From positions 1-45,181 of the forward strand of contig JAVHLJ010000020.1 in NCBI GenBank assembly GCA_031082205.1: 45,181 nt of DNA, in the 5' to 3' direction. Each line of letters begins with the position of its first letter. Positions within the stretch are counted from its first letter, which is position 1. The translations under genes were made by a program, and so were the position numbers. The stretch comes from Elusimicrobiales bacterium. GTDB taxonomy: Bacteria; Elusimicrobiota; Elusimicrobia; Elusimicrobiales; UBA9959. This document shows positions 1 through 45,181 of this stretch, in pieces. The notes beneath the pieces are model-generated. The model did no database searches. It saw only the letters and a program-made list of their open reading frames with translations, and was not told the origin of the DNA.

Positions 1-2
1 CG

Positions 3-1157
3 CCGGCCCCGCCGCCGCCCGCCGCGCCGTCCGGGCCCGCGCTGGAGATAGAGCGCGACGGGGTCATGCCGCCGCCATCCGCCGCTTCTTTCCGGCCCGT
101 CGAGACCTTCGTGCGCGAGGACGTGCTGCCATCTTTCTCGGACCGCAGGCCCGCTCCGGCCGCGCCGCCCTCGCCGGTCCCTCCGGTGCCCGCGCCGCCG
201 CCCGCCGCGCCCGTTCCATCCGCCTCTACCGTTCCGCCGCCCTTCAGCGCCCTCGCGGCGCCCCCGCCCCCGCCGGCCGGTCCCCGGCCGGCCGCGCCGC
301 GCCCTCCCGCGGCTCCGGCTTCGGTCCAGGGGCCCGCGCCCGAGCCGTCGTCTCACGCCGAAGAAGGCGAGACCCTCGAATGCGCCAAGGCCCAGCTGGC
401 CGGCCTCAGGGCCAGGAACAGGCTGCTCAAGTTCATGCTCGTCGCGCTCACCGGCGTCATCCTGCTGATAGCCGGCTCGGCCGTCTTTTTCTACAACAAA
501 CTGTCCTCTTTCTTCCCGGCCGCCGAACTTTACCAGTCCGGCCCCATGGACAGTTTCTCCTCCGACCCGGCGGCCCAGCTCAAGGCCGTATTCGGCGGCC
601 AGTCCCCGGCGCCGTTACAGGGACAGTCGGGCGGCTCCCTTTTCCTGGTCAAGTCCCCTGACGGGTCCCCGGCTCCCGGCGCCGGGCCCGGCGGGCCGCA
701 GATCTCGCCCGAACAGGCCGAGGCCATCAAGGGCGCCCTGGAGAGATACGCGGACAAACCTCTCGTGCAGGAGTTCTTCGCCGACCTGAAGAAGGACCCC
801 TCCTACGGCTCGCTCTTCAACGGCGACAAGCCCACCCCCGCCGTGGTGGCGCGGATGATGAGCAACCCCGCCGCCATGCAGAACATAGTCATGAAGTACG
901 CCTCGCGCCCGGAATTCATGGGCCTGATGATGGAGTTCATCAACGACCCGGCCATGAAGCCCGTGCTGGGGGGCGTGAATATCCAGGCCATGCCGCTGCC
1001 GGGCGGGCCGAAGCCCGTCCAGTCATCCGCGCCGCCGGCCGGAGAGCGGCCAGAGGGTGCGGTCCCGCCCTCCGGCGAGCCCAGGCTGGATACCAACGCC
1101 ATCAGCGGCACTTCCGCTCCCCGCAAAGTCGCTCCCAAGACCGTCCCGGCCCCGTAG
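3..1157 (+). CDS. Proline-rich single-pass membrane protein, 5' partial
   Basis: Unrecognised protein. The frame is open back to base 3, so the true start probably lies upstream of the window; the first internal ATG is at 66. Counting from that ATG, residues 1-95 are almost entirely Pro/Ala/Ser. A short charged segment follows (about 98-118), then one hydrophobic helix (about 120-143), then a roughly 220-residue soluble region that is probably extracytoplasmic. The C-terminal region has a helical core (about 215-310) and ends in another Pro-rich tail. The arrangement of a low-complexity cytoplasmic linker before a TM segment suggests that a folded N-terminal domain lies outside the window. 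It stands just upstream of an M23 peptidase and a bactofilin, so a cell-envelope role is a reasonable inference, but no family is assigned. Confidence 0.6.
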   Translation, partial: PAPPPPAAPSGPALEIERDGVMPPPSAASFRPVETFVREDVLPSFSDRRPAPAAPPSPVPPVPAPPPAAPVPSASTVPPPFSALAAPPPPPAGPRPAAPRPPAAPASVQGPAPEPSSHAEEGETLECAKAQLAGLRARNRLLKFMLVALTGVILLIAGSAVFFYNKLSSFFPAAELYQSGPMDSFSSDPAAQLKAVFGGQSPAPLQGQSGGSLFLVKSPDGSPAPGAGPGGPQISPEQAEAIKGALERYADKPLVQEFFADLKKDPSYGSLFNGDKPTPAVVARMMSNPAAMQNIVMKYASRPEFMGLMMEFINDPAMKPVLGGVNIQAMPLPGGPKPVQSSAPPAGERPEGAVPPSGEPRLDTNAISGTSAPRKVAPKTVPAP

Positions 1158-1164
1158 TGTTTCA

Positions 1165-1194
1165 TTGACACCGGGGCCCTCTTATTTATTAAAT
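1165..1194 (+). promoter_or_regulatory. Candidate promoter for the M23 peptidase gene
   Basis: A perfect -35 hexamer TTGACA (1165-1170) is followed after 18 bp by TTAAAT (1189-1194, 4 of 6 matches to TATAAT). The sequence is in the only AT-rich stretch between two GC-rich genes. The expected start of transcription is about 1201, immediately before the ATG at 1204, so the mRNA would have almost no leader. Confidence 0.4.
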
Positions 1195-1203
1195 ATAGGG
1201 CTC

Positions 1204-2181
1204 ATGCTGGCAAAGAAGACCCGCAAGCTGCTTAAAGCCGCCCTCAAGCCGGTAAGCATAATGATAATCCCGCACAGCGGGCTTCCCTCGCTGCGCTTCA
1301 ATTTCTCCCTGCTGTTCCTGCTGGGCCTGGGCGCCGCCTGGACCGGCTTCACCCTCTGGGCCGGCTATGTCTCCGGCCGCCAGGCCGACTACTACGTTAC
1401 CAAGGCCGACAACCGCCTGCTGCGCACCCGCATGGACTACATGGCCATGAAGGTGGAGAAGGGCCTGCATTACCTGGAGATGACCAAGCGCACCGACGCC
1501 CAGATCCGCAAGATCGTGGGAATGGGCGGCCGGCCGGAACTGGCCGGCTCGGTCGGCGGGCCGGAAGCCTCCGACGTCGCGGATTTCAAGAAACTGCTGG
1601 CCCGCAAGAACGCCGCGATGAACGACGAGGCCATGAGCGGCGCCGTCAGCCGCATGCAGGAGGAGTCGCGCAAGCGCCTGTCCAGCTACACCGAGATCAC
1701 CTGGTACCTGGCCAACAAGCATAACCTGGCCAAGGCCGTGCCCTCCATCTGGCCCGCCGAAGGCCGCATCACCTCCAGGTTCGGCTACCGCGTCCACCCG
1801 CTGCGGTTCTCCAGCGAATACCACAGCGGCGTCGACATAGCCAACGACGCCGGCACGCCGCTCCTGGCCACGGCCGACGGCGTGGTCCGCCACACCGGCT
1901 GGATCAGCGGCTACGGCATAGCCGTGCTGATAGACCACGGCTTCGGCTATTCCACTCTTTACGGCCACATGACCGAATCGCTGGTCAAAGAAGGCGCCCC
2001 GGTCAAGCGCGGCCAGCGCATCGGCCTTATGGGCACCACCGGCACCTCCACGGGCTCGCACGTGCATTACGAAGTGCTCGAGGGCGGCGTTCCCAAGAAC
2101 CCCGAGCGCTATTTCAACGCGGGGGGGAAGACCACATTCTTCGCCGGCGTTTTCGACGGCCTGATGGGCCTCGGCCGCTGA
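1204..2181 (+). CDS. M23 (LytM) family zinc endopeptidase, membrane-anchored
   Basis: Predicted peptidoglycan DD-endopeptidase of 325 residues acting in the periplasm. A TM helix near residues 35-60 anchors it, a coiled-coil-like stretch follows (about 65-170), and the C-terminal M23 domain covers about 180-305. The zinc and catalytic set is complete: H207 and D211 in HSGVD, H255 in LYGHM, and H286/H288 in the HVH motif, so it should be active. The start at 1204 is chosen over the open frame from 1057 because the latter would overlap the preceding gene by 100 bp. The bactofilin gene follows after 22 bp. Pairing of bactofilins with M23 peptidases is known from several bacteria where they shape the cell wall, so the two probably work together. 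Confidence 0.87.
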   Translation: MLAKKTRKLLKAALKPVSIMIIPHSGLPSLRFNFSLLFLLGLGAAWTGFTLWAGYVSGRQADYYVTKADNRLLRTRMDYMAMKVEKGLHYLEMTKRTDAQIRKIVGMGGRPELAGSVGGPEASDVADFKKLLARKNAAMNDEAMSGAVSRMQEESRKRLSSYTEITWYLANKHNLAKAVPSIWPAEGRITSRFGYRVHPLRFSSEYHSGVDIANDAGTPLLATADGVVRHTGWISGYGIAVLIDHGFGYSTLYGHMTESLVKEGAPVKRGQRIGLMGTTGTSTGSHVHYEVLEGGVPKNPERYFNAGGKTTFFAGVFDGLMGLGR

Positions 2182-2203
2182 GCGTAAACAGAGAGGAACC
2201 GAT

Positions 2204-2635
2204 ATGTCCATATTCAAGAACGGCAAGACCGCTTTCGACGCGACCAACCCTGACACGGTGTTCGGGCGCGAGGCTTATTTCCAGGGCACTCTGACGGCCA
2301 AGGGCTCGCTCAAGATCGACGGCCGCATCGACGGCTCGATAGTGGACGCCAAGATGGTCACCGTCGGCAAGACCGGCAAGATCAAGGGCGACATCTCCTG
2401 CGAGACCTGCTCGGTCGGCGGCGAGGTCAAGGGCAATATCCTGGCCGTGGCCGCCATAGAGGTCATGTCCGGCGCCCGCGTCGAGGGAGACCTGCGCGCG
2501 CCGCGCATCGTCCTGGAGGAAGGGGCCTTCTTCAACGGCAACTGCTCGATGGAGCCGCCGGCCAAGGACCAGCCCGCCGCAAGGCCGCAGCAGGAGCCGG
2601 CCCGGGAAAAGGCCGACAAGCCCGCCAAGGGCTGA
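2204..2635 (+). CDS. Bactofilin (DUF583) cytoskeletal protein
   Basis: Small bactofilin of 143 residues. A central right-handed beta-helix domain (about 20-112) is visible as regularly spaced short hydrophobic/Gly turns such as GSLKIDGRIDGSI and GKIKGDIS. It is flanked by a short N-terminal tail and a disordered Pro/Lys/Glu-rich C-tail, as usual for the family. Bactofilins polymerise without nucleotide into membrane-associated filaments and recruit cell-wall enzymes. The start has a good ribosome site (AGAGG at 2192-2196, 7 nt before the ATG). It follows the M23 endopeptidase gene by 22 bp and is probably in the same operon, supporting a role in localised peptidoglycan remodelling. Confidence 0.9.
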   Translation: MSIFKNGKTAFDATNPDTVFGREAYFQGTLTAKGSLKIDGRIDGSIVDAKMVTVGKTGKIKGDISCETCSVGGEVKGNILAVAAIEVMSGARVEGDLRAPRIVLEEGAFFNGNCSMEPPAKDQPAARPQQEPAREKADKPAKG

Positions 2636-2675
2636 GGTCCCGGTCAAACTCACGACACCAGGAGCTTAAAACACG

Positions 2676-3383
2676 ATGATCTCTTTCTTCTCACGCCACC
2701 GCAAGCCCATCTTCATCGGCACCGTCTCCATCTTCCTGGCCGGCGTCTTCGTCGGCCTGGGCGCCTACATGTTCACCGGCGACGCCTCCGGGGCCGTGGC
2801 CGACATCGGCGGCCGCAAGATCACCCACCAGCGCTTCTCCGCGCAGGTGGACCGCGTGATCAACAGCCTGCGCGACAGCGGCACCGACATCGGCGAGATG
2901 GTCCGCCGCGGCGTGCAGCAGGAGGTCTTCCGCGAGATGGTCATAGAGGAGCTCATGCGGATGCAGGCCGAGGAGATGGACATGGGCGTCTCCGACTTCG
3001 AGCTGGCCGCCGAGATCCAGGGCACTTCCGCCTTCCGCGACGGCGGCGTGTTCAACCCGCGCCTCTACTACCAGACCATCTGGAACGAGTTCCGCATGGC
3101 CCCCAGCGAGTACGAGGCCTGGCGCCGCCAGGCCCGCCTGGCCTCCAAGTACAAGCAGTTCCTCTACACCTCCATAAAGGTCACTCCCGACGAGCTCAGG
3201 GCCTACTACCTCTCCCGCCAGAAGGACTTCAAGTCCTTCGAGAAGGAGAAGGACAAGATCCTGCAGGAACTCTACCAGGAAAAGTTCATGCAGGTCGCCA
3301 ATTACCACCTCCGCCAGCTGACCACCAGGATCGAGATTAAGAACTACCTCGACAGGCTCGAGCAGCAGCGGCAGGGCGCCTAG
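2676..3383 (+). CDS. SurA/PpiD-like N-terminal domain protein without PPIase domain
   Basis: Membrane-anchored protein of 235 residues. A positively charged N-terminus and one TM helix (about 11-34) precede a periplasmic all-helical region. The region starts with a short strand (VADIGGRKIT) and continues with the typical SurA_N/PpiD helices, including the segment around YEAWRRQARLASKYKQFL and the VTPDELRAYYLSRQ motif that normally leads into the parvulin domain. The parvulin (peptidyl-prolyl isomerase) domain itself is missing; the protein goes straight to a charged C-terminal helix. A chaperone-like, non-catalytic role in envelope protein folding is inferred. AGGAG at 2660-2664 lies 11 nt before the ATG. 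It could be co-transcribed with the bactofilin gene, 40 bp upstream. Confidence 0.75.
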   Translation: MISFFSRHRKPIFIGTVSIFLAGVFVGLGAYMFTGDASGAVADIGGRKITHQRFSAQVDRVINSLRDSGTDIGEMVRRGVQQEVFREMVIEELMRMQAEEMDMGVSDFELAAEIQGTSAFRDGGVFNPRLYYQTIWNEFRMAPSEYEAWRRQARLASKYKQFLYTSIKVTPDELRAYYLSRQKDFKSFEKEKDKILQELYQEKFMQVANYHLRQLTTRIEIKNYLDRLEQQRQGA

Positions 3384-3403
3384 CCCCTGGCCATCAGTTC
3401 CTC

Positions 3404-4129
3404 GTGATAGAGATAGACGGCCTCACCAAGACCTTCGGCGCCTTCAGGGCGGTCGACGGGCTCTCGCTTAAAGTCCCGCCCGGCGAGATCTACGGCTTCC
3501 TCGGCCCCAACGGCGCGGGCAAGACCACCACGGTCAAGATACTCTCGGGCATCATGCGCCCTACGGCGGGCCGCGTCCTTGTGGACGGCGTGGACATGCT
3601 CGCCGACCCGCTGGCCGCCAAGCGCCGCCTGGCCTATATACCCGACGAGCCTTTCGTCTATCCCAAGCTGACCGGCCGCGAGCTGCTGCGCTTCATCGGC
3701 GACCTCTACTCGGTCCCTTACGACGAGCAGGAGCGGGAGATCCCGAAGCTGCTGGAGATGTTCGACCTCTCCGAGGCGGGGGGCGAGCTCCTCGAATCGT
3801 ACTCCCACGGCATGAAGCAGAAGCTCCTCATCGCCAGCGTGCTGCTGCGCAGGCCCAAGGTCGTCCTCTTCGACGAGCCCACCGTCGGGCTGGACCCGCG
3901 CAGCATACGCCGCTTCCGCGAACTCCTGCTCAACATAGCCGCTTCCGGCGCCTGCGTATTCATGTGCACGCACATCCTTGAGATGGCCGAGAAGCTCTGC
4001 GGCCGAGTCGGCATCATCTACAAGGGGAAGCTCATAGCCGAGGGCACCGTCGACGACCTGCGCCGCATGTCCGGCGCCTCCGGCGACCACACGCTCGAGG
4101 ACATCTTCCTCTCCCTCACCGAGGACTAG
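3404..4129 (+). CDS. ABC transporter ATP-binding protein (ABC-2 type exporter)
   Basis: ATPase subunit of an export-type ABC transporter, 241 residues. Walker A is GPNGAGKTT, the signature is the degenerate YSHGMKQK common in ABC-2 exporters, Walker B is VVLFDEPTVGLDP and the switch histidine lies in MCTHILEM. The predicted start is GTG at 3404, 20 bp after the preceding gene; no strong ribosome site is visible. The cognate membrane subunit begins 7 bp downstream, so the two form an operon. The substrate cannot be read from the sequence. Confidence 0.9.
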   Translation: MIEIDGLTKTFGAFRAVDGLSLKVPPGEIYGFLGPNGAGKTTTVKILSGIMRPTAGRVLVDGVDMLADPLAAKRRLAYIPDEPFVYPKLTGRELLRFIGDLYSVPYDEQEREIPKLLEMFDLSEAGGELLESYSHGMKQKLLIASVLLRRPKVVLFDEPTVGLDPRSIRRFRELLLNIAASGACVFMCTHILEMAEKLCGRVGIIYKGKLIAEGTVDDLRRMSGASGDHTLEDIFLSLTED

Positions 4130-4136
4130 GTCCCCG

Positions 4137-5807
4137 ATGCTCCTCTCCGTCCTTCTCAAGCGAAAAGCGGTCTCCTTCGTCAACCGGATAAAGGCCCTGC
4201 GCGGCTGGGAGCTGGCCAAGACGCTCATGTTCCTCGCCGTCGGCCTGGGCATGCTGTCCATCCTCTACTTCTCTTTCCTGCGCCTCCTCTACTACCTCGA
4301 CGGCGTGCAGCTCATAGGGCCCATGCTCTCCTGGAAGCTCACCTCGATGGTGCTGCTCATCACCTTCTCGATGGTCATAGTCTCGTCGATAATAATCTCG
4401 ATGACCACCCTGTACTACTCCTTCGACCTCAAGTTCCTCTTCGCCTGCCCGCTCGACCACCGCACCCTTTTCATGGACAAGGCGCTCGAGACCGTCTTCT
4501 ACTCGTCGTGGACGCTGTTCCTGGCCATCGTGCCGTACATCCTGGCCCTCATACAGGTGAAGCAGCTCTCGCCGGCCTTCTTTGTCTCCTACTGCCTGCT
4601 CATGGTGCCTTTCGTGCTGGTCGCCGGCTCCTTCGGCGTCCTCTTCAGCATGCTGGTCATGTACTGGTTCCCTTCGTCGCGCACACGGGACCTCACCTGG
4701 CTGCTGGGCAGCCTGTCCGTCTCTCTGGTCTACGTCGCCTTCCGCTTCTCCAAGCCCGAGCAGCTGCTGCGCCCGGACTCGCTGGAGGTGGTGGCGCAGT
4801 ACATACAGTACCTGCAGTCCCCGACGGCGGAGTACCTGCCGTCGTGGTGGGTCACCAAGGCCATGATGGCCTACGGCGCGGAGCGGTGGCCGCAGTTCTT
4901 CCTCTACGGCGGGGCCCTGGCCGCCGGCGCCGCCGTCCTCTACGCCGCCATGTACTTCCTCTCCGGGCGGGTCTACGCGCAGGGTTTCAGCGGCGCGCAG
5001 TCCTCTCCCAAGTTCAAGGGCCTGCCGCGGCTGCTCTGGGAGCAGCGCCTGGTGCGGGCCGGCTCGCGCTGGCGCGGCTCGCTTACGATGTACTGGAAGG
5101 ACCGCCTGATGTTCGCCCGCGACGCGCGCTACTGGTCGCAGGTCATACTCATAGCCGCGCTGATCATGGTCTACCTTTTCAGCATACGCCAGCTCCCGCT
5201 CGACACCCCGGCGATGAAGAGCATGGTCTCTTTCCTCAATATCGGCGTGGCGGGCTTCGTCATGGCCGCCATCGGCCTGCGCTTCACCTTCCCGTCTATA
5301 AGCCTGGAGGGCAACTGCTACTGGCTGGCCAAGGGCGCGCCGGTGACCACCGCGCAGTTCATGCGCGAGAAGCTCCTCTTCACCCTGCCGCCGTCCATGC
5401 TGATCGGCGTGGTGCTGGTGATGGCGTCCAATCATCTCCTGCAGGCCGACGCCTTCATCGCCTGGCTCTCGCTGTTCACCATCCTGGTCTCGTCGGTGGT
5501 CATCACCGTCATGGGAGTGGGCCTGGGCGCCCTGTTCCCCGATTTCCGCGTCGAGAACATCCACCAGATAGAGTCGTCCTACGGCGGCTTCATCTACATG
5601 GCCTGCGCCATGGGCTACCTGGCGCTGGCGATGGGCTTCGAGGCCTGGCCGGTGCAGATGTATTTCGCCGAGCGCTTCGGCCGCGAGCACCCCTGGGACT
5701 GGCGCGGGATAGCTTTCTCGGCCGCCGGCTTCTCCGTCGTGACGGGAGCCGCCCTGTACCTGCCCTGGAAACTGGGCCGGGCCAAACTGGAGCGCCATGA
5801 GATATAA
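4137..5807 (+). CDS. ABC-2-like exporter permease, multispanning
   Basis: Large integral membrane protein of 556 residues with roughly 12 hydrophobic segments in two blocks separated by a soluble stretch (about 285-325). It is the membrane partner of the ATPase encoded 7 bp upstream and resembles putative ABC exporter permeases that are about twice the size of a normal ABC-2 half-permease. No substrate-specific feature is recognised. The surrounding genes act on the cell envelope, but no particular cargo can be claimed. The 3' end carries a TATAAT-like sequence (5803-5808) overlapping its stop codon, which may serve the next gene. Confidence 0.8.
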   Translation: MLLSVLLKRKAVSFVNRIKALRGWELAKTLMFLAVGLGMLSILYFSFLRLLYYLDGVQLIGPMLSWKLTSMVLLITFSMVIVSSIIISMTTLYYSFDLKFLFACPLDHRTLFMDKALETVFYSSWTLFLAIVPYILALIQVKQLSPAFFVSYCLLMVPFVLVAGSFGVLFSMLVMYWFPSSRTRDLTWLLGSLSVSLVYVAFRFSKPEQLLRPDSLEVVAQYIQYLQSPTAEYLPSWWVTKAMMAYGAERWPQFFLYGGALAAGAAVLYAAMYFLSGRVYAQGFSGAQSSPKFKGLPRLLWEQRLVRAGSRWRGSLTMYWKDRLMFARDARYWSQVILIAALIMVYLFSIRQLPLDTPAMKSMVSFLNIGVAGFVMAAIGLRFTFPSISLEGNCYWLAKGAPVTTAQFMREKLLFTLPPSMLIGVVLVMASNHLLQADAFIAWLSLFTILVSSVVITVMGVGLGALFPDFRVENIHQIESSYGGFIYMACAMGYLALAMGFEAWPVQMYFAERFGREHPWDWRGIAFSAAGFSVVTGAALYLPWKLGRAKLERHEI

Positions 5808-5808
5808 T
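5803..5808 (+). promoter_or_regulatory. Possible -10 box of the deacetylase gene
   Basis: A perfect TATAAT overlaps the stop codon of the exporter permease and ends 6 nt before the ATG at 5815. No -35 hexamer or TG extension is visible. If used, the transcript would start at or next to the ATG. Confidence 0.3.
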
Positions 5809-5814
5809 TATCGT

Positions 5815-6531
5815 ATGGCAAACCCTCTTAAAGCCGCCTTGCTCTGCCTGATGCTGCCCGCCGCGGCCGCCGCGCAGGACCATGCCGGCAGGTTCTACAC
5901 CTCCGGCCCGTCGACCGGCACCTTTTTCGCCCTGACCTACGACGATGGCCCGGGGGCCACCACTCCGGCCCTCCTGGACCTCCTGGCCTCGAAGAAGGCC
6001 AAGGCCACCTTTTTCATAAACGGCAGCCCCGCCGGCCGCCACCTGGAGACGCTCAGGCGCGCCTGCGCGGACGGCCACCTGGCCGCCAACCACACCTACG
6101 CCCACAGGAACTATTTCAAACTGGCCGTGGACCCGGACCGGGAGAAGATACTGGCGGCCGAACTCGAGCCCACGGAGAAGGCCATAGAGAAGGCCTGCGG
6201 CTACCGGCCGCGGCTTATGCGCATGCCCAACGGCTATTCGCGCGACTGGGTGAAGAAAGTCGCCCGGGCCAGGGGCTACGCGCTGGCCAACTGGACCTAC
6301 GGCAGCGACTGGACCAAGCTCTCCGACGAGGAGATGACGGCCGGCTACCTCAAGGCCCTCAAGCCCGGCGCCATACTGCTTTTTCACGACGGCGGGGGGA
6401 AAGTCCGCGAGCGCACGCTGCGCCTGACCCGGGCCGTCCTCGACGAGGCGGAGAAGCGCGGCCTGCAGCCGGTGACTCTGGACAAGCTGTTGAATATCGG
6501 CGACGCTAAGCCTGTTCCCTCCGGGAAATAG
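5815..6531 (+). CDS. Secreted NodB-type polysaccharide deacetylase
   Basis: Carbohydrate esterase 4 family protein of 238 residues. It removes acetyl groups from N-acetylated glycans or peptidoglycan outside the cytoplasm. A signal peptide is clear (MANPLKAALLC to AAAAAQD), which is why ATG 5815 is preferred over the in-frame ATG at 5797 that would overlap the permease gene. NodB motifs are present: TYDDGPG with D43-D44, the metal-binding HTYAH (H93, H97), RMPNGYS, and LLFHDGG near the C-terminus, so it should be catalytically competent. The exact substrate is unknown. The last 20 bp before the stop contain CCTGTTCC (6511-6518), complementary to the start of the repeat half-site just downstream. 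Confidence 0.9.
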   Translation: MANPLKAALLCLMLPAAAAAQDHAGRFYTSGPSTGTFFALTYDDGPGATTPALLDLLASKKAKATFFINGSPAGRHLETLRRACADGHLAANHTYAHRNYFKLAVDPDREKILAAELEPTEKAIEKACGYRPRLMRMPNGYSRDWVKKVARARGYALANWTYGSDWTKLSDEEMTAGYLKALKPGAILLFHDGGGKVRERTLRLTRAVLDEAEKRGLQPVTLDKLLNIGDAKPVPSGK

Positions 6532-6536
6532 GCGTT

Positions 6537-6556
6537 GGAACAGGTATAGTGTCCCC
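6537..6556. repeat. Dispersed palindromic repeat, right half-site (copy 1)
   Basis: GGAACAGGTATAGTGTCCCC, differing by one base from the arm at 16497-16516. It has no full partner arm, but CCTGTTCC at 6511-6518 inside the deacetylase gene can pair with its first eight bases. It ends 7 bp before tRNA-Leu. Its TATAGT (6546-6551, 5 of 6 matches to a -10 box) is correctly placed to start the tRNA transcript. Confidence 0.7.
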
Positions 6557-6563
6557 TGATTTA

Positions 6564-6648
6564 GCCGAAGTGGCGGAACTGGCAGACGCGCGGGTCTCAA
6601 AAACCCGTGATCCTCTGGGTCGTGAGGGTTCGAGCCCCTCCTTCGGCA
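6564..6648 (+). tRNA. tRNA-Leu (anticodon CAA)
   Basis: The acceptor stem GCCGAAG (6564-6570) pairs with CTTCGGC (6641-6647), with discriminator A at 6648. The anticodon stem CGGGT/ACCCG encloses loop CTCAAAA, giving anticodon CAA at 6598-6600 (reads UUG). A long variable arm and the 85-nt length are typical of leucine tRNAs. The T loop GGTTCGAGCC is present. The 3' CCA is not encoded, in contrast to the tRNA-Val of this window. Confidence 0.96.
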
Positions 6649-6672
6649 GACAATAACACGCCGGCACACGAT

Positions 6673-6702
6673 AAAAAAAGAGCGCGAGGGCGCTCTTTTT
6701 TT
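6673..6702. terminator. Bidirectional intrinsic terminator
   Basis: A GAGCGC/GCGCTC stem (6680-6685 with 6690-6695) and a 4-nt loop is preceded by seven A and followed by seven T. It separates tRNA-Leu on the plus strand from the convergent AI-2E permease gene and can terminate both transcripts. Confidence 0.9.
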
Positions 6703-6723
6703 ATTGAGGGGGGAGGGTCGTCG

Positions 6724-7794
6724 TCAGGTGTAGGGGATGCTGATGCGCGTCGGCTCCGGCGCCGGCTTCCACTGGAATTCGGTTTCCTGCAGCTCTATGG
6801 CTATCGCCAGCGTCTCCTTGACTATGCAGGTGACCGGGATCGAGAAGATGACCCCCCAGATCCCCGCCAGTTCCCAGCCGGCCATCAGCGCGAAGACTAT
6901 TACGGCGGGGTTGAGCTTCACCGCGCGCTTCATGATATAGGGCTGCAGGAACCAGTCGTCGAAGAACCGTATGCCGGCGAAGAAGGCCAGCACCTTGAAC
7001 ACCGCCAGGAAGGTCCCGAACTGGAAATAGGCGACCACGGAGGCCAGCGCCGCGCCGACGAAGGCGCCCAGGTAGGGGACCAGGCTGGAGACGCCGATGA
7101 TTATCGCTATCGCGCTGGCGTAGTTTATCCCCATGATGACCAGGCCGCTGAAGGCGATGAGGAAGATGATGAAGGCCTCGGTCAGTATGCCGCGCAGGTA
7201 ATTGCCCAGCGACTCGTCGATGCGCGAGGTGACGTGCAGGACGATCTCCGAATGCCTCGCCGGGATGTGGTCCAGGATGTAGTCGATTATGCCGCTGCCG
7301 CCGACCAGTACGAAGAAGGTGATGAAGGGCACCAGGAACAGCAGGCTCAGCATCGGCAGCAGGCCGAGTATGAAGGCCGGGCCGGCCTCCAGCAGCTGCG
7401 CAACCTTGGCGGGAAGGTTCAGGCCGGCGAGCATCGGGTAGCTGGTCACCAGCTTGCGGTTGAGGTCGGAGACGAAGGTCTCGGCCTGCCTGGCGTAGAG
7501 GGGCCAGGTTTCCTGCAGGCTCTCGAGCTCGAAGGAAAGCAAATGCACCACCAGGTAGACGACGGTGGCCAGGATCGCGCCCGCCGCCAGGTACAGGCCG
7601 ATGACCGCGTAGAGGCGCTTTATGCCGCGCACTTCGAAATACCGGATGAGCGGGTTGAGCAGGTAGGCCAGGGCCGCGCTGAGTATGAGGGGGAACACCG
7701 CCCCGCCGGCCTTGACGGCCAGGTAGAGCCCCGCGAGCAGCAGGGCCGAAGGCAGGAGGAACTGGGCCAGTGTCTTGAGGCTCTTGTCCAGCAT
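6724..7794 (-). CDS. AI-2E family (TerC/PerM-like) transporter
   Basis: Integral membrane protein of 356 residues with about eight TM helices, matching the AI-2E exporter-like superfamily (UPF0118). Family features are the early LNPLIRYFE segment after two TM helices, a large soluble loop (about 95-150), NYLRGIL, VPYLGAF, and the C-terminal LQPYIMKRAVKLNPA block. Members export small molecules or ions; some are Na+/H+ antiporters, so autoinducer transport should not be assumed. Its ATG overlaps the TGA of the upstream cyclic-nucleotide-binding gene by one base (TGATG), which points to translational coupling. Confidence 0.9.
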   Translation of the reverse strand: MLDKSLKTLAQFLLPSALLLAGLYLAVKAGGAVFPLILSAALAYLLNPLIRYFEVRGIKRLYAVIGLYLAAGAILATVVYLVVHLLSFELESLQETWPLYARQAETFVSDLNRKLVTSYPMLAGLNLPAKVAQLLEAGPAFILGLLPMLSLLFLVPFITFFVLVGGSGIIDYILDHIPARHSEIVLHVTSRIDESLGNYLRGILTEAFIIFLIAFSGLVIMGINYASAIAIIIGVSSLVPYLGAFVGAALASVVAYFQFGTFLAVFKVLAFFAGIRFFDDWFLQPYIMKRAVKLNPAVIVFALMAGWELAGIWGVIFSIPVTCIVKETLAIAIELQETEFQWKPAPEPTRISIPYT

Positions 7795-8279
7795 CAGTTC
7801 TCTTCGCGCACCTTTTCCGTCCTGGCCCGCAGGCGGGCCGAAAGTATCCTTGCCAGCTGGGAAGCTATCACCACTCCGATGCGCGGATAGGAGAACAGCA
7901 GCGACTCCAGCTTGGTCTTGAACAGCATGAAGACCTGCGTCTCCTCGGCCGCGGCCGCGCCGGCGCTTCGGGGCATCTCCTCGAGCAGCGCCATCTCGCC
8001 GAAGAACTCGCCCGGGTGCACCTCGGCCAGAGGCTCGGCCTTTCCTGACTCGGGGTTCAGCTTGGTCAGCGTCACCTTTCCGGAGAATACGATGAAGAGG
8101 GCACGGCCGATGTCGCCCTCGGCGAAAATGGTCTCGCCCTTGAGATAGGTCCGCTCCTGGAGGTTCTCCAGCACGTGTATCAGGCTTTTCTTGCTGATGC
8201 CTTCGAAAAGCCGTATCCTGCGCAGGAACTCTATCTTGCGCAGCGTGCCCTCGTCGTAGATGTTGCCGAAGATGCGCAT
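7794..8279 (-). CDS. Cyclic nucleotide-binding domain protein (no DNA-binding domain)
   Basis: Protein of 161 residues consisting of one Crp/cNMP-binding beta-roll (about 25-140) with flanking helices. The phosphate-binding cassette is recognisable as FFGEMALLEEMPRSA, keeping the Glu and Arg used to hold cyclic nucleotides. No helix-turn-helix follows, so it is not a Crp-type transcription factor. The coupling to the AI-2E-family permease gene (one-base overlap of stop and start) suggests it could sense a ligand and regulate that transporter, which is inference only. The small membrane-protein gene lies 10 bp upstream on the complementary strand. Confidence 0.85.
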   Translation of the reverse strand: MRIFGNIYDEGTLRKIEFLRRIRLFEGISKKSLIHVLENLQERTYLKGETIFAEGDIGRALFIVFSGKVTLTKLNPESGKAEPLAEVHPGEFFGEMALLEEMPRSAGAAAAEETQVFMLFKTKLESLLFSYPRIGVVIASQLARILSARLRARTEKVREEN

Positions 8280-8289
8280 CGCGCCGCCT

Positions 8290-8541
8290 TTACCTGTTCT
8301 TGAACAGATTATAGAAGAACTGGACCGCGCGGAACCAGCCGGAGGAGACGTTCTCCGAGACCGACTTGGCCGCGCTTATCATCGGGTCCAGGGCGGCCAG
8401 CTTGTTGTCGGCGTTGAGCGCCAGGTACTCGACGGCCTTGGCCGTGTGGCGGACCTGTATCAGCGTCTCCACCGCGTGGAAGACGAAGACTATGAAAGCT
8501 ATCGTTACCGCGATCGCGCAGACTATCAGTACGGTATCCAT
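8290..8541 (-). CDS. Small DUF948-like membrane protein
   Basis: Protein of 83 residues with one N-terminal TM helix (about 3-25) followed by an amphipathic helical segment (about 26-75), the layout of DUF948/YtxG-type proteins. Family membership is suggested by architecture, not by a decisive motif. It is the first gene of a three-gene minus-strand set with the cyclic-nucleotide-binding protein and the AI-2E permease. Function unknown. Confidence 0.65.
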   Translation of the reverse strand: MDTVLIVCAIAVTIAFIVFVFHAVETLIQVRHTAKAVEYLALNADNKLAALDPMISAAKSVSENVSSGWFRAVQFFYNLFKNR

Positions 8542-8614
8542 TCGCGCCCTCCGTGGCTTGCGTGCGTTTCTCCCGAAAGTATATATAAAAACCCCGGCCT
8601 GTTCAATTTAACAG

Positions 8615-8658
8615 GGGGACGCGATGCCTGTTTCGGCCGGAACAGGTGTCGCGTCCCC
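8615..8658. repeat. Dispersed palindromic repeat, complete 44-bp palindrome (copy 2)
   Basis: The left arm GGGGACGCGATGCCTGTT (8615-8632) faces the right arm AACAGGTGTCGCGTCCCC (8641-8658) with a CGGCCG centre. Most differences between arms keep G:U pairs. It lies between the divergent DUF948-like gene and yjbQ. Relative to copy 3 both arms carry GCG in place of ACG/GTG near the outside, a paired change that preserves the stem. Confidence 0.85.
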
Positions 8659-8687
8659 GGATTAACCGCTAATTAACGGCGCCGTGA

Positions 8688-8696
8688 TGTTATAAA
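8688..8696 (+). promoter_or_regulatory. Extended -10 promoter of yjbQ
   Basis: TGT followed by TATAAA (8691-8696) forms an extended -10 element. The expected transcription start is near 8703, only a few bases before the ATG at 8708, so the mRNA would have almost no leader and there is no Shine-Dalgarno sequence. Confidence 0.45.
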
Positions 8697-8707
8697 ATGT
8701 GCGTACC

Positions 8708-9100
8708 ATGAAAAAAATACAGGTGAGAACGGAGAGGGAAGAACTGAAGGATATAACGGGGCTGGTCCAGGCGGCGGTGGGGGAGGCCGGACTGAAGGAC
8801 GGCGTCTGCCATCTTTTCTGCCCGCACACCACCTGCGCCCTGGCGATAAACGAGAACGCCGACCCTTCCGTGAAGAGCGACGTGCTCGCGGGGCTGTCTG
8901 AAATCGTCGACGACGCTTACCCGTACCGGCACGGGGAGGGCAATTCCCCGGCGCACATAAAGAGCGTCCTGACCGGCCCGTCGCTGACCGTTTTCGTGGA
9001 GGCCGGCCGCCTGCAGCTCGGCACCTGGCAGGGGCTTTATCTCTGCGAGTACGACGGCCCGCGGACCCGCCAGGTCTGGATCAAAACGTCCGCGGCCTGA
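8708..9100 (+). CDS. yjbQ: YjbQ/UPF0047 family protein
   Basis: Compact protein of 130 residues of the widespread YjbQ (UPF0047) family. Diagnostic blocks are CPHTTCALAINENAD, a conserved HGEGNSPAHIKS segment and the C-terminal LGTWQGLYLCEYDGPR. Family members form trimers with conserved His residues and have been linked to thiamine phosphate synthase-like activity, but the physiological role is unsettled. ATG 8708 is preferred over the GTG at 8699 because the former aligns with the family length. It stands alone between two complete palindromic repeats (8615-8658 and 9125-9168). Confidence 0.9.
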   Translation: MKKIQVRTEREELKDITGLVQAAVGEAGLKDGVCHLFCPHTTCALAINENADPSVKSDVLAGLSEIVDDAYPYRHGEGNSPAHIKSVLTGPSLTVFVEAGRLQLGTWQGLYLCEYDGPRTRQVWIKTSAA

Positions 9101-9124
9101 AGGCCGCTTCCCTTCGTCCCGCCA

Positions 9125-9168
9125 GGGGACACGATACCTGTTCCGGCCGGAATAGGTATTGTGTCCCC
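9125..9168. repeat. Dispersed palindromic repeat, complete 44-bp palindrome (copy 3)
   Basis: The left arm GGGGACACGATACCTGTTCC (starting 9125) and the right arm GGAATAGGTATTGTGTCCCC (ending 9168) meet at CCGG/CCGG. The two arm differences are G-to-A changes that become G:U pairs in RNA, so the full 22-bp stem is retained. It has the same length as copy 2 and lies immediately upstream of the ileS promoter. Confidence 0.88.
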
Positions 9169-9175
9169 GAATTTG

Positions 9176-9181
9176 TATAAT
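9176..9181 (+). promoter_or_regulatory. Candidate -10 box of the ileS operon
   Basis: A perfect TATAAT follows the palindromic repeat. The predicted start near 9188 would give a leader of about 23 nt containing AAGGAT ahead of the ileS ATG at 9211. No good -35 hexamer is seen; the repeat stem occupies that position. Confidence 0.4.
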
Positions 9182-9210
9182 TAGCATAGTTTTTTACAAG
9201 GATATCGTTA

Positions 9211-12036
9211 ATGACAACACAGAACGCGGACAAGAATACCGATTATTCCTCCACTGTCTTCCTGCCCAAGACCTCTTTCTCGATGCGCGGCGACCTGCCC
9301 AAGAAAGAGCCCGGCATACTCGATTTCTGGAACAAGACCGGCCTTTACGGGAAGATGCTGGAGCTGCGCAAGGGCGCCAAACCCTACATCCTCCACGACG
9401 GGCCGCCCTACGCCAACGGCCACATCCACATCGGCCACGCGCTCAACAAGATCCTCAAGGACATCCTGATAAAATCGCAGGCGCTGATGGGCCGCTACAC
9501 GCCCTACATCCCCGGCTGGGACTGCCACGGCCTGCCGATAGAGCAGGCGCTGCTCAAGGAGATGAAGATAGGCAAGCGCCACATCGACGACGTCGCCGGC
9601 TTCCGGGCCAAGGCCAGGGAGTTCGCGCAGCGCTTCATCGACATACAGCGCGCGGAGTTCCGCCAGCTCGGCGTGCTGGGCGACTGGGACAACCCCTACG
9701 TCACGATGTCCAACCTCTACGAGGGCACCGTCATAAAGGCCTTCCGCGAGCTGCTGGAGAAAGGCTTCATCCGCCGCGACAAGAAGGCCATCTACTGGTG
9801 CGTCAGCTGCGAGACCGCGCTCGCCGACGCCGAGGTCGAGTACAAGGACAAGACCTCCCCGTCGGTGTTCGTCAAGTTCACGCTGCTCAACCCGCCGCCC
9901 GCGATGAAGGCGGGGGGCAGGCCCGTCAGCCTGGTCGCCTGGACCACCACGCCCTGGACCCTGCCGTCCAACATGGCCGCGGCCGTCGCGCAGGACGAGC
10001 AGTATTCCGTCATGGAGTCCGCCGGCGAATACCTCGTCGTCGCCTCCAAGCTGGCCGAAAGTTTCGCGGCCGAGTCCGGCCTCAGGCTCTCAAAGCACGC
10101 CGAGCTCCCCGGTAAGGACCTGCTGGGCCTGGAGTACCAGCACTGCCTCGCCCCGCACCTGCCCGAGCGCCGCCGCTTCGGCCGCCCCGTCGTCGCCGCC
10201 GACTTCGTCGAGATGGGCACCGGCACCGGCGTGGTGCACATCGCGCCCGGCCACGGCGAGGACGACTTCCACCTCGGCAAGAAACTGGGCCTCGACATCT
10301 TCTGCCCCGTCAAGGAGGACGGCACTTTCAACGGCGACGCCGGCGCCTTCGAGGGCAGGAAAGTGTTCGAATCCAACAAGGACATCGTCGAGACGATGAA
10401 GAACGACGGCGTCCTGCTGGCGCACAAGGACATCGCGCACAGCTACCCGCACTGCTGGCGCTGCAAGCAGCCGGTCATCTTCCGCGCCACCGAGCAGTGG
10501 TTCCTGCACGTGGACGAGCAGGGCCTGCGCGGCAGGCTGGTGGAGGCCGCCGACCGCGTGGACTGGTTCCCCGCGGCCGCCAAGACCCGCATGACCTCGA
10601 TGCTCAGGCTCCGCCCCGACTGGTGCCTCTCGCGCCAGCGCTACTGGGGCACGCCGATACTGGCCCTCTACTGCAAATCCTGCGAGAAACCGCAGACGGA
10701 CTCCGCCATGCTCAAGGCCTGGGAGGAGCGCGTCTTCAGGGAAGGCAGCGATTTCTGGTTCAGCGAGCCCGTCGATAAGCTGCTGCCCGCCGGCTACAAG
10801 TGCTCCTGCGGCGGCGCGGAATTCCGCAAGGAGAAGGACATCCTCGACGTGTGGCTGGACTCGGGAGTCTCCTGGTACGCGGTCGCGCGCAGCGGCCACA
10901 TCCCCGGCGGCGACCACTACCCCGTCGACATGTACCTCGAAGGCTCCGACCAGCACCGCGGCTGGTTCCAGACCTCGCTGGTCCCGTCGGTGGCGCTCAA
11001 CGGCAAGCCGCCCTACCGCGCCGTCATCACCCACGGCATGGTCCTCGACGAGAAGGGCCACGCCATGCACAAGTCGGCCGGCAACGCCGTCGCGCCGCAG
11101 GACGTCATGAAGAAGTACGGCGCCGAGGTGCTGCGCCTCTGGACCGCGCTCTGCGACTATTACGACGACGTGCGCATCGGCGAGAAGGTCCTCGCCGGGC
11201 CCATCGACACCTACCGCAAGATCCGCAACACCCTGCGCTACCTCATGGGCAACCTCAGCGACTTCCGGCCCGCCGAGCACCGCGTCGCCGACGCGGACAT
11301 GCAGGAGATGGACCGCTACTTCCGCCACCGCCTGGCGCTGATGCTGGAAAGGACCCGCGCCGCCTACGGCGAGTACGAGTTCCGCCACGCGATACGCTCC
11401 ATCGCCGACTTCTGCATCCTGGACCTCTCGTCGTTCTACCTGGACGCGCTGAAGGACAGGCTCTACACGCTCTCGCCCGACGCGCCCGAGCGCCGCTCGG
11501 CCCAGACCGCGCTCTACGACGCGCTGGTCACGATACTGCCGCTGACCGCGCCGGTCCTGTCGTTCACGGCCGAAGAGGCCTGGGGCGTGGCCCGCGCCGA
11601 GATAGACCCGGCGCTGCCCGAAAGCGTCTTCCTCTCGTCGATCCCCGAGGCGCCCGCCGCCTGGAAGGACGAGGCGCTGGCCTCCCGCTGGGACAAGCTG
11701 ATGGAACTGCGCGAGCCGGCGCTCAAGGCCATAGAGACGCTGCGCCAGAAGGGGGAGGTCGGCTCTTCGCTGGAGGCCCGGCTGGTATTCAGGACCTCCG
11801 ATCCGGCCCTGGCCGACCTCATCGCCTCCGCCCTGCCCGTCCTGCCGCAGTTCATGATAGTTTCCGAATGCTCGCTGGACCGCAACGCCCCGGCCGGGCT
11901 CTCCGTCGAGGCGCTCAAGGCCGAAGGGGCCAAATGCCCGCGCTGCTGGCAGTGGCGCCGCGACATCGGCTCGGAGCCGTCGCACGCCGCCGTCTGCGGC
12001 CGCTGCGCTGAAGTCCTCGAAAAGGCCGGCGCCTGA
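9211..12036 (+). CDS. ileS: Isoleucyl-tRNA synthetase
   Basis: Class I aminoacyl-tRNA synthetase of 941 residues that charges tRNA-Ile and edits misactivated valine. The HIGH motif is HIGH at 73-76 within NGHIHIGHALNK. The CP1 editing domain spans about 200-400, including the TTPWTLPSN and GTGVVHIAPGHGEDD blocks. The second catalytic motif reads AMHKSAGN (618-625), so the usual KMSKS is MHKSA with the central Lys-Ser kept. The C-terminus carries a CPRC...CGRC zinc finger. Length and domain order are normal for bacterial IleRS. AAGGAT serves as the ribosome site. lspA starts 10 bp after the stop, and the ileS-lspA pairing is widespread in bacteria. Confidence 0.97.
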   Translation: MTTQNADKNTDYSSTVFLPKTSFSMRGDLPKKEPGILDFWNKTGLYGKMLELRKGAKPYILHDGPPYANGHIHIGHALNKILKDILIKSQALMGRYTPYIPGWDCHGLPIEQALLKEMKIGKRHIDDVAGFRAKAREFAQRFIDIQRAEFRQLGVLGDWDNPYVTMSNLYEGTVIKAFRELLEKGFIRRDKKAIYWCVSCETALADAEVEYKDKTSPSVFVKFTLLNPPPAMKAGGRPVSLVAWTTTPWTLPSNMAAAVAQDEQYSVMESAGEYLVVASKLAESFAAESGLRLSKHAELPGKDLLGLEYQHCLAPHLPERRRFGRPVVAADFVEMGTGTGVVHIAPGHGEDDFHLGKKLGLDIFCPVKEDGTFNGDAGAFEGRKVFESNKDIVETMKNDGVLLAHKDIAHSYPHCWRCKQPVIFRATEQWFLHVDEQGLRGRLVEAADRVDWFPAAAKTRMTSMLRLRPDWCLSRQRYWGTPILALYCKSCEKPQTDSAMLKAWEERVFREGSDFWFSEPVDKLLPAGYKCSCGGAEFRKEKDILDVWLDSGVSWYAVARSGHIPGGDHYPVDMYLEGSDQHRGWFQTSLVPSVALNGKPPYRAVITHGMVLDEKGHAMHKSAGNAVAPQDVMKKYGAEVLRLWTALCDYYDDVRIGEKVLAGPIDTYRKIRNTLRYLMGNLSDFRPAEHRVADADMQEMDRYFRHRLALMLERTRAAYGEYEFRHAIRSIADFCILDLSSFYLDALKDRLYTLSPDAPERRSAQTALYDALVTILPLTAPVLSFTAEEAWGVARAEIDPALPESVFLSSIPEAPAAWKDEALASRWDKLMELREPALKAIETLRQKGEVGSSLEARLVFRTSDPALADLIASALPVLPQFMIVSECSLDRNAPAGLSVEALKAEGAKCPRCWQWRRDIGSEPSHAAVCGRCAEVLEKAGA

Positions 12037-12046
12037 CCCGCTGAAG

Positions 12047-12508
12047 ATGAACGCCCGCAAGTTAATGAGCCCCGCGATAGTCCTGACGGTGTTCCTGCTC
12101 GACAGGCTCACCAAGGGGCTGGTGCTGGAGAAACTCTATTTCTCCAGCGCGCAGGTGCTGCCTTTCTTCAGCCTTCATTACGTGGAGAACACCGGCGTCT
12201 CCTTCGGCATGTTCCGCGGCAACAACTCCTTCTTCATCGTCTTCTCGGCGGTGCTGATCTGCGCCCTGATGATACTGAGACGCAGGCTGGCCTCCCACGG
12301 GGCCGCGGCCGAGGCCGGCGCGGCGCTGGTGCTGGGCGGCGCGCTGGGCAACCTCTACGACCGCATCGCCTACGGCCACGTGGTCGATTTCATAGACCTC
12401 AGTTTCTTCCCCGCCGTGTTCAACGTCGCCGACGCGTCCATAACCGTCGGCGCCGTCTTCCTGGCTTTCGGCATGAAGGACGAGAAAACGGCGGGGCGGC
12501 GGGCCTGA
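12047..12508 (+). CDS. lspA: Lipoprotein signal peptidase (signal peptidase II)
   Basis: Inner-membrane aspartyl protease of 153 residues that cleaves prolipoproteins before the lipidated cysteine. Four TM helices are visible. Conserved motifs are DRLTKG near the N-terminus, the ENTGVSFG block, GGALGNLYDRIAYGHVVDFI with the first catalytic Asp, and FNVADASI with the second catalytic Asp. It is encoded 10 bp after ileS. Two of the following genes encode predicted lipoproteins (12557 and 15668), so the operon couples the processing enzyme to likely substrates. Confidence 0.95.
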   Translation: MNARKLMSPAIVLTVFLLDRLTKGLVLEKLYFSSAQVLPFFSLHYVENTGVSFGMFRGNNSFFIVFSAVLICALMILRRRLASHGAAAEAGAALVLGGALGNLYDRIAYGHVVDFIDLSFFPAVFNVADASITVGAVFLAFGMKDEKTAGRRA

Positions 12509-12556
12509 CCCGCCCGGGCGGGAACATTTTCGGGCTGATCCTTTCGGAGGAACAAC

Positions 12557-13516
12557 ATGGCACTCGTAAAGAAGATCCTGACGGTTTCACTCGCGCTGGG
12601 CGCCCTGGGAGCGCTGGCCTCGCTGGGCGCCTGCGGCCGCGACCCGGACGCCTTCTACCGGCGCGGGAACCTGGCCTACTCGCGAGGCGAGACCATGAAG
12701 GCCATCGAGCTCTACACGCGCGCCGTGCTGCTCAAGAAGAAGTTCCCCGAAGCCCTCACCTCCCGCGGCCTGGCCTACGAGAGGATAAAGGACACGGGCA
12801 AAGCCGAGAACGACTACAAGAAAGCCATCGACATGGACCCCTCCTACGCGCCGCCCTACAATAACCTGGGCGCGCTCTACCTCGACTCGGGAAATTACGC
12901 CGAGGCCCGCAAGTACATCGACCGCGCGCTGGACAAGGACCCCCGGAACCCGCTGGCCATGCTCAACCGCGGGATAGTGGCGCTCAAGACCAAGGACCCC
13001 GTCGTGGCGGTCAATTACCTCTCGCGCGCCGTCGAGATCAAGCCGGACCTGGCGCTGGCCTGGTTCCAGCGCGCGATGGCCTACGGCGAGCTGAAGCAGT
13101 GGCAGCAGGCCGTCTACGACATGGACGAGTTCATAAAGCTGCAGCCCCGCGTGGCGCAGGCCTGGTTCGACCGGGGCAGGCTCAAGTTCCGCTCCGGCGA
13201 CACCGTCGGGGCCATAGCCGACTTCAACAAGGCCGTCGAACTGCGGCCCGGCGTCTCCGCCTACCATTACTGGCGGGGAGTGGCCGTCTACAGGACCGGC
13301 TACGGGGAAGGGGCGCTGGAGGACGCGGTCAGGGCCTACACGCTCGACAACGGCAACGCCAGGGCGCGCGTGCTCGCCGGCGACATACGAGCGGCCGCCG
13401 GCGACCTGAGCGGCGCCGTGGAGGAGTACGAGTACGCGGCCGAGGCCGACCCCGCCCACGCCGAATTCTACGCCCGGAGGGCCGAGGCCCTCTTCAAGAA
13501 GGGGACCCGCCGATGA
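12557..13516 (+). CDS. TPR-repeat lipoprotein
   Basis: Predicted lipoprotein of 319 residues. The signal peptide ends in lipobox LGAC with lipidated C26. From about residue 32 to the C-terminus it is a run of about eight tetratricopeptide repeats, recognisable by W/Y-x2-RG-x3 and the PxxAxA spacing, for example YAPPYNNLGALYLDSGNYAEA. TPR lipoproteins act as scaffolds for envelope complexes. A strong ribosome site (GGAGG, 6 nt before ATG) starts it, and its stop overlaps the ATG of the GT39-like gene (ATGA), so the two products are probably made together. Confidence 0.9.
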   Translation: MALVKKILTVSLALGALGALASLGACGRDPDAFYRRGNLAYSRGETMKAIELYTRAVLLKKKFPEALTSRGLAYERIKDTGKAENDYKKAIDMDPSYAPPYNNLGALYLDSGNYAEARKYIDRALDKDPRNPLAMLNRGIVALKTKDPVVAVNYLSRAVEIKPDLALAWFQRAMAYGELKQWQQAVYDMDEFIKLQPRVAQAWFDRGRLKFRSGDTVGAIADFNKAVELRPGVSAYHYWRGVAVYRTGYGEGALEDAVRAYTLDNGNARARVLAGDIRAAAGDLSGAVEEYEYAAEADPAHAEFYARRAEALFKKGTRR

Positions 13517-15663
13517 GCCCCGAGCAGGAACACGAAGTAACCTTCAAGAACAAGTTCTACGCGGCCAGGATGGCCTTCGAGAGCATCCTTTTCGAGAAGG
13601 AGCTCTCCGGCCCGAAGAAAGAGGACTGGAAGAAGGGCGTGCTGGGCCTTGCCGTCCTGGTCCTGGTCAGTTCCGTCTTCCTCTGGCAGTGGAAGGCCCG
13701 CCAGGGCGACCTGTTCAGCGCCAGGGAGGCCGCGCGCGTCACCGTCGTGCAGAAATACCTGGCCGCCTACGAGGCCGAGGGCCCCGTCGCGCTGCTGGGC
13801 ACCGGCTCCGTCACGGGAGGGGCCGCGCAGCCGCCGCTCTATTACCTGACCTACCTGCCGGTGCTCAAGTTCGTCACCTCCGACATCGGCGCCGCCGTCT
13901 TCCTCGTCAACGCCTTCTACCTCTCGCTGCTGCTGGCCTTCGTCTATTACGCGCTGCGCCGCCACCGCAACGCCGTCTCCTCGCTGACGGCGGCCGCCGC
14001 GGCGGCCTCGTTCCCGTTCGTGCTGGAATGCGCGCGCTCGCTCTCGCCGCAGATCGCCACGCTGGCCTTCACCGCCGGCTTCTGGTGCTTCTACCTCAAT
14101 TCCGACGATTTCGAGAAGCCCAAACCCCTTTTCTGGATGGGCCTCATGTTCTCGCTGGGCGTGCTGACCGACGCCTTCTACTGGGTGTACATACTGCCGC
14201 TGATGCCGATGATGTTCGCGGTAGCGACAGGCCACATGAACCGCTCCGAGATGCTCAAGGGACTGCTGCCCGGCATCGTCGCCGGAGTGCCGTGGTACCT
14301 GATGAACGCCCTCTCGTTCTACAACGCCTGGCTGGCGCGCGCGGCGGCCGGGGCCGACCTCTCGCGCTGGGACAAGTTCTGGTGGCTGCTGAAGGCCTCG
14401 GCCGGCGAGATGCACCTGCCTTTCTTCCTGCTGGGCGCCGCCGCCATGCTGTGGATGTACTATTCCGTCTTCATGCCCTACCAGGGCAAGGAGAAGATAG
14501 GCCTCTGGTTCGCGGTGCCCTACCTCTTCTTCACGCTGCTGGGCCTGCGCCAGGCGGAATACATGTACCCGGCCCTGCTGCCCTTCGCCATAGCGCTGGG
14601 CGTCATGGTCCCCAGCAAGCTGCGCTACCCCGCGGGCGCGCTGGCCGCCGTCCTGATGCTCATAAACGCCTCGGGGCTGGTCGGAGTTAAATACCTGCCC
14701 GGCGTCAGCCTGGCCCCGGTTTTCGGAAGCGGCGTAGTGGTGAGCGGGGGGGATTTCTCCGGGAAGTTCCTCGCCGCCGTGCGCCCCGCCGCCGAAGGCC
14801 GCCGGTCGGCCGTCGTCTGCCTGGTAGGCCGCGGCGAATACCTCAACCCCGACACCGTGCGCGTCATGCTCCATCGCCACGGCTTCGCCGGGGTGAAGGT
14901 CGTCGATTCCGGCGCGGAGCTCGCTTCGCTGTGCGACGTGCTGGCGCTCACCCCTTCCGCCTCGCCGGCGGCCGCCGCCGTAACGGCCCGCGTGCGCGCG
15001 GCCTCCTGGCTGGAGCCCGCCTTCCAGCGGGCGGGCGTCATCTCGCTGCCGTCCGGCGACACGGAACTCTACCATAAGCGCCGCATCCTTCCCTTCGACC
15101 AGGGCAGCGGCACTTTCAGGTACGCCTCCCTCTCCATCGGCGGCCTGGAGCTGCGCGACGTGGCCATAACGGCGCGCGGCTTCGACCCCGCCTCCGGCCG
15201 CTATCCCAAGGCGGACATCTCCTCCGCCTACGCCTCCTACGACGAGATGGACATACACGGCTTCTCGGCCACGGCCGCCAACTTCTCCTACGCCATCGAG
15301 GACGGCAGGCCCGTGATCATTTCCGCCTCGCCGGTGCGCCTCACCGGCGGCAAGATCACCGACTTCTCCGTCGCCCGCTTCCTGGAGAAGCGGGGCTTCC
15401 CGGTCCGGGACCTGGAGGTCCGTTTCGGCGACGGCATGATGATCTCCGGCACGATGGGAGGAAAGCCCGTCGAGGCCGAACTCACCGTGGAGCTCAGGGG
15501 ACGCAAGCTGCTGGTGACGCCGCGCACGGTGCGCTACGGCGAGACCGGCTTCGAGCCCAAATACATCCCGCTGCTCAAGTACTCCCTGGACCTCGACGAC
15601 CTGCCGCTCGACGTCCGGGTGGATTCGCTGGTCATAGGCGCCTCCATGGCCGAGATACGCTGA
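13513..15663 (+). CDS. GT39/PMT-like multispanning protein with DUF2993-like C-terminal domain
   Basis: Protein of 716 residues, started at ATG 13513 that overlaps the upstream stop (ATGA). The N-terminal half has about 10-11 TM helices beginning at residues 42-60. The first outer loop ends in QPPLYYLTYLPVLKF (106-120), the hallmark of the PMT_2/ArnT glycosyltransferase clan using polyprenyl-phosphate sugars; acidic residues in that loop (D66, E72) could be catalytic. After a soluble Rossmann-like stretch (about 410-500), residues about 535-716 form a beta-rich domain resembling LmeA/DUF2993 lipid-binding proteins (LELRDVAITARGF, DEMDIHGFSATAANFSYAIE). Both assignments rest on pattern similarity. 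The fused arrangement is unusual. Neighbours are a TPR lipoprotein and a metallopeptidase lipoprotein. Confidence 0.7.
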   Translation: MSPEQEHEVTFKNKFYAARMAFESILFEKELSGPKKEDWKKGVLGLAVLVLVSSVFLWQWKARQGDLFSAREAARVTVVQKYLAAYEAEGPVALLGTGSVTGGAAQPPLYYLTYLPVLKFVTSDIGAAVFLVNAFYLSLLLAFVYYALRRHRNAVSSLTAAAAAASFPFVLECARSLSPQIATLAFTAGFWCFYLNSDDFEKPKPLFWMGLMFSLGVLTDAFYWVYILPLMPMMFAVATGHMNRSEMLKGLLPGIVAGVPWYLMNALSFYNAWLARAAAGADLSRWDKFWWLLKASAGEMHLPFFLLGAAAMLWMYYSVFMPYQGKEKIGLWFAVPYLFFTLLGLRQAEYMYPALLPFAIALGVMVPSKLRYPAGALAAVLMLINASGLVGVKYLPGVSLAPVFGSGVVVSGGDFSGKFLAAVRPAAEGRRSAVVCLVGRGEYLNPDTVRVMLHRHGFAGVKVVDSGAELASLCDVLALTPSASPAAAAVTARVRAASWLEPAFQRAGVISLPSGDTELYHKRRILPFDQGSGTFRYASLSIGGLELRDVAITARGFDPASGRYPKADISSAYASYDEMDIHGFSATAANFSYAIEDGRPVIISASPVRLTGGKITDFSVARFLEKRGFPVRDLEVRFGDGMMISGTMGGKPVEAELTVELRGRKLLVTPRTVRYGETGFEPKYIPLLKYSLDLDDLPLDVRVDSLVIGASMAEIR

Positions 15664-15667
15664 CGTT

Positions 15668-16495
15668 ATGAAAAAACACATCCTGCTCCTCCCCGCGTTC
15701 ATCCTGCTCTCCGCCTGCGTCTCGCTGCCCGAGGACGTCCTCCGACAGCACATGCTGGAGGCCCCGGCGCCGGACAAGGCCCCCTACGGCGAACTCGACC
15801 CCGGCTCCAAGTCCGTCGAGACCTCGCGCTTCCTGGTGCGCGCCTACTCCAACGAGACGGCCCAGTCCTACGCGTCCTTCTGCGAGGACAGCTACACCCG
15901 CCTGATGAGCGACCTGGGCCTCTACTCCTTCGCCCCGTCGGCCCCCTACAACATAGTCGTATACGGCGGGAAGGACGAATACCTGGCCAAGACCAGGCAG
16001 CCCGACTGGTCCGGCGGCGTCGCCTACGGCAACGCCATCCACGTCTACGAGAACGACGCGGCCAGGGGCGTGATAGCCCACGAGATCGCCCACCTGGTCT
16101 TCAAGGAGTTCATGGGCGGCGCCGACCACTCTAACCTGGTATGGCTCAACGAGGGCATAGCCGTGCACGCCGAGAAAGCCGCGCTGCCCGCCTCGGCCGA
16201 CGTCTACGCCGCCCGCGTTAAGACCCTGGTCCGTCCCTCGCCGCTCTCTTTCACCGCGCTGGCCACCATGCCGCCCGGCGCCGGCCGCACCGGCTCCGCC
16301 GTGGAGAAATGGTACGCGCAGGCCGGCAGCCTGGCCACGTTCATGATACGCGCCGGAGGGAACTTCAATTTCTATCTTTTCCTGCGCAAGCTCAAGGAAG
16401 GGCTCCCGGTCGATTCGGCCGTCGGCGAGGCTTTCGCCGGCACCTGGCGCGACATGACCGACGTCGACGCCGCCTGGCGCGCCGGCCTGCAGTGA
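15668..16495 (+). CDS. Gluzincin-type metallopeptidase lipoprotein (peptidase MA-like)
   Basis: Predicted lipoprotein of 275 residues. The signal peptide ends in LSAC (C17). The protease core has zinc motif HEIAH (138-142) and the third ligand E162 in WLNEGIAVHAE, 19 residues later, the gluzincin spacing seen in peptidase MA/M1-like domains. An N-terminal beta-rich segment (about 45-120) resembles the MA-like region before the active site. It probably acts in the periplasm or at the outer membrane. It starts 4 bp after the GT39-like gene and belongs to the ileS-lspA operon by spacing. Substrate unknown. Confidence 0.85.
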   Translation: MKKHILLLPAFILLSACVSLPEDVLRQHMLEAPAPDKAPYGELDPGSKSVETSRFLVRAYSNETAQSYASFCEDSYTRLMSDLGLYSFAPSAPYNIVVYGGKDEYLAKTRQPDWSGGVAYGNAIHVYENDAARGVIAHEIAHLVFKEFMGGADHSNLVWLNEGIAVHAEKAALPASADVYAARVKTLVRPSPLSFTALATMPPGAGRTGSAVEKWYAQAGSLATFMIRAGGNFNFYLFLRKLKEGLPVDSAVGEAFAGTWRDMTDVDAAWRAGLQ

Positions 16496-16516
16496 GGGAA
16501 CAGGTATCGTGTCCCC
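16496..16516. repeat. Dispersed palindromic repeat, right half-site (copy 4) overlapping copA start
   Basis: GGAACAGGTATCGTGTCCCC (16497-16516) begins 1 bp after the metallopeptidase stop codon. The GTG within it (16509) is the best start codon for the copper ATPase, so the protein begins with Met-Ser-Pro-Asp encoded by repeat sequence. There is no left arm. Confidence 0.8.
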
Positions 16517-18701
16517 GGATCTGAAAAAAGCAGTTATACCGCTGGAGGGGGTGCATTGCGCCTCCTGCGTGGCGCGCGTGGAGGAGGCCGTCGGCGCCGT
16601 GAAGGGCGTGGAGCGGGTCTCCGTGCACCTGCCGTCCAAGACCGCCTTCGTCACCTATGACCCGGCCCTGACCGGCGCCCGCGGCCTGCGGGCCGCCATA
16701 GACGGTGCCGGCTACAAGGCCCTGGCCTTCTCCGAATCCTCGGCCGCCGCGGAAGGCGTCTCGTTCGAGGAGCTCGAGCGCGAGCAGGCCTACTACCTCT
16801 CCCGGCTGCTGTTCTCCGCGCTGGCCGCCTTCGTCATCCTCCTGGACATGTTCCTGGAGCTCTCGCCCTACACGCTGTTCCTGGCCGCCACCTTCTCCTG
16901 GACCTTCTGCGGCTGGCATTTCCACGCCGGCCTCTGGCGCTCTCTGCGCGCCCGCGCCGCCGACATGAACACGCTGGTCTCGCTGAGCACCAGCACCGCC
17001 TGGCTCTACAGCGTCGCGCTGCTCTTCAGCCCTCGAGCCTTCGGCTCCGGCGTCCACCCGCACCCGCAATGGCACGAAGTCGCCATGCTGATCTTCTTCA
17101 TAAACCTCGGCCGCTGGCTGGAGGCCCGCTCCAAGACCGGCGCCGGCCGCGCCGTCAGCTCGCTGCTGCAGATGGCGCCCAAGTTCGCGCGCGTCATGCG
17201 CGGCGGCCGCGAGGAGACCGTGCCCGCCGCCGCCGTGGTCCCCGGCGACCTGGTCCTCCTGCGCCCCGGCGAGCAGGTGCCGGCCGACGGCACCGTCGTC
17301 AAGGGCTCGTCCGCCGTCGATGAATCGCTGCTGACCGGCGAGAGCGTCCCGGCCGACAAGAAGCCCGGCGACAAGCTCTACGCCGGCACCATGAACACCT
17401 CGGGCTCGCTCGAATTCGAGGCCGTCGGCGTGGGCGAGGACATGGTGCTCATGAAGATCGCCGCCAGCGTGCGCGAGAGCCAGGCCGCCAAGGGCTCGGT
17501 GCAGAAGCTGGTGGACCGCATCTCCGCCTGGTTCGTGCCAGCCGTCTTCCTTGTCGCAGTGGTCTCGGCAGGCCTCTGGGCCCATTTCGCCGGCTTCGGC
17601 CGCGCCGCCATGGTCTTCGCCGCCGTCCTGGCCGTCGCCTGCCCCTGCGCCATGGGCCTGGCCGTGCCCATGGCCGTCGCCGTCGGCTTCGCCCGCGCCG
17701 CCCGCTCGGGCGTGCTGATAAACAACTCGGACATACTCGAGCGCATCTCGCGCGTGGACACCGTCATACTCGACAAGACCGGCACGCTTACGGAAGGCCG
17801 CCTCTCGGTGGCCGCCGTCGAGCCGCGGGGAGTGAAAGAGAGGGAATTCGCCGCGCTGCTGCTGGCCGCCGAGCAGGGCAGCGAACATCCCTTCGCCGCC
17901 GCCCTGCGCTCCTACGGGCCGTGGAAAGAGATCGAAGTCCCCGGGCATCATGATTTCCAGGCCGTCGCCGGCAAGGGCGTCGAGTGCGCGGTAGGCGACG
18001 ACAAGGTCGTCGCCGGCTCGTTCAAATGGCTGGAGGAACTCGGCGTAGCGGTCCCGACGGAGGACATCGACGCCATCGCCGAGGCCCCGGTCTCCGCCCT
18101 GGCGCTGGCGCGCGGCGGGAAATACCTGGGCTACGCCACGCTGGCCGACACGCTGCGCCCCGGCGCAGCCGCCCTGGCCGACGAACTGCGCGCGATGGGC
18201 GTGGAGCCCGTAGTGGCCTCGGGCGACCGCGACCAGGCCGTCGCCGCCGCCGCCGGCGCCCTGGGCATCAAGAGCATCTATTCAGGCATCTTCCCCGAGG
18301 AGAAGAAGGCCATCGTCGCGCGCTACAAGGCGCTGGGCCGCAAGGTCGCCATGGTCGGCGACGGCTTCAACGACGCCGCCGCCCTCTCCGAGGCCGACAT
18401 CGGCATCGCCATGCGCTCGGGCACCGACATCGCCATACAGGCCGGCGACATGACGCTGATGAAGAACGACCTGGCCGGCGTGGTGGACGCCATCCGCATC
18501 TCCAAGGCCATCAAGCGCGTCATCAACCAGAACCTCGGCTGGGCCTTCGGCTACAACCTGCTCCTTATCCCCCTGGCCGCCGGCGCGCTGTACCCCTTCA
18601 CCGGCATACTGGTCACCCCCTGGATGGCCGGCGCCGCCATGGCCCTCAGCTCTGTTTCGGTAGTAATGAACTCCCTCCGCCTGCGGGGTATGAAGATCTA
18701 A
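16509..18701 (+). CDS. copA: Cu(I)-exporting P1B-type ATPase
   Basis: Heavy-metal P-type ATPase of 730 residues that pumps Cu(I) (or Ag(I)) out of the cytoplasm. One N-terminal HMA domain has metal site CASC (C17, C20), and about eight TM helices follow. The ion-binding CPC motif is at 378-380, the phosphorylated Asp is D422 in DKTGTLTEG, the SEHPFAAAL nucleotide-binding HP motif is present, and the hinge is GDGFNDAAAL. The last TM pair carries the Cu(I)-type signatures FGYNLLLIPLAAG and MALSSVSVVMNSLRL. The start is GTG inside a dispersed repeat half-site, with GAGGGA (16494-16499) as ribosome site. No other plausible start lies upstream of the HMA domain. Its stop directly precedes the queF ribosome site. 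Confidence 0.95.
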   Translation: MSPDLKKAVIPLEGVHCASCVARVEEAVGAVKGVERVSVHLPSKTAFVTYDPALTGARGLRAAIDGAGYKALAFSESSAAAEGVSFEELEREQAYYLSRLLFSALAAFVILLDMFLELSPYTLFLAATFSWTFCGWHFHAGLWRSLRARAADMNTLVSLSTSTAWLYSVALLFSPRAFGSGVHPHPQWHEVAMLIFFINLGRWLEARSKTGAGRAVSSLLQMAPKFARVMRGGREETVPAAAVVPGDLVLLRPGEQVPADGTVVKGSSAVDESLLTGESVPADKKPGDKLYAGTMNTSGSLEFEAVGVGEDMVLMKIAASVRESQAAKGSVQKLVDRISAWFVPAVFLVAVVSAGLWAHFAGFGRAAMVFAAVLAVACPCAMGLAVPMAVAVGFARAARSGVLINNSDILERISRVDTVILDKTGTLTEGRLSVAAVEPRGVKEREFAALLLAAEQGSEHPFAAALRSYGPWKEIEVPGHHDFQAVAGKGVECAVGDDKVVAGSFKWLEELGVAVPTEDIDAIAEAPVSALALARGGKYLGYATLADTLRPGAAALADELRAMGVEPVVASGDRDQAVAAAAGALGIKSIYSGIFPEEKKAIVARYKALGRKVAMVGDGFNDAAALSEADIGIAMRSGTDIAIQAGDMTLMKNDLAGVVDAIRISKAIKRVINQNLGWAFGYNLLLIPLAAGALYPFTGILVTPWMAGAAMALSSVSVVMNSLRLRGMKI

Positions 18702-18712
18702 AGGAGAAAAGC

Positions 18713-19123
18713 ATGAAGACCAAGACGACGATGGGCTATACTTCGGAGCACGCGGCCACCCCGCACAAGATAACGCTGCCGGCCATAGAGGCCTGGCCCA
18801 ACCAGTACAGGCGGGACTACACCATCCGCATCGAGCACCCGGAGTTCACCTCCGTCTGCCCCAAGACCGGCCTGCCCGACTTCGGCAACATCACCATCGA
18901 ATATATCCCCGGCAAGCTCTGCCTGGAGCTCAAGTCGCTCAAGTACTATTTCCTCCAGTACCGCGGCCTGGGCATCTTCATGGAGAACATCGCCAACCGC
19001 GTCCTCGACGACGTGGTCAAGGCGCTCAAGCCCAAGTGGTGCCGCGTCACCGGCGACTTCACCCCGCGCGGGGGGATAAAGTCGGTCATAACCGCGGAGC
19101 ACGGCCGCCGGCCCAAACCGTAG
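18713..19123 (+). CDS. queF: NADPH-dependent 7-cyano-7-deazaguanine reductase (type I, unimodular)
   Basis: Reduces preQ0 to preQ1 in queuosine biosynthesis. The 136-residue length fits the short, YkvM-like form. The catalytic Cys is C49 in EFTSVCPKTGLPDFGN, with D56 as the proton donor, and the QueF motif ELKSLKYYF (from E72) binds NADPH. A strong AAGGAG (18701-18706) overlaps the copA stop codon, so it is expressed from the upstream operon. No preQ1 riboswitch is possible in this 11-bp gap. No other queuosine gene is in the window. Confidence 0.95.
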   Translation: MKTKTTMGYTSEHAATPHKITLPAIEAWPNQYRRDYTIRIEHPEFTSVCPKTGLPDFGNITIEYIPGKLCLELKSLKYYFLQYRGLGIFMENIANRVLDDVVKALKPKWCRVTGDFTPRGGIKSVITAEHGRRPKP

Positions 19124-19128
19124 TTTTT

Positions 19129-19137
19129 TGATATAAT
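19129..19137 (+). promoter_or_regulatory. Extended -10 promoter of tRNA-Val
   Basis: TGA followed by the perfect hexamer TATAAT (19132-19137) lies 10 bp before the mature 5' end of tRNA-Val (19148). The short AT-rich patch stands out against GC-rich surroundings. No -35 hexamer is needed with an extended -10. Confidence 0.7.
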
Positions 19138-19147
19138 ATAGGCGTTC

Positions 19148-19222
19148 GCCCAGTTGGCGCAGCGGTAGCGCGTTCCCTTGACATGGGAAAGGTCATAGGT
19201 TCAAATCCTATACTGGGCACCA
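19148..19222 (+). tRNA. tRNA-Val (anticodon GAC)
   Basis: The acceptor stem GCCCAGT pairs with ACTGGGC (19212-19218). Anticodon stem TTCCC/GGGAA encloses loop TTGACAT with anticodon GAC (19180-19182). D loop AGCGGTAG and T loop GGTTCAAATCC are normal. The 3' ACCA is encoded (19219-19222), unlike the tRNA-Leu in this window. Confidence 0.96.
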
Positions 19223-19227
19223 GATCT

Positions 19228-19267
19228 CGGGCCCGTTAGAACCCGCTCGACGGGACTAGCGGGCCCG
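19228..19267 (+). promoter_or_regulatory. Long GC-rich hairpin between tRNA-Val and thrS
   Basis: CGGGCCCGTTAG (19228-19239) pairs with CTAGCGGGCCCG (19256-19267) over 12 bp with one G:U. After a small AA/A internal loop, an inner stem CCCG/CGGG closes a CTCGA loop. It begins 5 nt after the tRNA 3' end. It could be a processing signal for the tRNA or part of a thrS leader. Its function is not known. Confidence 0.6.
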
Positions 19268-19274
19268 GCTATTT

Positions 19275-19296
19275 AAAAGGTAGCAGCTACCTTTTT
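19275..19296 (+). terminator. Intrinsic terminator or attenuator ahead of thrS
   Basis: AAAAGGTAG (19275-19283) pairs with CTACCTTTT (19287-19295) around a CAG loop and ends in a T run, the shape of a rho-independent terminator. It ends only 10 nt before the thrS ATG and abuts GGGG (19297-19300), the thrS ribosome site. No promoter is apparent between this hairpin and thrS, so it may terminate tRNA-Val transcripts partially or act as an attenuator. Confidence 0.65.
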
Positions 19297-19306
19297 GGGG
19301 AAATAT

Positions 19307-21073
19307 ATGTCAGAACAGCACAAAGAACTTCACGGCGACGACAACCTGCACCGGGTCCGCCACTCCCTGGCCCATGTCATGGCCGCCGCCGTCCAGGAGC
19401 TCTTCCCCGGCGTCAAGTTCGGCATCGGCCCGGCCATCGACAACGGCTTCTACTACGACTTCGACCTGGAGCACCACTTCGTGCCCGAGGACCTCAAGAC
19501 CATCGAGAAGAAGATGAAGAACCTCATCGGCGCCGCGCACAAGTTCGAGCGCGTAGAGCTCTCCCGCGCCGAGGCGCTCAGACATTTCGCGGAGAAAGGC
19601 GAGAAGTACAAGGTCGAACTGATAAACGACCTGCCCGACGACGCCGTCATCAGCGTATACAGGTCCGGTCCCTTCGAGGACCTCTGCAAGGGCCCCCATG
19701 TCGACCATTTCGGCAAGCTCAAGGCCTTCAAGCTGACCTCGATCGCCGGCGCCTACTGGCGCGGCAGCGAGAAGAACCCCATGCTGCAGCGCATCTACGG
19801 CGTCGCCTTCGAGACCCAGCCCGAGCTGGACGCCTACCTCAAGCAGCAGGAAGAGGCCGCCCGGCGCGACCACCGCAAGCTGGGCAAGCAGCTCGACCTC
19901 TATTCCATCAACGAGGTCGTCGGCCCCGGCCTGGTGCTCTGGCACCCCAACGGCGCCCGCATCCGCCACTCCATCGAGACCTTCTGGAAGGAAGAGCATT
20001 TCAAGGGCGGCTACGACCTGGTCAACACCCCGCATATCGGCCGCGCCGGCCTGTGGGAGACCTCGGGCCACCTGGGCTTCTACAGCGCCTCTATGTACGC
20101 GCCGATGAAGATCGACGAGATCGAGTACTACGCCAAGCCGATGAACTGCCCGTTCCACATCGAGATCTACAAATCCAGGTCGCGCTCCTACCGCGACCTG
20201 CCGCTGCGCTGGGCGGAACTCGGCACGGTGTACCGCTTCGAGAAGGCCGGCGTGCTGCATGGCCTGCTGCGCGTGCGCGGCTTCACCCAGGACGACGCGC
20301 ACATCATCTGCACGCCCGAGCAGATGGAGAGCGAGACGATAGAAGTGCTGCGCTTCAGCATGAACATACTGCGCACCTTCGGCCTCACCGACATCAAGGC
20401 CTACCTCGCCACCCGGCCGCCGGACGCCGTCGGCGACCCCGCGCTCTGGGAAGCCGCCCAGCGGAGCCTGCGCGCCGCCGCCGACAAGGAAGGCGTCGCG
20501 GTCGAGCTCGACGAGGGCGGCGGCGCCTTCTACGGCCCCAAGATAGACCTCAAGGTCAAGGACGCCATCGGCCGCGAGTGGCAGATGAGCACCATACAGT
20601 TCGACTTCAACGAGCCCGAGCGCTTCAAGATGGAGTACACCGCCTCCGACGGCCAGAAGCACCGCCCGTACATGATACACCGCGCGCTGCTGGGGTCGCT
20701 GGAGCGCTTCTTCGGCGTGCTGATAGAGCATTACGCCGGCAACTTCCCGGCCTGGCTCGCCCCCGTGCAGGCCAAGGTGCTCAGCATCACCTCCGAGGAG
20801 GAGGACTACGCGCGCGAGATAGCCGGCAAACTGAAGGCCGCCGGCGTGCGCGTCGCCACCGACCTGCGCCCCGACATGATCAACGGCAAGATACGCGACG
20901 CCGCCCTGGAGAAGCCGCCCTACATAGTCATCGTGGGGAAAAAGGAAAAGGAAGCGGGGAACATCTCGCTGCGCCTGCGCGGCAACCGGAGCGTATTCGG
21001 CGTCGACACCGGCGAGTTCATAAAGAACCTCTCCGGCGAGATCGCCGCCCGCGAGAACACCCCGCGGTATTGA
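19307..21073 (+). CDS. thrS: Threonyl-tRNA synthetase lacking the TGS domain
   Basis: Class II synthetase of 588 residues that charges tRNA-Thr. It starts almost directly in the N2 editing domain, with HSLAH (HxxxH) and the second half-site CKGPHVDH. The usual roughly 60-residue N-terminal TGS domain is absent. The catalytic core has motif 2 (YRFE...GLLRVRGFTQDDAHI), the zinc-binding Cys in PMNCPFH, and motif 3 (HRALLGSLERF). A C-terminal anticodon-binding domain closes the protein (about 485-588). ATG 19307 with GGGG 6 nt upstream is preferred over the TTG at 19295. The gene is preceded by two hairpins that may control it. Confidence 0.96.
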   Translation: MSEQHKELHGDDNLHRVRHSLAHVMAAAVQELFPGVKFGIGPAIDNGFYYDFDLEHHFVPEDLKTIEKKMKNLIGAAHKFERVELSRAEALRHFAEKGEKYKVELINDLPDDAVISVYRSGPFEDLCKGPHVDHFGKLKAFKLTSIAGAYWRGSEKNPMLQRIYGVAFETQPELDAYLKQQEEAARRDHRKLGKQLDLYSINEVVGPGLVLWHPNGARIRHSIETFWKEEHFKGGYDLVNTPHIGRAGLWETSGHLGFYSASMYAPMKIDEIEYYAKPMNCPFHIEIYKSRSRSYRDLPLRWAELGTVYRFEKAGVLHGLLRVRGFTQDDAHIICTPEQMESETIEVLRFSMNILRTFGLTDIKAYLATRPPDAVGDPALWEAAQRSLRAAADKEGVAVELDEGGGAFYGPKIDLKVKDAIGREWQMSTIQFDFNEPERFKMEYTASDGQKHRPYMIHRALLGSLERFFGVLIEHYAGNFPAWLAPVQAKVLSITSEEEDYAREIAGKLKAAGVRVATDLRPDMINGKIRDAALEKPPYIVIVGKKEKEAGNISLRLRGNRSVFGVDTGEFIKNLSGEIAARENTPRY

Positions 21074-21092
21074 GCGTTACGGCAATAAAACC

Positions 21093-22118
21093 TTATTTTT
21101 CCAGGATAAGGACGCCGTAAGGTTTCAGCGACTCCGGCAGGTCGCGCCGCGTCTCGAAAAGCGGCCGCCAGCCTTTCAGCGCCTCAGCGGCCAGCGGCAC
21201 AGCCCCCGCGGTAGGATTCAGAATTATCGCGTATTTGCGCCACCAGCGGCGCATACCGCGCCCCGTCAGCCGTTCGTCCAGCCCCTCAGGCAGGGGGATA
21301 TCCTTCCCTTTGAGAAGCGCCTTGCCCATGGCGTTCAACTCGCCAGCCGCGCGCGCGTAGCGCTCCCAGATCTCAGGCCGCTGCGGCAGCGGGACGTTCT
21401 TATTGTCCGCGTACTTGAAATAGAAAATACCGGAAGAGCCCCGCGCCACCGACAGCCAGGTCATGAACCGCACCTGCTCAAAAGTCGGCCAGCCTCCCAC
21501 TTTCTTCGCCCGCCGCTGGGGATACTCTATCCAGTCGAAGGCCTGCAGCACCGCCCAGAGCGGCTTCTCCGGCCGCGCCGGATCCGTCAGCCGCACGCCC
21601 TCGCGCGCCAGCGCCAGTTCCCTCCCGACCGACTCAAGCGGCAGATGCGGCACCGGGTACCAGTCCAGCATCACCGCGTCCGCCGCCGCGCCGTAGACCA
21701 TGGCCGGCAGGCCGTGGCCCATCACAAAAGCCGTAGGCTGCTTAGGCGACCAGGCCTTCACCCGCCTGTCCATCTCCAGCAGGTCCGCGGCCGGCATCCA
21801 GCCCACCTCGGGCTCGTCCTTCAGGTACCAGGCCAGCACCGGCCACTTCCGGGCCTTGTCCGCGTGGGGGGACTCCATCACTTTGTAGGGCGGCGCCACC
21901 ATCCGCATCCCCAGGCCGCGGGCCGCCTCGGCCAGGCCGGCCAGCTTGTCCGGGTCGTCCAGGTAGGTCTGGAAGCAGTTGAAGCCGGAATTTTTGAGCA
22001 CCGCCAGCGAGGCCGGCTCGTTGACCCCGTAGAAACAGACCGGGAACTCCCCGGCCAGGGCCGCGGGGGGGAGGATAAGCGCGGCGGCCGCCGCCGAAAT
22101 ACGTATTATGTCCCTCAT
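21093..22118 (-). CDS. Secreted glycoside hydrolase-like TIM-barrel protein
   Basis: Protein of 341 residues with a signal peptide (MRDIIRISAAAAALILPPAALAG shape). The body looks like a glycosidase-type TIM barrel: early VCFYGVNEPASLAVLKNSGFN, an internal WYLKDEPEVG that would place an acid/base Glu at the end of a strand, DAVMLDWYPVP, and PLWAVLQAFDW. A short beta-rich C-terminal part follows (about 290-341). No CAZy family can be assigned by eye. The start at 22118 (rather than 22163) gives a normal signal peptide. Its first codons lie in a degenerate copy of the dispersed repeat. It is convergent with thrS, with only 19 bp between stops. Confidence 0.7.
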   Translation of the reverse strand: MRDIIRISAAAAALILPPAALAGEFPVCFYGVNEPASLAVLKNSGFNCFQTYLDDPDKLAGLAEAARGLGMRMVAPPYKVMESPHADKARKWPVLAWYLKDEPEVGWMPAADLLEMDRRVKAWSPKQPTAFVMGHGLPAMVYGAAADAVMLDWYPVPHLPLESVGRELALAREGVRLTDPARPEKPLWAVLQAFDWIEYPQRRAKKVGGWPTFEQVRFMTWLSVARGSSGIFYFKYADNKNVPLPQRPEIWERYARAAGELNAMGKALLKGKDIPLPEGLDERLTGRGMRRWWRKYAIILNPTAGAVPLAAEALKGWRPLFETRRDLPESLKPYGVLILEK

Positions 22119-22152
22119 GTCCCCATTGTACCAAATGGGTATTGTGTCCCCC
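22095..22152. repeat. Degenerate dispersed-repeat half-sites, two in tandem (copies 5 and 6)
   Basis: Read on the plus strand, GGGTATTGTGTCCCC (22138-22152) matches the repeat tip, and GAAATACGTATTATGTCCC (22095-22113) is a weaker second copy in the same orientation. The weaker copy overlaps the first codons of the glycosidase-like gene (minus strand), giving its Met-Arg-Asp-Ile-Ile-Arg-Ile start. Confidence 0.55.
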
Positions 22153-22180
22153 GAATGTAACAAATGTGACTTTCCGGCTA

Positions 22181-22211
22181 TTGACAGGGGGAGCGGCCTA
22201 TGTAGTATTAT
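22181..22211 (+). promoter_or_regulatory. Candidate sigma70-type promoter for the FecR-like gene
   Basis: A consensus -35 TTGACA (22181-22186) is followed by TAGTAT (22203-22208, 16-bp spacer) or TATTAT (22206-22211, 19-bp spacer). It lies in an AT-rich intergenic stretch and would give a leader of about 35 nt with GGAGG (22236-22240). Confidence 0.6.
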
Positions 22212-22251
22212 TACACCGTTATTATTTAGCGTTCGGGAGGGTCATATCAAT

Positions 22252-22896
22252 ATGAAAATATTCTCTATAATCGCCGCGGCGCTCGTATTCGCCGCCGGCG
22301 CGGCTTTCGCGCAGGCCAATCCTGCCGCGCCGGCCGCCAAACCCCAGGCCGAGCAGCCGGCCAAGGGCCTCAAGATCACCAAGATAACCGGCACCGTCAA
22401 CATCATGAAGGACGGCAAGGTCCTCATGACCCTCAAGCCCGGCGACGCCATCCCCTCCATCGATGACAACAAGGTCTCCTTCTCCGTGGTCGAGGGCACC
22501 ATCGAGGTCGAGGCCAACGGCAAGACCATCACCGCCGCCACCGGCTCCAACTTCAGCGTGACTTCCACCAACGGCAAGACCGACATATCCGTCGCCGCCG
22601 GCACCCCGGTCGCCGTCAAGGCCGCCTCCGGCCACAACATCGTCGTCACCGCCAACAGCGAGATCAAGATGACCAACGTGAACGGAAAGATGGACGTCAA
22701 GGTGGAAAAGGGCACCGCCGTCATGACCGACGCGGCCGGCGGCCAGACCCAGACGCTCAAGACCGGCGAGACCGCCACCGTGACCGTCCCGGCCGCCCCC
22801 GCCGCGACCACCACCACCGTCACCACGCCGGAGTCCACCGTCATCGAGACCCAGACCGTCGAGCAGTCCACCGACGTCAGCGGTTCCAATCCCTGA
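22252..22896 (+). CDS. Secreted FecR-like protein
   Basis: Periplasmic protein of 214 residues. A signal peptide (MKIFSIIAAALVFAAGAAFAQA) is followed by a Pro/Ala linker. A repetitive beta-rich domain with FecR features comes next (about 40-180): alternating short strands such as VLMTLKPGDAIPS, VEGTIEVEANGKTITAATGS and LKTGETATVTV. A Thr/Val-rich low-complexity tail ends it. There is no cytoplasmic anti-sigma region or TM helix, so it is not a classical FecR regulator. Similar proteins occur near polysaccharide export genes and may bind envelope components. The start is ATG 22252 with GGAGG 11 nt upstream. The beta-barrel gene follows after 28 bp. Confidence 0.75.
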   Translation: MKIFSIIAAALVFAAGAAFAQANPAAPAAKPQAEQPAKGLKITKITGTVNIMKDGKVLMTLKPGDAIPSIDDNKVSFSVVEGTIEVEANGKTITAATGSNFSVTSTNGKTDISVAAGTPVAVKAASGHNIVVTANSEIKMTNVNGKMDVKVEKGTAVMTDAAGGQTQTLKTGETATVTVPAAPAATTTTVTTPESTVIETQTVEQSTDVSGSNP

Positions 22897-22924
22897 GCCC
22901 CGCGCCGATCAAAGGAGATTTTGA

Positions 22925-24112
22925 ATGAAAAAACTCATAATACCCGCGATAATGCTCCTCGCCGCGTCCAACGCGGCCGCGATGGGCAACCTCAAGTTCG
23001 GCAACCTGGAGATTAACCCCTTTGTCGCCACCCAGGAGAGCTACGACAGCAATATCTACCTGGAGATGAACGGCAAAGACTCGTCGATGATAAACCGCAC
23101 CTCGCTGGGCGTGGACCTGCTGCACAAGCTGGGCTCGCGCGTGAACCTCAAGGGCGGCTACACGATGGAACTGCTCTCCTACGACGAGAGCCCCACCACC
23201 AACAACGCCGTCCATAACCTGGCCAATATCGGCGCCACCGTCCGCCTGCCCAGGGACATGAAGCTGAGCGTGGACAATAAGTACGCCGACACCACCGACC
23301 AGGCCACCACGCAGGAGACCGACCGCGCCGAGCGCATACAGAACAGCGCCGTCGCGCGCTTCGAAGCTCCCATACGCGGCAAGTTCGGCTTCGCGCTGGA
23401 AGCGGGCCACACCTACCACGACTACGTCAAGGTCGCCGCCAACGACAAGCTCGACCGCGAGGAACTGCTCGCCGGCGCGGACCTGACCTACCAGCTCATG
23501 CCCAAGACCAAGGCCATGCTGTCCTACCGCTACGGCGACCTGGACTACCGCCTCGACACCGACAAGGGCGACGCCACCTACCACAACGTGGACCTCGGCC
23601 TGGTCGGGAACATCGCGCCCAAGCTGACCGGCACCGTCAGGGCCGGCGTGCAGATGCGCGATTACGACGCCAATACCGCCACCGCGCCCAACGCCAACGA
23701 CGACATCGACACCTTCGGCTACAGCGCCCAGCTGGTCTGGAAGGCCGTGCCCAGGACCGACATCGTCCTCTACGCCAAGCGGGCCAACGTGGAGACCAGC
23801 TACGACACCAGCCGCTTCTACACCTCCACGCTGACCGACCTCTCGTTCAGCCGCGAGGTGCGCAAGGTGAAGCTGACCCTGGGCGGCGGATACGAACTGG
23901 TCGAATACGCCGAGAACACCACCGGCTTCAGCCGCCCCCGCGAGGACCAGAACATCACCGCCCGCCTGAACGCCGACTACAACGTGCAGAAATGGCTCAA
24001 GGCCGGCCTGAGCTTCAGCCACAAGGCCCGCCTGTCCAACGACGGCGCCAGCGGCGTCGAGTTCGGCTACCGCAACAACATCATAGCCGCCTCGCTCAAG
24101 GCCATGTTCTAA
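22925..24112 (+). CDS. Outer-membrane beta-barrel protein (BBP2-like)
   Basis: Protein of 395 residues with a signal peptide (residues 1-19, cut after AAA). The rest alternates polar and hydrophobic residues in about 10-residue amphipathic strands throughout, with periplasmic turns and Tyr/Phe girdles, ending in Phe (KAMF), a standard barrel C-terminus. The opening LEINPFVATQESYDSNIYLE is typical of BBP2/OprB-like exopolysaccharide-associated barrels. Together with the FecR-like protein 28 bp upstream it may form an envelope port near the polysaccharide locus. AAGGAG (22912-22917) is its ribosome site. A strong terminator follows. Confidence 0.8.
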   Translation: MKKLIIPAIMLLAASNAAAMGNLKFGNLEINPFVATQESYDSNIYLEMNGKDSSMINRTSLGVDLLHKLGSRVNLKGGYTMELLSYDESPTTNNAVHNLANIGATVRLPRDMKLSVDNKYADTTDQATTQETDRAERIQNSAVARFEAPIRGKFGFALEAGHTYHDYVKVAANDKLDREELLAGADLTYQLMPKTKAMLSYRYGDLDYRLDTDKGDATYHNVDLGLVGNIAPKLTGTVRAGVQMRDYDANTATAPNANDDIDTFGYSAQLVWKAVPRTDIVLYAKRANVETSYDTSRFYTSTLTDLSFSREVRKVKLTLGGGYELVEYAENTTGFSRPREDQNITARLNADYNVQKWLKAGLSFSHKARLSNDGASGVEFGYRNNIIAASLKAMF

Positions 24113-24133
24113 GAACGGCCCCTTAAGGCCAAT

Positions 24134-24166
24134 AAAAAACCGCCGGCAACAACCGGCGGTTTTTTT
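24134..24166. terminator. Bidirectional intrinsic terminator
   Basis: ACCGCCGG/CCGGCGGT with a CAACAA loop, flanked by A and T runs. It closes the FecR-like/beta-barrel operon and the convergent phosphatase gene. Confidence 0.95.
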
Positions 24167-24184
24167 ATGCCCCGCGAAAAGGCC

Positions 24185-24616
24185 TTACTTGCCTTCTATA
24201 AGGTTCAAAACGGCCCGCTTGACCTTCCCCATCACCTCGGCGTAAAGCTTGTCGTCGCCGCCCATCGGATCGCGCAGGTCGCCTTCTTCGCCCAGGTACT
24301 CCATTATCTTCCGCGTCTTCCGGATGCCCTGGGGGAAACGGTCGGCCAGCGCCTCGCGGTGCGCTTCCTCCATCACCACCACGAGGTCCGCCCAGTCTAT
24401 ATCCTCGTCGCGCACCAGCGCCGGCTTATGCGAGAGGTTGCGCACGCCCTCGGCCGCCAGGAACTCGGCCACGGCCTCGGTCATCGCCGAATAAGGCTGC
24501 GCCGCCGTCCCGCGCGACCGCGCCTCGAAACCCTTGCCCGCGCCGTAATGCGCCAGCAGCTTCTCCGCCGCCGGACTCCGGCACATATTCCCCGTGCAAA
24601 CGAACAGAACTTTCAT
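24185..24616 (-). CDS. Low-molecular-weight protein tyrosine phosphatase (Wzb-like)
   Basis: Cytoplasmic phosphatase of 143 residues. The P-loop CTGNMCRS (C7 nucleophile, R13) opens the protein as in all LMW-PTPs, and the general-acid Asp lies in LRDPMGG near the C-terminus. In exopolysaccharide loci such enzymes dephosphorylate the Tyr-rich tail of a Wzc-type kinase; that kinase is encoded at 28263, so this is the likely partner. It could instead act on other phosphotyrosines. ATG 24616 is preferred over an upstream in-frame start at 24664 because it places the P-loop at the expected position. The gene is divergent from the ligase gene. Confidence 0.9.
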   Translation of the reverse strand: MKVLFVCTGNMCRSPAAEKLLAHYGAGKGFEARSRGTAAQPYSAMTEAVAEFLAAEGVRNLSHKPALVRDEDIDWADLVVVMEEAHREALADRFPQGIRKTRKIMEYLGEEGDLRDPMGGDDKLYAEVMGKVKRAVLNLIEGK

Positions 24617-24623
24617 GGGATAG

Positions 24624-24632
24624 ATTCTACCA
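24624..24632 (-). promoter_or_regulatory. Extended -10 promoter of the phosphatase gene
   Basis: On the minus strand, TGG followed by TAGAAT (5 of 6) ends 7 nt before the ATG at 24616. The transcript would start at or next to the start codon, and no ribosome site is visible. Confidence 0.5.
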
Positions 24633-24655
24633 TAAGGCAACAGCGGACGCAGGCG

Positions 24656-24820
24656 AAGGCTCACCTAAGAAAAACCTTCCGAAGCCGCGAGCTTACGGAG
24701 TATGCGCCGGAGCTAGCCGGTGGGATCGCATCTCGAGGGCGCGGAGGCGCATACGAGCGCGAGCGGCGAGGAGGGAGCGCGAGCACGGTGTGCCGAGCGC
24801 GTTTTTTCGTGGTGAGCCTT
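24656..24820. repeat. 165-bp structured element with 10-bp terminal inverted repeats
   Basis: AAGGCTCACC (24656-24665) and GGTGAGCCTT (24811-24820) are perfect inverted repeats. Just inside, AAAAAC (24670-24675) can pair with GTTTTT (24801-24806). A second perfect inverted pair, GTATGCGCC (24700-24708) and GGCGCATAC (24746-24754), forms an inner stem. Next to it, GAGCGCGAGC occurs twice (24755-24764, 24775-24784). No ORF is plausible. It could be a MITE-like mobile element or a structured RNA between two divergent genes. Confidence 0.65.
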
Positions 24821-24851
24821 TGACGGCGGCCGAATAGTTCTTCCTTGTTAA

Positions 24852-24860
24852 TGCTAAAAT
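24852..24860 (+). promoter_or_regulatory. Extended -10 promoter of the O-antigen ligase gene
   Basis: TGC followed by TAAAAT (24855-24860) ends 8 nt before the ATG at 24869. The spacing implies a leaderless transcript. Confidence 0.5.
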
Positions 24861-24868
24861 TTCAGCCT

Positions 24869-26629
24869 ATGCAGGCGGTACTGATACTGTCATTAATATT
24901 CGCGCCGCTGGCCTTCGCCTCCGTCGAGCCGTGGGCCCTGGGCCTCCTCCAGGCCGCCTACTTCGCCCTCGCCGCCCGCCTCTATATCAAAGGCCTCCAC
25001 GTCAACCCCAACCCGCTTTACAAGAACCTCATCCCGGCAGTCCTGGCCATCGCAATCATCGGCCTTCTTCAGTCCCTCAACCAGAACCCCGTCACCGCCC
25101 CGTCGGCCACGCTGTTCACCGCCTGGCGCCCCGCAACCCTCGCCGCCGCGCATCTCTGGCTCTTCTACGCCGCCGTCCTCTTCACCGTGCCGCAGCTCAT
25201 CGACACCCCCGAGCGCTTCCGCCGCCTGATGTGGACGATATTCATAATGGGCACGATAGTAGCGCTGCTTGGCATGCTGCAGAAGACCGGCGACAACACC
25301 CTGGTCTACGGCCTGCGCAAAGTCGCCGGCCAGCCCTTCGGCCCCTTCGTTAACCGCGATCACGGCGCCCATTTCCTGGCTATATCGGCCATGTGCGGCC
25401 TGGGACTTTTCTTCTCGGGCCTGCGCCCGCTCTTCGCCCAACAGAGCCACACCCGCCTCTTCGACCTGCTCGCCGTGCAGTTCATAAAGCTGGTCATGCT
25501 CTCCGCGCTCATCTACGGCATAGTGCATGCCGGCTCGCGCGGAGGGGGACATTCCTTCGCCGCGGCCGCCGCCATCACGGGATTTGCCGCCGCCGCCGCG
25601 CTGCGCTCGCGCAGGCAGAAGACCGTCGCCATAACGCTGATGACGCTGGCCGTCGTCGGCTATGGCATACTGCTGGCCAATAACGACAGGATGGCGGGTC
25701 GTATTTCTGGCGGTTGGGATAATTCCGTTAAGTATCGCTTCTCGATGTACGAAAGCTCCCGCCGCATGCTGGCCGATTTCCCGGCCTTCGGCGTCGGCCT
25801 CAAGGCCGTGCAATACGCCTTCCCGCATTACAAAAGCGATCCTCTCAAGGAAACCCAGCTCGTACTGCACGTCCACAGCGACTGGATAGAGCTCTTCCTC
25901 CAAAGCGGCCTCGCCGGCGGCCTCATCTACCTCGCCGGCCTCCTCGCCGCGCTCATCCATTTCTTCAGGAGCTGGCGCAGTAACTCCTCGTTCACGCTCA
26001 AATGCCTGCAGGGCGGCGCGATAGGCGCGGTCATCGCCGCCTGCGCCCATAACTTCACCGAGTTCGCCTCACAGATGCCCGCCAACGCCCTGCTGTTCTT
26101 CGTCGTGATCGGCGCCCTGGCCGGGCCCGGCACCCACCGCAGGGGCCGCGACGAAGACCAGGACGATCCCGAACCCGCCCCGCCGCCCCGCGCCCGGGCC
26201 AACGCCGCCGCGCTGATCGCGGTACTGCTCATCGCCGCCGCCATACCCCGCTTCATAGCGTGGCGTGCCGACTTCCTGGCCAAGGACAAAGACATCGCTC
26301 TCAAGACAAAGCTCGCCCACCGGCGGGCCTCGCTCCGATGGTATCCCGACCCGCAGGCCGCCTTCCGCCTGGGCGCCGATATCTACAACAACGCCCTCAA
26401 GGATAAGGACAACGCCACCCGCTGTCCCTCCATGGCCGAGGCTCAAAAAGCCATCGCCCTCTACCTCCAAACAGCCCCCGTCAACCAGGACCTCAACCGC
26501 CTCAATAAAAACCTGCGTCTCCAGCTGGCCCATTGCTACAACCCCCGGCCGGAGCCCAAAAAGCCTGCCGCCAAAGCCAAAACCCCCAAGAACCCGCCCC
26601 CGCCCACCCGCTCCGCCTCCCGCCCGTAA
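24869..26629 (+). CDS. O-antigen ligase/polymerase (WaaL/Wzy superfamily)
   Basis: Multispanning membrane protein of 586 residues with about 11-12 TM helices. The Wzy_C hallmark is a long outer loop (about 270-340) that contains NSVKYRFSMYESSRRMLADFPAFGVGLKAVQ and HVHSDWIELFLQSGLAGG, including the conserved Arg and HxD/E residues. This type joins or polymerises lipid-linked glycans in the periplasm. The C-terminal part (about 430-586) has one more TM helix, a periplasmic helical region and a Pro/Lys-rich tail. A second Wzy-like protein is encoded at 32250, so one is probably the polymerase and the other the ligase. The start at 24869 is chosen for its position relative to the promoter; ATG 24851 lies inside the promoter. 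Confidence 0.8.
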   Translation: MQAVLILSLIFAPLAFASVEPWALGLLQAAYFALAARLYIKGLHVNPNPLYKNLIPAVLAIAIIGLLQSLNQNPVTAPSATLFTAWRPATLAAAHLWLFYAAVLFTVPQLIDTPERFRRLMWTIFIMGTIVALLGMLQKTGDNTLVYGLRKVAGQPFGPFVNRDHGAHFLAISAMCGLGLFFSGLRPLFAQQSHTRLFDLLAVQFIKLVMLSALIYGIVHAGSRGGGHSFAAAAAITGFAAAAALRSRRQKTVAITLMTLAVVGYGILLANNDRMAGRISGGWDNSVKYRFSMYESSRRMLADFPAFGVGLKAVQYAFPHYKSDPLKETQLVLHVHSDWIELFLQSGLAGGLIYLAGLLAALIHFFRSWRSNSSFTLKCLQGGAIGAVIAACAHNFTEFASQMPANALLFFVVIGALAGPGTHRRGRDEDQDDPEPAPPPRARANAAALIAVLLIAAAIPRFIAWRADFLAKDKDIALKTKLAHRRASLRWYPDPQAAFRLGADIYNNALKDKDNATRCPSMAEAQKAIALYLQTAPVNQDLNRLNKNLRLQLAHCYNPRPEPKKPAAKAKTPKNPPPPTRSASRP

Positions 26630-26665
26630 CATTAGTCACTCTCATAGGGCCCCTACCCCCGTCTT

Positions 26666-26674
26666 TGCTATAAT
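26666..26674 (+). promoter_or_regulatory. Extended -10 promoter of the polysaccharide export gene
   Basis: TGC followed by a perfect TATAAT (26669-26674) ends 6 nt before the ATG at 26681. No ribosome site is present. This is the clearest leaderless configuration in the window. Confidence 0.65.
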
Positions 26675-26680
26675 ATCTAA

Positions 26681-27361
26681 ATGAAATCATTGGGGATTTG
26701 GGGCCCCTTAGCCCTTGTTTTATCGTTATCAGCCTGCGCCGGCCTCGAGACCGGCCGCCATTACCCGGCCAAGAACCACACCAACCTCACGCCGGCCCAG
26801 GAAGAAGCCATCGAAGCGCGCATCCTCCAGACCGCCCAGGAGTACCGCGCCCAAAGCCAGGTCAATTATAAAGTACAGGCCGGCGACCTGCTGGAGATCG
26901 CCGTCTTCCAGGAAAAGGACATGGCCCGCACCGTCCGCGTCAGCGGCAACGGCACCATCACCTTCCCGCTGGCCGGCAACATAAAGCTCGCCGACCTCTC
27001 GGTCCCCGAGGCCGAGGCCATGCTGGCCCAGGCGCTGTCGGAATTCATCATAAACCCGCAGGTCACCGTCCTCATCAAAGAGTACTCCAATAAGCAGGTC
27101 TATGTGCTGGGCGAGGTCAAGAAGCCCGGCTCCATCACCCTGCCCGTCGAGCGCCGCCTCACCGTGCTGGAGGCCATCACCCTGGCGGGGGGATTTACGG
27201 ACCTCGCCGCCCAGGACAAGACCAAGGTCCTGCGCAACAAGGACGGCCGCAGCGAGACCATAGAGGTCCAGATCTCAAAGATCACCAAGCAGGGCGACAA
27301 ATCGGCCGACATCTTCCTCGAACCCAACGACACCGTCTTCGTCCCGCAGAGCTTCTTCTAA
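26681..27361 (+). CDS. Polysaccharide export outer-membrane lipoprotein (Wza-like)
   Basis: Outer-membrane polysaccharide export (OPX) protein of 226 residues. The lipobox LSAC gives lipidated C19. The poly_export domain spans about 62-140 with the signature YKVQAGDLLEIAVFQEKDMARTV shape and FPLAGNIKLADLS, followed by one SLBB domain (about 140-226) containing YVLGEVKKPGSITL and LAGGFTDLA. The protein is short and has no extra C-terminal amphipathic helix, so it is an OPX of the minimal type that may need a separate barrel. The beta-barrel at 22925 or 31392 might serve. The Wzc-like kinase gene lies downstream, after a two-gene interruption. Confidence 0.93.
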   Translation: MKSLGIWGPLALVLSLSACAGLETGRHYPAKNHTNLTPAQEEAIEARILQTAQEYRAQSQVNYKVQAGDLLEIAVFQEKDMARTVRVSGNGTITFPLAGNIKLADLSVPEAEAMLAQALSEFIINPQVTVLIKEYSNKQVYVLGEVKKPGSITLPVERRLTVLEAITLAGGFTDLAAQDKTKVLRNKDGRSETIEVQISKITKQGDKSADIFLEPNDTVFVPQSFF

Positions 27362-27367
27362 ACCGAT

Positions 27368-27559
27368 ATGGCCAGGAATTACGATTTTATCAGCCGCGCC
27401 GACCTCAATCAGGAAGAGATAGCCTGGCTGCGGTTGTCGCCGGCCCAGCGCCTTACGGAGTCCGCCCGCTTGTGGCGGTTTTACATAGCTATGGGGGGCA
27501 AGAGTGATACCCAGCCCGATATTCAAAGTCCTTTCCGTTTTCAAAAAGCAAAAGGTTAA
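27368..27559 (+). CDS. Small hypothetical protein overlapping the nucleotidyltransferase gene
   Basis: Protein of 63 residues, not assigned to a family. It is largely helical and polar: ADLNQEEIAWLRLSPAQRLTES, then LWRFYIAMGGKSD, and ends in QSPFRFQKAKG. The segment SPAQRL is reminiscent of short companion proteins encoded next to nucleotidyltransferases. It begins 6 bp after the export gene and overlaps the next gene by 56 bp in another frame, which implies coupled translation. Confidence 0.6.
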   Translation: MARNYDFISRADLNQEEIAWLRLSPAQRLTESARLWRFYIAMGGKSDTQPDIQSPFRFQKAKG

Positions 27560-28256
27560 GTCGCTGCTTATAGGCGGGCAGGCCTGCATCGCCTACGGGG
27601 GAGCGGAATTCAGCAGGGACTCCGATTTTGTGGTGCTGGCTTCGCCGGGCAATCTCGCCCGCCTGCGCAAAGCCCTCGCTCTTTTAAAGGCCGAGCCGGT
27701 ATATTTCCCGCCGCTTACCGCGGAAAACCTGGCCAAAGGCCACGCCTCCCATTTCCGCTGCGGCGCAAAGGGCCTGGAGGAACTGCGGGTGGACGTTATG
27801 GCCCGCCTGCGCGGCTGCGAGCCCTTTCCCCGGCTCTGGTCCCGCCGGCACCGGTTGACGATAAAGGGGATGGGCGTGATAAACCTCATCTCCCTGGAAG
27901 ACCTTGTCAGCAGCAAAAAGACCCAGCGCGACAAGGACTGGCTGATGCTGGCTCGCCTTGTGGAGAACGATATTTACGTGCATAAAGCCAGGGGGGGCGC
28001 TTCTAAGGCGCGCTGGTGGCTGGCCCAGTCCCGGGTACCGGAAACCCTCATAGGGCTTTGCGCGGCCTACCCGGCCCAGGCGAGGGTGGCCAAAAGGAAG
28101 AGACCGTTATTGACCGCCGCCCTGAAAAAGGATACCGGCAGGCTGAAAACCCTCCTCAAAAAAGAGGAGAAACTCGAAAGGGACGCGGACATCAAGTACT
28201 GGACGCCCCTTAAAAAAGAGCTGGAGACCATGCGCCTCTCCCGTTCAAAAAGGTAA
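27504..28256 (+). CDS. AbiEii/MNT-like nucleotidyltransferase
   Basis: Protein of 250 residues of the polymerase-beta nucleotidyltransferase clan. The active-site block LLIGGQACIAYGGAEFSRDS followed by DFVV has the GG motif and the DxD metal ligands D39 and D41. A helical C-terminal half with a Lys/Arg-rich end follows (about 150-250). AbiEii-type toxins transfer nucleotides to tRNA or other targets and are neutralised by a partner; here the overlapping 63-residue protein is the only candidate partner. It may instead be a resident nucleotidyltransferase of unknown target. Its start is GTG 27504 inside the preceding ORF. It interrupts the export gene pair (Wza-like, Wzc-like) and its codon use is less C-rich than its neighbours, suggesting acquisition. 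Confidence 0.75.
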   Translation: MIPSPIFKVLSVFKKQKVKSLLIGGQACIAYGGAEFSRDSDFVVLASPGNLARLRKALALLKAEPVYFPPLTAENLAKGHASHFRCGAKGLEELRVDVMARLRGCEPFPRLWSRRHRLTIKGMGVINLISLEDLVSSKKTQRDKDWLMLARLVENDIYVHKARGGASKARWWLAQSRVPETLIGLCAAYPAQARVAKRKRPLLTAALKKDTGRLKTLLKKEEKLERDADIKYWTPLKKELETMRLSRSKR

Positions 28257-28262
28257 AGACAT

Positions 28263-30005
28263 ATGACCGAAGAAAAAGAACTCGAATTCGACCTTACCTA
28301 CTACTGGGACCTCCTCATGCGCCGCCGCTGGGTGGCCCTCTCCGCCTGGCTGGCCGTCATCATCGTCACCGCCCTTGTCACCTTCAACATGCGCCCCGTC
28401 TTCCAGGCCCAGGCGCTGCTGGTTATAGAAAAAGAGCGCGGCAACAACGTAGTCTACCAGGGCGGCCCCTCCGTCGAGCGCAGCAATGAGGACTATTACC
28501 AGACCCAGTATAAACTGCTCAAGAGCGAAGCCCTGCTCAAAACCGTTCACGGTCGCCTCAACCTGGCCAAACACGACGAATTCAAAGACCCCTACGGCTA
28601 CCGCAAGCTCATAAAGCCCGTCACCATCGCCCCCGTGCCGCGCAGCCGCCTGGTCTACATCAAGGTCGATTCCTACGACCGCCTCCTGGCCTCCAGGATC
28701 GCCAATACCATAGCCGAGGTCTTCATCGAGCAGAACCTCTCCAACCAGCTCTTCATCTCCAAAGACGTCCTCGCCGCCCTGCAGGACGACAAAAAAGGCC
28801 AGAGCCGCGCGATATACGAATCGCTCCCCGCCGTGGTCAATAACCCGCTCATCCAGCAGCTCAAGCAGGACACCGCCAAGCTGCAGGCGCAGGTGGCCGA
28901 GGCCTCCAACCGTTACACCGCCCGCCATCCCCAGCTGATGGCCATGACGGCCAATTACGAGGCGCTCCGTGGCCAGCTCAAGGCCGAGACCGACAAGATC
29001 ATCCAGAGCCTCAAGATAGACCTCTCCGGCCAGCTGATGGGCAATAATATCCGCCTCATAGACGCCGCCATACCGCCGATGGGCCCGATAAAGCCGCGCA
29101 AGATGTTCAATATGCTGCTGGCCGTCATCGGCGGCTTCGTCCTGGCGATATTCGCGGCCGTGCTGGTGGAGTTCATCGATCAGACCGTCCGCACGCAGGA
29201 GGACGTAGAGAACAAGCTGGGCCTTCCCTTCCTGGGCTCCGTGCCGCTCACCAAGCAGAGCCGCCAGCATACCGCCTATAATCACCTGCTGCTACAGGAG
29301 CACTCCCTTATCAGCGAATCGGTGCGCAATCTGCGCACCATGGTGGACTTCGCCGAGGTGGGCCAGAAGAACAAATCGTTCATGGTCACCAGCTCCGTCC
29401 AGGGCGAGGGCAAGAGCTATGTCGGGGCGAATCTCGCCACCGCCTTCGCCCAGGCGGGGGAAAAGGTCCTCATAGTGGACGGCGACCTGCGCCGGTCCAA
29501 CCTGCATAAGCTCTTCCGCGTGTCCAACTCAAAGGGCCTCAGCGATTTTCTCGCCGGCGGCCGCAGCACCGAGGACATCGCCCCGCTCATACAGGAGACC
29601 GATGTAAAGGGCCTCTCGATACTCACCTGCGGCCCGCGCCCGCCCAACCCGGCCGAACTGCTCAACACCCCGCGCCTGTCGGCCTTCCTCAACTGGGCCT
29701 CCACGGAATATGACCGCCTCATCATAGACTGTCCGCCCATGTTCCCGATAAGCGACGCACTGCTCTGGGGCAAGTACATAAAGAGCTGCGTATTCGTAAC
29801 GGCCTTCGGCAAGACGCGCGTGCCGCTTATCAAGAACGCCGCCCGCCGCCTCAGTCAGGCCGGCATCAAGATACTGGGCAATGCCGTCAATATGGCCAAA
29901 TTCGGCGGCCTGTCGTATTCGTATTATGGTTACTCCTACCAGTACAATTACCACTACGGCCCCGACGCCGAAGAGAAGACCAAAAAAGACCCGGTCAAAG
30001 CCTGA
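28263..30005 (+). CDS. wzc: Wzc-like chain-length determinant with BY-kinase domain
   Basis: Bacterial tyrosine autokinase and polysaccharide co-polymerase, 580 residues. A Wzz domain is bounded by TM1 (about 23-43) and TM2 (about 280-305), with a periplasmic coiled-coil region between them. The cytoplasmic kinase has Walker A GEGKS (about 380-385), Walker A' VLIVDGDLRR (about 400-410) and Walker B LIIDCPP (about 485-491). The C-tail (about 550-566) has eight tyrosines within 15 residues, the autophosphorylation cluster. It controls chain length and export with the Wza-like lipoprotein (26681) and is likely dephosphorylated by the LMW-PTP (24185). It starts 6 bp after the nucleotidyltransferase gene. 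Confidence 0.94.
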   Translation: MTEEKELEFDLTYYWDLLMRRRWVALSAWLAVIIVTALVTFNMRPVFQAQALLVIEKERGNNVVYQGGPSVERSNEDYYQTQYKLLKSEALLKTVHGRLNLAKHDEFKDPYGYRKLIKPVTIAPVPRSRLVYIKVDSYDRLLASRIANTIAEVFIEQNLSNQLFISKDVLAALQDDKKGQSRAIYESLPAVVNNPLIQQLKQDTAKLQAQVAEASNRYTARHPQLMAMTANYEALRGQLKAETDKIIQSLKIDLSGQLMGNNIRLIDAAIPPMGPIKPRKMFNMLLAVIGGFVLAIFAAVLVEFIDQTVRTQEDVENKLGLPFLGSVPLTKQSRQHTAYNHLLLQEHSLISESVRNLRTMVDFAEVGQKNKSFMVTSSVQGEGKSYVGANLATAFAQAGEKVLIVDGDLRRSNLHKLFRVSNSKGLSDFLAGGRSTEDIAPLIQETDVKGLSILTCGPRPPNPAELLNTPRLSAFLNWASTEYDRLIIDCPPMFPISDALLWGKYIKSCVFVTAFGKTRVPLIKNAARRLSQAGIKILGNAVNMAKFGGLSYSYYGYSYQYNYHYGPDAEEKTKKDPVKA

Positions 30006-30039
30006 CCGGGCTTATGGCCGGTGATCGCACGTAATCGTA

Positions 30040-31395
30040 ATGAAATTCATCGAGACCGAGACACTGGAGCTTAAAAGGTCCACCTCCGAACTCAAGGAGG
30101 CGGTCATCTCCATCTGTGCCATGCTCAATAAGCACGGGCAGGGCACGCTCTGGTTCGGCATAGCCGACGACGGCGCCGTAGTGGGCCAGCAGGTGGGCCG
30201 GACCACGCTCAAAGACATCGCCAAAGCCCTCGCCGACCACCTGGAGCCGAAGATATTCCCTCAGATAACCGCGGAAGCAATCGGCGGCAAAAAATGCATC
30301 CGCGTGGATTTCTCCGGCAAGGACGGCCTCTATTCCGCCTACGGCCGATTCTACCTCCGCGTCGGCGAGGAGGACCGCAAGCTCTCCGTCAACGAGATAC
30401 GCCGCCTGGTGCGCAAACTCGACAACTACGCCTATCCCTGGGGCACCGAAGCCTCCGACCAGACCGTAAAGGACGTTTCCACCGCGACCATAAAGGACTT
30501 CGTCCGCAGGGGCCGCAAGGCCGGCCGCATCAATTTCCCGTACGATACCGCCGCCAACGTGCTGCGCAAACTGGGTCTGCTGGCCGGCGGCCGCCTGCTC
30601 AACGCCGGCAAGGCGCTGTTCTCCCGGCGCGAGCCGCTCACCGTGCAGGCGGCCATCTTCGCCGGGCGCGACAAGCTCACTTTCCTGGATATCCAGAACT
30701 TCCAGGGCAATATCCTGGAACTCGCCGCCCGCGCCGAACTCTACGTGAAAGAGCATATACGCTGGCGCGCGGACCTGAGCGGCAGCTCCCGGGTGGAAAT
30801 ACCCGAGATCCCCGTGCGCGCGCTGAAAGAGGCCATAATAAATTCCCTCTGCCACAGGGATTTATCCAACCCCAAGAGCAACGAGGTTGCCATCTATAAG
30901 GACCGCATAGAGATCTACAACCCTGGGCGTTTCCCGGAGGAATACTCTCCCGAGGATTTCATAAAGGGTTCCGAGGCCAGCATCCCGCGCAATCCGTTGG
31001 TGGCCGAGGCGCTGTTCCGCTGCGAGGAAATAGAAAAGTGGGGCTCCGGCCTGCGCCGCATCAGCCGCGAATGCCGCGCCGGCGGCGTAAAAGTCGAATT
31101 CCGCCGCAGCAAAGGAGGCTTCTTCGCCACTTTCCGGCGTCCCGAAGCGGGCGCGGCTGCCGATGGTTTTTCTGGTACCACCCAGAAAACCACCCAGAAA
31201 ACCACCCAGAAAACCACGCTGGCGGATAGAATGCTCCGGGCGATAGCGGGTTCTCCTGCGATAACCCGCACCCATTTAGCCGCGCAACTGGGCCTGAGCG
31301 AAAACACTATCAAGGAGTACTTGGCCAAATTAAAGACCGCCGGCCGCCTCCGCCGCGTAGGCCCCGACAAGGGCGGCCACTGGGAGGTCTTATGA
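30040..31395 (+). CDS. AlbA_2/HATPase_c_4/winged-helix protein
   Basis: Protein of 451 residues. The N-terminal AlbA_2 (Schlafen-like) domain covers about 1-130 (ETETLELKRSTSELKEAVIS, GTLWFGIADDGAVVG). A HATPase_c_4 region covers about 255-350 (LKEAIINSLCHRD, EIYNPGRFPE, NPLVAEALF, EKWGSGLRRI). A C-terminal winged helix-turn-helix covers about 395-451 (THLAAQLGLSENTIKEYLAKL). Such proteins are usually called putative transcriptional regulators or ATP-binding proteins and often occur in accessory islands. The linker carries three exact 12-bp repeats coding TTQK. Its stop overlaps the next start (ATGA). It may control the locus or be a defence-related passenger. Confidence 0.88.
   Translation: MKFIETETLELKRSTSELKEAVISICAMLNKHGQGTLWFGIADDGAVVGQQVGRTTLKDIAKALADHLEPKIFPQITAEAIGGKKCIRVDFSGKDGLYSAYGRFYLRVGEEDRKLSVNEIRRLVRKLDNYAYPWGTEASDQTVKDVSTATIKDFVRRGRKAGRINFPYDTAANVLRKLGLLAGGRLLNAGKALFSRREPLTVQAAIFAGRDKLTFLDIQNFQGNILELAARAELYVKEHIRWRADLSGSSRVEIPEIPVRALKEAIINSLCHRDLSNPKSNEVAIYKDRIEIYNPGRFPEEYSPEDFIKGSEASIPRNPLVAEALFRCEEIEKWGSGLRRISRECRAGGVKVEFRRSKGGFFATFRRPEAGAAADGFSGTTQKTTQKTTQKTTLADRMLRAIAGSPAITRTHLAAQLGLSENTIKEYLAKLKTAGRLRRVGPDKGGHWEVL
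31177..31212 (+). repeat. Three exact 12-bp tandem repeats (ACCACCCAGAAA)
   Basis: In-frame repeat within the AlbA_2 gene, coding TTQK three times in the linker before the winged helix. A fourth, partial unit follows (ACCACG). Copy number changes would alter linker length without a frameshift. Confidence 0.95.
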
Positions 31396-32000
31396 TAAAA
31401 ACATCCGCCGCCGCCCTGACGCTGGCTCTTCTCTTTTCAGCCGCCCTCGCCCAGGCCGCCACAAATAAACCCGAACAGAAATGGGAGCCCTCGGGCGAGA
31501 CCTATTTCGTCCTGCCTCTCAATCAGGACATCTACTACCCCGCCAATGACCGCAAGGTCTCGGCCGACGCCTGGGGCTTCGGCTACCGCTTCCTGGGCAA
31601 CCGGGAAGGAGTCTCGCGCACCGCCGGCATGCAGCTGCAGCGCGTAAGCGCCCGCAACGCCGCCATAGGAGTGGACGGCGGCTTCTACATGCTTGAGATA
31701 ATGGCCGGGGGGGAGTTCATCTCCGCCCAGAGCACCAATAAACTGCGCTTCACCGCCTCCGCCATGGCCGACTTCGGCTTTGCCGGCGGCGACCTCTTTA
31801 TGGCACCCGTCCTCACCCTGGGCGCCCTCTACCAGGTCAAAAGCCTCTACGACCAGCCCTCCGGCCTGCACCTCTCCCTTTTCTACCGCCTCACCGAAGT
31901 CCACATAGGCGACGCCGCCGGGCGTACCGGCAAGCTCAAACCCGCCATCGGCCTCCGCCTTGGTTACGCCTTCCCGGGATTCTGGGGGACCTCCAAGTGA
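31392..32000 (+). CDS. Putative small outer-membrane beta-barrel protein
   Basis: Protein of 202 residues with a clear signal peptide (MIKTSAAALTLALLFSAALAQAA). The rest alternates in amphipathic strands with many Gly/aromatic residues, for example YFVLPLNQDIYY, DAWGFGYRFLGN, GGFYMLEIMAGGEF, LHLSLFYRLTEVHIG and the C-terminal PAIGLRLGYAFPG, consistent with an 8-strand barrel. No named family is recognised. It starts inside the stop of the AlbA_2 gene (ATGA) and its own stop overlaps the start of the truncated epimerase (GTGA), so it is the last intact gene before the composition change. Confidence 0.6.
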   Translation: MIKTSAAALTLALLFSAALAQAATNKPEQKWEPSGETYFVLPLNQDIYYPANDRKVSADAWGFGYRFLGNREGVSRTAGMQLQRVSARNAAIGVDGGFYMLEIMAGGEFISAQSTNKLRFTASAMADFGFAGGDLFMAPVLTLGALYQVKSLYDQPSGLHLSLFYRLTEVHIGDAAGRTGKLKPAIGLRLGYAFPGFWGTSK

Positions 32001-32155
32001 ACCTGGCAGATAAGCGCATAATGCTAACCGGCGGCACCGGCTTCCTGGGCACATTCGTAGTCCAAAAGCTCAAAGCCCGCGGCTGCAAGGAGAAATTTAG
32101 TGCCCACGGAAAGAATGTGATATTTCCTTCTAGAAGTGCGACCCCACAAGGCTAA
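31997..32155 (+). pseudogene. Truncated NAD-dependent epimerase/GDP-fucose synthase-like gene (5' fragment)
   Basis: GTG 31997 (GTGA overlap with the upstream stop) opens a reading frame of 52 codons. Its first 32 residues, MNLADKRIMLTGGTGFLG and then TFVVQKLKARGCKE, are a textbook start of an extended SDR epimerase or GDP-L-fucose synthase, with the TGGTGFLG NAD(P)-binding motif. After about base 32093 the similarity breaks off and the frame ends at 32155, some 270 codons short. A later stretch (VIFPSRSA) resembles the next expected family block (IFVPRSK), as if the break is a small rearrangement with decay. The upstream part has the GC-rich codon use of the backbone and the downstream sequence is AT-richer, so the break marks an insertion or replacement boundary. 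Confidence 0.8.
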
Positions 32156-32249
32156 CCGGATTAATTGTGCATTGCCAGTCCCCAAAGATGTGTTTTAAGA
32201 AAAGGTGGGATTTGTTTGTAGCGAAAAGGCCATGACCGATTAATATCGT

Positions 32250-33611
32250 ATGGAACGTGATTTCGGATACTCGCTTTTACTTTGGATATTTGCATTCCTT
32301 GGGTTAGGAATGTTCTTCGCCGCAATCCTTAAGCCTCGCAGATTGTGGGGTTTAGTGCTTTTTTCTGCGGTGTTGGGGACTGGGCTTTATATTGATGGGT
32401 ATGGACTGATAGACGAGGCTTTTCTTTTTCTTGTGCTGGTGGGATATGTTATAGCGGCCAGAGGGGGCGCTAAATCTCATGCCATAAGAGTGGGCGCGAA
32501 AAGTCCTTTTGCCGGTCGGCATTTCGGTGTGTTTTTTATGTTTATGGTTTACCTGGTGTTTCAGAGCCTGCGCGGACTTCTTGTGCTGGAAGACGTCCGG
32601 ATGCTGAGGTTTGTGGCCTTCTTTTTTCTCCTCGCTGGATTGGCTTATATCTTCGCCAGAAATCAATCCGTATTCCCGCCGCCGCATAAAACAAGGGCGG
32701 TTCTGATATACGGCGCATTATTGCATTTTGCCCTGTATCTCGGATATGGTTATTACGTGGAGAATTTTAGGGGCCTTGATCGTTTTTTTGTTCAAGGGGA
32801 TGAGTGGGCGGGCAGCACGGTTTCAATGTTCCCGCTGTTCTGCATTGCCGGTGCGGTATTCTTATCCCTCAGGAAATCTGCGGGTAAAGCCGCCGCGGCG
32901 GTCCGGCCGCGGGCTGTCGGCGTATGGGTTCTTCTCATAGTGGCCATGGCCACGTCCTTTTATTATGACTCCAGGATTTCGTGGATATTCATCACCGGAT
33001 TTCTCGTTCTTTCCGCAAAAGATATCGGGCTGCTTAAAGTTTTAAAAATCTCATCTATCTTTGTGGCGTTCTTGTTGACTCTCTCCGTCTGGTTCTTGCC
33101 TGGCGAGGGAATAATCGAGCAGCTCTCCGCGTTTTACAGGGCGCTGTTCGTGGCGGGAACCGGCATGCAGGAATCCGACGTCGGGAGGAAATTGGAGATC
33201 GTTTCTGCGTTTAGAATGATTCTGCAGGACCCCGTAAGTTTTTTTATAGGGACAGGATTTTATACTGAAAGACACGCGCTCGCGCCGCATTTTGTTGATG
33301 TGCTGTCCCAGCATGGAGTTTACACGGATGTTTCGGATTTAATCCGGCCGGCGACATTCTCCGCTTTCCTGGCCGGCACAGGCATGGTCGGGATATCGTT
33401 CCTTCTTCTTTGTTTCGTGTTCACTGCCCTTGAAATCATTTATCATGCCAGAGGGGGGAATCTTCCGGCCAGGAAAATACTCCTGTTTTCTCTTTGCGGG
33501 ATTTTGGGGTCTACCATTGTGTCCATAAATATCGATCTCGTGTTGTTCTATCTTGCGATTATGCCGTCCGGACTGCTTGTTCAACTTAGCCGGCAGGACG
33601 CTGTTGTATGA
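32250..33611 (+). CDS. wzy: O-antigen/exopolysaccharide polymerase (Wzy-like)
   Basis: Integral membrane protein of 453 residues with about 11-12 TM helices, no similarity to a sequence-conserved enzyme, as usual for Wzy. A large outer loop (about 285-360) with VGRKLEIVSAFRMILQDPVSFFIGTGF recalls the O-antigen polymerase/ligase clan. It probably links sugar repeat units in the periplasm. It is the first intact gene of the lower-GC part of the locus, and its codon use is mixed, unlike genes before 32 kb. The following glycosyltransferase starts within its stop codon (ATGA). Confidence 0.75.
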   Translation: MERDFGYSLLLWIFAFLGLGMFFAAILKPRRLWGLVLFSAVLGTGLYIDGYGLIDEAFLFLVLVGYVIAARGGAKSHAIRVGAKSPFAGRHFGVFFMFMVYLVFQSLRGLLVLEDVRMLRFVAFFFLLAGLAYIFARNQSVFPPPHKTRAVLIYGALLHFALYLGYGYYVENFRGLDRFFVQGDEWAGSTVSMFPLFCIAGAVFLSLRKSAGKAAAAVRPRAVGVWVLLIVAMATSFYYDSRISWIFITGFLVLSAKDIGLLKVLKISSIFVAFLLTLSVWFLPGEGIIEQLSAFYRALFVAGTGMQESDVGRKLEIVSAFRMILQDPVSFFIGTGFYTERHALAPHFVDVLSQHGVYTDVSDLIRPATFSAFLAGTGMVGISFLLLCFVFTALEIIYHARGGNLPARKILLFSLCGILGSTIVSINIDLVLFYLAIMPSGLLVQLSRQDAVV

Positions 33612-34696
33612 GAATTTGTTTTTTTGCCGGAGCCAATTCGGCGCATAGTTACAGGTGGATCAGGTATTTTGCCGGTGCGGGACATGAGGTGGATTGGATT
33701 TCCTTGGCCCCTTTGGCGCAGCCTATAGAGGGGGTGCGGTTTCATTATATAGGTCCGCTGTCGGGGAATCCTTTCCGCGTGCTGCGTCAGGGCTGGGAAT
33801 TCCGGAGACTGTTGCGAAAGATCGGGTCGGAAGTTCTGCATGTTCACTCAGCCGGTACATACGGGCTGATCGCCTGGCTCTCCGGCTATCATCCTTTGAT
33901 TGTCACCGCCTGGGGGTCTGATGTGCTGTTTTCCCTCGAATCGCCGCTCCGGAAACTACTGGTCAGACGTATCCTCAGGAGCGCGGAGATGGTTACCTGT
34001 GACGCCGAACATATGCGGAAAGTTCTGCTTGCTCTGGGAGTGCATGAGGAAAAGGTGAAGCGTATAAATTTCGGGGTTGAGCCGGACTTTTTTGCAAAAG
34101 GAGGCAAGGATATGCGTTTACTGAGGGCATGGGGCGCGGAAGGCCGCCGTGTGGTTATCAGCCTGCGTAATTTAGAGCCTGTCTATGATATCGACACTCT
34201 TATTCGCGCCGTTCCCATTGTAAAGGAAGCCAATCCTGACGTCAAATTTGTCATAGGCGGTGGCGGAACGCAGGAGTTGCGGCTGAAGTCCCTGACCAGA
34301 ACTCTCGGAATTTCGGATTCAGTGGCCTTTATCGGGAGATATTCGCTGCCGGATCTCCCCAGATACCTCCAATCTTCGGATGTTTACGTTTCCACTTCGC
34401 TGTCGGACGCCGGAATAGCCGCCAGTACTGCCGAAGCGATGGCATGCTGTATCCCGGTCATTGTAAGTGATTCGGGCGAAAATACGGCATGGATAACGGA
34501 CCTCGAGAACGGCGCTATTTTCCCGGCGCGCCGCCATGACATGCTGGCGGAAAAGATAAATCTCTTTCTTTCCGATCCTGCCTTGCGCGCAAGATGCGGC
34601 ATGGCTGGACGGGAGAGAATAGTGCGCGATAACAATTATTACGTGGAGATGTCTAAAATGGAGGATATATACGGGGCCTTTGCCGCGACACCATGA
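33608..34696 (+). CDS. Glycosyltransferase family 4 (GT-B)
   Basis: Cytoplasmic sugar transferase of 362 residues. It has the two-domain GT-B plan with an N-terminal FAGANSAHSYRWIRYF/GHEVDWIS region, TAWGSDVLFS (a glycine-rich acceptor-domain site), and the C-terminal donor site DAGIAASTAEAMACCIPVIVSD, a variant of the GT4 E-x7-E motif (E at about 278). The sugar is unknown. Its start overlaps the Wzy stop and its stop overlaps the next start (both ATGA), so the genes are translationally coupled. Confidence 0.88.
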   Translation: MRICFFAGANSAHSYRWIRYFAGAGHEVDWISLAPLAQPIEGVRFHYIGPLSGNPFRVLRQGWEFRRLLRKIGSEVLHVHSAGTYGLIAWLSGYHPLIVTAWGSDVLFSLESPLRKLLVRRILRSAEMVTCDAEHMRKVLLALGVHEEKVKRINFGVEPDFFAKGGKDMRLLRAWGAEGRRVVISLRNLEPVYDIDTLIRAVPIVKEANPDVKFVIGGGGTQELRLKSLTRTLGISDSVAFIGRYSLPDLPRYLQSSDVYVSTSLSDAGIAASTAEAMACCIPVIVSDSGENTAWITDLENGAIFPARRHDMLAEKINLFLSDPALRARCGMAGRERIVRDNNYYVEMSKMEDIYGAFAATP

Positions 34697-35658
34697 CCGT
34701 TTCCGTGATTATAGTAACGTACAACCGGCCTCATGACCTAGAGGTCTGCCTGAACTCCATCCTCTGGCAGTCCGTCCTGCCGATGGAGGTCGTGATAGTA
34801 GATAACGGCGCTGAAGAGCCGGCCCGGTCTGTTCTGGATAAAGTTGCCGGGAAGGCCGGTGAGTCAGGGGTAGGGCTCAAATACCTGCCCAACCGGAGGG
34901 AAAATAGCCTTGCGATAGGCAGAAACATGGGGGCGGGCGCGTCGAAAGGTGATATCGTTTTGTATCTTGACGACGACGTGGTTTTAGCCCCGGATTATAT
35001 TAAGGAGATCCTGCGCGTCTATGCGGGGCATCCCGAGGCCGTGGGTGTCCAGGGATATATAACCAACCTGCGGACGAAATGGTCTCTTCTGACTGATTTT
35101 TTCGGCTGGTTTTTTTGCCTCGGATATTTATCGCCGGATAGGTGCTCTGTTCTCCCTTCCGCCGGAACTGTTTACCCGCGACCGTTGACCGGGGTTGTGA
35201 ATTGCGAGTGGCTTTCAGGGGCGAATCAATCCTACAGGCGGGAACTTCTGGAAGCCTCCCGGTACGATGAGAATCTTAAAAAATGGAGCCAGTGCGAAGA
35301 TATAGATTTTTCTTATCGGGCGTATAAAAGATACCCCAAAGGGCTTTATATAACGCCCGCCGCCGCGCTTAAGCATAACATCTCCACGGCCGGACGGATG
35401 GTAAAAAAAGAGCTGGTACATATGTGCGAAGTGTATGAGTTTTATTTTTACTACCGCAATATGCCTACGACCATGCTGAATTCGTTAATTTACGGTTGGA
35501 GCAGGCTGGGCAAGTTCTTCTACGGGGTATTCCGTGCCGTGCGAACGGGAGACATAAGCGAGATCGTTTATCTATGCGGAGCTCTTGCTGAGTGTCTGCG
35601 GCATAGGGCGGAGATCAAGCGCGGCGATCTCTCCTTTTTTAACGATACTTTAAAATAG
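34693..35658 (+). CDS. Glycosyltransferase family 2 (GT-A)
   Basis: Sugar transferase of 321 residues with the GT2 pattern: VSVIIVTYNRPHDLEVCL at the N-terminus, VVIVDNGA, LYLDDDVVLAPDY (the DxD metal site) and the acceptor-site ED in WSQCEDIDFSYR, followed by a C-terminal membrane-associated helix. It adds one sugar of the repeat unit; donor unknown. Coupled to the upstream GT4 gene by an ATGA overlap. The flippase gene follows after 26 bp. Confidence 0.9.
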   Translation: MTVSVIIVTYNRPHDLEVCLNSILWQSVLPMEVVIVDNGAEEPARSVLDKVAGKAGESGVGLKYLPNRRENSLAIGRNMGAGASKGDIVLYLDDDVVLAPDYIKEILRVYAGHPEAVGVQGYITNLRTKWSLLTDFFGWFFCLGYLSPDRCSVLPSAGTVYPRPLTGVVNCEWLSGANQSYRRELLEASRYDENLKKWSQCEDIDFSYRAYKRYPKGLYITPAAALKHNISTAGRMVKKELVHMCEVYEFYFYYRNMPTTMLNSLIYGWSRLGKFFYGVFRAVRTGDISEIVYLCGALAECLRHRAEIKRGDLSFFNDTLK

Positions 35659-35684
35659 CGCGGCGCTGTATACGGCGGCTACCT

Positions 35685-37145
35685 GTGAAAAAACTACTAT
35701 CTCACCAAGTGATCCATTCAAGCTTCTGGGTCCTGCTGACCCGGGCGGCGCAGCAGGCGGTCGGGTTTTTACGGCTTATTGTCCTTGCCAGGATTCTCGC
35801 TCCGGAGGATTTCGGGCTGATGGGGATCGCCCTTCTGGTCATGACGGCTTTGGAAACTTTTACCCAGACGGGATTCCAGTCGGCTCTTATCCAGCGAAAG
35901 GGCGATATCGCTGGGTATCTGGACGCGGCCTGGACAATGCTGGTAATCCGCGGGCTGATAATCTTCGCGCTCCTGTTTCTCGCCGCCCCTGCCGCCGCGT
36001 CATTCTTCGGGACGCCGGAGGCCGAGGCGGTAATCAGGGTTATAGGGCTGTCGGTGGTCATATCCGCGTTTTCAAACATCGGGATAGTCGTGTTTCAAAA
36101 AGAACTGGACTTTAAGAAACTGGCAGGGTATCACCTCGCCACAGCTGTCGCGGATCTTGTTGTGGCGGTCGGCCTTGCCTATCTTCTAAAAGACGCCTGG
36201 GCTCTTGTTTTCGGCCTGCTGTCGGCAAGCGTAGTTGGGTGTGCGGCCAGTTATTTGATCCACCCTTATCGTCCCAGATTCGATCTTGACCGGGGAAAGA
36301 TCCGGGAATTGTTTTCATTCGGCAAGTGGGTTCTGGGCTCAAGCGTCCTGGTCTATCTTGTCTCCCAGGGGGATGGTCTGCTGGTCGGGAAGATGCTCGG
36401 TGTGACGGCTCTCGGATTTTATCAGCTGGCCGCTAAAATAGCAAATACTCCCGCCACGGAAATCGTGCACATCGTGTCGCAGGTGACCTTTCCGGCTTAT
36501 TCCAGTCTGCAGGATAGCGATGCCAGGCTGCGGGCCGCGTTTATCAAGGTTTCAGGGATTACTTCGGTTCTGTCTTTTGGAGTGGCGGGGCTGGTGGTTT
36601 TCCTCGCTCCGGAACTGGTGGAACTGTTTCTGGGCGCTAAATGGCGGCCGGTAATCCCTCTCCTGCAGGTTCTTGCTGGAGCCGGCCTCTTGCGGGCCTT
36701 GTCCGCTAATTCGGGGTATGTGTTTTATGCGGTCGGAAAGCCCGGAATCGACACGCGGCTTCAATTCGTCAGATTCGCCGCGTTGATTCTCCTGCTATAT
36801 CCGTTGACGGCCGCGGCCGGAATGCTGGGGACATCTTTAGCGGTGTTTTTCAGCGTCCTGATCGCTTATATCGGGTATTACGCTAAAACTCTGGAGGTGG
36901 TCGGATGTTCGTTTCTCGGTTTGGCCCGGATCGTGTTTGTGCCGCTGCTGGCCGCGTCTTTTATGGGCTACGGCCTGTTTATCCTGAAGTTGTATTTTAC
37001 GGCTACAGTGTCCGGGGTGGCGGTTCTCGTTCTTTTGGGGGCAGTATTCTATCTTGCCGCTGTTTTTGCGCTTGACATTGTTTTCAATTCACGGAGACTG
37101 GGGGCGGCTTTTCTGGAAACATTCGCCGCGGTCCGCCCAGTATAA
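35685..37145 (+). CDS. wzx: Lipid-linked oligosaccharide flippase (Wzx, WzxC type)
   Basis: Integral membrane protein of 486 residues with about 14 TM helices, of the polysaccharide transporter (PST/MOP) family. It opens with the WzxC-like SSFWVLLTRAAQQAVGFLRL and RILAPEDFGLMGIALLV and includes the TGFQSALIQRKGDI loop that is typical of this branch. It turns undecaprenyl-linked repeat units to the periplasmic face for Wzy. The start codon is GTG 35685. The adjacent methyltransferase begins 2 bp downstream. Confidence 0.92.
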   Translation: MKKLLSHQVIHSSFWVLLTRAAQQAVGFLRLIVLARILAPEDFGLMGIALLVMTALETFTQTGFQSALIQRKGDIAGYLDAAWTMLVIRGLIIFALLFLAAPAAASFFGTPEAEAVIRVIGLSVVISAFSNIGIVVFQKELDFKKLAGYHLATAVADLVVAVGLAYLLKDAWALVFGLLSASVVGCAASYLIHPYRPRFDLDRGKIRELFSFGKWVLGSSVLVYLVSQGDGLLVGKMLGVTALGFYQLAAKIANTPATEIVHIVSQVTFPAYSSLQDSDARLRAAFIKVSGITSVLSFGVAGLVVFLAPELVELFLGAKWRPVIPLLQVLAGAGLLRALSANSGYVFYAVGKPGIDTRLQFVRFAALILLLYPLTAAAGMLGTSLAVFFSVLIAYIGYYAKTLEVVGCSFLGLARIVFVPLLAASFMGYGLFILKLYFTATVSGVAVLVLLGAVFYLAAVFALDIVFNSRRLGAAFLETFAAVRPV

Positions 37146-37147
37146 CT

Positions 37148-37705
37148 ATGCCTAATCTGACTAGATATCACATGTATCAAAGAATCGGGGAATCGTTGGC
37201 CCGTCCGATCTCGGGGAAAGTCCTGGGGATAAGCGGTATCCAGAACTTCCGGCAGTTTATCGCGGACGCTTCGGAGGTGGTAGACGTCAGTTATCCGGAA
37301 GTGGATATCCAGAAACTGCCGTATCCCGATTGCAGTTTTGATTGCGTAATTACCGATCAGGTTCTGGAGCATGTGGAAAAACCCACCCTGGCGGTCGCCG
37401 AAACCTATAGGGTCCTGCGGCCGGGGGGGGTGGTTATCCATACAACTTGCTTTATCAATTACCTCCATTACGGCCCCAAAGACTATTGGAGATTTTCCGC
37501 GGACGGGTTAAGATGTCTCTGCGCGGATTTCTCCGGAATAATCGCCTGCGAGGGATGGGGAAATCGTCTCGCGATCCTGCTTTGCTTTATTAGTGATAGA
37601 TTCAGGGGGATGAATATCCCCGATAAACGAGGCCTCCGCAGATTCCTGGCGACGCTTAACGAGGAGCGATACCCGGTTGTAACATGGATAATCGCAAAAA
37701 AATGA
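37148..37705 (+). CDS. SAM-dependent methyltransferase (class I)
   Basis: Protein of 185 residues of the Methyltransf_11 type. The glycine-rich SAM loop is weak here (KVLGISGIQNF), but the following blocks fit: DVSYPEVDIQKLPYPDCSFD, VITDQVLEHVEKP and YRVLRPGGVVIHTT. YGPKDYWRFSADGLR is a block often seen in methyltransferases of O-antigen loci. It may methylate a sugar of the glycan. It ends inside the next methyltransferase gene (22-bp overlap). Confidence 0.82.
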   Translation: MPNLTRYHMYQRIGESLARPISGKVLGISGIQNFRQFIADASEVVDVSYPEVDIQKLPYPDCSFDCVITDQVLEHVEKPTLAVAETYRVLRPGGVVIHTTCFINYLHYGPKDYWRFSADGLRCLCADFSGIIACEGWGNRLAILLCFISDRFRGMNIPDKRGLRRFLATLNEERYPVVTWIIAKK

Positions 37706-38340
37706 CACAAGTCTCTTCTGCGCATTATTTAAGCGACTCTTACGACGAGAAGGGGCGGTTCGCCAGTTATTGGCATCAGATCTCCGAGATCCGCAGTCTG
37801 GCCCCCGAGTCTATACTGGAAATAGGCGTCGGGAACGCTTTGGTGGCCGGATATCTTAAGCGGAGGGGATTTAATCTGACGACAGCCGATATTGATGAGG
37901 CATTGAAGCCCGACCATATCTGCTCGGTGCTGGATCTGCCTTTCGCCGATTCCAAATTCAGCGTGGTCGCCTGTTTTGAAGTCCTTGAACATCTTCCGTA
38001 CAAGGATTTCGCTGCGGCTCTTGCAGAATTGTATCGTGTCGCCGCCGGGAATGTCCTCATTTCGCTGCCGGACGCCACGCGCGCGTACCGGATAGATATC
38101 CAGGTCCCCAGGGTGGGGGAATTCAAGAAACTGGTCTCGATCCCTTTTGTGAGCCCTCCGGCGCATGAATTTAACGGCGAGCATTACTGGGAGATCGGCA
38201 AGGCAGGCTATCCTTTGCGCCGCATTACTGCCGCTATGGCTGCGCAAGGGTTCCATCTGGAAAAGACTTACCGCGTTTTCGAAATGCCCTATCACCGTTT
38301 TTTCGTGCTCGCTAAAAGGGGTAATACTGATGCGTCCTAA
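37684..38340 (+). CDS. SAM-dependent methyltransferase (class I), second copy
   Basis: Protein of 218 residues. The SAM-binding loop is ILEIGVGNALVAGYL, followed by TTADIDEALKPDHICSVLDL and VVACFEVLEHLPYKDF, with a proline in the ISLPDATRAYRI segment. The start at 37684 overlaps the upstream gene by 22 bp, and the next glycosyltransferase starts 11 bp before its stop. It is different in sequence from its neighbour, so it is not a recent duplicate. Substrate unknown. Confidence 0.85.
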   Translation: MDNRKKMTQVSSAHYLSDSYDEKGRFASYWHQISEIRSLAPESILEIGVGNALVAGYLKRRGFNLTTADIDEALKPDHICSVLDLPFADSKFSVVACFEVLEHLPYKDFAAALAELYRVAAGNVLISLPDATRAYRIDIQVPRVGEFKKLVSIPFVSPPAHEFNGEHYWEIGKAGYPLRRITAAMAAQGFHLEKTYRVFEMPYHRFFVLAKRGNTDAS

Positions 38341-39532
38341 ACTGGCGATCGTTCATCCGGAGGCCTGGTATGGCGGCGGAGCGGAGTCCCGGCCGCCCTG
38401 GATCATCCAGGCTTTGCGCGGGGACTATGATATTACGCTTATAACCACGGGCATTATAACCAACGGCACATACAGCGTTGACCGCGTTAATAAATACTAC
38501 GGCACACAGATAAGCGAGGCCGATTTCAGGTTTGTTCATTATCGCCCGGGTTTTTTTCTGGATAAAACCCGGAGATTTTCCTCCCTCAAGAAAAGATTGT
38601 TCCAGAGGTTTCTCAGGAAGCACCTGCCGGGGTATGATGCCGTTATCAGCACAAGCTCTTTCACTCCGGTCGATCTGGGGCGGGCTATAATCAGGTTTGT
38701 GGTCGCATTTGATTTTGACAGGACCTTGTGCGACAAGTTGGAGCCTCCGCCCAGGGAGGACGTGACGGGTGGCTTTTTGGGAAAGGCATTGCAGTATATG
38801 CATCAGGCCTTTCTGGACCTGATTTCCCCCGTGGATAATAGTGCCTGGCTTAAGGATCAAATCGTTTCCAATTCCGACTGGACAGGGGGTGTGCTGTCCG
38901 ACGCGTACAACATCAGGACTCGCACTTTATATCCGCCCGTGTGGTCGGAATTCCAGAAGGTTCCGTATGAGGAGAGGGGGCAGGGGTTTGTCTGGGTCGG
39001 TGTTTTCGCTCCTCAGAAGGAGGTGGAGTCCGCGATCGAAATCCTGAGCAGGGTCCGGGCCCGGGGCTACAATGTCCATCTCCATATAGTCGGGTGGGGG
39101 TATTCCGATTCTTATCTGGAACAAATCAAGGAGGCGCATTCCAGACATAAAGACTGGGTTTTTATGGAAGGGAGATGCGAGTTGGCGGAAAAATTGCGCC
39201 TGTTCTCAACTCATCGATACGGGATTAATTCAAGAGTTAAAGAGCCATTCGGGATTGCCGTCGCTGAAATGGTGAAAGCCGGGTGCATTGTTTTTTGCCC
39301 GGATAGCGGGGGGCAGGTTGAGATAGTTGGCGATGATAGGTTGACCTTTGGCTCCAGGGAAGAGGCTGTTGATAAGATATGCGCTGTTCTCGATAGCGAA
39401 AAGCTGCAAAAAGAGATGCTTTCCAAATTGGCAGAGCGAGCCGGTTTGTTCTCGGTTGAGACATTTCAGGCGGGAGTCCGCAGTATTGTCGAGGCACACA
39501 TAAAAGAGAAAGCAAAGGAAAAACTGATATGA
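38330..39532 (+). CDS. Glycosyltransferase family 4-like protein
   Basis: Protein of 400 residues with GT-B organisation. N-terminal KLAIVHPEAWYGGGAES, middle VGVFAPQKEVESAIEIL and C-terminal VKEPFGIAVAEMVKAGCIVF, the last being the GT4 nucleotide-sugar site with the two glutamates. It resembles ALG11-like GT4 enzymes, but the sugar is unknown. ATG 38330 is taken as start because the product then begins with the first beta strand; an in-frame start at 38165 would lie inside the methyltransferase gene. Its stop overlaps the next start (ATGA). Confidence 0.85.
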   Translation: MRPKLAIVHPEAWYGGGAESRPPWIIQALRGDYDITLITTGIITNGTYSVDRVNKYYGTQISEADFRFVHYRPGFFLDKTRRFSSLKKRLFQRFLRKHLPGYDAVISTSSFTPVDLGRAIIRFVVAFDFDRTLCDKLEPPPREDVTGGFLGKALQYMHQAFLDLISPVDNSAWLKDQIVSNSDWTGGVLSDAYNIRTRTLYPPVWSEFQKVPYEERGQGFVWVGVFAPQKEVESAIEILSRVRARGYNVHLHIVGWGYSDSYLEQIKEAHSRHKDWVFMEGRCELAEKLRLFSTHRYGINSRVKEPFGIAVAEMVKAGCIVFCPDSGGQVEIVGDDRLTFGSREEAVDKICAVLDSEKLQKEMLSKLAERAGLFSVETFQAGVRSIVEAHIKEKAKEKLI

Positions 39533-40584
39533 GGGTCGGGGTTCTGTCGGCCGAGGGGTTGAATTACAGTTTCAAAACCTATCTGGATAAACTCATTTAT
39601 GGCCTTTCACTCCTTGGAGTGGAAATTCTGCCTTTTTCTGTGCGTGAAAAACTGCCTCCGGGGTTGGATATTGTCTGGGATCCATCGCAGACCCTTCCTG
39701 ATCTATTGCATAAGGCGGAGTGCCCCGTAATTGTCACGATTCAGGGCGATTATGAATTGGGGGTGCCTTCAGGCGATATTTACGGGTACGGGATTCGCGG
39801 CCGTCTCGCCGCTTACAGGTCGAAATTATTGATCAGGCGTAAGTGGCGGTTGTTACGTGATAAGTGCTCCGCAATAATTACGATATCTCAATATGCCCGG
39901 AAGGTTCTCGCTGCGGAACTGGGGTTCCCTCCCGATAAATTGCATCTCGCATATCATGGAGTTGATACTAACGTATTCAATCCGCAGGGCATTGCTCATG
40001 TGCGGACGGCGCCTTACCTTTTACATGTCTCTCATTACAAGTACAAGCCCAACATCAGGCGCAAAAATCTGGAGCGTATAGTACAAGCGTATTCCATGCT
40101 CCCGCAGCGCAAAAAAGTGCAATTAAAACTTGTCGTTTCAGAATATTCCGGTCCTCCGATCAATATCGAGGGGGTCGAGATTATTACTAGCCGTATTCCG
40201 GCTGAAACTCTGGTAAGTTGTTACCGGGGCGCTATAGGTTTCGTTTTCCCATCCCTGCATGAGGGTTTCGGAGTCCCGATTCTGGAGGCCATGGCCTGCG
40301 GCTGTCCGGTAATAACTTCTGATGTGACTGCCTGTCCGGAAGTCGCCGGTGATGCGGCTATATTGGTTGCCCCGCATTCTGTAGACGCTATTGCGCACGC
40401 TATGCGCCGTCTTATAGGCAGCCCGGCTCTTTACGCTGAATTGCGGGAGAAGGGGTTGGCCAGGGCGGCTGAATTTTCCTGGGAGCGGAGCGCGCAAAGA
40501 CATCTGGATGTTTTTCAGGGAGTCATTGAGGGCGGTGGTCAGGCGCGGGGTCCAGGGATTCGCGGTAAATCCGGGGAGATATGA
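39529..40584 (+). CDS. Glycosyltransferase family 4 (mannosyltransferase-like)
   Basis: Protein of 351 residues. C-terminal donor site PSLHEGFGVPILEAMACGCPVITSDVT-like block with both glutamates is a classic GT4 signature (the block falls at about residues 240-268), and AIITISQYARKVL and LAYHGVDTNVFNP are typical of the mannosyltransferase-like branch. The N-terminus starts directly in the first strand (MRVGVLSAEGLNYSF). Both ends overlap neighbours by ATGA. The donor sugar is not predictable. Confidence 0.92.
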   Translation: MRVGVLSAEGLNYSFKTYLDKLIYGLSLLGVEILPFSVREKLPPGLDIVWDPSQTLPDLLHKAECPVIVTIQGDYELGVPSGDIYGYGIRGRLAAYRSKLLIRRKWRLLRDKCSAIITISQYARKVLAAELGFPPDKLHLAYHGVDTNVFNPQGIAHVRTAPYLLHVSHYKYKPNIRRKNLERIVQAYSMLPQRKKVQLKLVVSEYSGPPINIEGVEIITSRIPAETLVSCYRGAIGFVFPSLHEGFGVPILEAMACGCPVITSDVTACPEVAGDAAILVAPHSVDAIAHAMRRLIGSPALYAELREKGLARAAEFSWERSAQRHLDVFQGVIEGGGQARGPGIRGKSGEI

Positions 40585-41855
40585 ATATCTGGCTGGTAAC
40601 TATCGGAGAGCCTGTCCCGGATTCGGTGGATTTCCGGGGACGGTTGCATAGGACCGGGCAGTTCGCTCTTTCTTTCTCAAAGGACGCCGGGATCGAATGG
40701 TGGACTTCCGCCTTTGACCATTTTTCAAGGAAATTCATGGCGGAAGATGGCGCGAGTATCCAGATTGGCAGCGGCTTGCGGATATCGGTTTTCCGCGGGT
40801 GCGGATATTCATCCAATGTGTCGGTACGGCGTCTGCTAGATCAGCGTATTCTGGCAAAAAAAATGTATGCCGCTTTCTCGAGAGCTTCTAAACTACCAGA
40901 TATCATCCTATGTTCGGTTCCTCCGGTTGGAATCGCTGGGGTTGCGGTTTCCTTTGCCGGCGAGGCCGGCGTTCCTGTTGTTCTGGATCTACGGGATATG
41001 TGGCCGGATATTTTTGTGGACCACGCTCCGAGTGGATTAAAAAGCGCCGCAAAACTCCTGTTGCGGCCGATGTTCCGCGAGGCAGAAAAGGTCTTTTCCC
41101 GCGCTGACGCGCTGATAGGGATAACCGACGAATTCTTGGAGTGGGGACTGGGAAAAGCCGGACGAGAGCGGAACAACTGGGACACGGTTATCCCTTTTGC
41201 GTATAATTCCGTTCCGCCAGCAGGAGACACCGTTGACGTAGCGGCAAGGGCCTGGGATAAGCTTGGGATTGGCGAGAAGCACCCTTTCAGGGTATGCTTT
41301 TTGGGTTCCTTAAGTCGTCAGTTTGATATCCCGACAGTAATTAAGGCTTCGGAGATGCTAAGGGCGCGGAAAATAGCGGTGCAGTTCGTTATATGCGGTG
41401 ACGGAGATTGTTTGCGGAAATTCCGCAAAATGGCAGAGGGCAATCCCGACGTTATTTTCCCGGGCTGGGTTGACGCTGCCGCGATTTATACCCTTATGCG
41501 ACGCTCGTCAGCCGGCATAGCCCCGTTGCCGGATAGATACGATTATCTCGCAACCATAAACAATAAATCGGTTGAGTATTTGAGTGCCTCTTTGCCTATT
41601 ATTTCGTGTCCCTCAAAAGGGGCGCTCGCGCGTTTTCTGTCGGAACGAAAGTGCGGGGTGAGTTTTGATTATGGACGTCCGGAACTATTGGCCGAACTCA
41701 TAGAGGGTCTGACCAGGTCTCCTGGACGACTGGCACAGATGTCTCATAATGCCAAGAACGCCTTTGAAGATAATTTTGTCGCTGAAAAAGTTAATTCCGC
41801 ATTGCTGGCGCATCTTGAACGTATCGTAGCGGAGTATAAATCTGCTAAAAATTAA
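40581..41855 (+). CDS. Glycosyltransferase family 4 (WbuB-like)
   Basis: Protein of 424 residues resembling the WbuB group of GT4 enzymes. It has the N-terminal long acceptor domain with ILCSVPPVGIAGVAVSFAGE and VVLDLRDMWPDIFVD (WbuB-type DLWP region), and the donor site RSSAGIAPLPDRYDYLATIN followed by NKSVEYLSASLPIISC. Enzymes of this group often transfer aminosugars such as FucNAc, which would fit with the aminosugar genes downstream, but specificity is not assured. Start overlaps the upstream stop (ATGA). Confidence 0.87.
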   Translation: MNIWLVTIGEPVPDSVDFRGRLHRTGQFALSFSKDAGIEWWTSAFDHFSRKFMAEDGASIQIGSGLRISVFRGCGYSSNVSVRRLLDQRILAKKMYAAFSRASKLPDIILCSVPPVGIAGVAVSFAGEAGVPVVLDLRDMWPDIFVDHAPSGLKSAAKLLLRPMFREAEKVFSRADALIGITDEFLEWGLGKAGRERNNWDTVIPFAYNSVPPAGDTVDVAARAWDKLGIGEKHPFRVCFLGSLSRQFDIPTVIKASEMLRARKIAVQFVICGDGDCLRKFRKMAEGNPDVIFPGWVDAAAIYTLMRRSSAGIAPLPDRYDYLATINNKSVEYLSASLPIISCPSKGALARFLSERKCGVSFDYGRPELLAELIEGLTRSPGRLAQMSHNAKNAFEDNFVAEKVNSALLAHLERIVAEYKSAKN

Positions 41856-41875
41856 TTGGGGAGCTAATTACGACT

Positions 41876-42946
41876 ATGACTGAATCAAATCTGAAGTTTG
41901 CTTTTGTGGGTTGTGGCCGTATAGTAAAACGGCATGCTGAGCTTCTTGGCAATAAACTAATCCAGGGGGCAATGCTCTCTGCCGTATGTGACATCGATCA
42001 GCAAAAGGCCTCGGCTATCGGAGAGAAATACTCCGTCCCGCATTTTACGGACATGCATCAAATGATGGAGAAGATAAAGCCTGACGCTGTTTCTGTGCTT
42101 ACCGAAAGCGGAAATCATGCGAGGCATGTTATTGAACTTGCCAGATATGGCGCACACGTTATCGTAGAAAAGCCAATGGCGCTGACTTTGGATGACGCGG
42201 ATGCCATGATCCGGGCTTGTGACGCTGCCGGAGTTAAGCTGTTCGTAGTGAAGCAGAATCGGTTCAACGTTCCCGTTATTAAGTTGCGCGAGGCGCTGGA
42301 GTCCGGCCGTTTCGGGAAACTGGTTTTAGGAACGGTTCGGGTTCGGTGGTGCCGTGAACAGGCATACTATGATCAGGATAAATGGCGGGGCACTTGGGCT
42401 CTTGATGGCGGGGTTCTAGCCAACCAGGCGAGCCACCATATAGATTTGCTTGAGTGGATGATGGGGGAAGTGCGGAGCGTTTATGCTATGGCTGCGACCT
42501 CTTTGGTTAGGATCGAAGCGGAGGATACGGCGGTGGTCTCGCTGCGTTTTCGCAATGGAGCATTGGGTATAATTGAGGCGACTACCGCTGCCCGGCCTAA
42601 AGACCTTGAGGGCTCTATTTCTATTCTGGGGGAGAAAGGCGCTGTTGAAATAGGTGGGTTCGCCGTGAATCAGATGAAGACCTGGAATTTCACGGATCCA
42701 AAGCCTGACGATATGGAAGTCATGTCGAAATTTTCCGTAAACCCGCCGGATGTTTATGGTTTTGGCCATAAATCCTACTATCAGCATGTCGTGGAGTGTA
42801 TTCGCGATAATAAACGTCAGTTGGTTGATGGACTTGAAGGGCGCAAAAGTCTGGAACTTATTTCAGCGATTTACGAGTCTATTGAATCCAAGCGCGAAGT
42901 CCCATTGCGCTTTACGGCCAATAAATGCCGGCTGGGAGTTGCTTAA
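41876..42946 (+). CDS. wlbA: UDP-N-acetylglucosaminuronate 3-dehydrogenase-like oxidoreductase (WlbA/WbpB)
   Basis: NAD-dependent Gfo/Idh/MocA oxidoreductase of 356 residues. It has the Rossmann start FAFVGCGRIVKRHAELL, the cofactor-site EKPMALTLDDAD (with the catalytic Lys of EKP) and the DGGVLANQASHHIDLLEWM active-site block. The VVKQNRFN segment supports the WlbA/WbpB subfamily, which oxidises C3 of UDP-GlcNAcA. The acetyltransferase and aminotransferase of the same pathway follow, which strengthens the assignment. The UDP-GlcNAc 6-dehydrogenase needed to supply the substrate is not in the window. Confidence 0.88.
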   Translation: MTESNLKFAFVGCGRIVKRHAELLGNKLIQGAMLSAVCDIDQQKASAIGEKYSVPHFTDMHQMMEKIKPDAVSVLTESGNHARHVIELARYGAHVIVEKPMALTLDDADAMIRACDAAGVKLFVVKQNRFNVPVIKLREALESGRFGKLVLGTVRVRWCREQAYYDQDKWRGTWALDGGVLANQASHHIDLLEWMMGEVRSVYAMAATSLVRIEAEDTAVVSLRFRNGALGIIEATTAARPKDLEGSISILGEKGAVEIGGFAVNQMKTWNFTDPKPDDMEVMSKFSVNPPDVYGFGHKSYYQHVVECIRDNKRQLVDGLEGRKSLELISAIYESIESKREVPLRFTANKCRLGVA

Positions 42947-43417
42947 ATGACTGAGCCAAATATTAAGACCGCTGGAATAAAAGACGTTAAGTTTGGAGCA
43001 GGAGTTAAAGTCATTGCCCCTGCTAACCTGTATGGTTGTGAAATCGGGGACGGTGCTTTTATAGGCCCTTTTGTCGAGATACAAAGAGACGTAGTAATCG
43101 GCAAGCGCTGCAAGGTCCAGTCGCACACGTTTATCTGTGAACTTGTGACTATAGGGGACGACTGTTTTGTCGGCCACGGGGTCATGTTTATCAACGATAC
43201 TTTCAATGCCGGCGGCCCTGCAGGGGGGGATAAGGACTTGTGGAGGTCTACCCGGATAGGGAATAAGGTGTCCATCGGTTCTAACGCGACTATATTGCCT
43301 GTAAGCATTGCGGACAATACCGTTATCGGGGCGGGTGCTGTGGTAACAAAAGACATATTAAAGTCAGGGATTTACGCGGGGAATCCGGCAAGATTTATTA
43401 AGGGAATTCCCAAATGA
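42947..43417 (+). CDS. wlbB: Sugar N-acetyltransferase, left-handed beta-helix (WlbB/WbpD-like)
   Basis: Hexapeptide-repeat acyltransferase of 156 residues. Regular GxxIG turns are visible throughout (YGCEIGDGAFIGPFVEIQ, VTIGDDCFVGHGVMF, RIGNKVSIGSNATILP, TVIGAGAVVTKDI) with the conserved HGVMF His-site and the short loop ND. The C-terminal YAGNPARFIKGIPK is typical of WbpD/WlbB. It would acetylate the 3-amino group of the UDP-sugar made by WlbA and WlbC. Its ATG directly follows the WlbA stop codon and its own stop overlaps the next start. Confidence 0.9.
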   Translation: MTEPNIKTAGIKDVKFGAGVKVIAPANLYGCEIGDGAFIGPFVEIQRDVVIGKRCKVQSHTFICELVTIGDDCFVGHGVMFINDTFNAGGPAGGDKDLWRSTRIGNKVSIGSNATILPVSIADNTVIGAGAVVTKDILKSGIYAGNPARFIKGIPK

Positions 43418-44535
43418 TAAAAACCGCAATGGTTCCTTTCGCTGACCTGCACGCCCAGTACCTGACGATTAAGCCGGAAATAGACGCGGCGATATCTGAG
43501 GTTATCAGCCAATCTGCGTTCATTCGGGGGCGATTTGTTGATGCCTTTGAAAATGAATTTGCTTCTGCTGTCGGGACTAAACATTGCGTCTCATGCGGGA
43601 ATGGGACGGATGCTCTTTATATCGCCATGCGCTCTTTGGGCGTGGCGGCCGGGGATGAGGTGATTACCACCGCTCACTCCTGGATAGCTACCAGCGAAAC
43701 GATAACCCAGGCCGGCGGGAGCGTAGTCTTCTGTGACACGGATAAGGATGCTTTCACCATTGACCCCAAGCAGATAGAGCAGAAGATTACTCCAAGGACG
43801 GTGGGGATAATCCCTGTTCACTTGTACGGCCAGCCGGCGAATATGGATGAGATAATGGCCATCGCCAGGAAGCATAAGCTTTGGGTGCTTGAGGATTGCG
43901 CCCAGGCTCATTTCGCTAAGTTTAAGGGGCAAACAGTCGGTACCTTCGGCAATGCCGCCGCCTTCTCCTTTTATCCGGGAAAAAATCTGGGAGCTATGGG
44001 TGACGCCGGGGCGGTCGTCACTAATGACGCCGCTTTAGCGGAGAAGATGGCTATATTTGCCCGTCATGGAGGACTTGTAAAAGGCGATCATCGGAGTGAA
44101 GGTATAAATAGCCGCATGGATGGGCTTCAGGCCGCCATTCTTTCCGTTAAATTAAAAAAAATTTATGACTGGACGCAGATGCGCCAAAAGCTTGCGGCAG
44201 AATATTCCGGCAGGCTTGCCAATATCCCGGGCGTTGAGACCCCATTGTCCGGCGAGGACCGGGAGCATGTCTATCACCTTTATGTAATTCGCCACAAGAA
44301 GCGAGACTTGCTTAAAAAGTGGTTGGCTTCCTCCGGTATTGAGACGGTAATTAATTACCCTGTGGCGCTGCCCTTCCTGCCGGCATATTCCAGGCTGAAG
44401 TCCCGGCCGGAGGATTTTCCTAACGCATATGGGAATCAGTCTGTGATATTGTCGCTGCCGATATTCCCGGAAATGGCGTCCACACAGTTGGAGCAGGTTG
44501 TAAAGCAGATGGAACTCTTTGCCTTGCGTAAATAA
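43414..44535 (+). CDS. wlbC: DegT/DnrJ/EryC1/StrS aminotransferase (WlbC/WbpE-like)
   Basis: PLP-dependent sugar aminotransferase of 373 residues. The internal aldimine Lys is K190 in SFYPGKNLGAMGDAGA. Other family blocks are VSCGNGTDALYIAM, AHSWIATSETITQAGG, VHLYGQPANMDEI, EDCAQAHFAKFKGQ and GINSRMDGLQAAIL. It would aminate C3 of the 3-keto sugar made by WlbA, with WlbB then acetylating it. ATGA overlap with the acetyltransferase gene. The alternative, a 3- or 4-amino deoxyhexose enzyme, is less likely given the neighbours. Confidence 0.93.
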   Translation: MIKTAMVPFADLHAQYLTIKPEIDAAISEVISQSAFIRGRFVDAFENEFASAVGTKHCVSCGNGTDALYIAMRSLGVAAGDEVITTAHSWIATSETITQAGGSVVFCDTDKDAFTIDPKQIEQKITPRTVGIIPVHLYGQPANMDEIMAIARKHKLWVLEDCAQAHFAKFKGQTVGTFGNAAAFSFYPGKNLGAMGDAGAVVTNDAALAEKMAIFARHGGLVKGDHRSEGINSRMDGLQAAILSVKLKKIYDWTQMRQKLAAEYSGRLANIPGVETPLSGEDREHVYHLYVIRHKKRDLLKKWLASSGIETVINYPVALPFLPAYSRLKSRPEDFPNAYGNQSVILSLPIFPEMASTQLEQVVKQMELFALRK

Positions 44536-44538
44536 TGT

Positions 44539-45177
44539 ATGCCGAAAACTAACCCGGATGTCAGGGGCGAAAGCTCCGTTAAAGAGTGGTACCGCAACTA
44601 CTACTCCAAGAGCGGGCTGGACAGGAACGATATCCGCTTGAATCCGGGTGTCCTGTTCCAGATTCTTGCCGCGGAAGCCGCTTTTGTTGCGGCTATACGT
44701 GAGGTCGAGCGCAATCCGTCTACCGCGAAGGTTTTGGACGTCGGTTGTGGTAGCGGTGGGGACATGTTTCAATTGTTCCGGATTGGATATTTGCCCGAGA
44801 ATGTATATGGTGTCGACATACAGAGGGAGCGCCTGGAGGCTGGTAAAAACCTGTGCCATTTGGTTAATTTCTTGTCGGAAGATGCCTCTAAAATGTCGTT
44901 CAATTCCGATTATTTTGATCTGGTTTTTGAGTCAACGATGTTCGCTACGCTGCCCGATGATAAGGTTCGGGCGGGTATAGCCTCTGAAATGATGAGGGTC
45001 TGTAAGTCCGGGGGGCATCTGCTACTTCTGGACTGGCGTACGCATAAGCCGGGGGATTCTAATTACAAAGCCCTTAGTAGACGGGAGTTGCAGAAACTGT
45101 TTAAGGTGGGGGTGGATACTGAGGTATATAATAGGCGGGAAAAACTGGACCACTTTTTAGGCCGACCTAAGGTGTAA
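44539..45177 (+). CDS. SAM-dependent methyltransferase (class I)
   Basis: Protein of 212 residues. The SAM site is VLDVGCGSGGDMFQL, followed by VYGVDIQRERLEAG, FLSEDASKMSF, FDLVFESTMFATLP and MRVCKSGGHLLLLDWR, a full class I core. It starts 3 bp after the aminotransferase gene and could methylate an O-antigen sugar. The C-terminus is short and ends right at the window edge with GRPKV; related methyltransferases of glycan loci usually continue for some 20-40 residues, so a late frameshift is possible. Confidence 0.82.
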   Translation: MPKTNPDVRGESSVKEWYRNYYSKSGLDRNDIRLNPGVLFQILAAEAAFVAAIREVERNPSTAKVLDVGCGSGGDMFQLFRIGYLPENVYGVDIQRERLEAGKNLCHLVNFLSEDASKMSFNSDYFDLVFESTMFATLPDDKVRAGIASEMMRVCKSGGHLLLLDWRTHKPGDSNYKALSRRELQKLFKVGVDTEVYNRREKLDHFLGRPKV

Positions 45178-45181
45178 AAAA

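Follow-up and report, generated by a model that had tools for sequence, protein, structure and literature searches.

What occupies the gap between two divergent genes is the question raised by one locus within a 45,181-nucleotide stretch of Elusimicrobiales DNA, hereafter the window. The gap lies between a gene for a low-molecular-weight phosphatase (24185-24616, - strand) and one for a Wzy_C O-antigen ligase-like protein (24869-26629, + strand), which are divergent, as a preliminary description of the window had stated. That description had reported a 165-bp element bounded by perfect 10-bp inverted repeats and had proposed that it is either MITE-like or a structured RNA. Its reading of the letters was accurate: AAGGCTCACC (24656-24665) is perfectly complementary to GGTGAGCCTT (24811-24820), the two spanning exactly 165 bp from end to end; the A/T-rich inner flanks AGAAAAAC and GTTTTTTC are capable of pairing; a 9-bp inner stem can form between GTATGCGCC (24700-24708) and GGCGCATAC (24746-24754); and GAGCGCGAGC is present twice (24755-24764 and 24775-24784). 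The 10-bp repeats are part of a longer pair of arms of 32 nt with 75% complementarity.

The inserted unit and its empty sites

In another genome of the same genus (G003), both flanking genes are 86-89% identical to those of the window and lie next to each other without the element. Alignment to this empty site (G003:C151:7759) places the whole inserted element, of about 215 bp, at 24633-24847 on the + strand, with ends uncertain by a few bases. The 165 bp first taken for the whole element are thus its inner part. Comparison with other copies located a degenerate 5' end of the AAGG(AG)ACAGCCGGG type, characteristic of the own-genus subfamily, at 24634-24650, and the 3' end CCGAATAGTTCTTCCTTG at 24830-24847. 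Copies from the window's own genus have matching ends, with the consensus TAAGGAGACARCCGGGGG on the 5' side and CCCGGMATAGTTNTTCCTTA, the family consensus, on the 3' side.

At further loci, presence and absence of the element vary among about 30 species. Target-site duplications, which the preliminary description had suggested looking for, were not clear at any of three same-genus empty sites, where the flanks have diverged. The G003 empty site (G003:C151:7740-7770, L087) consists of a perfect palindrome, AATTTTAGCATTAATGCTAAAATT, in a gap of about 40 bp between two divergent genes, and could be a shared promoter or operator that was split in the window by the insertion. We rejected the idea that the outer arms are generally pre-existing target palindromes: the empty sites of two other loci (L100 and L134) lack the arms, which means that the arms arrive with the insertion or form soon afterwards. 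In a third genome (G002), the same phosphatase/ligase gap holds an unrelated 1.2-kb insertion, which carries a gene for a 390-aa DUF1016/YhcG PDDEXK nuclease (L088:2031-3203, G002:C45) in place of the hairpin element.

A forked hairpin and its covariation

All copies of the family keep one forked, three-way-junction hairpin, consisting of a long outer stem (P1), an internal loop, a second stem (P1b) and two arms (P2 and P3). In the window copy, RNA folding and the cmsearch alignment place the two strands of P1 at 24643-24665 and 24811-24831 on the + strand, containing the left and the right 10-bp repeat, respectively. P1b pairs GAAAAACC (24669-24676) with GTTTTTTC (24801-24808), and reads GCAAAACC/GGTTTTTGC in most copies. 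The P2 arm (24684-24767) has a GCCGC/GCGGC stem and a tandem G.A motif, in which C-GA-G at 24688-24691 faces C-GA-G at 24760-24763. The 9-bp inner stem belongs to an extension of P2 (GTATGCGCC...GGCGCATAC, 24700-24754) that is found only in some own-genus copies and is replaced elsewhere by a short CTTGCGTAAG-type loop. The P3 arm (24776-24800) is a GCAC-GGT-GTGC hairpin with the second GAGCGCGAGC copy; a run of T comes after it, and one terminator-like site lies within the window copy. Across the family, P2 and P3 usually carry the tandem G.A motif (C-GA-G / C-GA-G), the two being marked by the repeated GAGCGCGAGC.

Folded as RNA, the window copy reached a z score of -3.8, with none of 200 shuffles equally stable; folded as DNA it was more stable than 199 of 200 shuffles (z = -3.3), and its reverse strand folded more weakly (z = -2.4). 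A covariance model (R1) built from 42 copies matched the window copy at 24643-24831 with 80.3 bits and an E value of 1.8e-16, reaching that far because the arms continue outward past the 165 bp.

Covariation, a check that had been proposed for the RNA reading, is very strong. In a MAFFT alignment, 95.4% of cells are paired, compared to 71.7% in shuffles and at most 55% in slid versions. Both sides change at 34 of 43 pairs, and 378 cells carry a double change, compared to 112 after shuffling. Several double-changed pairs occur in each of five helices out of seven; the remaining two say little either way, since one is nearly invariant and the other has a single double-changed pair. The AT-rich genus g6 and two other families share the fold despite very different sequence, and unpaired motifs are conserved as well, namely the tandem G.A and the internal loop adjoining AGC.

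In the outer stem of the + strand, G.U outnumbers A.C by 50 to 11, and 26 sequences lean towards G.U while two lean the other way (sign test p = 1.5e-6, with related sequences non-independent). This suggests that selection acts on one polarity, the + strand, in single-stranded form, a signature common to RNA and DNA. Among 15 copies in one genome, 31 pairs have an identical 93-nt core, with outer arms on average only 65% alike (36-100%). The fit of an arm to its own partner in these copies is 0.95, compared to 0.73 to the arms of other copies. Since the outer arms vary from copy to copy, the supposed terminal repeats lack a fixed sequence. Elements at several orthologous sites have been retained with compensatory changes, or occur in opposite orientation (e.g. 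at the L100 locus), an arrangement open to either inversion or re-insertion.

Spread and genomic setting of the family

BLAST, likewise suggested at the outset as a test for multiple copies, returned six further long copies in the own genome, 81-93% identical (one of partial length), and many in the genus of the window. The element is accordingly neither unique nor unconserved. At E <= 1e-4, the own genome has 21 copies, two genus mates have 49 and 21, and G267 has 69; seven relatives searched in depth have 15-69 each. Among 295 Elusimicrobiota genomes, R1 matched in 39, nearly all of them from the window's family, with one genome from each of two other families; the remaining 256, which serve as a negative control, gave zero matches. 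The core DNA pattern occurred at 72 places in 84,980 species genomes, 62 of them in Elusimicrobia/Elusimicrobiales records and the other ten in records with no name beyond 'bacterium'. In every collection searched, the family is confined to Elusimicrobiota. The core pattern had no match in the viral contigs of IMG/VR, and carriage by phages was rejected on this ground. An Rfam scan at gathering and relaxed thresholds matched nothing, and a search of one literature collection for repeats in Elusimicrobia returned nothing relevant.

Many matches lie less than 200 bp from contig ends (L010, L015, L029, L037, L043), so that the repeats probably break assemblies and the copy numbers are underestimates. 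Several variants were also seen. A minimal variant of 53 bp (L035/L053, G000:C11:69536-69588), made up of outer arms and a short loop alone, is possibly a deletion product or the family ancestor. At L047 (G000:C72:749-960), a truncated copy is followed directly by the 5' end of another, as a nested or replaced insertion. Seven loci of genus g6 (L283, L286, L289, L291, L294, L297, L303) have a conserved TATCTTAAATGGGGTGGGA-like sequence about 30-40 nt upstream of the copies, which may be left over from a doublet partner. The own genus also has a second, longer repeat of about 300-480 bp, bounded on one side or on both by a GGAATAGTT-type end (L028 at about 1200-1520, L027, L032, L034, L036, L038, L040) and a differently structured interior (GGCCTGCGCGCATAGCGCGCCAGGCC, CCCGTCCGGCAGTGCCGG).

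The family is intergenic, with 129 of 131 analysed copies outside predicted genes. Relative to co-directional genes, 47 copies have the same and 49 the opposite orientation. Divergent gaps such as that of the window are under-represented (9 of 129 copies, compared to 52 of 278 background gaps of at least 40 bp, the background coming from two genomes and shared ancestry being uncorrected). Neighbouring copies less than 1 kb apart are arranged head-to-head in 19 of 19 cases, while those further apart have mixed orientations. Between the members of these doublets lie spacers of 16 to 661 bp, many of them A/T-rich and some with a small reading frame. Two doublets (L155:3148-3808 and L131:2855-3304) surround 450-661 bp of A/T-rich DNA with reading frames of 188 and 89 aa; the 188-aa frame, the one of the two that was scanned, had no Pfam match, and doublets may therefore carry cargo. 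No recurring gene was found beside copies, and a replication-strand bias was looked for, with a skew too weak to use.

Probable mobility, rival explanations and relation to known repeats

The empty sites, the copy number, the intergenic position with random orientation, the head-to-head doublets, the covariation, the fold shared with genus g6 and two other families, the G.U excess and the pattern of constant core and variable arms support a mobile element. We consider it probable, with some reserve, that the window copy is a mobile element of the REPIN/MITE type, dispersed and non-autonomous, which is recognised as a folded single strand and mobilised by an enzyme encoded elsewhere. In DNA that replication or repair has made single-stranded, or in an RNA intermediate, the hairpin would be recognised by its shape together with the conserved unpaired and G.A motifs. 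The enzyme, encoded elsewhere in the genome, would then cut or copy the hairpin and insert it into a different gap between genes. As has been suggested for REPINs, what moves may be the head-to-head doublet, of which singlets may be remnants or products, and copies would afterwards evolve through compensatory change. In this reading the window copy has just come to lie in a short gap between divergent genes, and its presence there can be explained without a function. Against mobility stand the negative searches for a mobilising gene given below and the lack of a clear target duplication. Moreover, the persistence of the element at certain orthologous sites, accompanied by compensatory change, could reflect a host function, and the lack of a gene-orientation bias gives no support to lagging-strand transposition.

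The main alternative, to which we assign a clearly lower but appreciable probability, is a structured RNA element or small-RNA family, whose transcript would fold and either act in cis (3'-end protection, bidirectional termination) or bind a protein. The half of the earlier proposal that named an RNA is borne out insofar as the covariation, which is RNA-like, is that of a structured single strand. The conserved unpaired motifs (tandem G.A, the internal loop adjoining AGC), the T run after P3 with its terminator-like site, the scarcity of copies in divergent gaps and a convergent site at which the element's place is taken by a plain terminator in a relative (L115 vs L228) point the same way. 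However, the random orientation to neighbouring genes argues against an ordinary cis-regulatory RNA, as transcription of half of the copies would yield the wrong strand. In addition, the window copy lies upstream of both of its divergent neighbours, the L100 locus keeps an ordinary terminator with or without the element, the distribution between species is patchy, and Rfam has no match. Static palindromes, whose complementarity is kept by template switching in a replication hairpin without transposition or function, would account for arms that match within a copy yet diverge between copies and orthologues, and inversion between the arms would fit the opposite orientations at orthologous sites such as L100. 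They leave unexplained the new insertions at empty sites, the near-identical cores at unrelated loci, the strict head-to-head doublets and the G.U excess, and we regard them as very improbable.

The other half of the proposal, a MITE, stands as far as the many dispersed copies and empty sites go, and falls short in that no clear target duplication was seen at the three sites, whose flanks are diverged, and no transposase was found beside copies. A classical MITE, moved by a DDE transposase that recognises terminal inverted repeats in double-stranded DNA, would agree with inverted ends, a size of 150-300 bp, the many copies and empty sites, and the TAAGGA-type termini common to own-genus ends. 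We nevertheless think it unlikely, as a sequence-specific transposase should not tolerate identical cores with almost wholly different outer arms, and recognition of terminal repeats does not need inner arms that covary; no consistent target duplication was seen at the sites compared either. The TAAGGA ends had prompted us to consider an IS630/Tc1-type mobiliser, which was rejected because the genus has no DDE_3 (IS630-type) transposase. A RAYT/Y1 mobiliser was also rejected: Y1 genes exist yet are unlinked to copies, since 20 Y1 transposase loci were free of elements to a distance of about 1.5 kb, and two genomes (G167, G222) have elements with no Y1 gene detected. A composite transposon, considered for a 6-kb stretch between a head-to-head pair (L275), was discarded since its interior holds molybdenum-cofactor and ABC-transport genes, as judged by sequence. 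Across the two transposase families and the neighbouring genes that the search covered, no transposase was linked to copies.

Among known repeats, RUP, ERIC and Correia elements are MITEs with TA duplication. The present family resembles them in size, inverted ends, intergenic position, non-autonomy and insertion proven by an empty site, but differs in having no fixed terminal repeat sequence, proven target duplication or partner transposase, and in an inner structure conserved by covariation. The attC sites and IS200/IS605 ends are recognised as folded single strands and have low sequence conservation, and attC sites occur in cassette arrays with conserved R boxes and a linked integrase; compared to these, our element is far longer and branched, with no arrays at the loci and no recurrent gene beside copies. 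The arrangement seen here, extragenic singlets and inverted doublets, has been described for REPINs (PMC3116915) and BIMEs (PMC8266576), which are REP doublets moved by RAYT Y1 transposases (PMC3116915, PMC8266576). The family shares with them a dispersed, extragenic, palindromic and gene-free nature, a variable doublet spacer and a predicted single-stranded hairpin. REPs, in contrast, are simple hairpins of 20-50 nt with a GTAG (or CGTC) tag and linked to RAYT, whereas this element is a three-way junction of 130-215 nt with no link to Y1 transposase genes. Neither tag is enriched (GTAG in 16 of 151 copies vs 26 in shuffles, CGTC in 23 of 151 vs 24); GGAG is enriched, but belongs to the stem in at least some copies. 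CGTC-tagged REPs are likewise repeated palindromes with mostly head-to-head dimers and without a dedicated transposase, but their 8-9 bp stems, 4-5 base loops and CGTC tag (PMC3733652) do not fit this element. As both the tag and a linked Y1 transposase are missing, we describe the family as REPIN/MITE-like in distribution and do not file it as a member of either.

It is conceivable, though we hold this only tentatively, that an Elusimicrobiota enzyme recognises a branched single-stranded structure with tandem G.A rather than a terminal sequence, which would make the family a new class of mobile nucleic acid; recognition of shape would leave the outer arms free to change while the core is copied intact. 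The elements are probably one source of assembly breaks in the genomes that carry them. The covariance model and the many natural filled and empty sites are of use in finding the mobilising enzyme, and the family offers a test case for selection on DNA hairpins versus selection on RNA. Compared to the short simple hairpins of known bacterial dispersed palindromes it is longer, branched and strongly covarying, and it is old enough for almost complete sequence divergence, yet probably still spreading within genomes.
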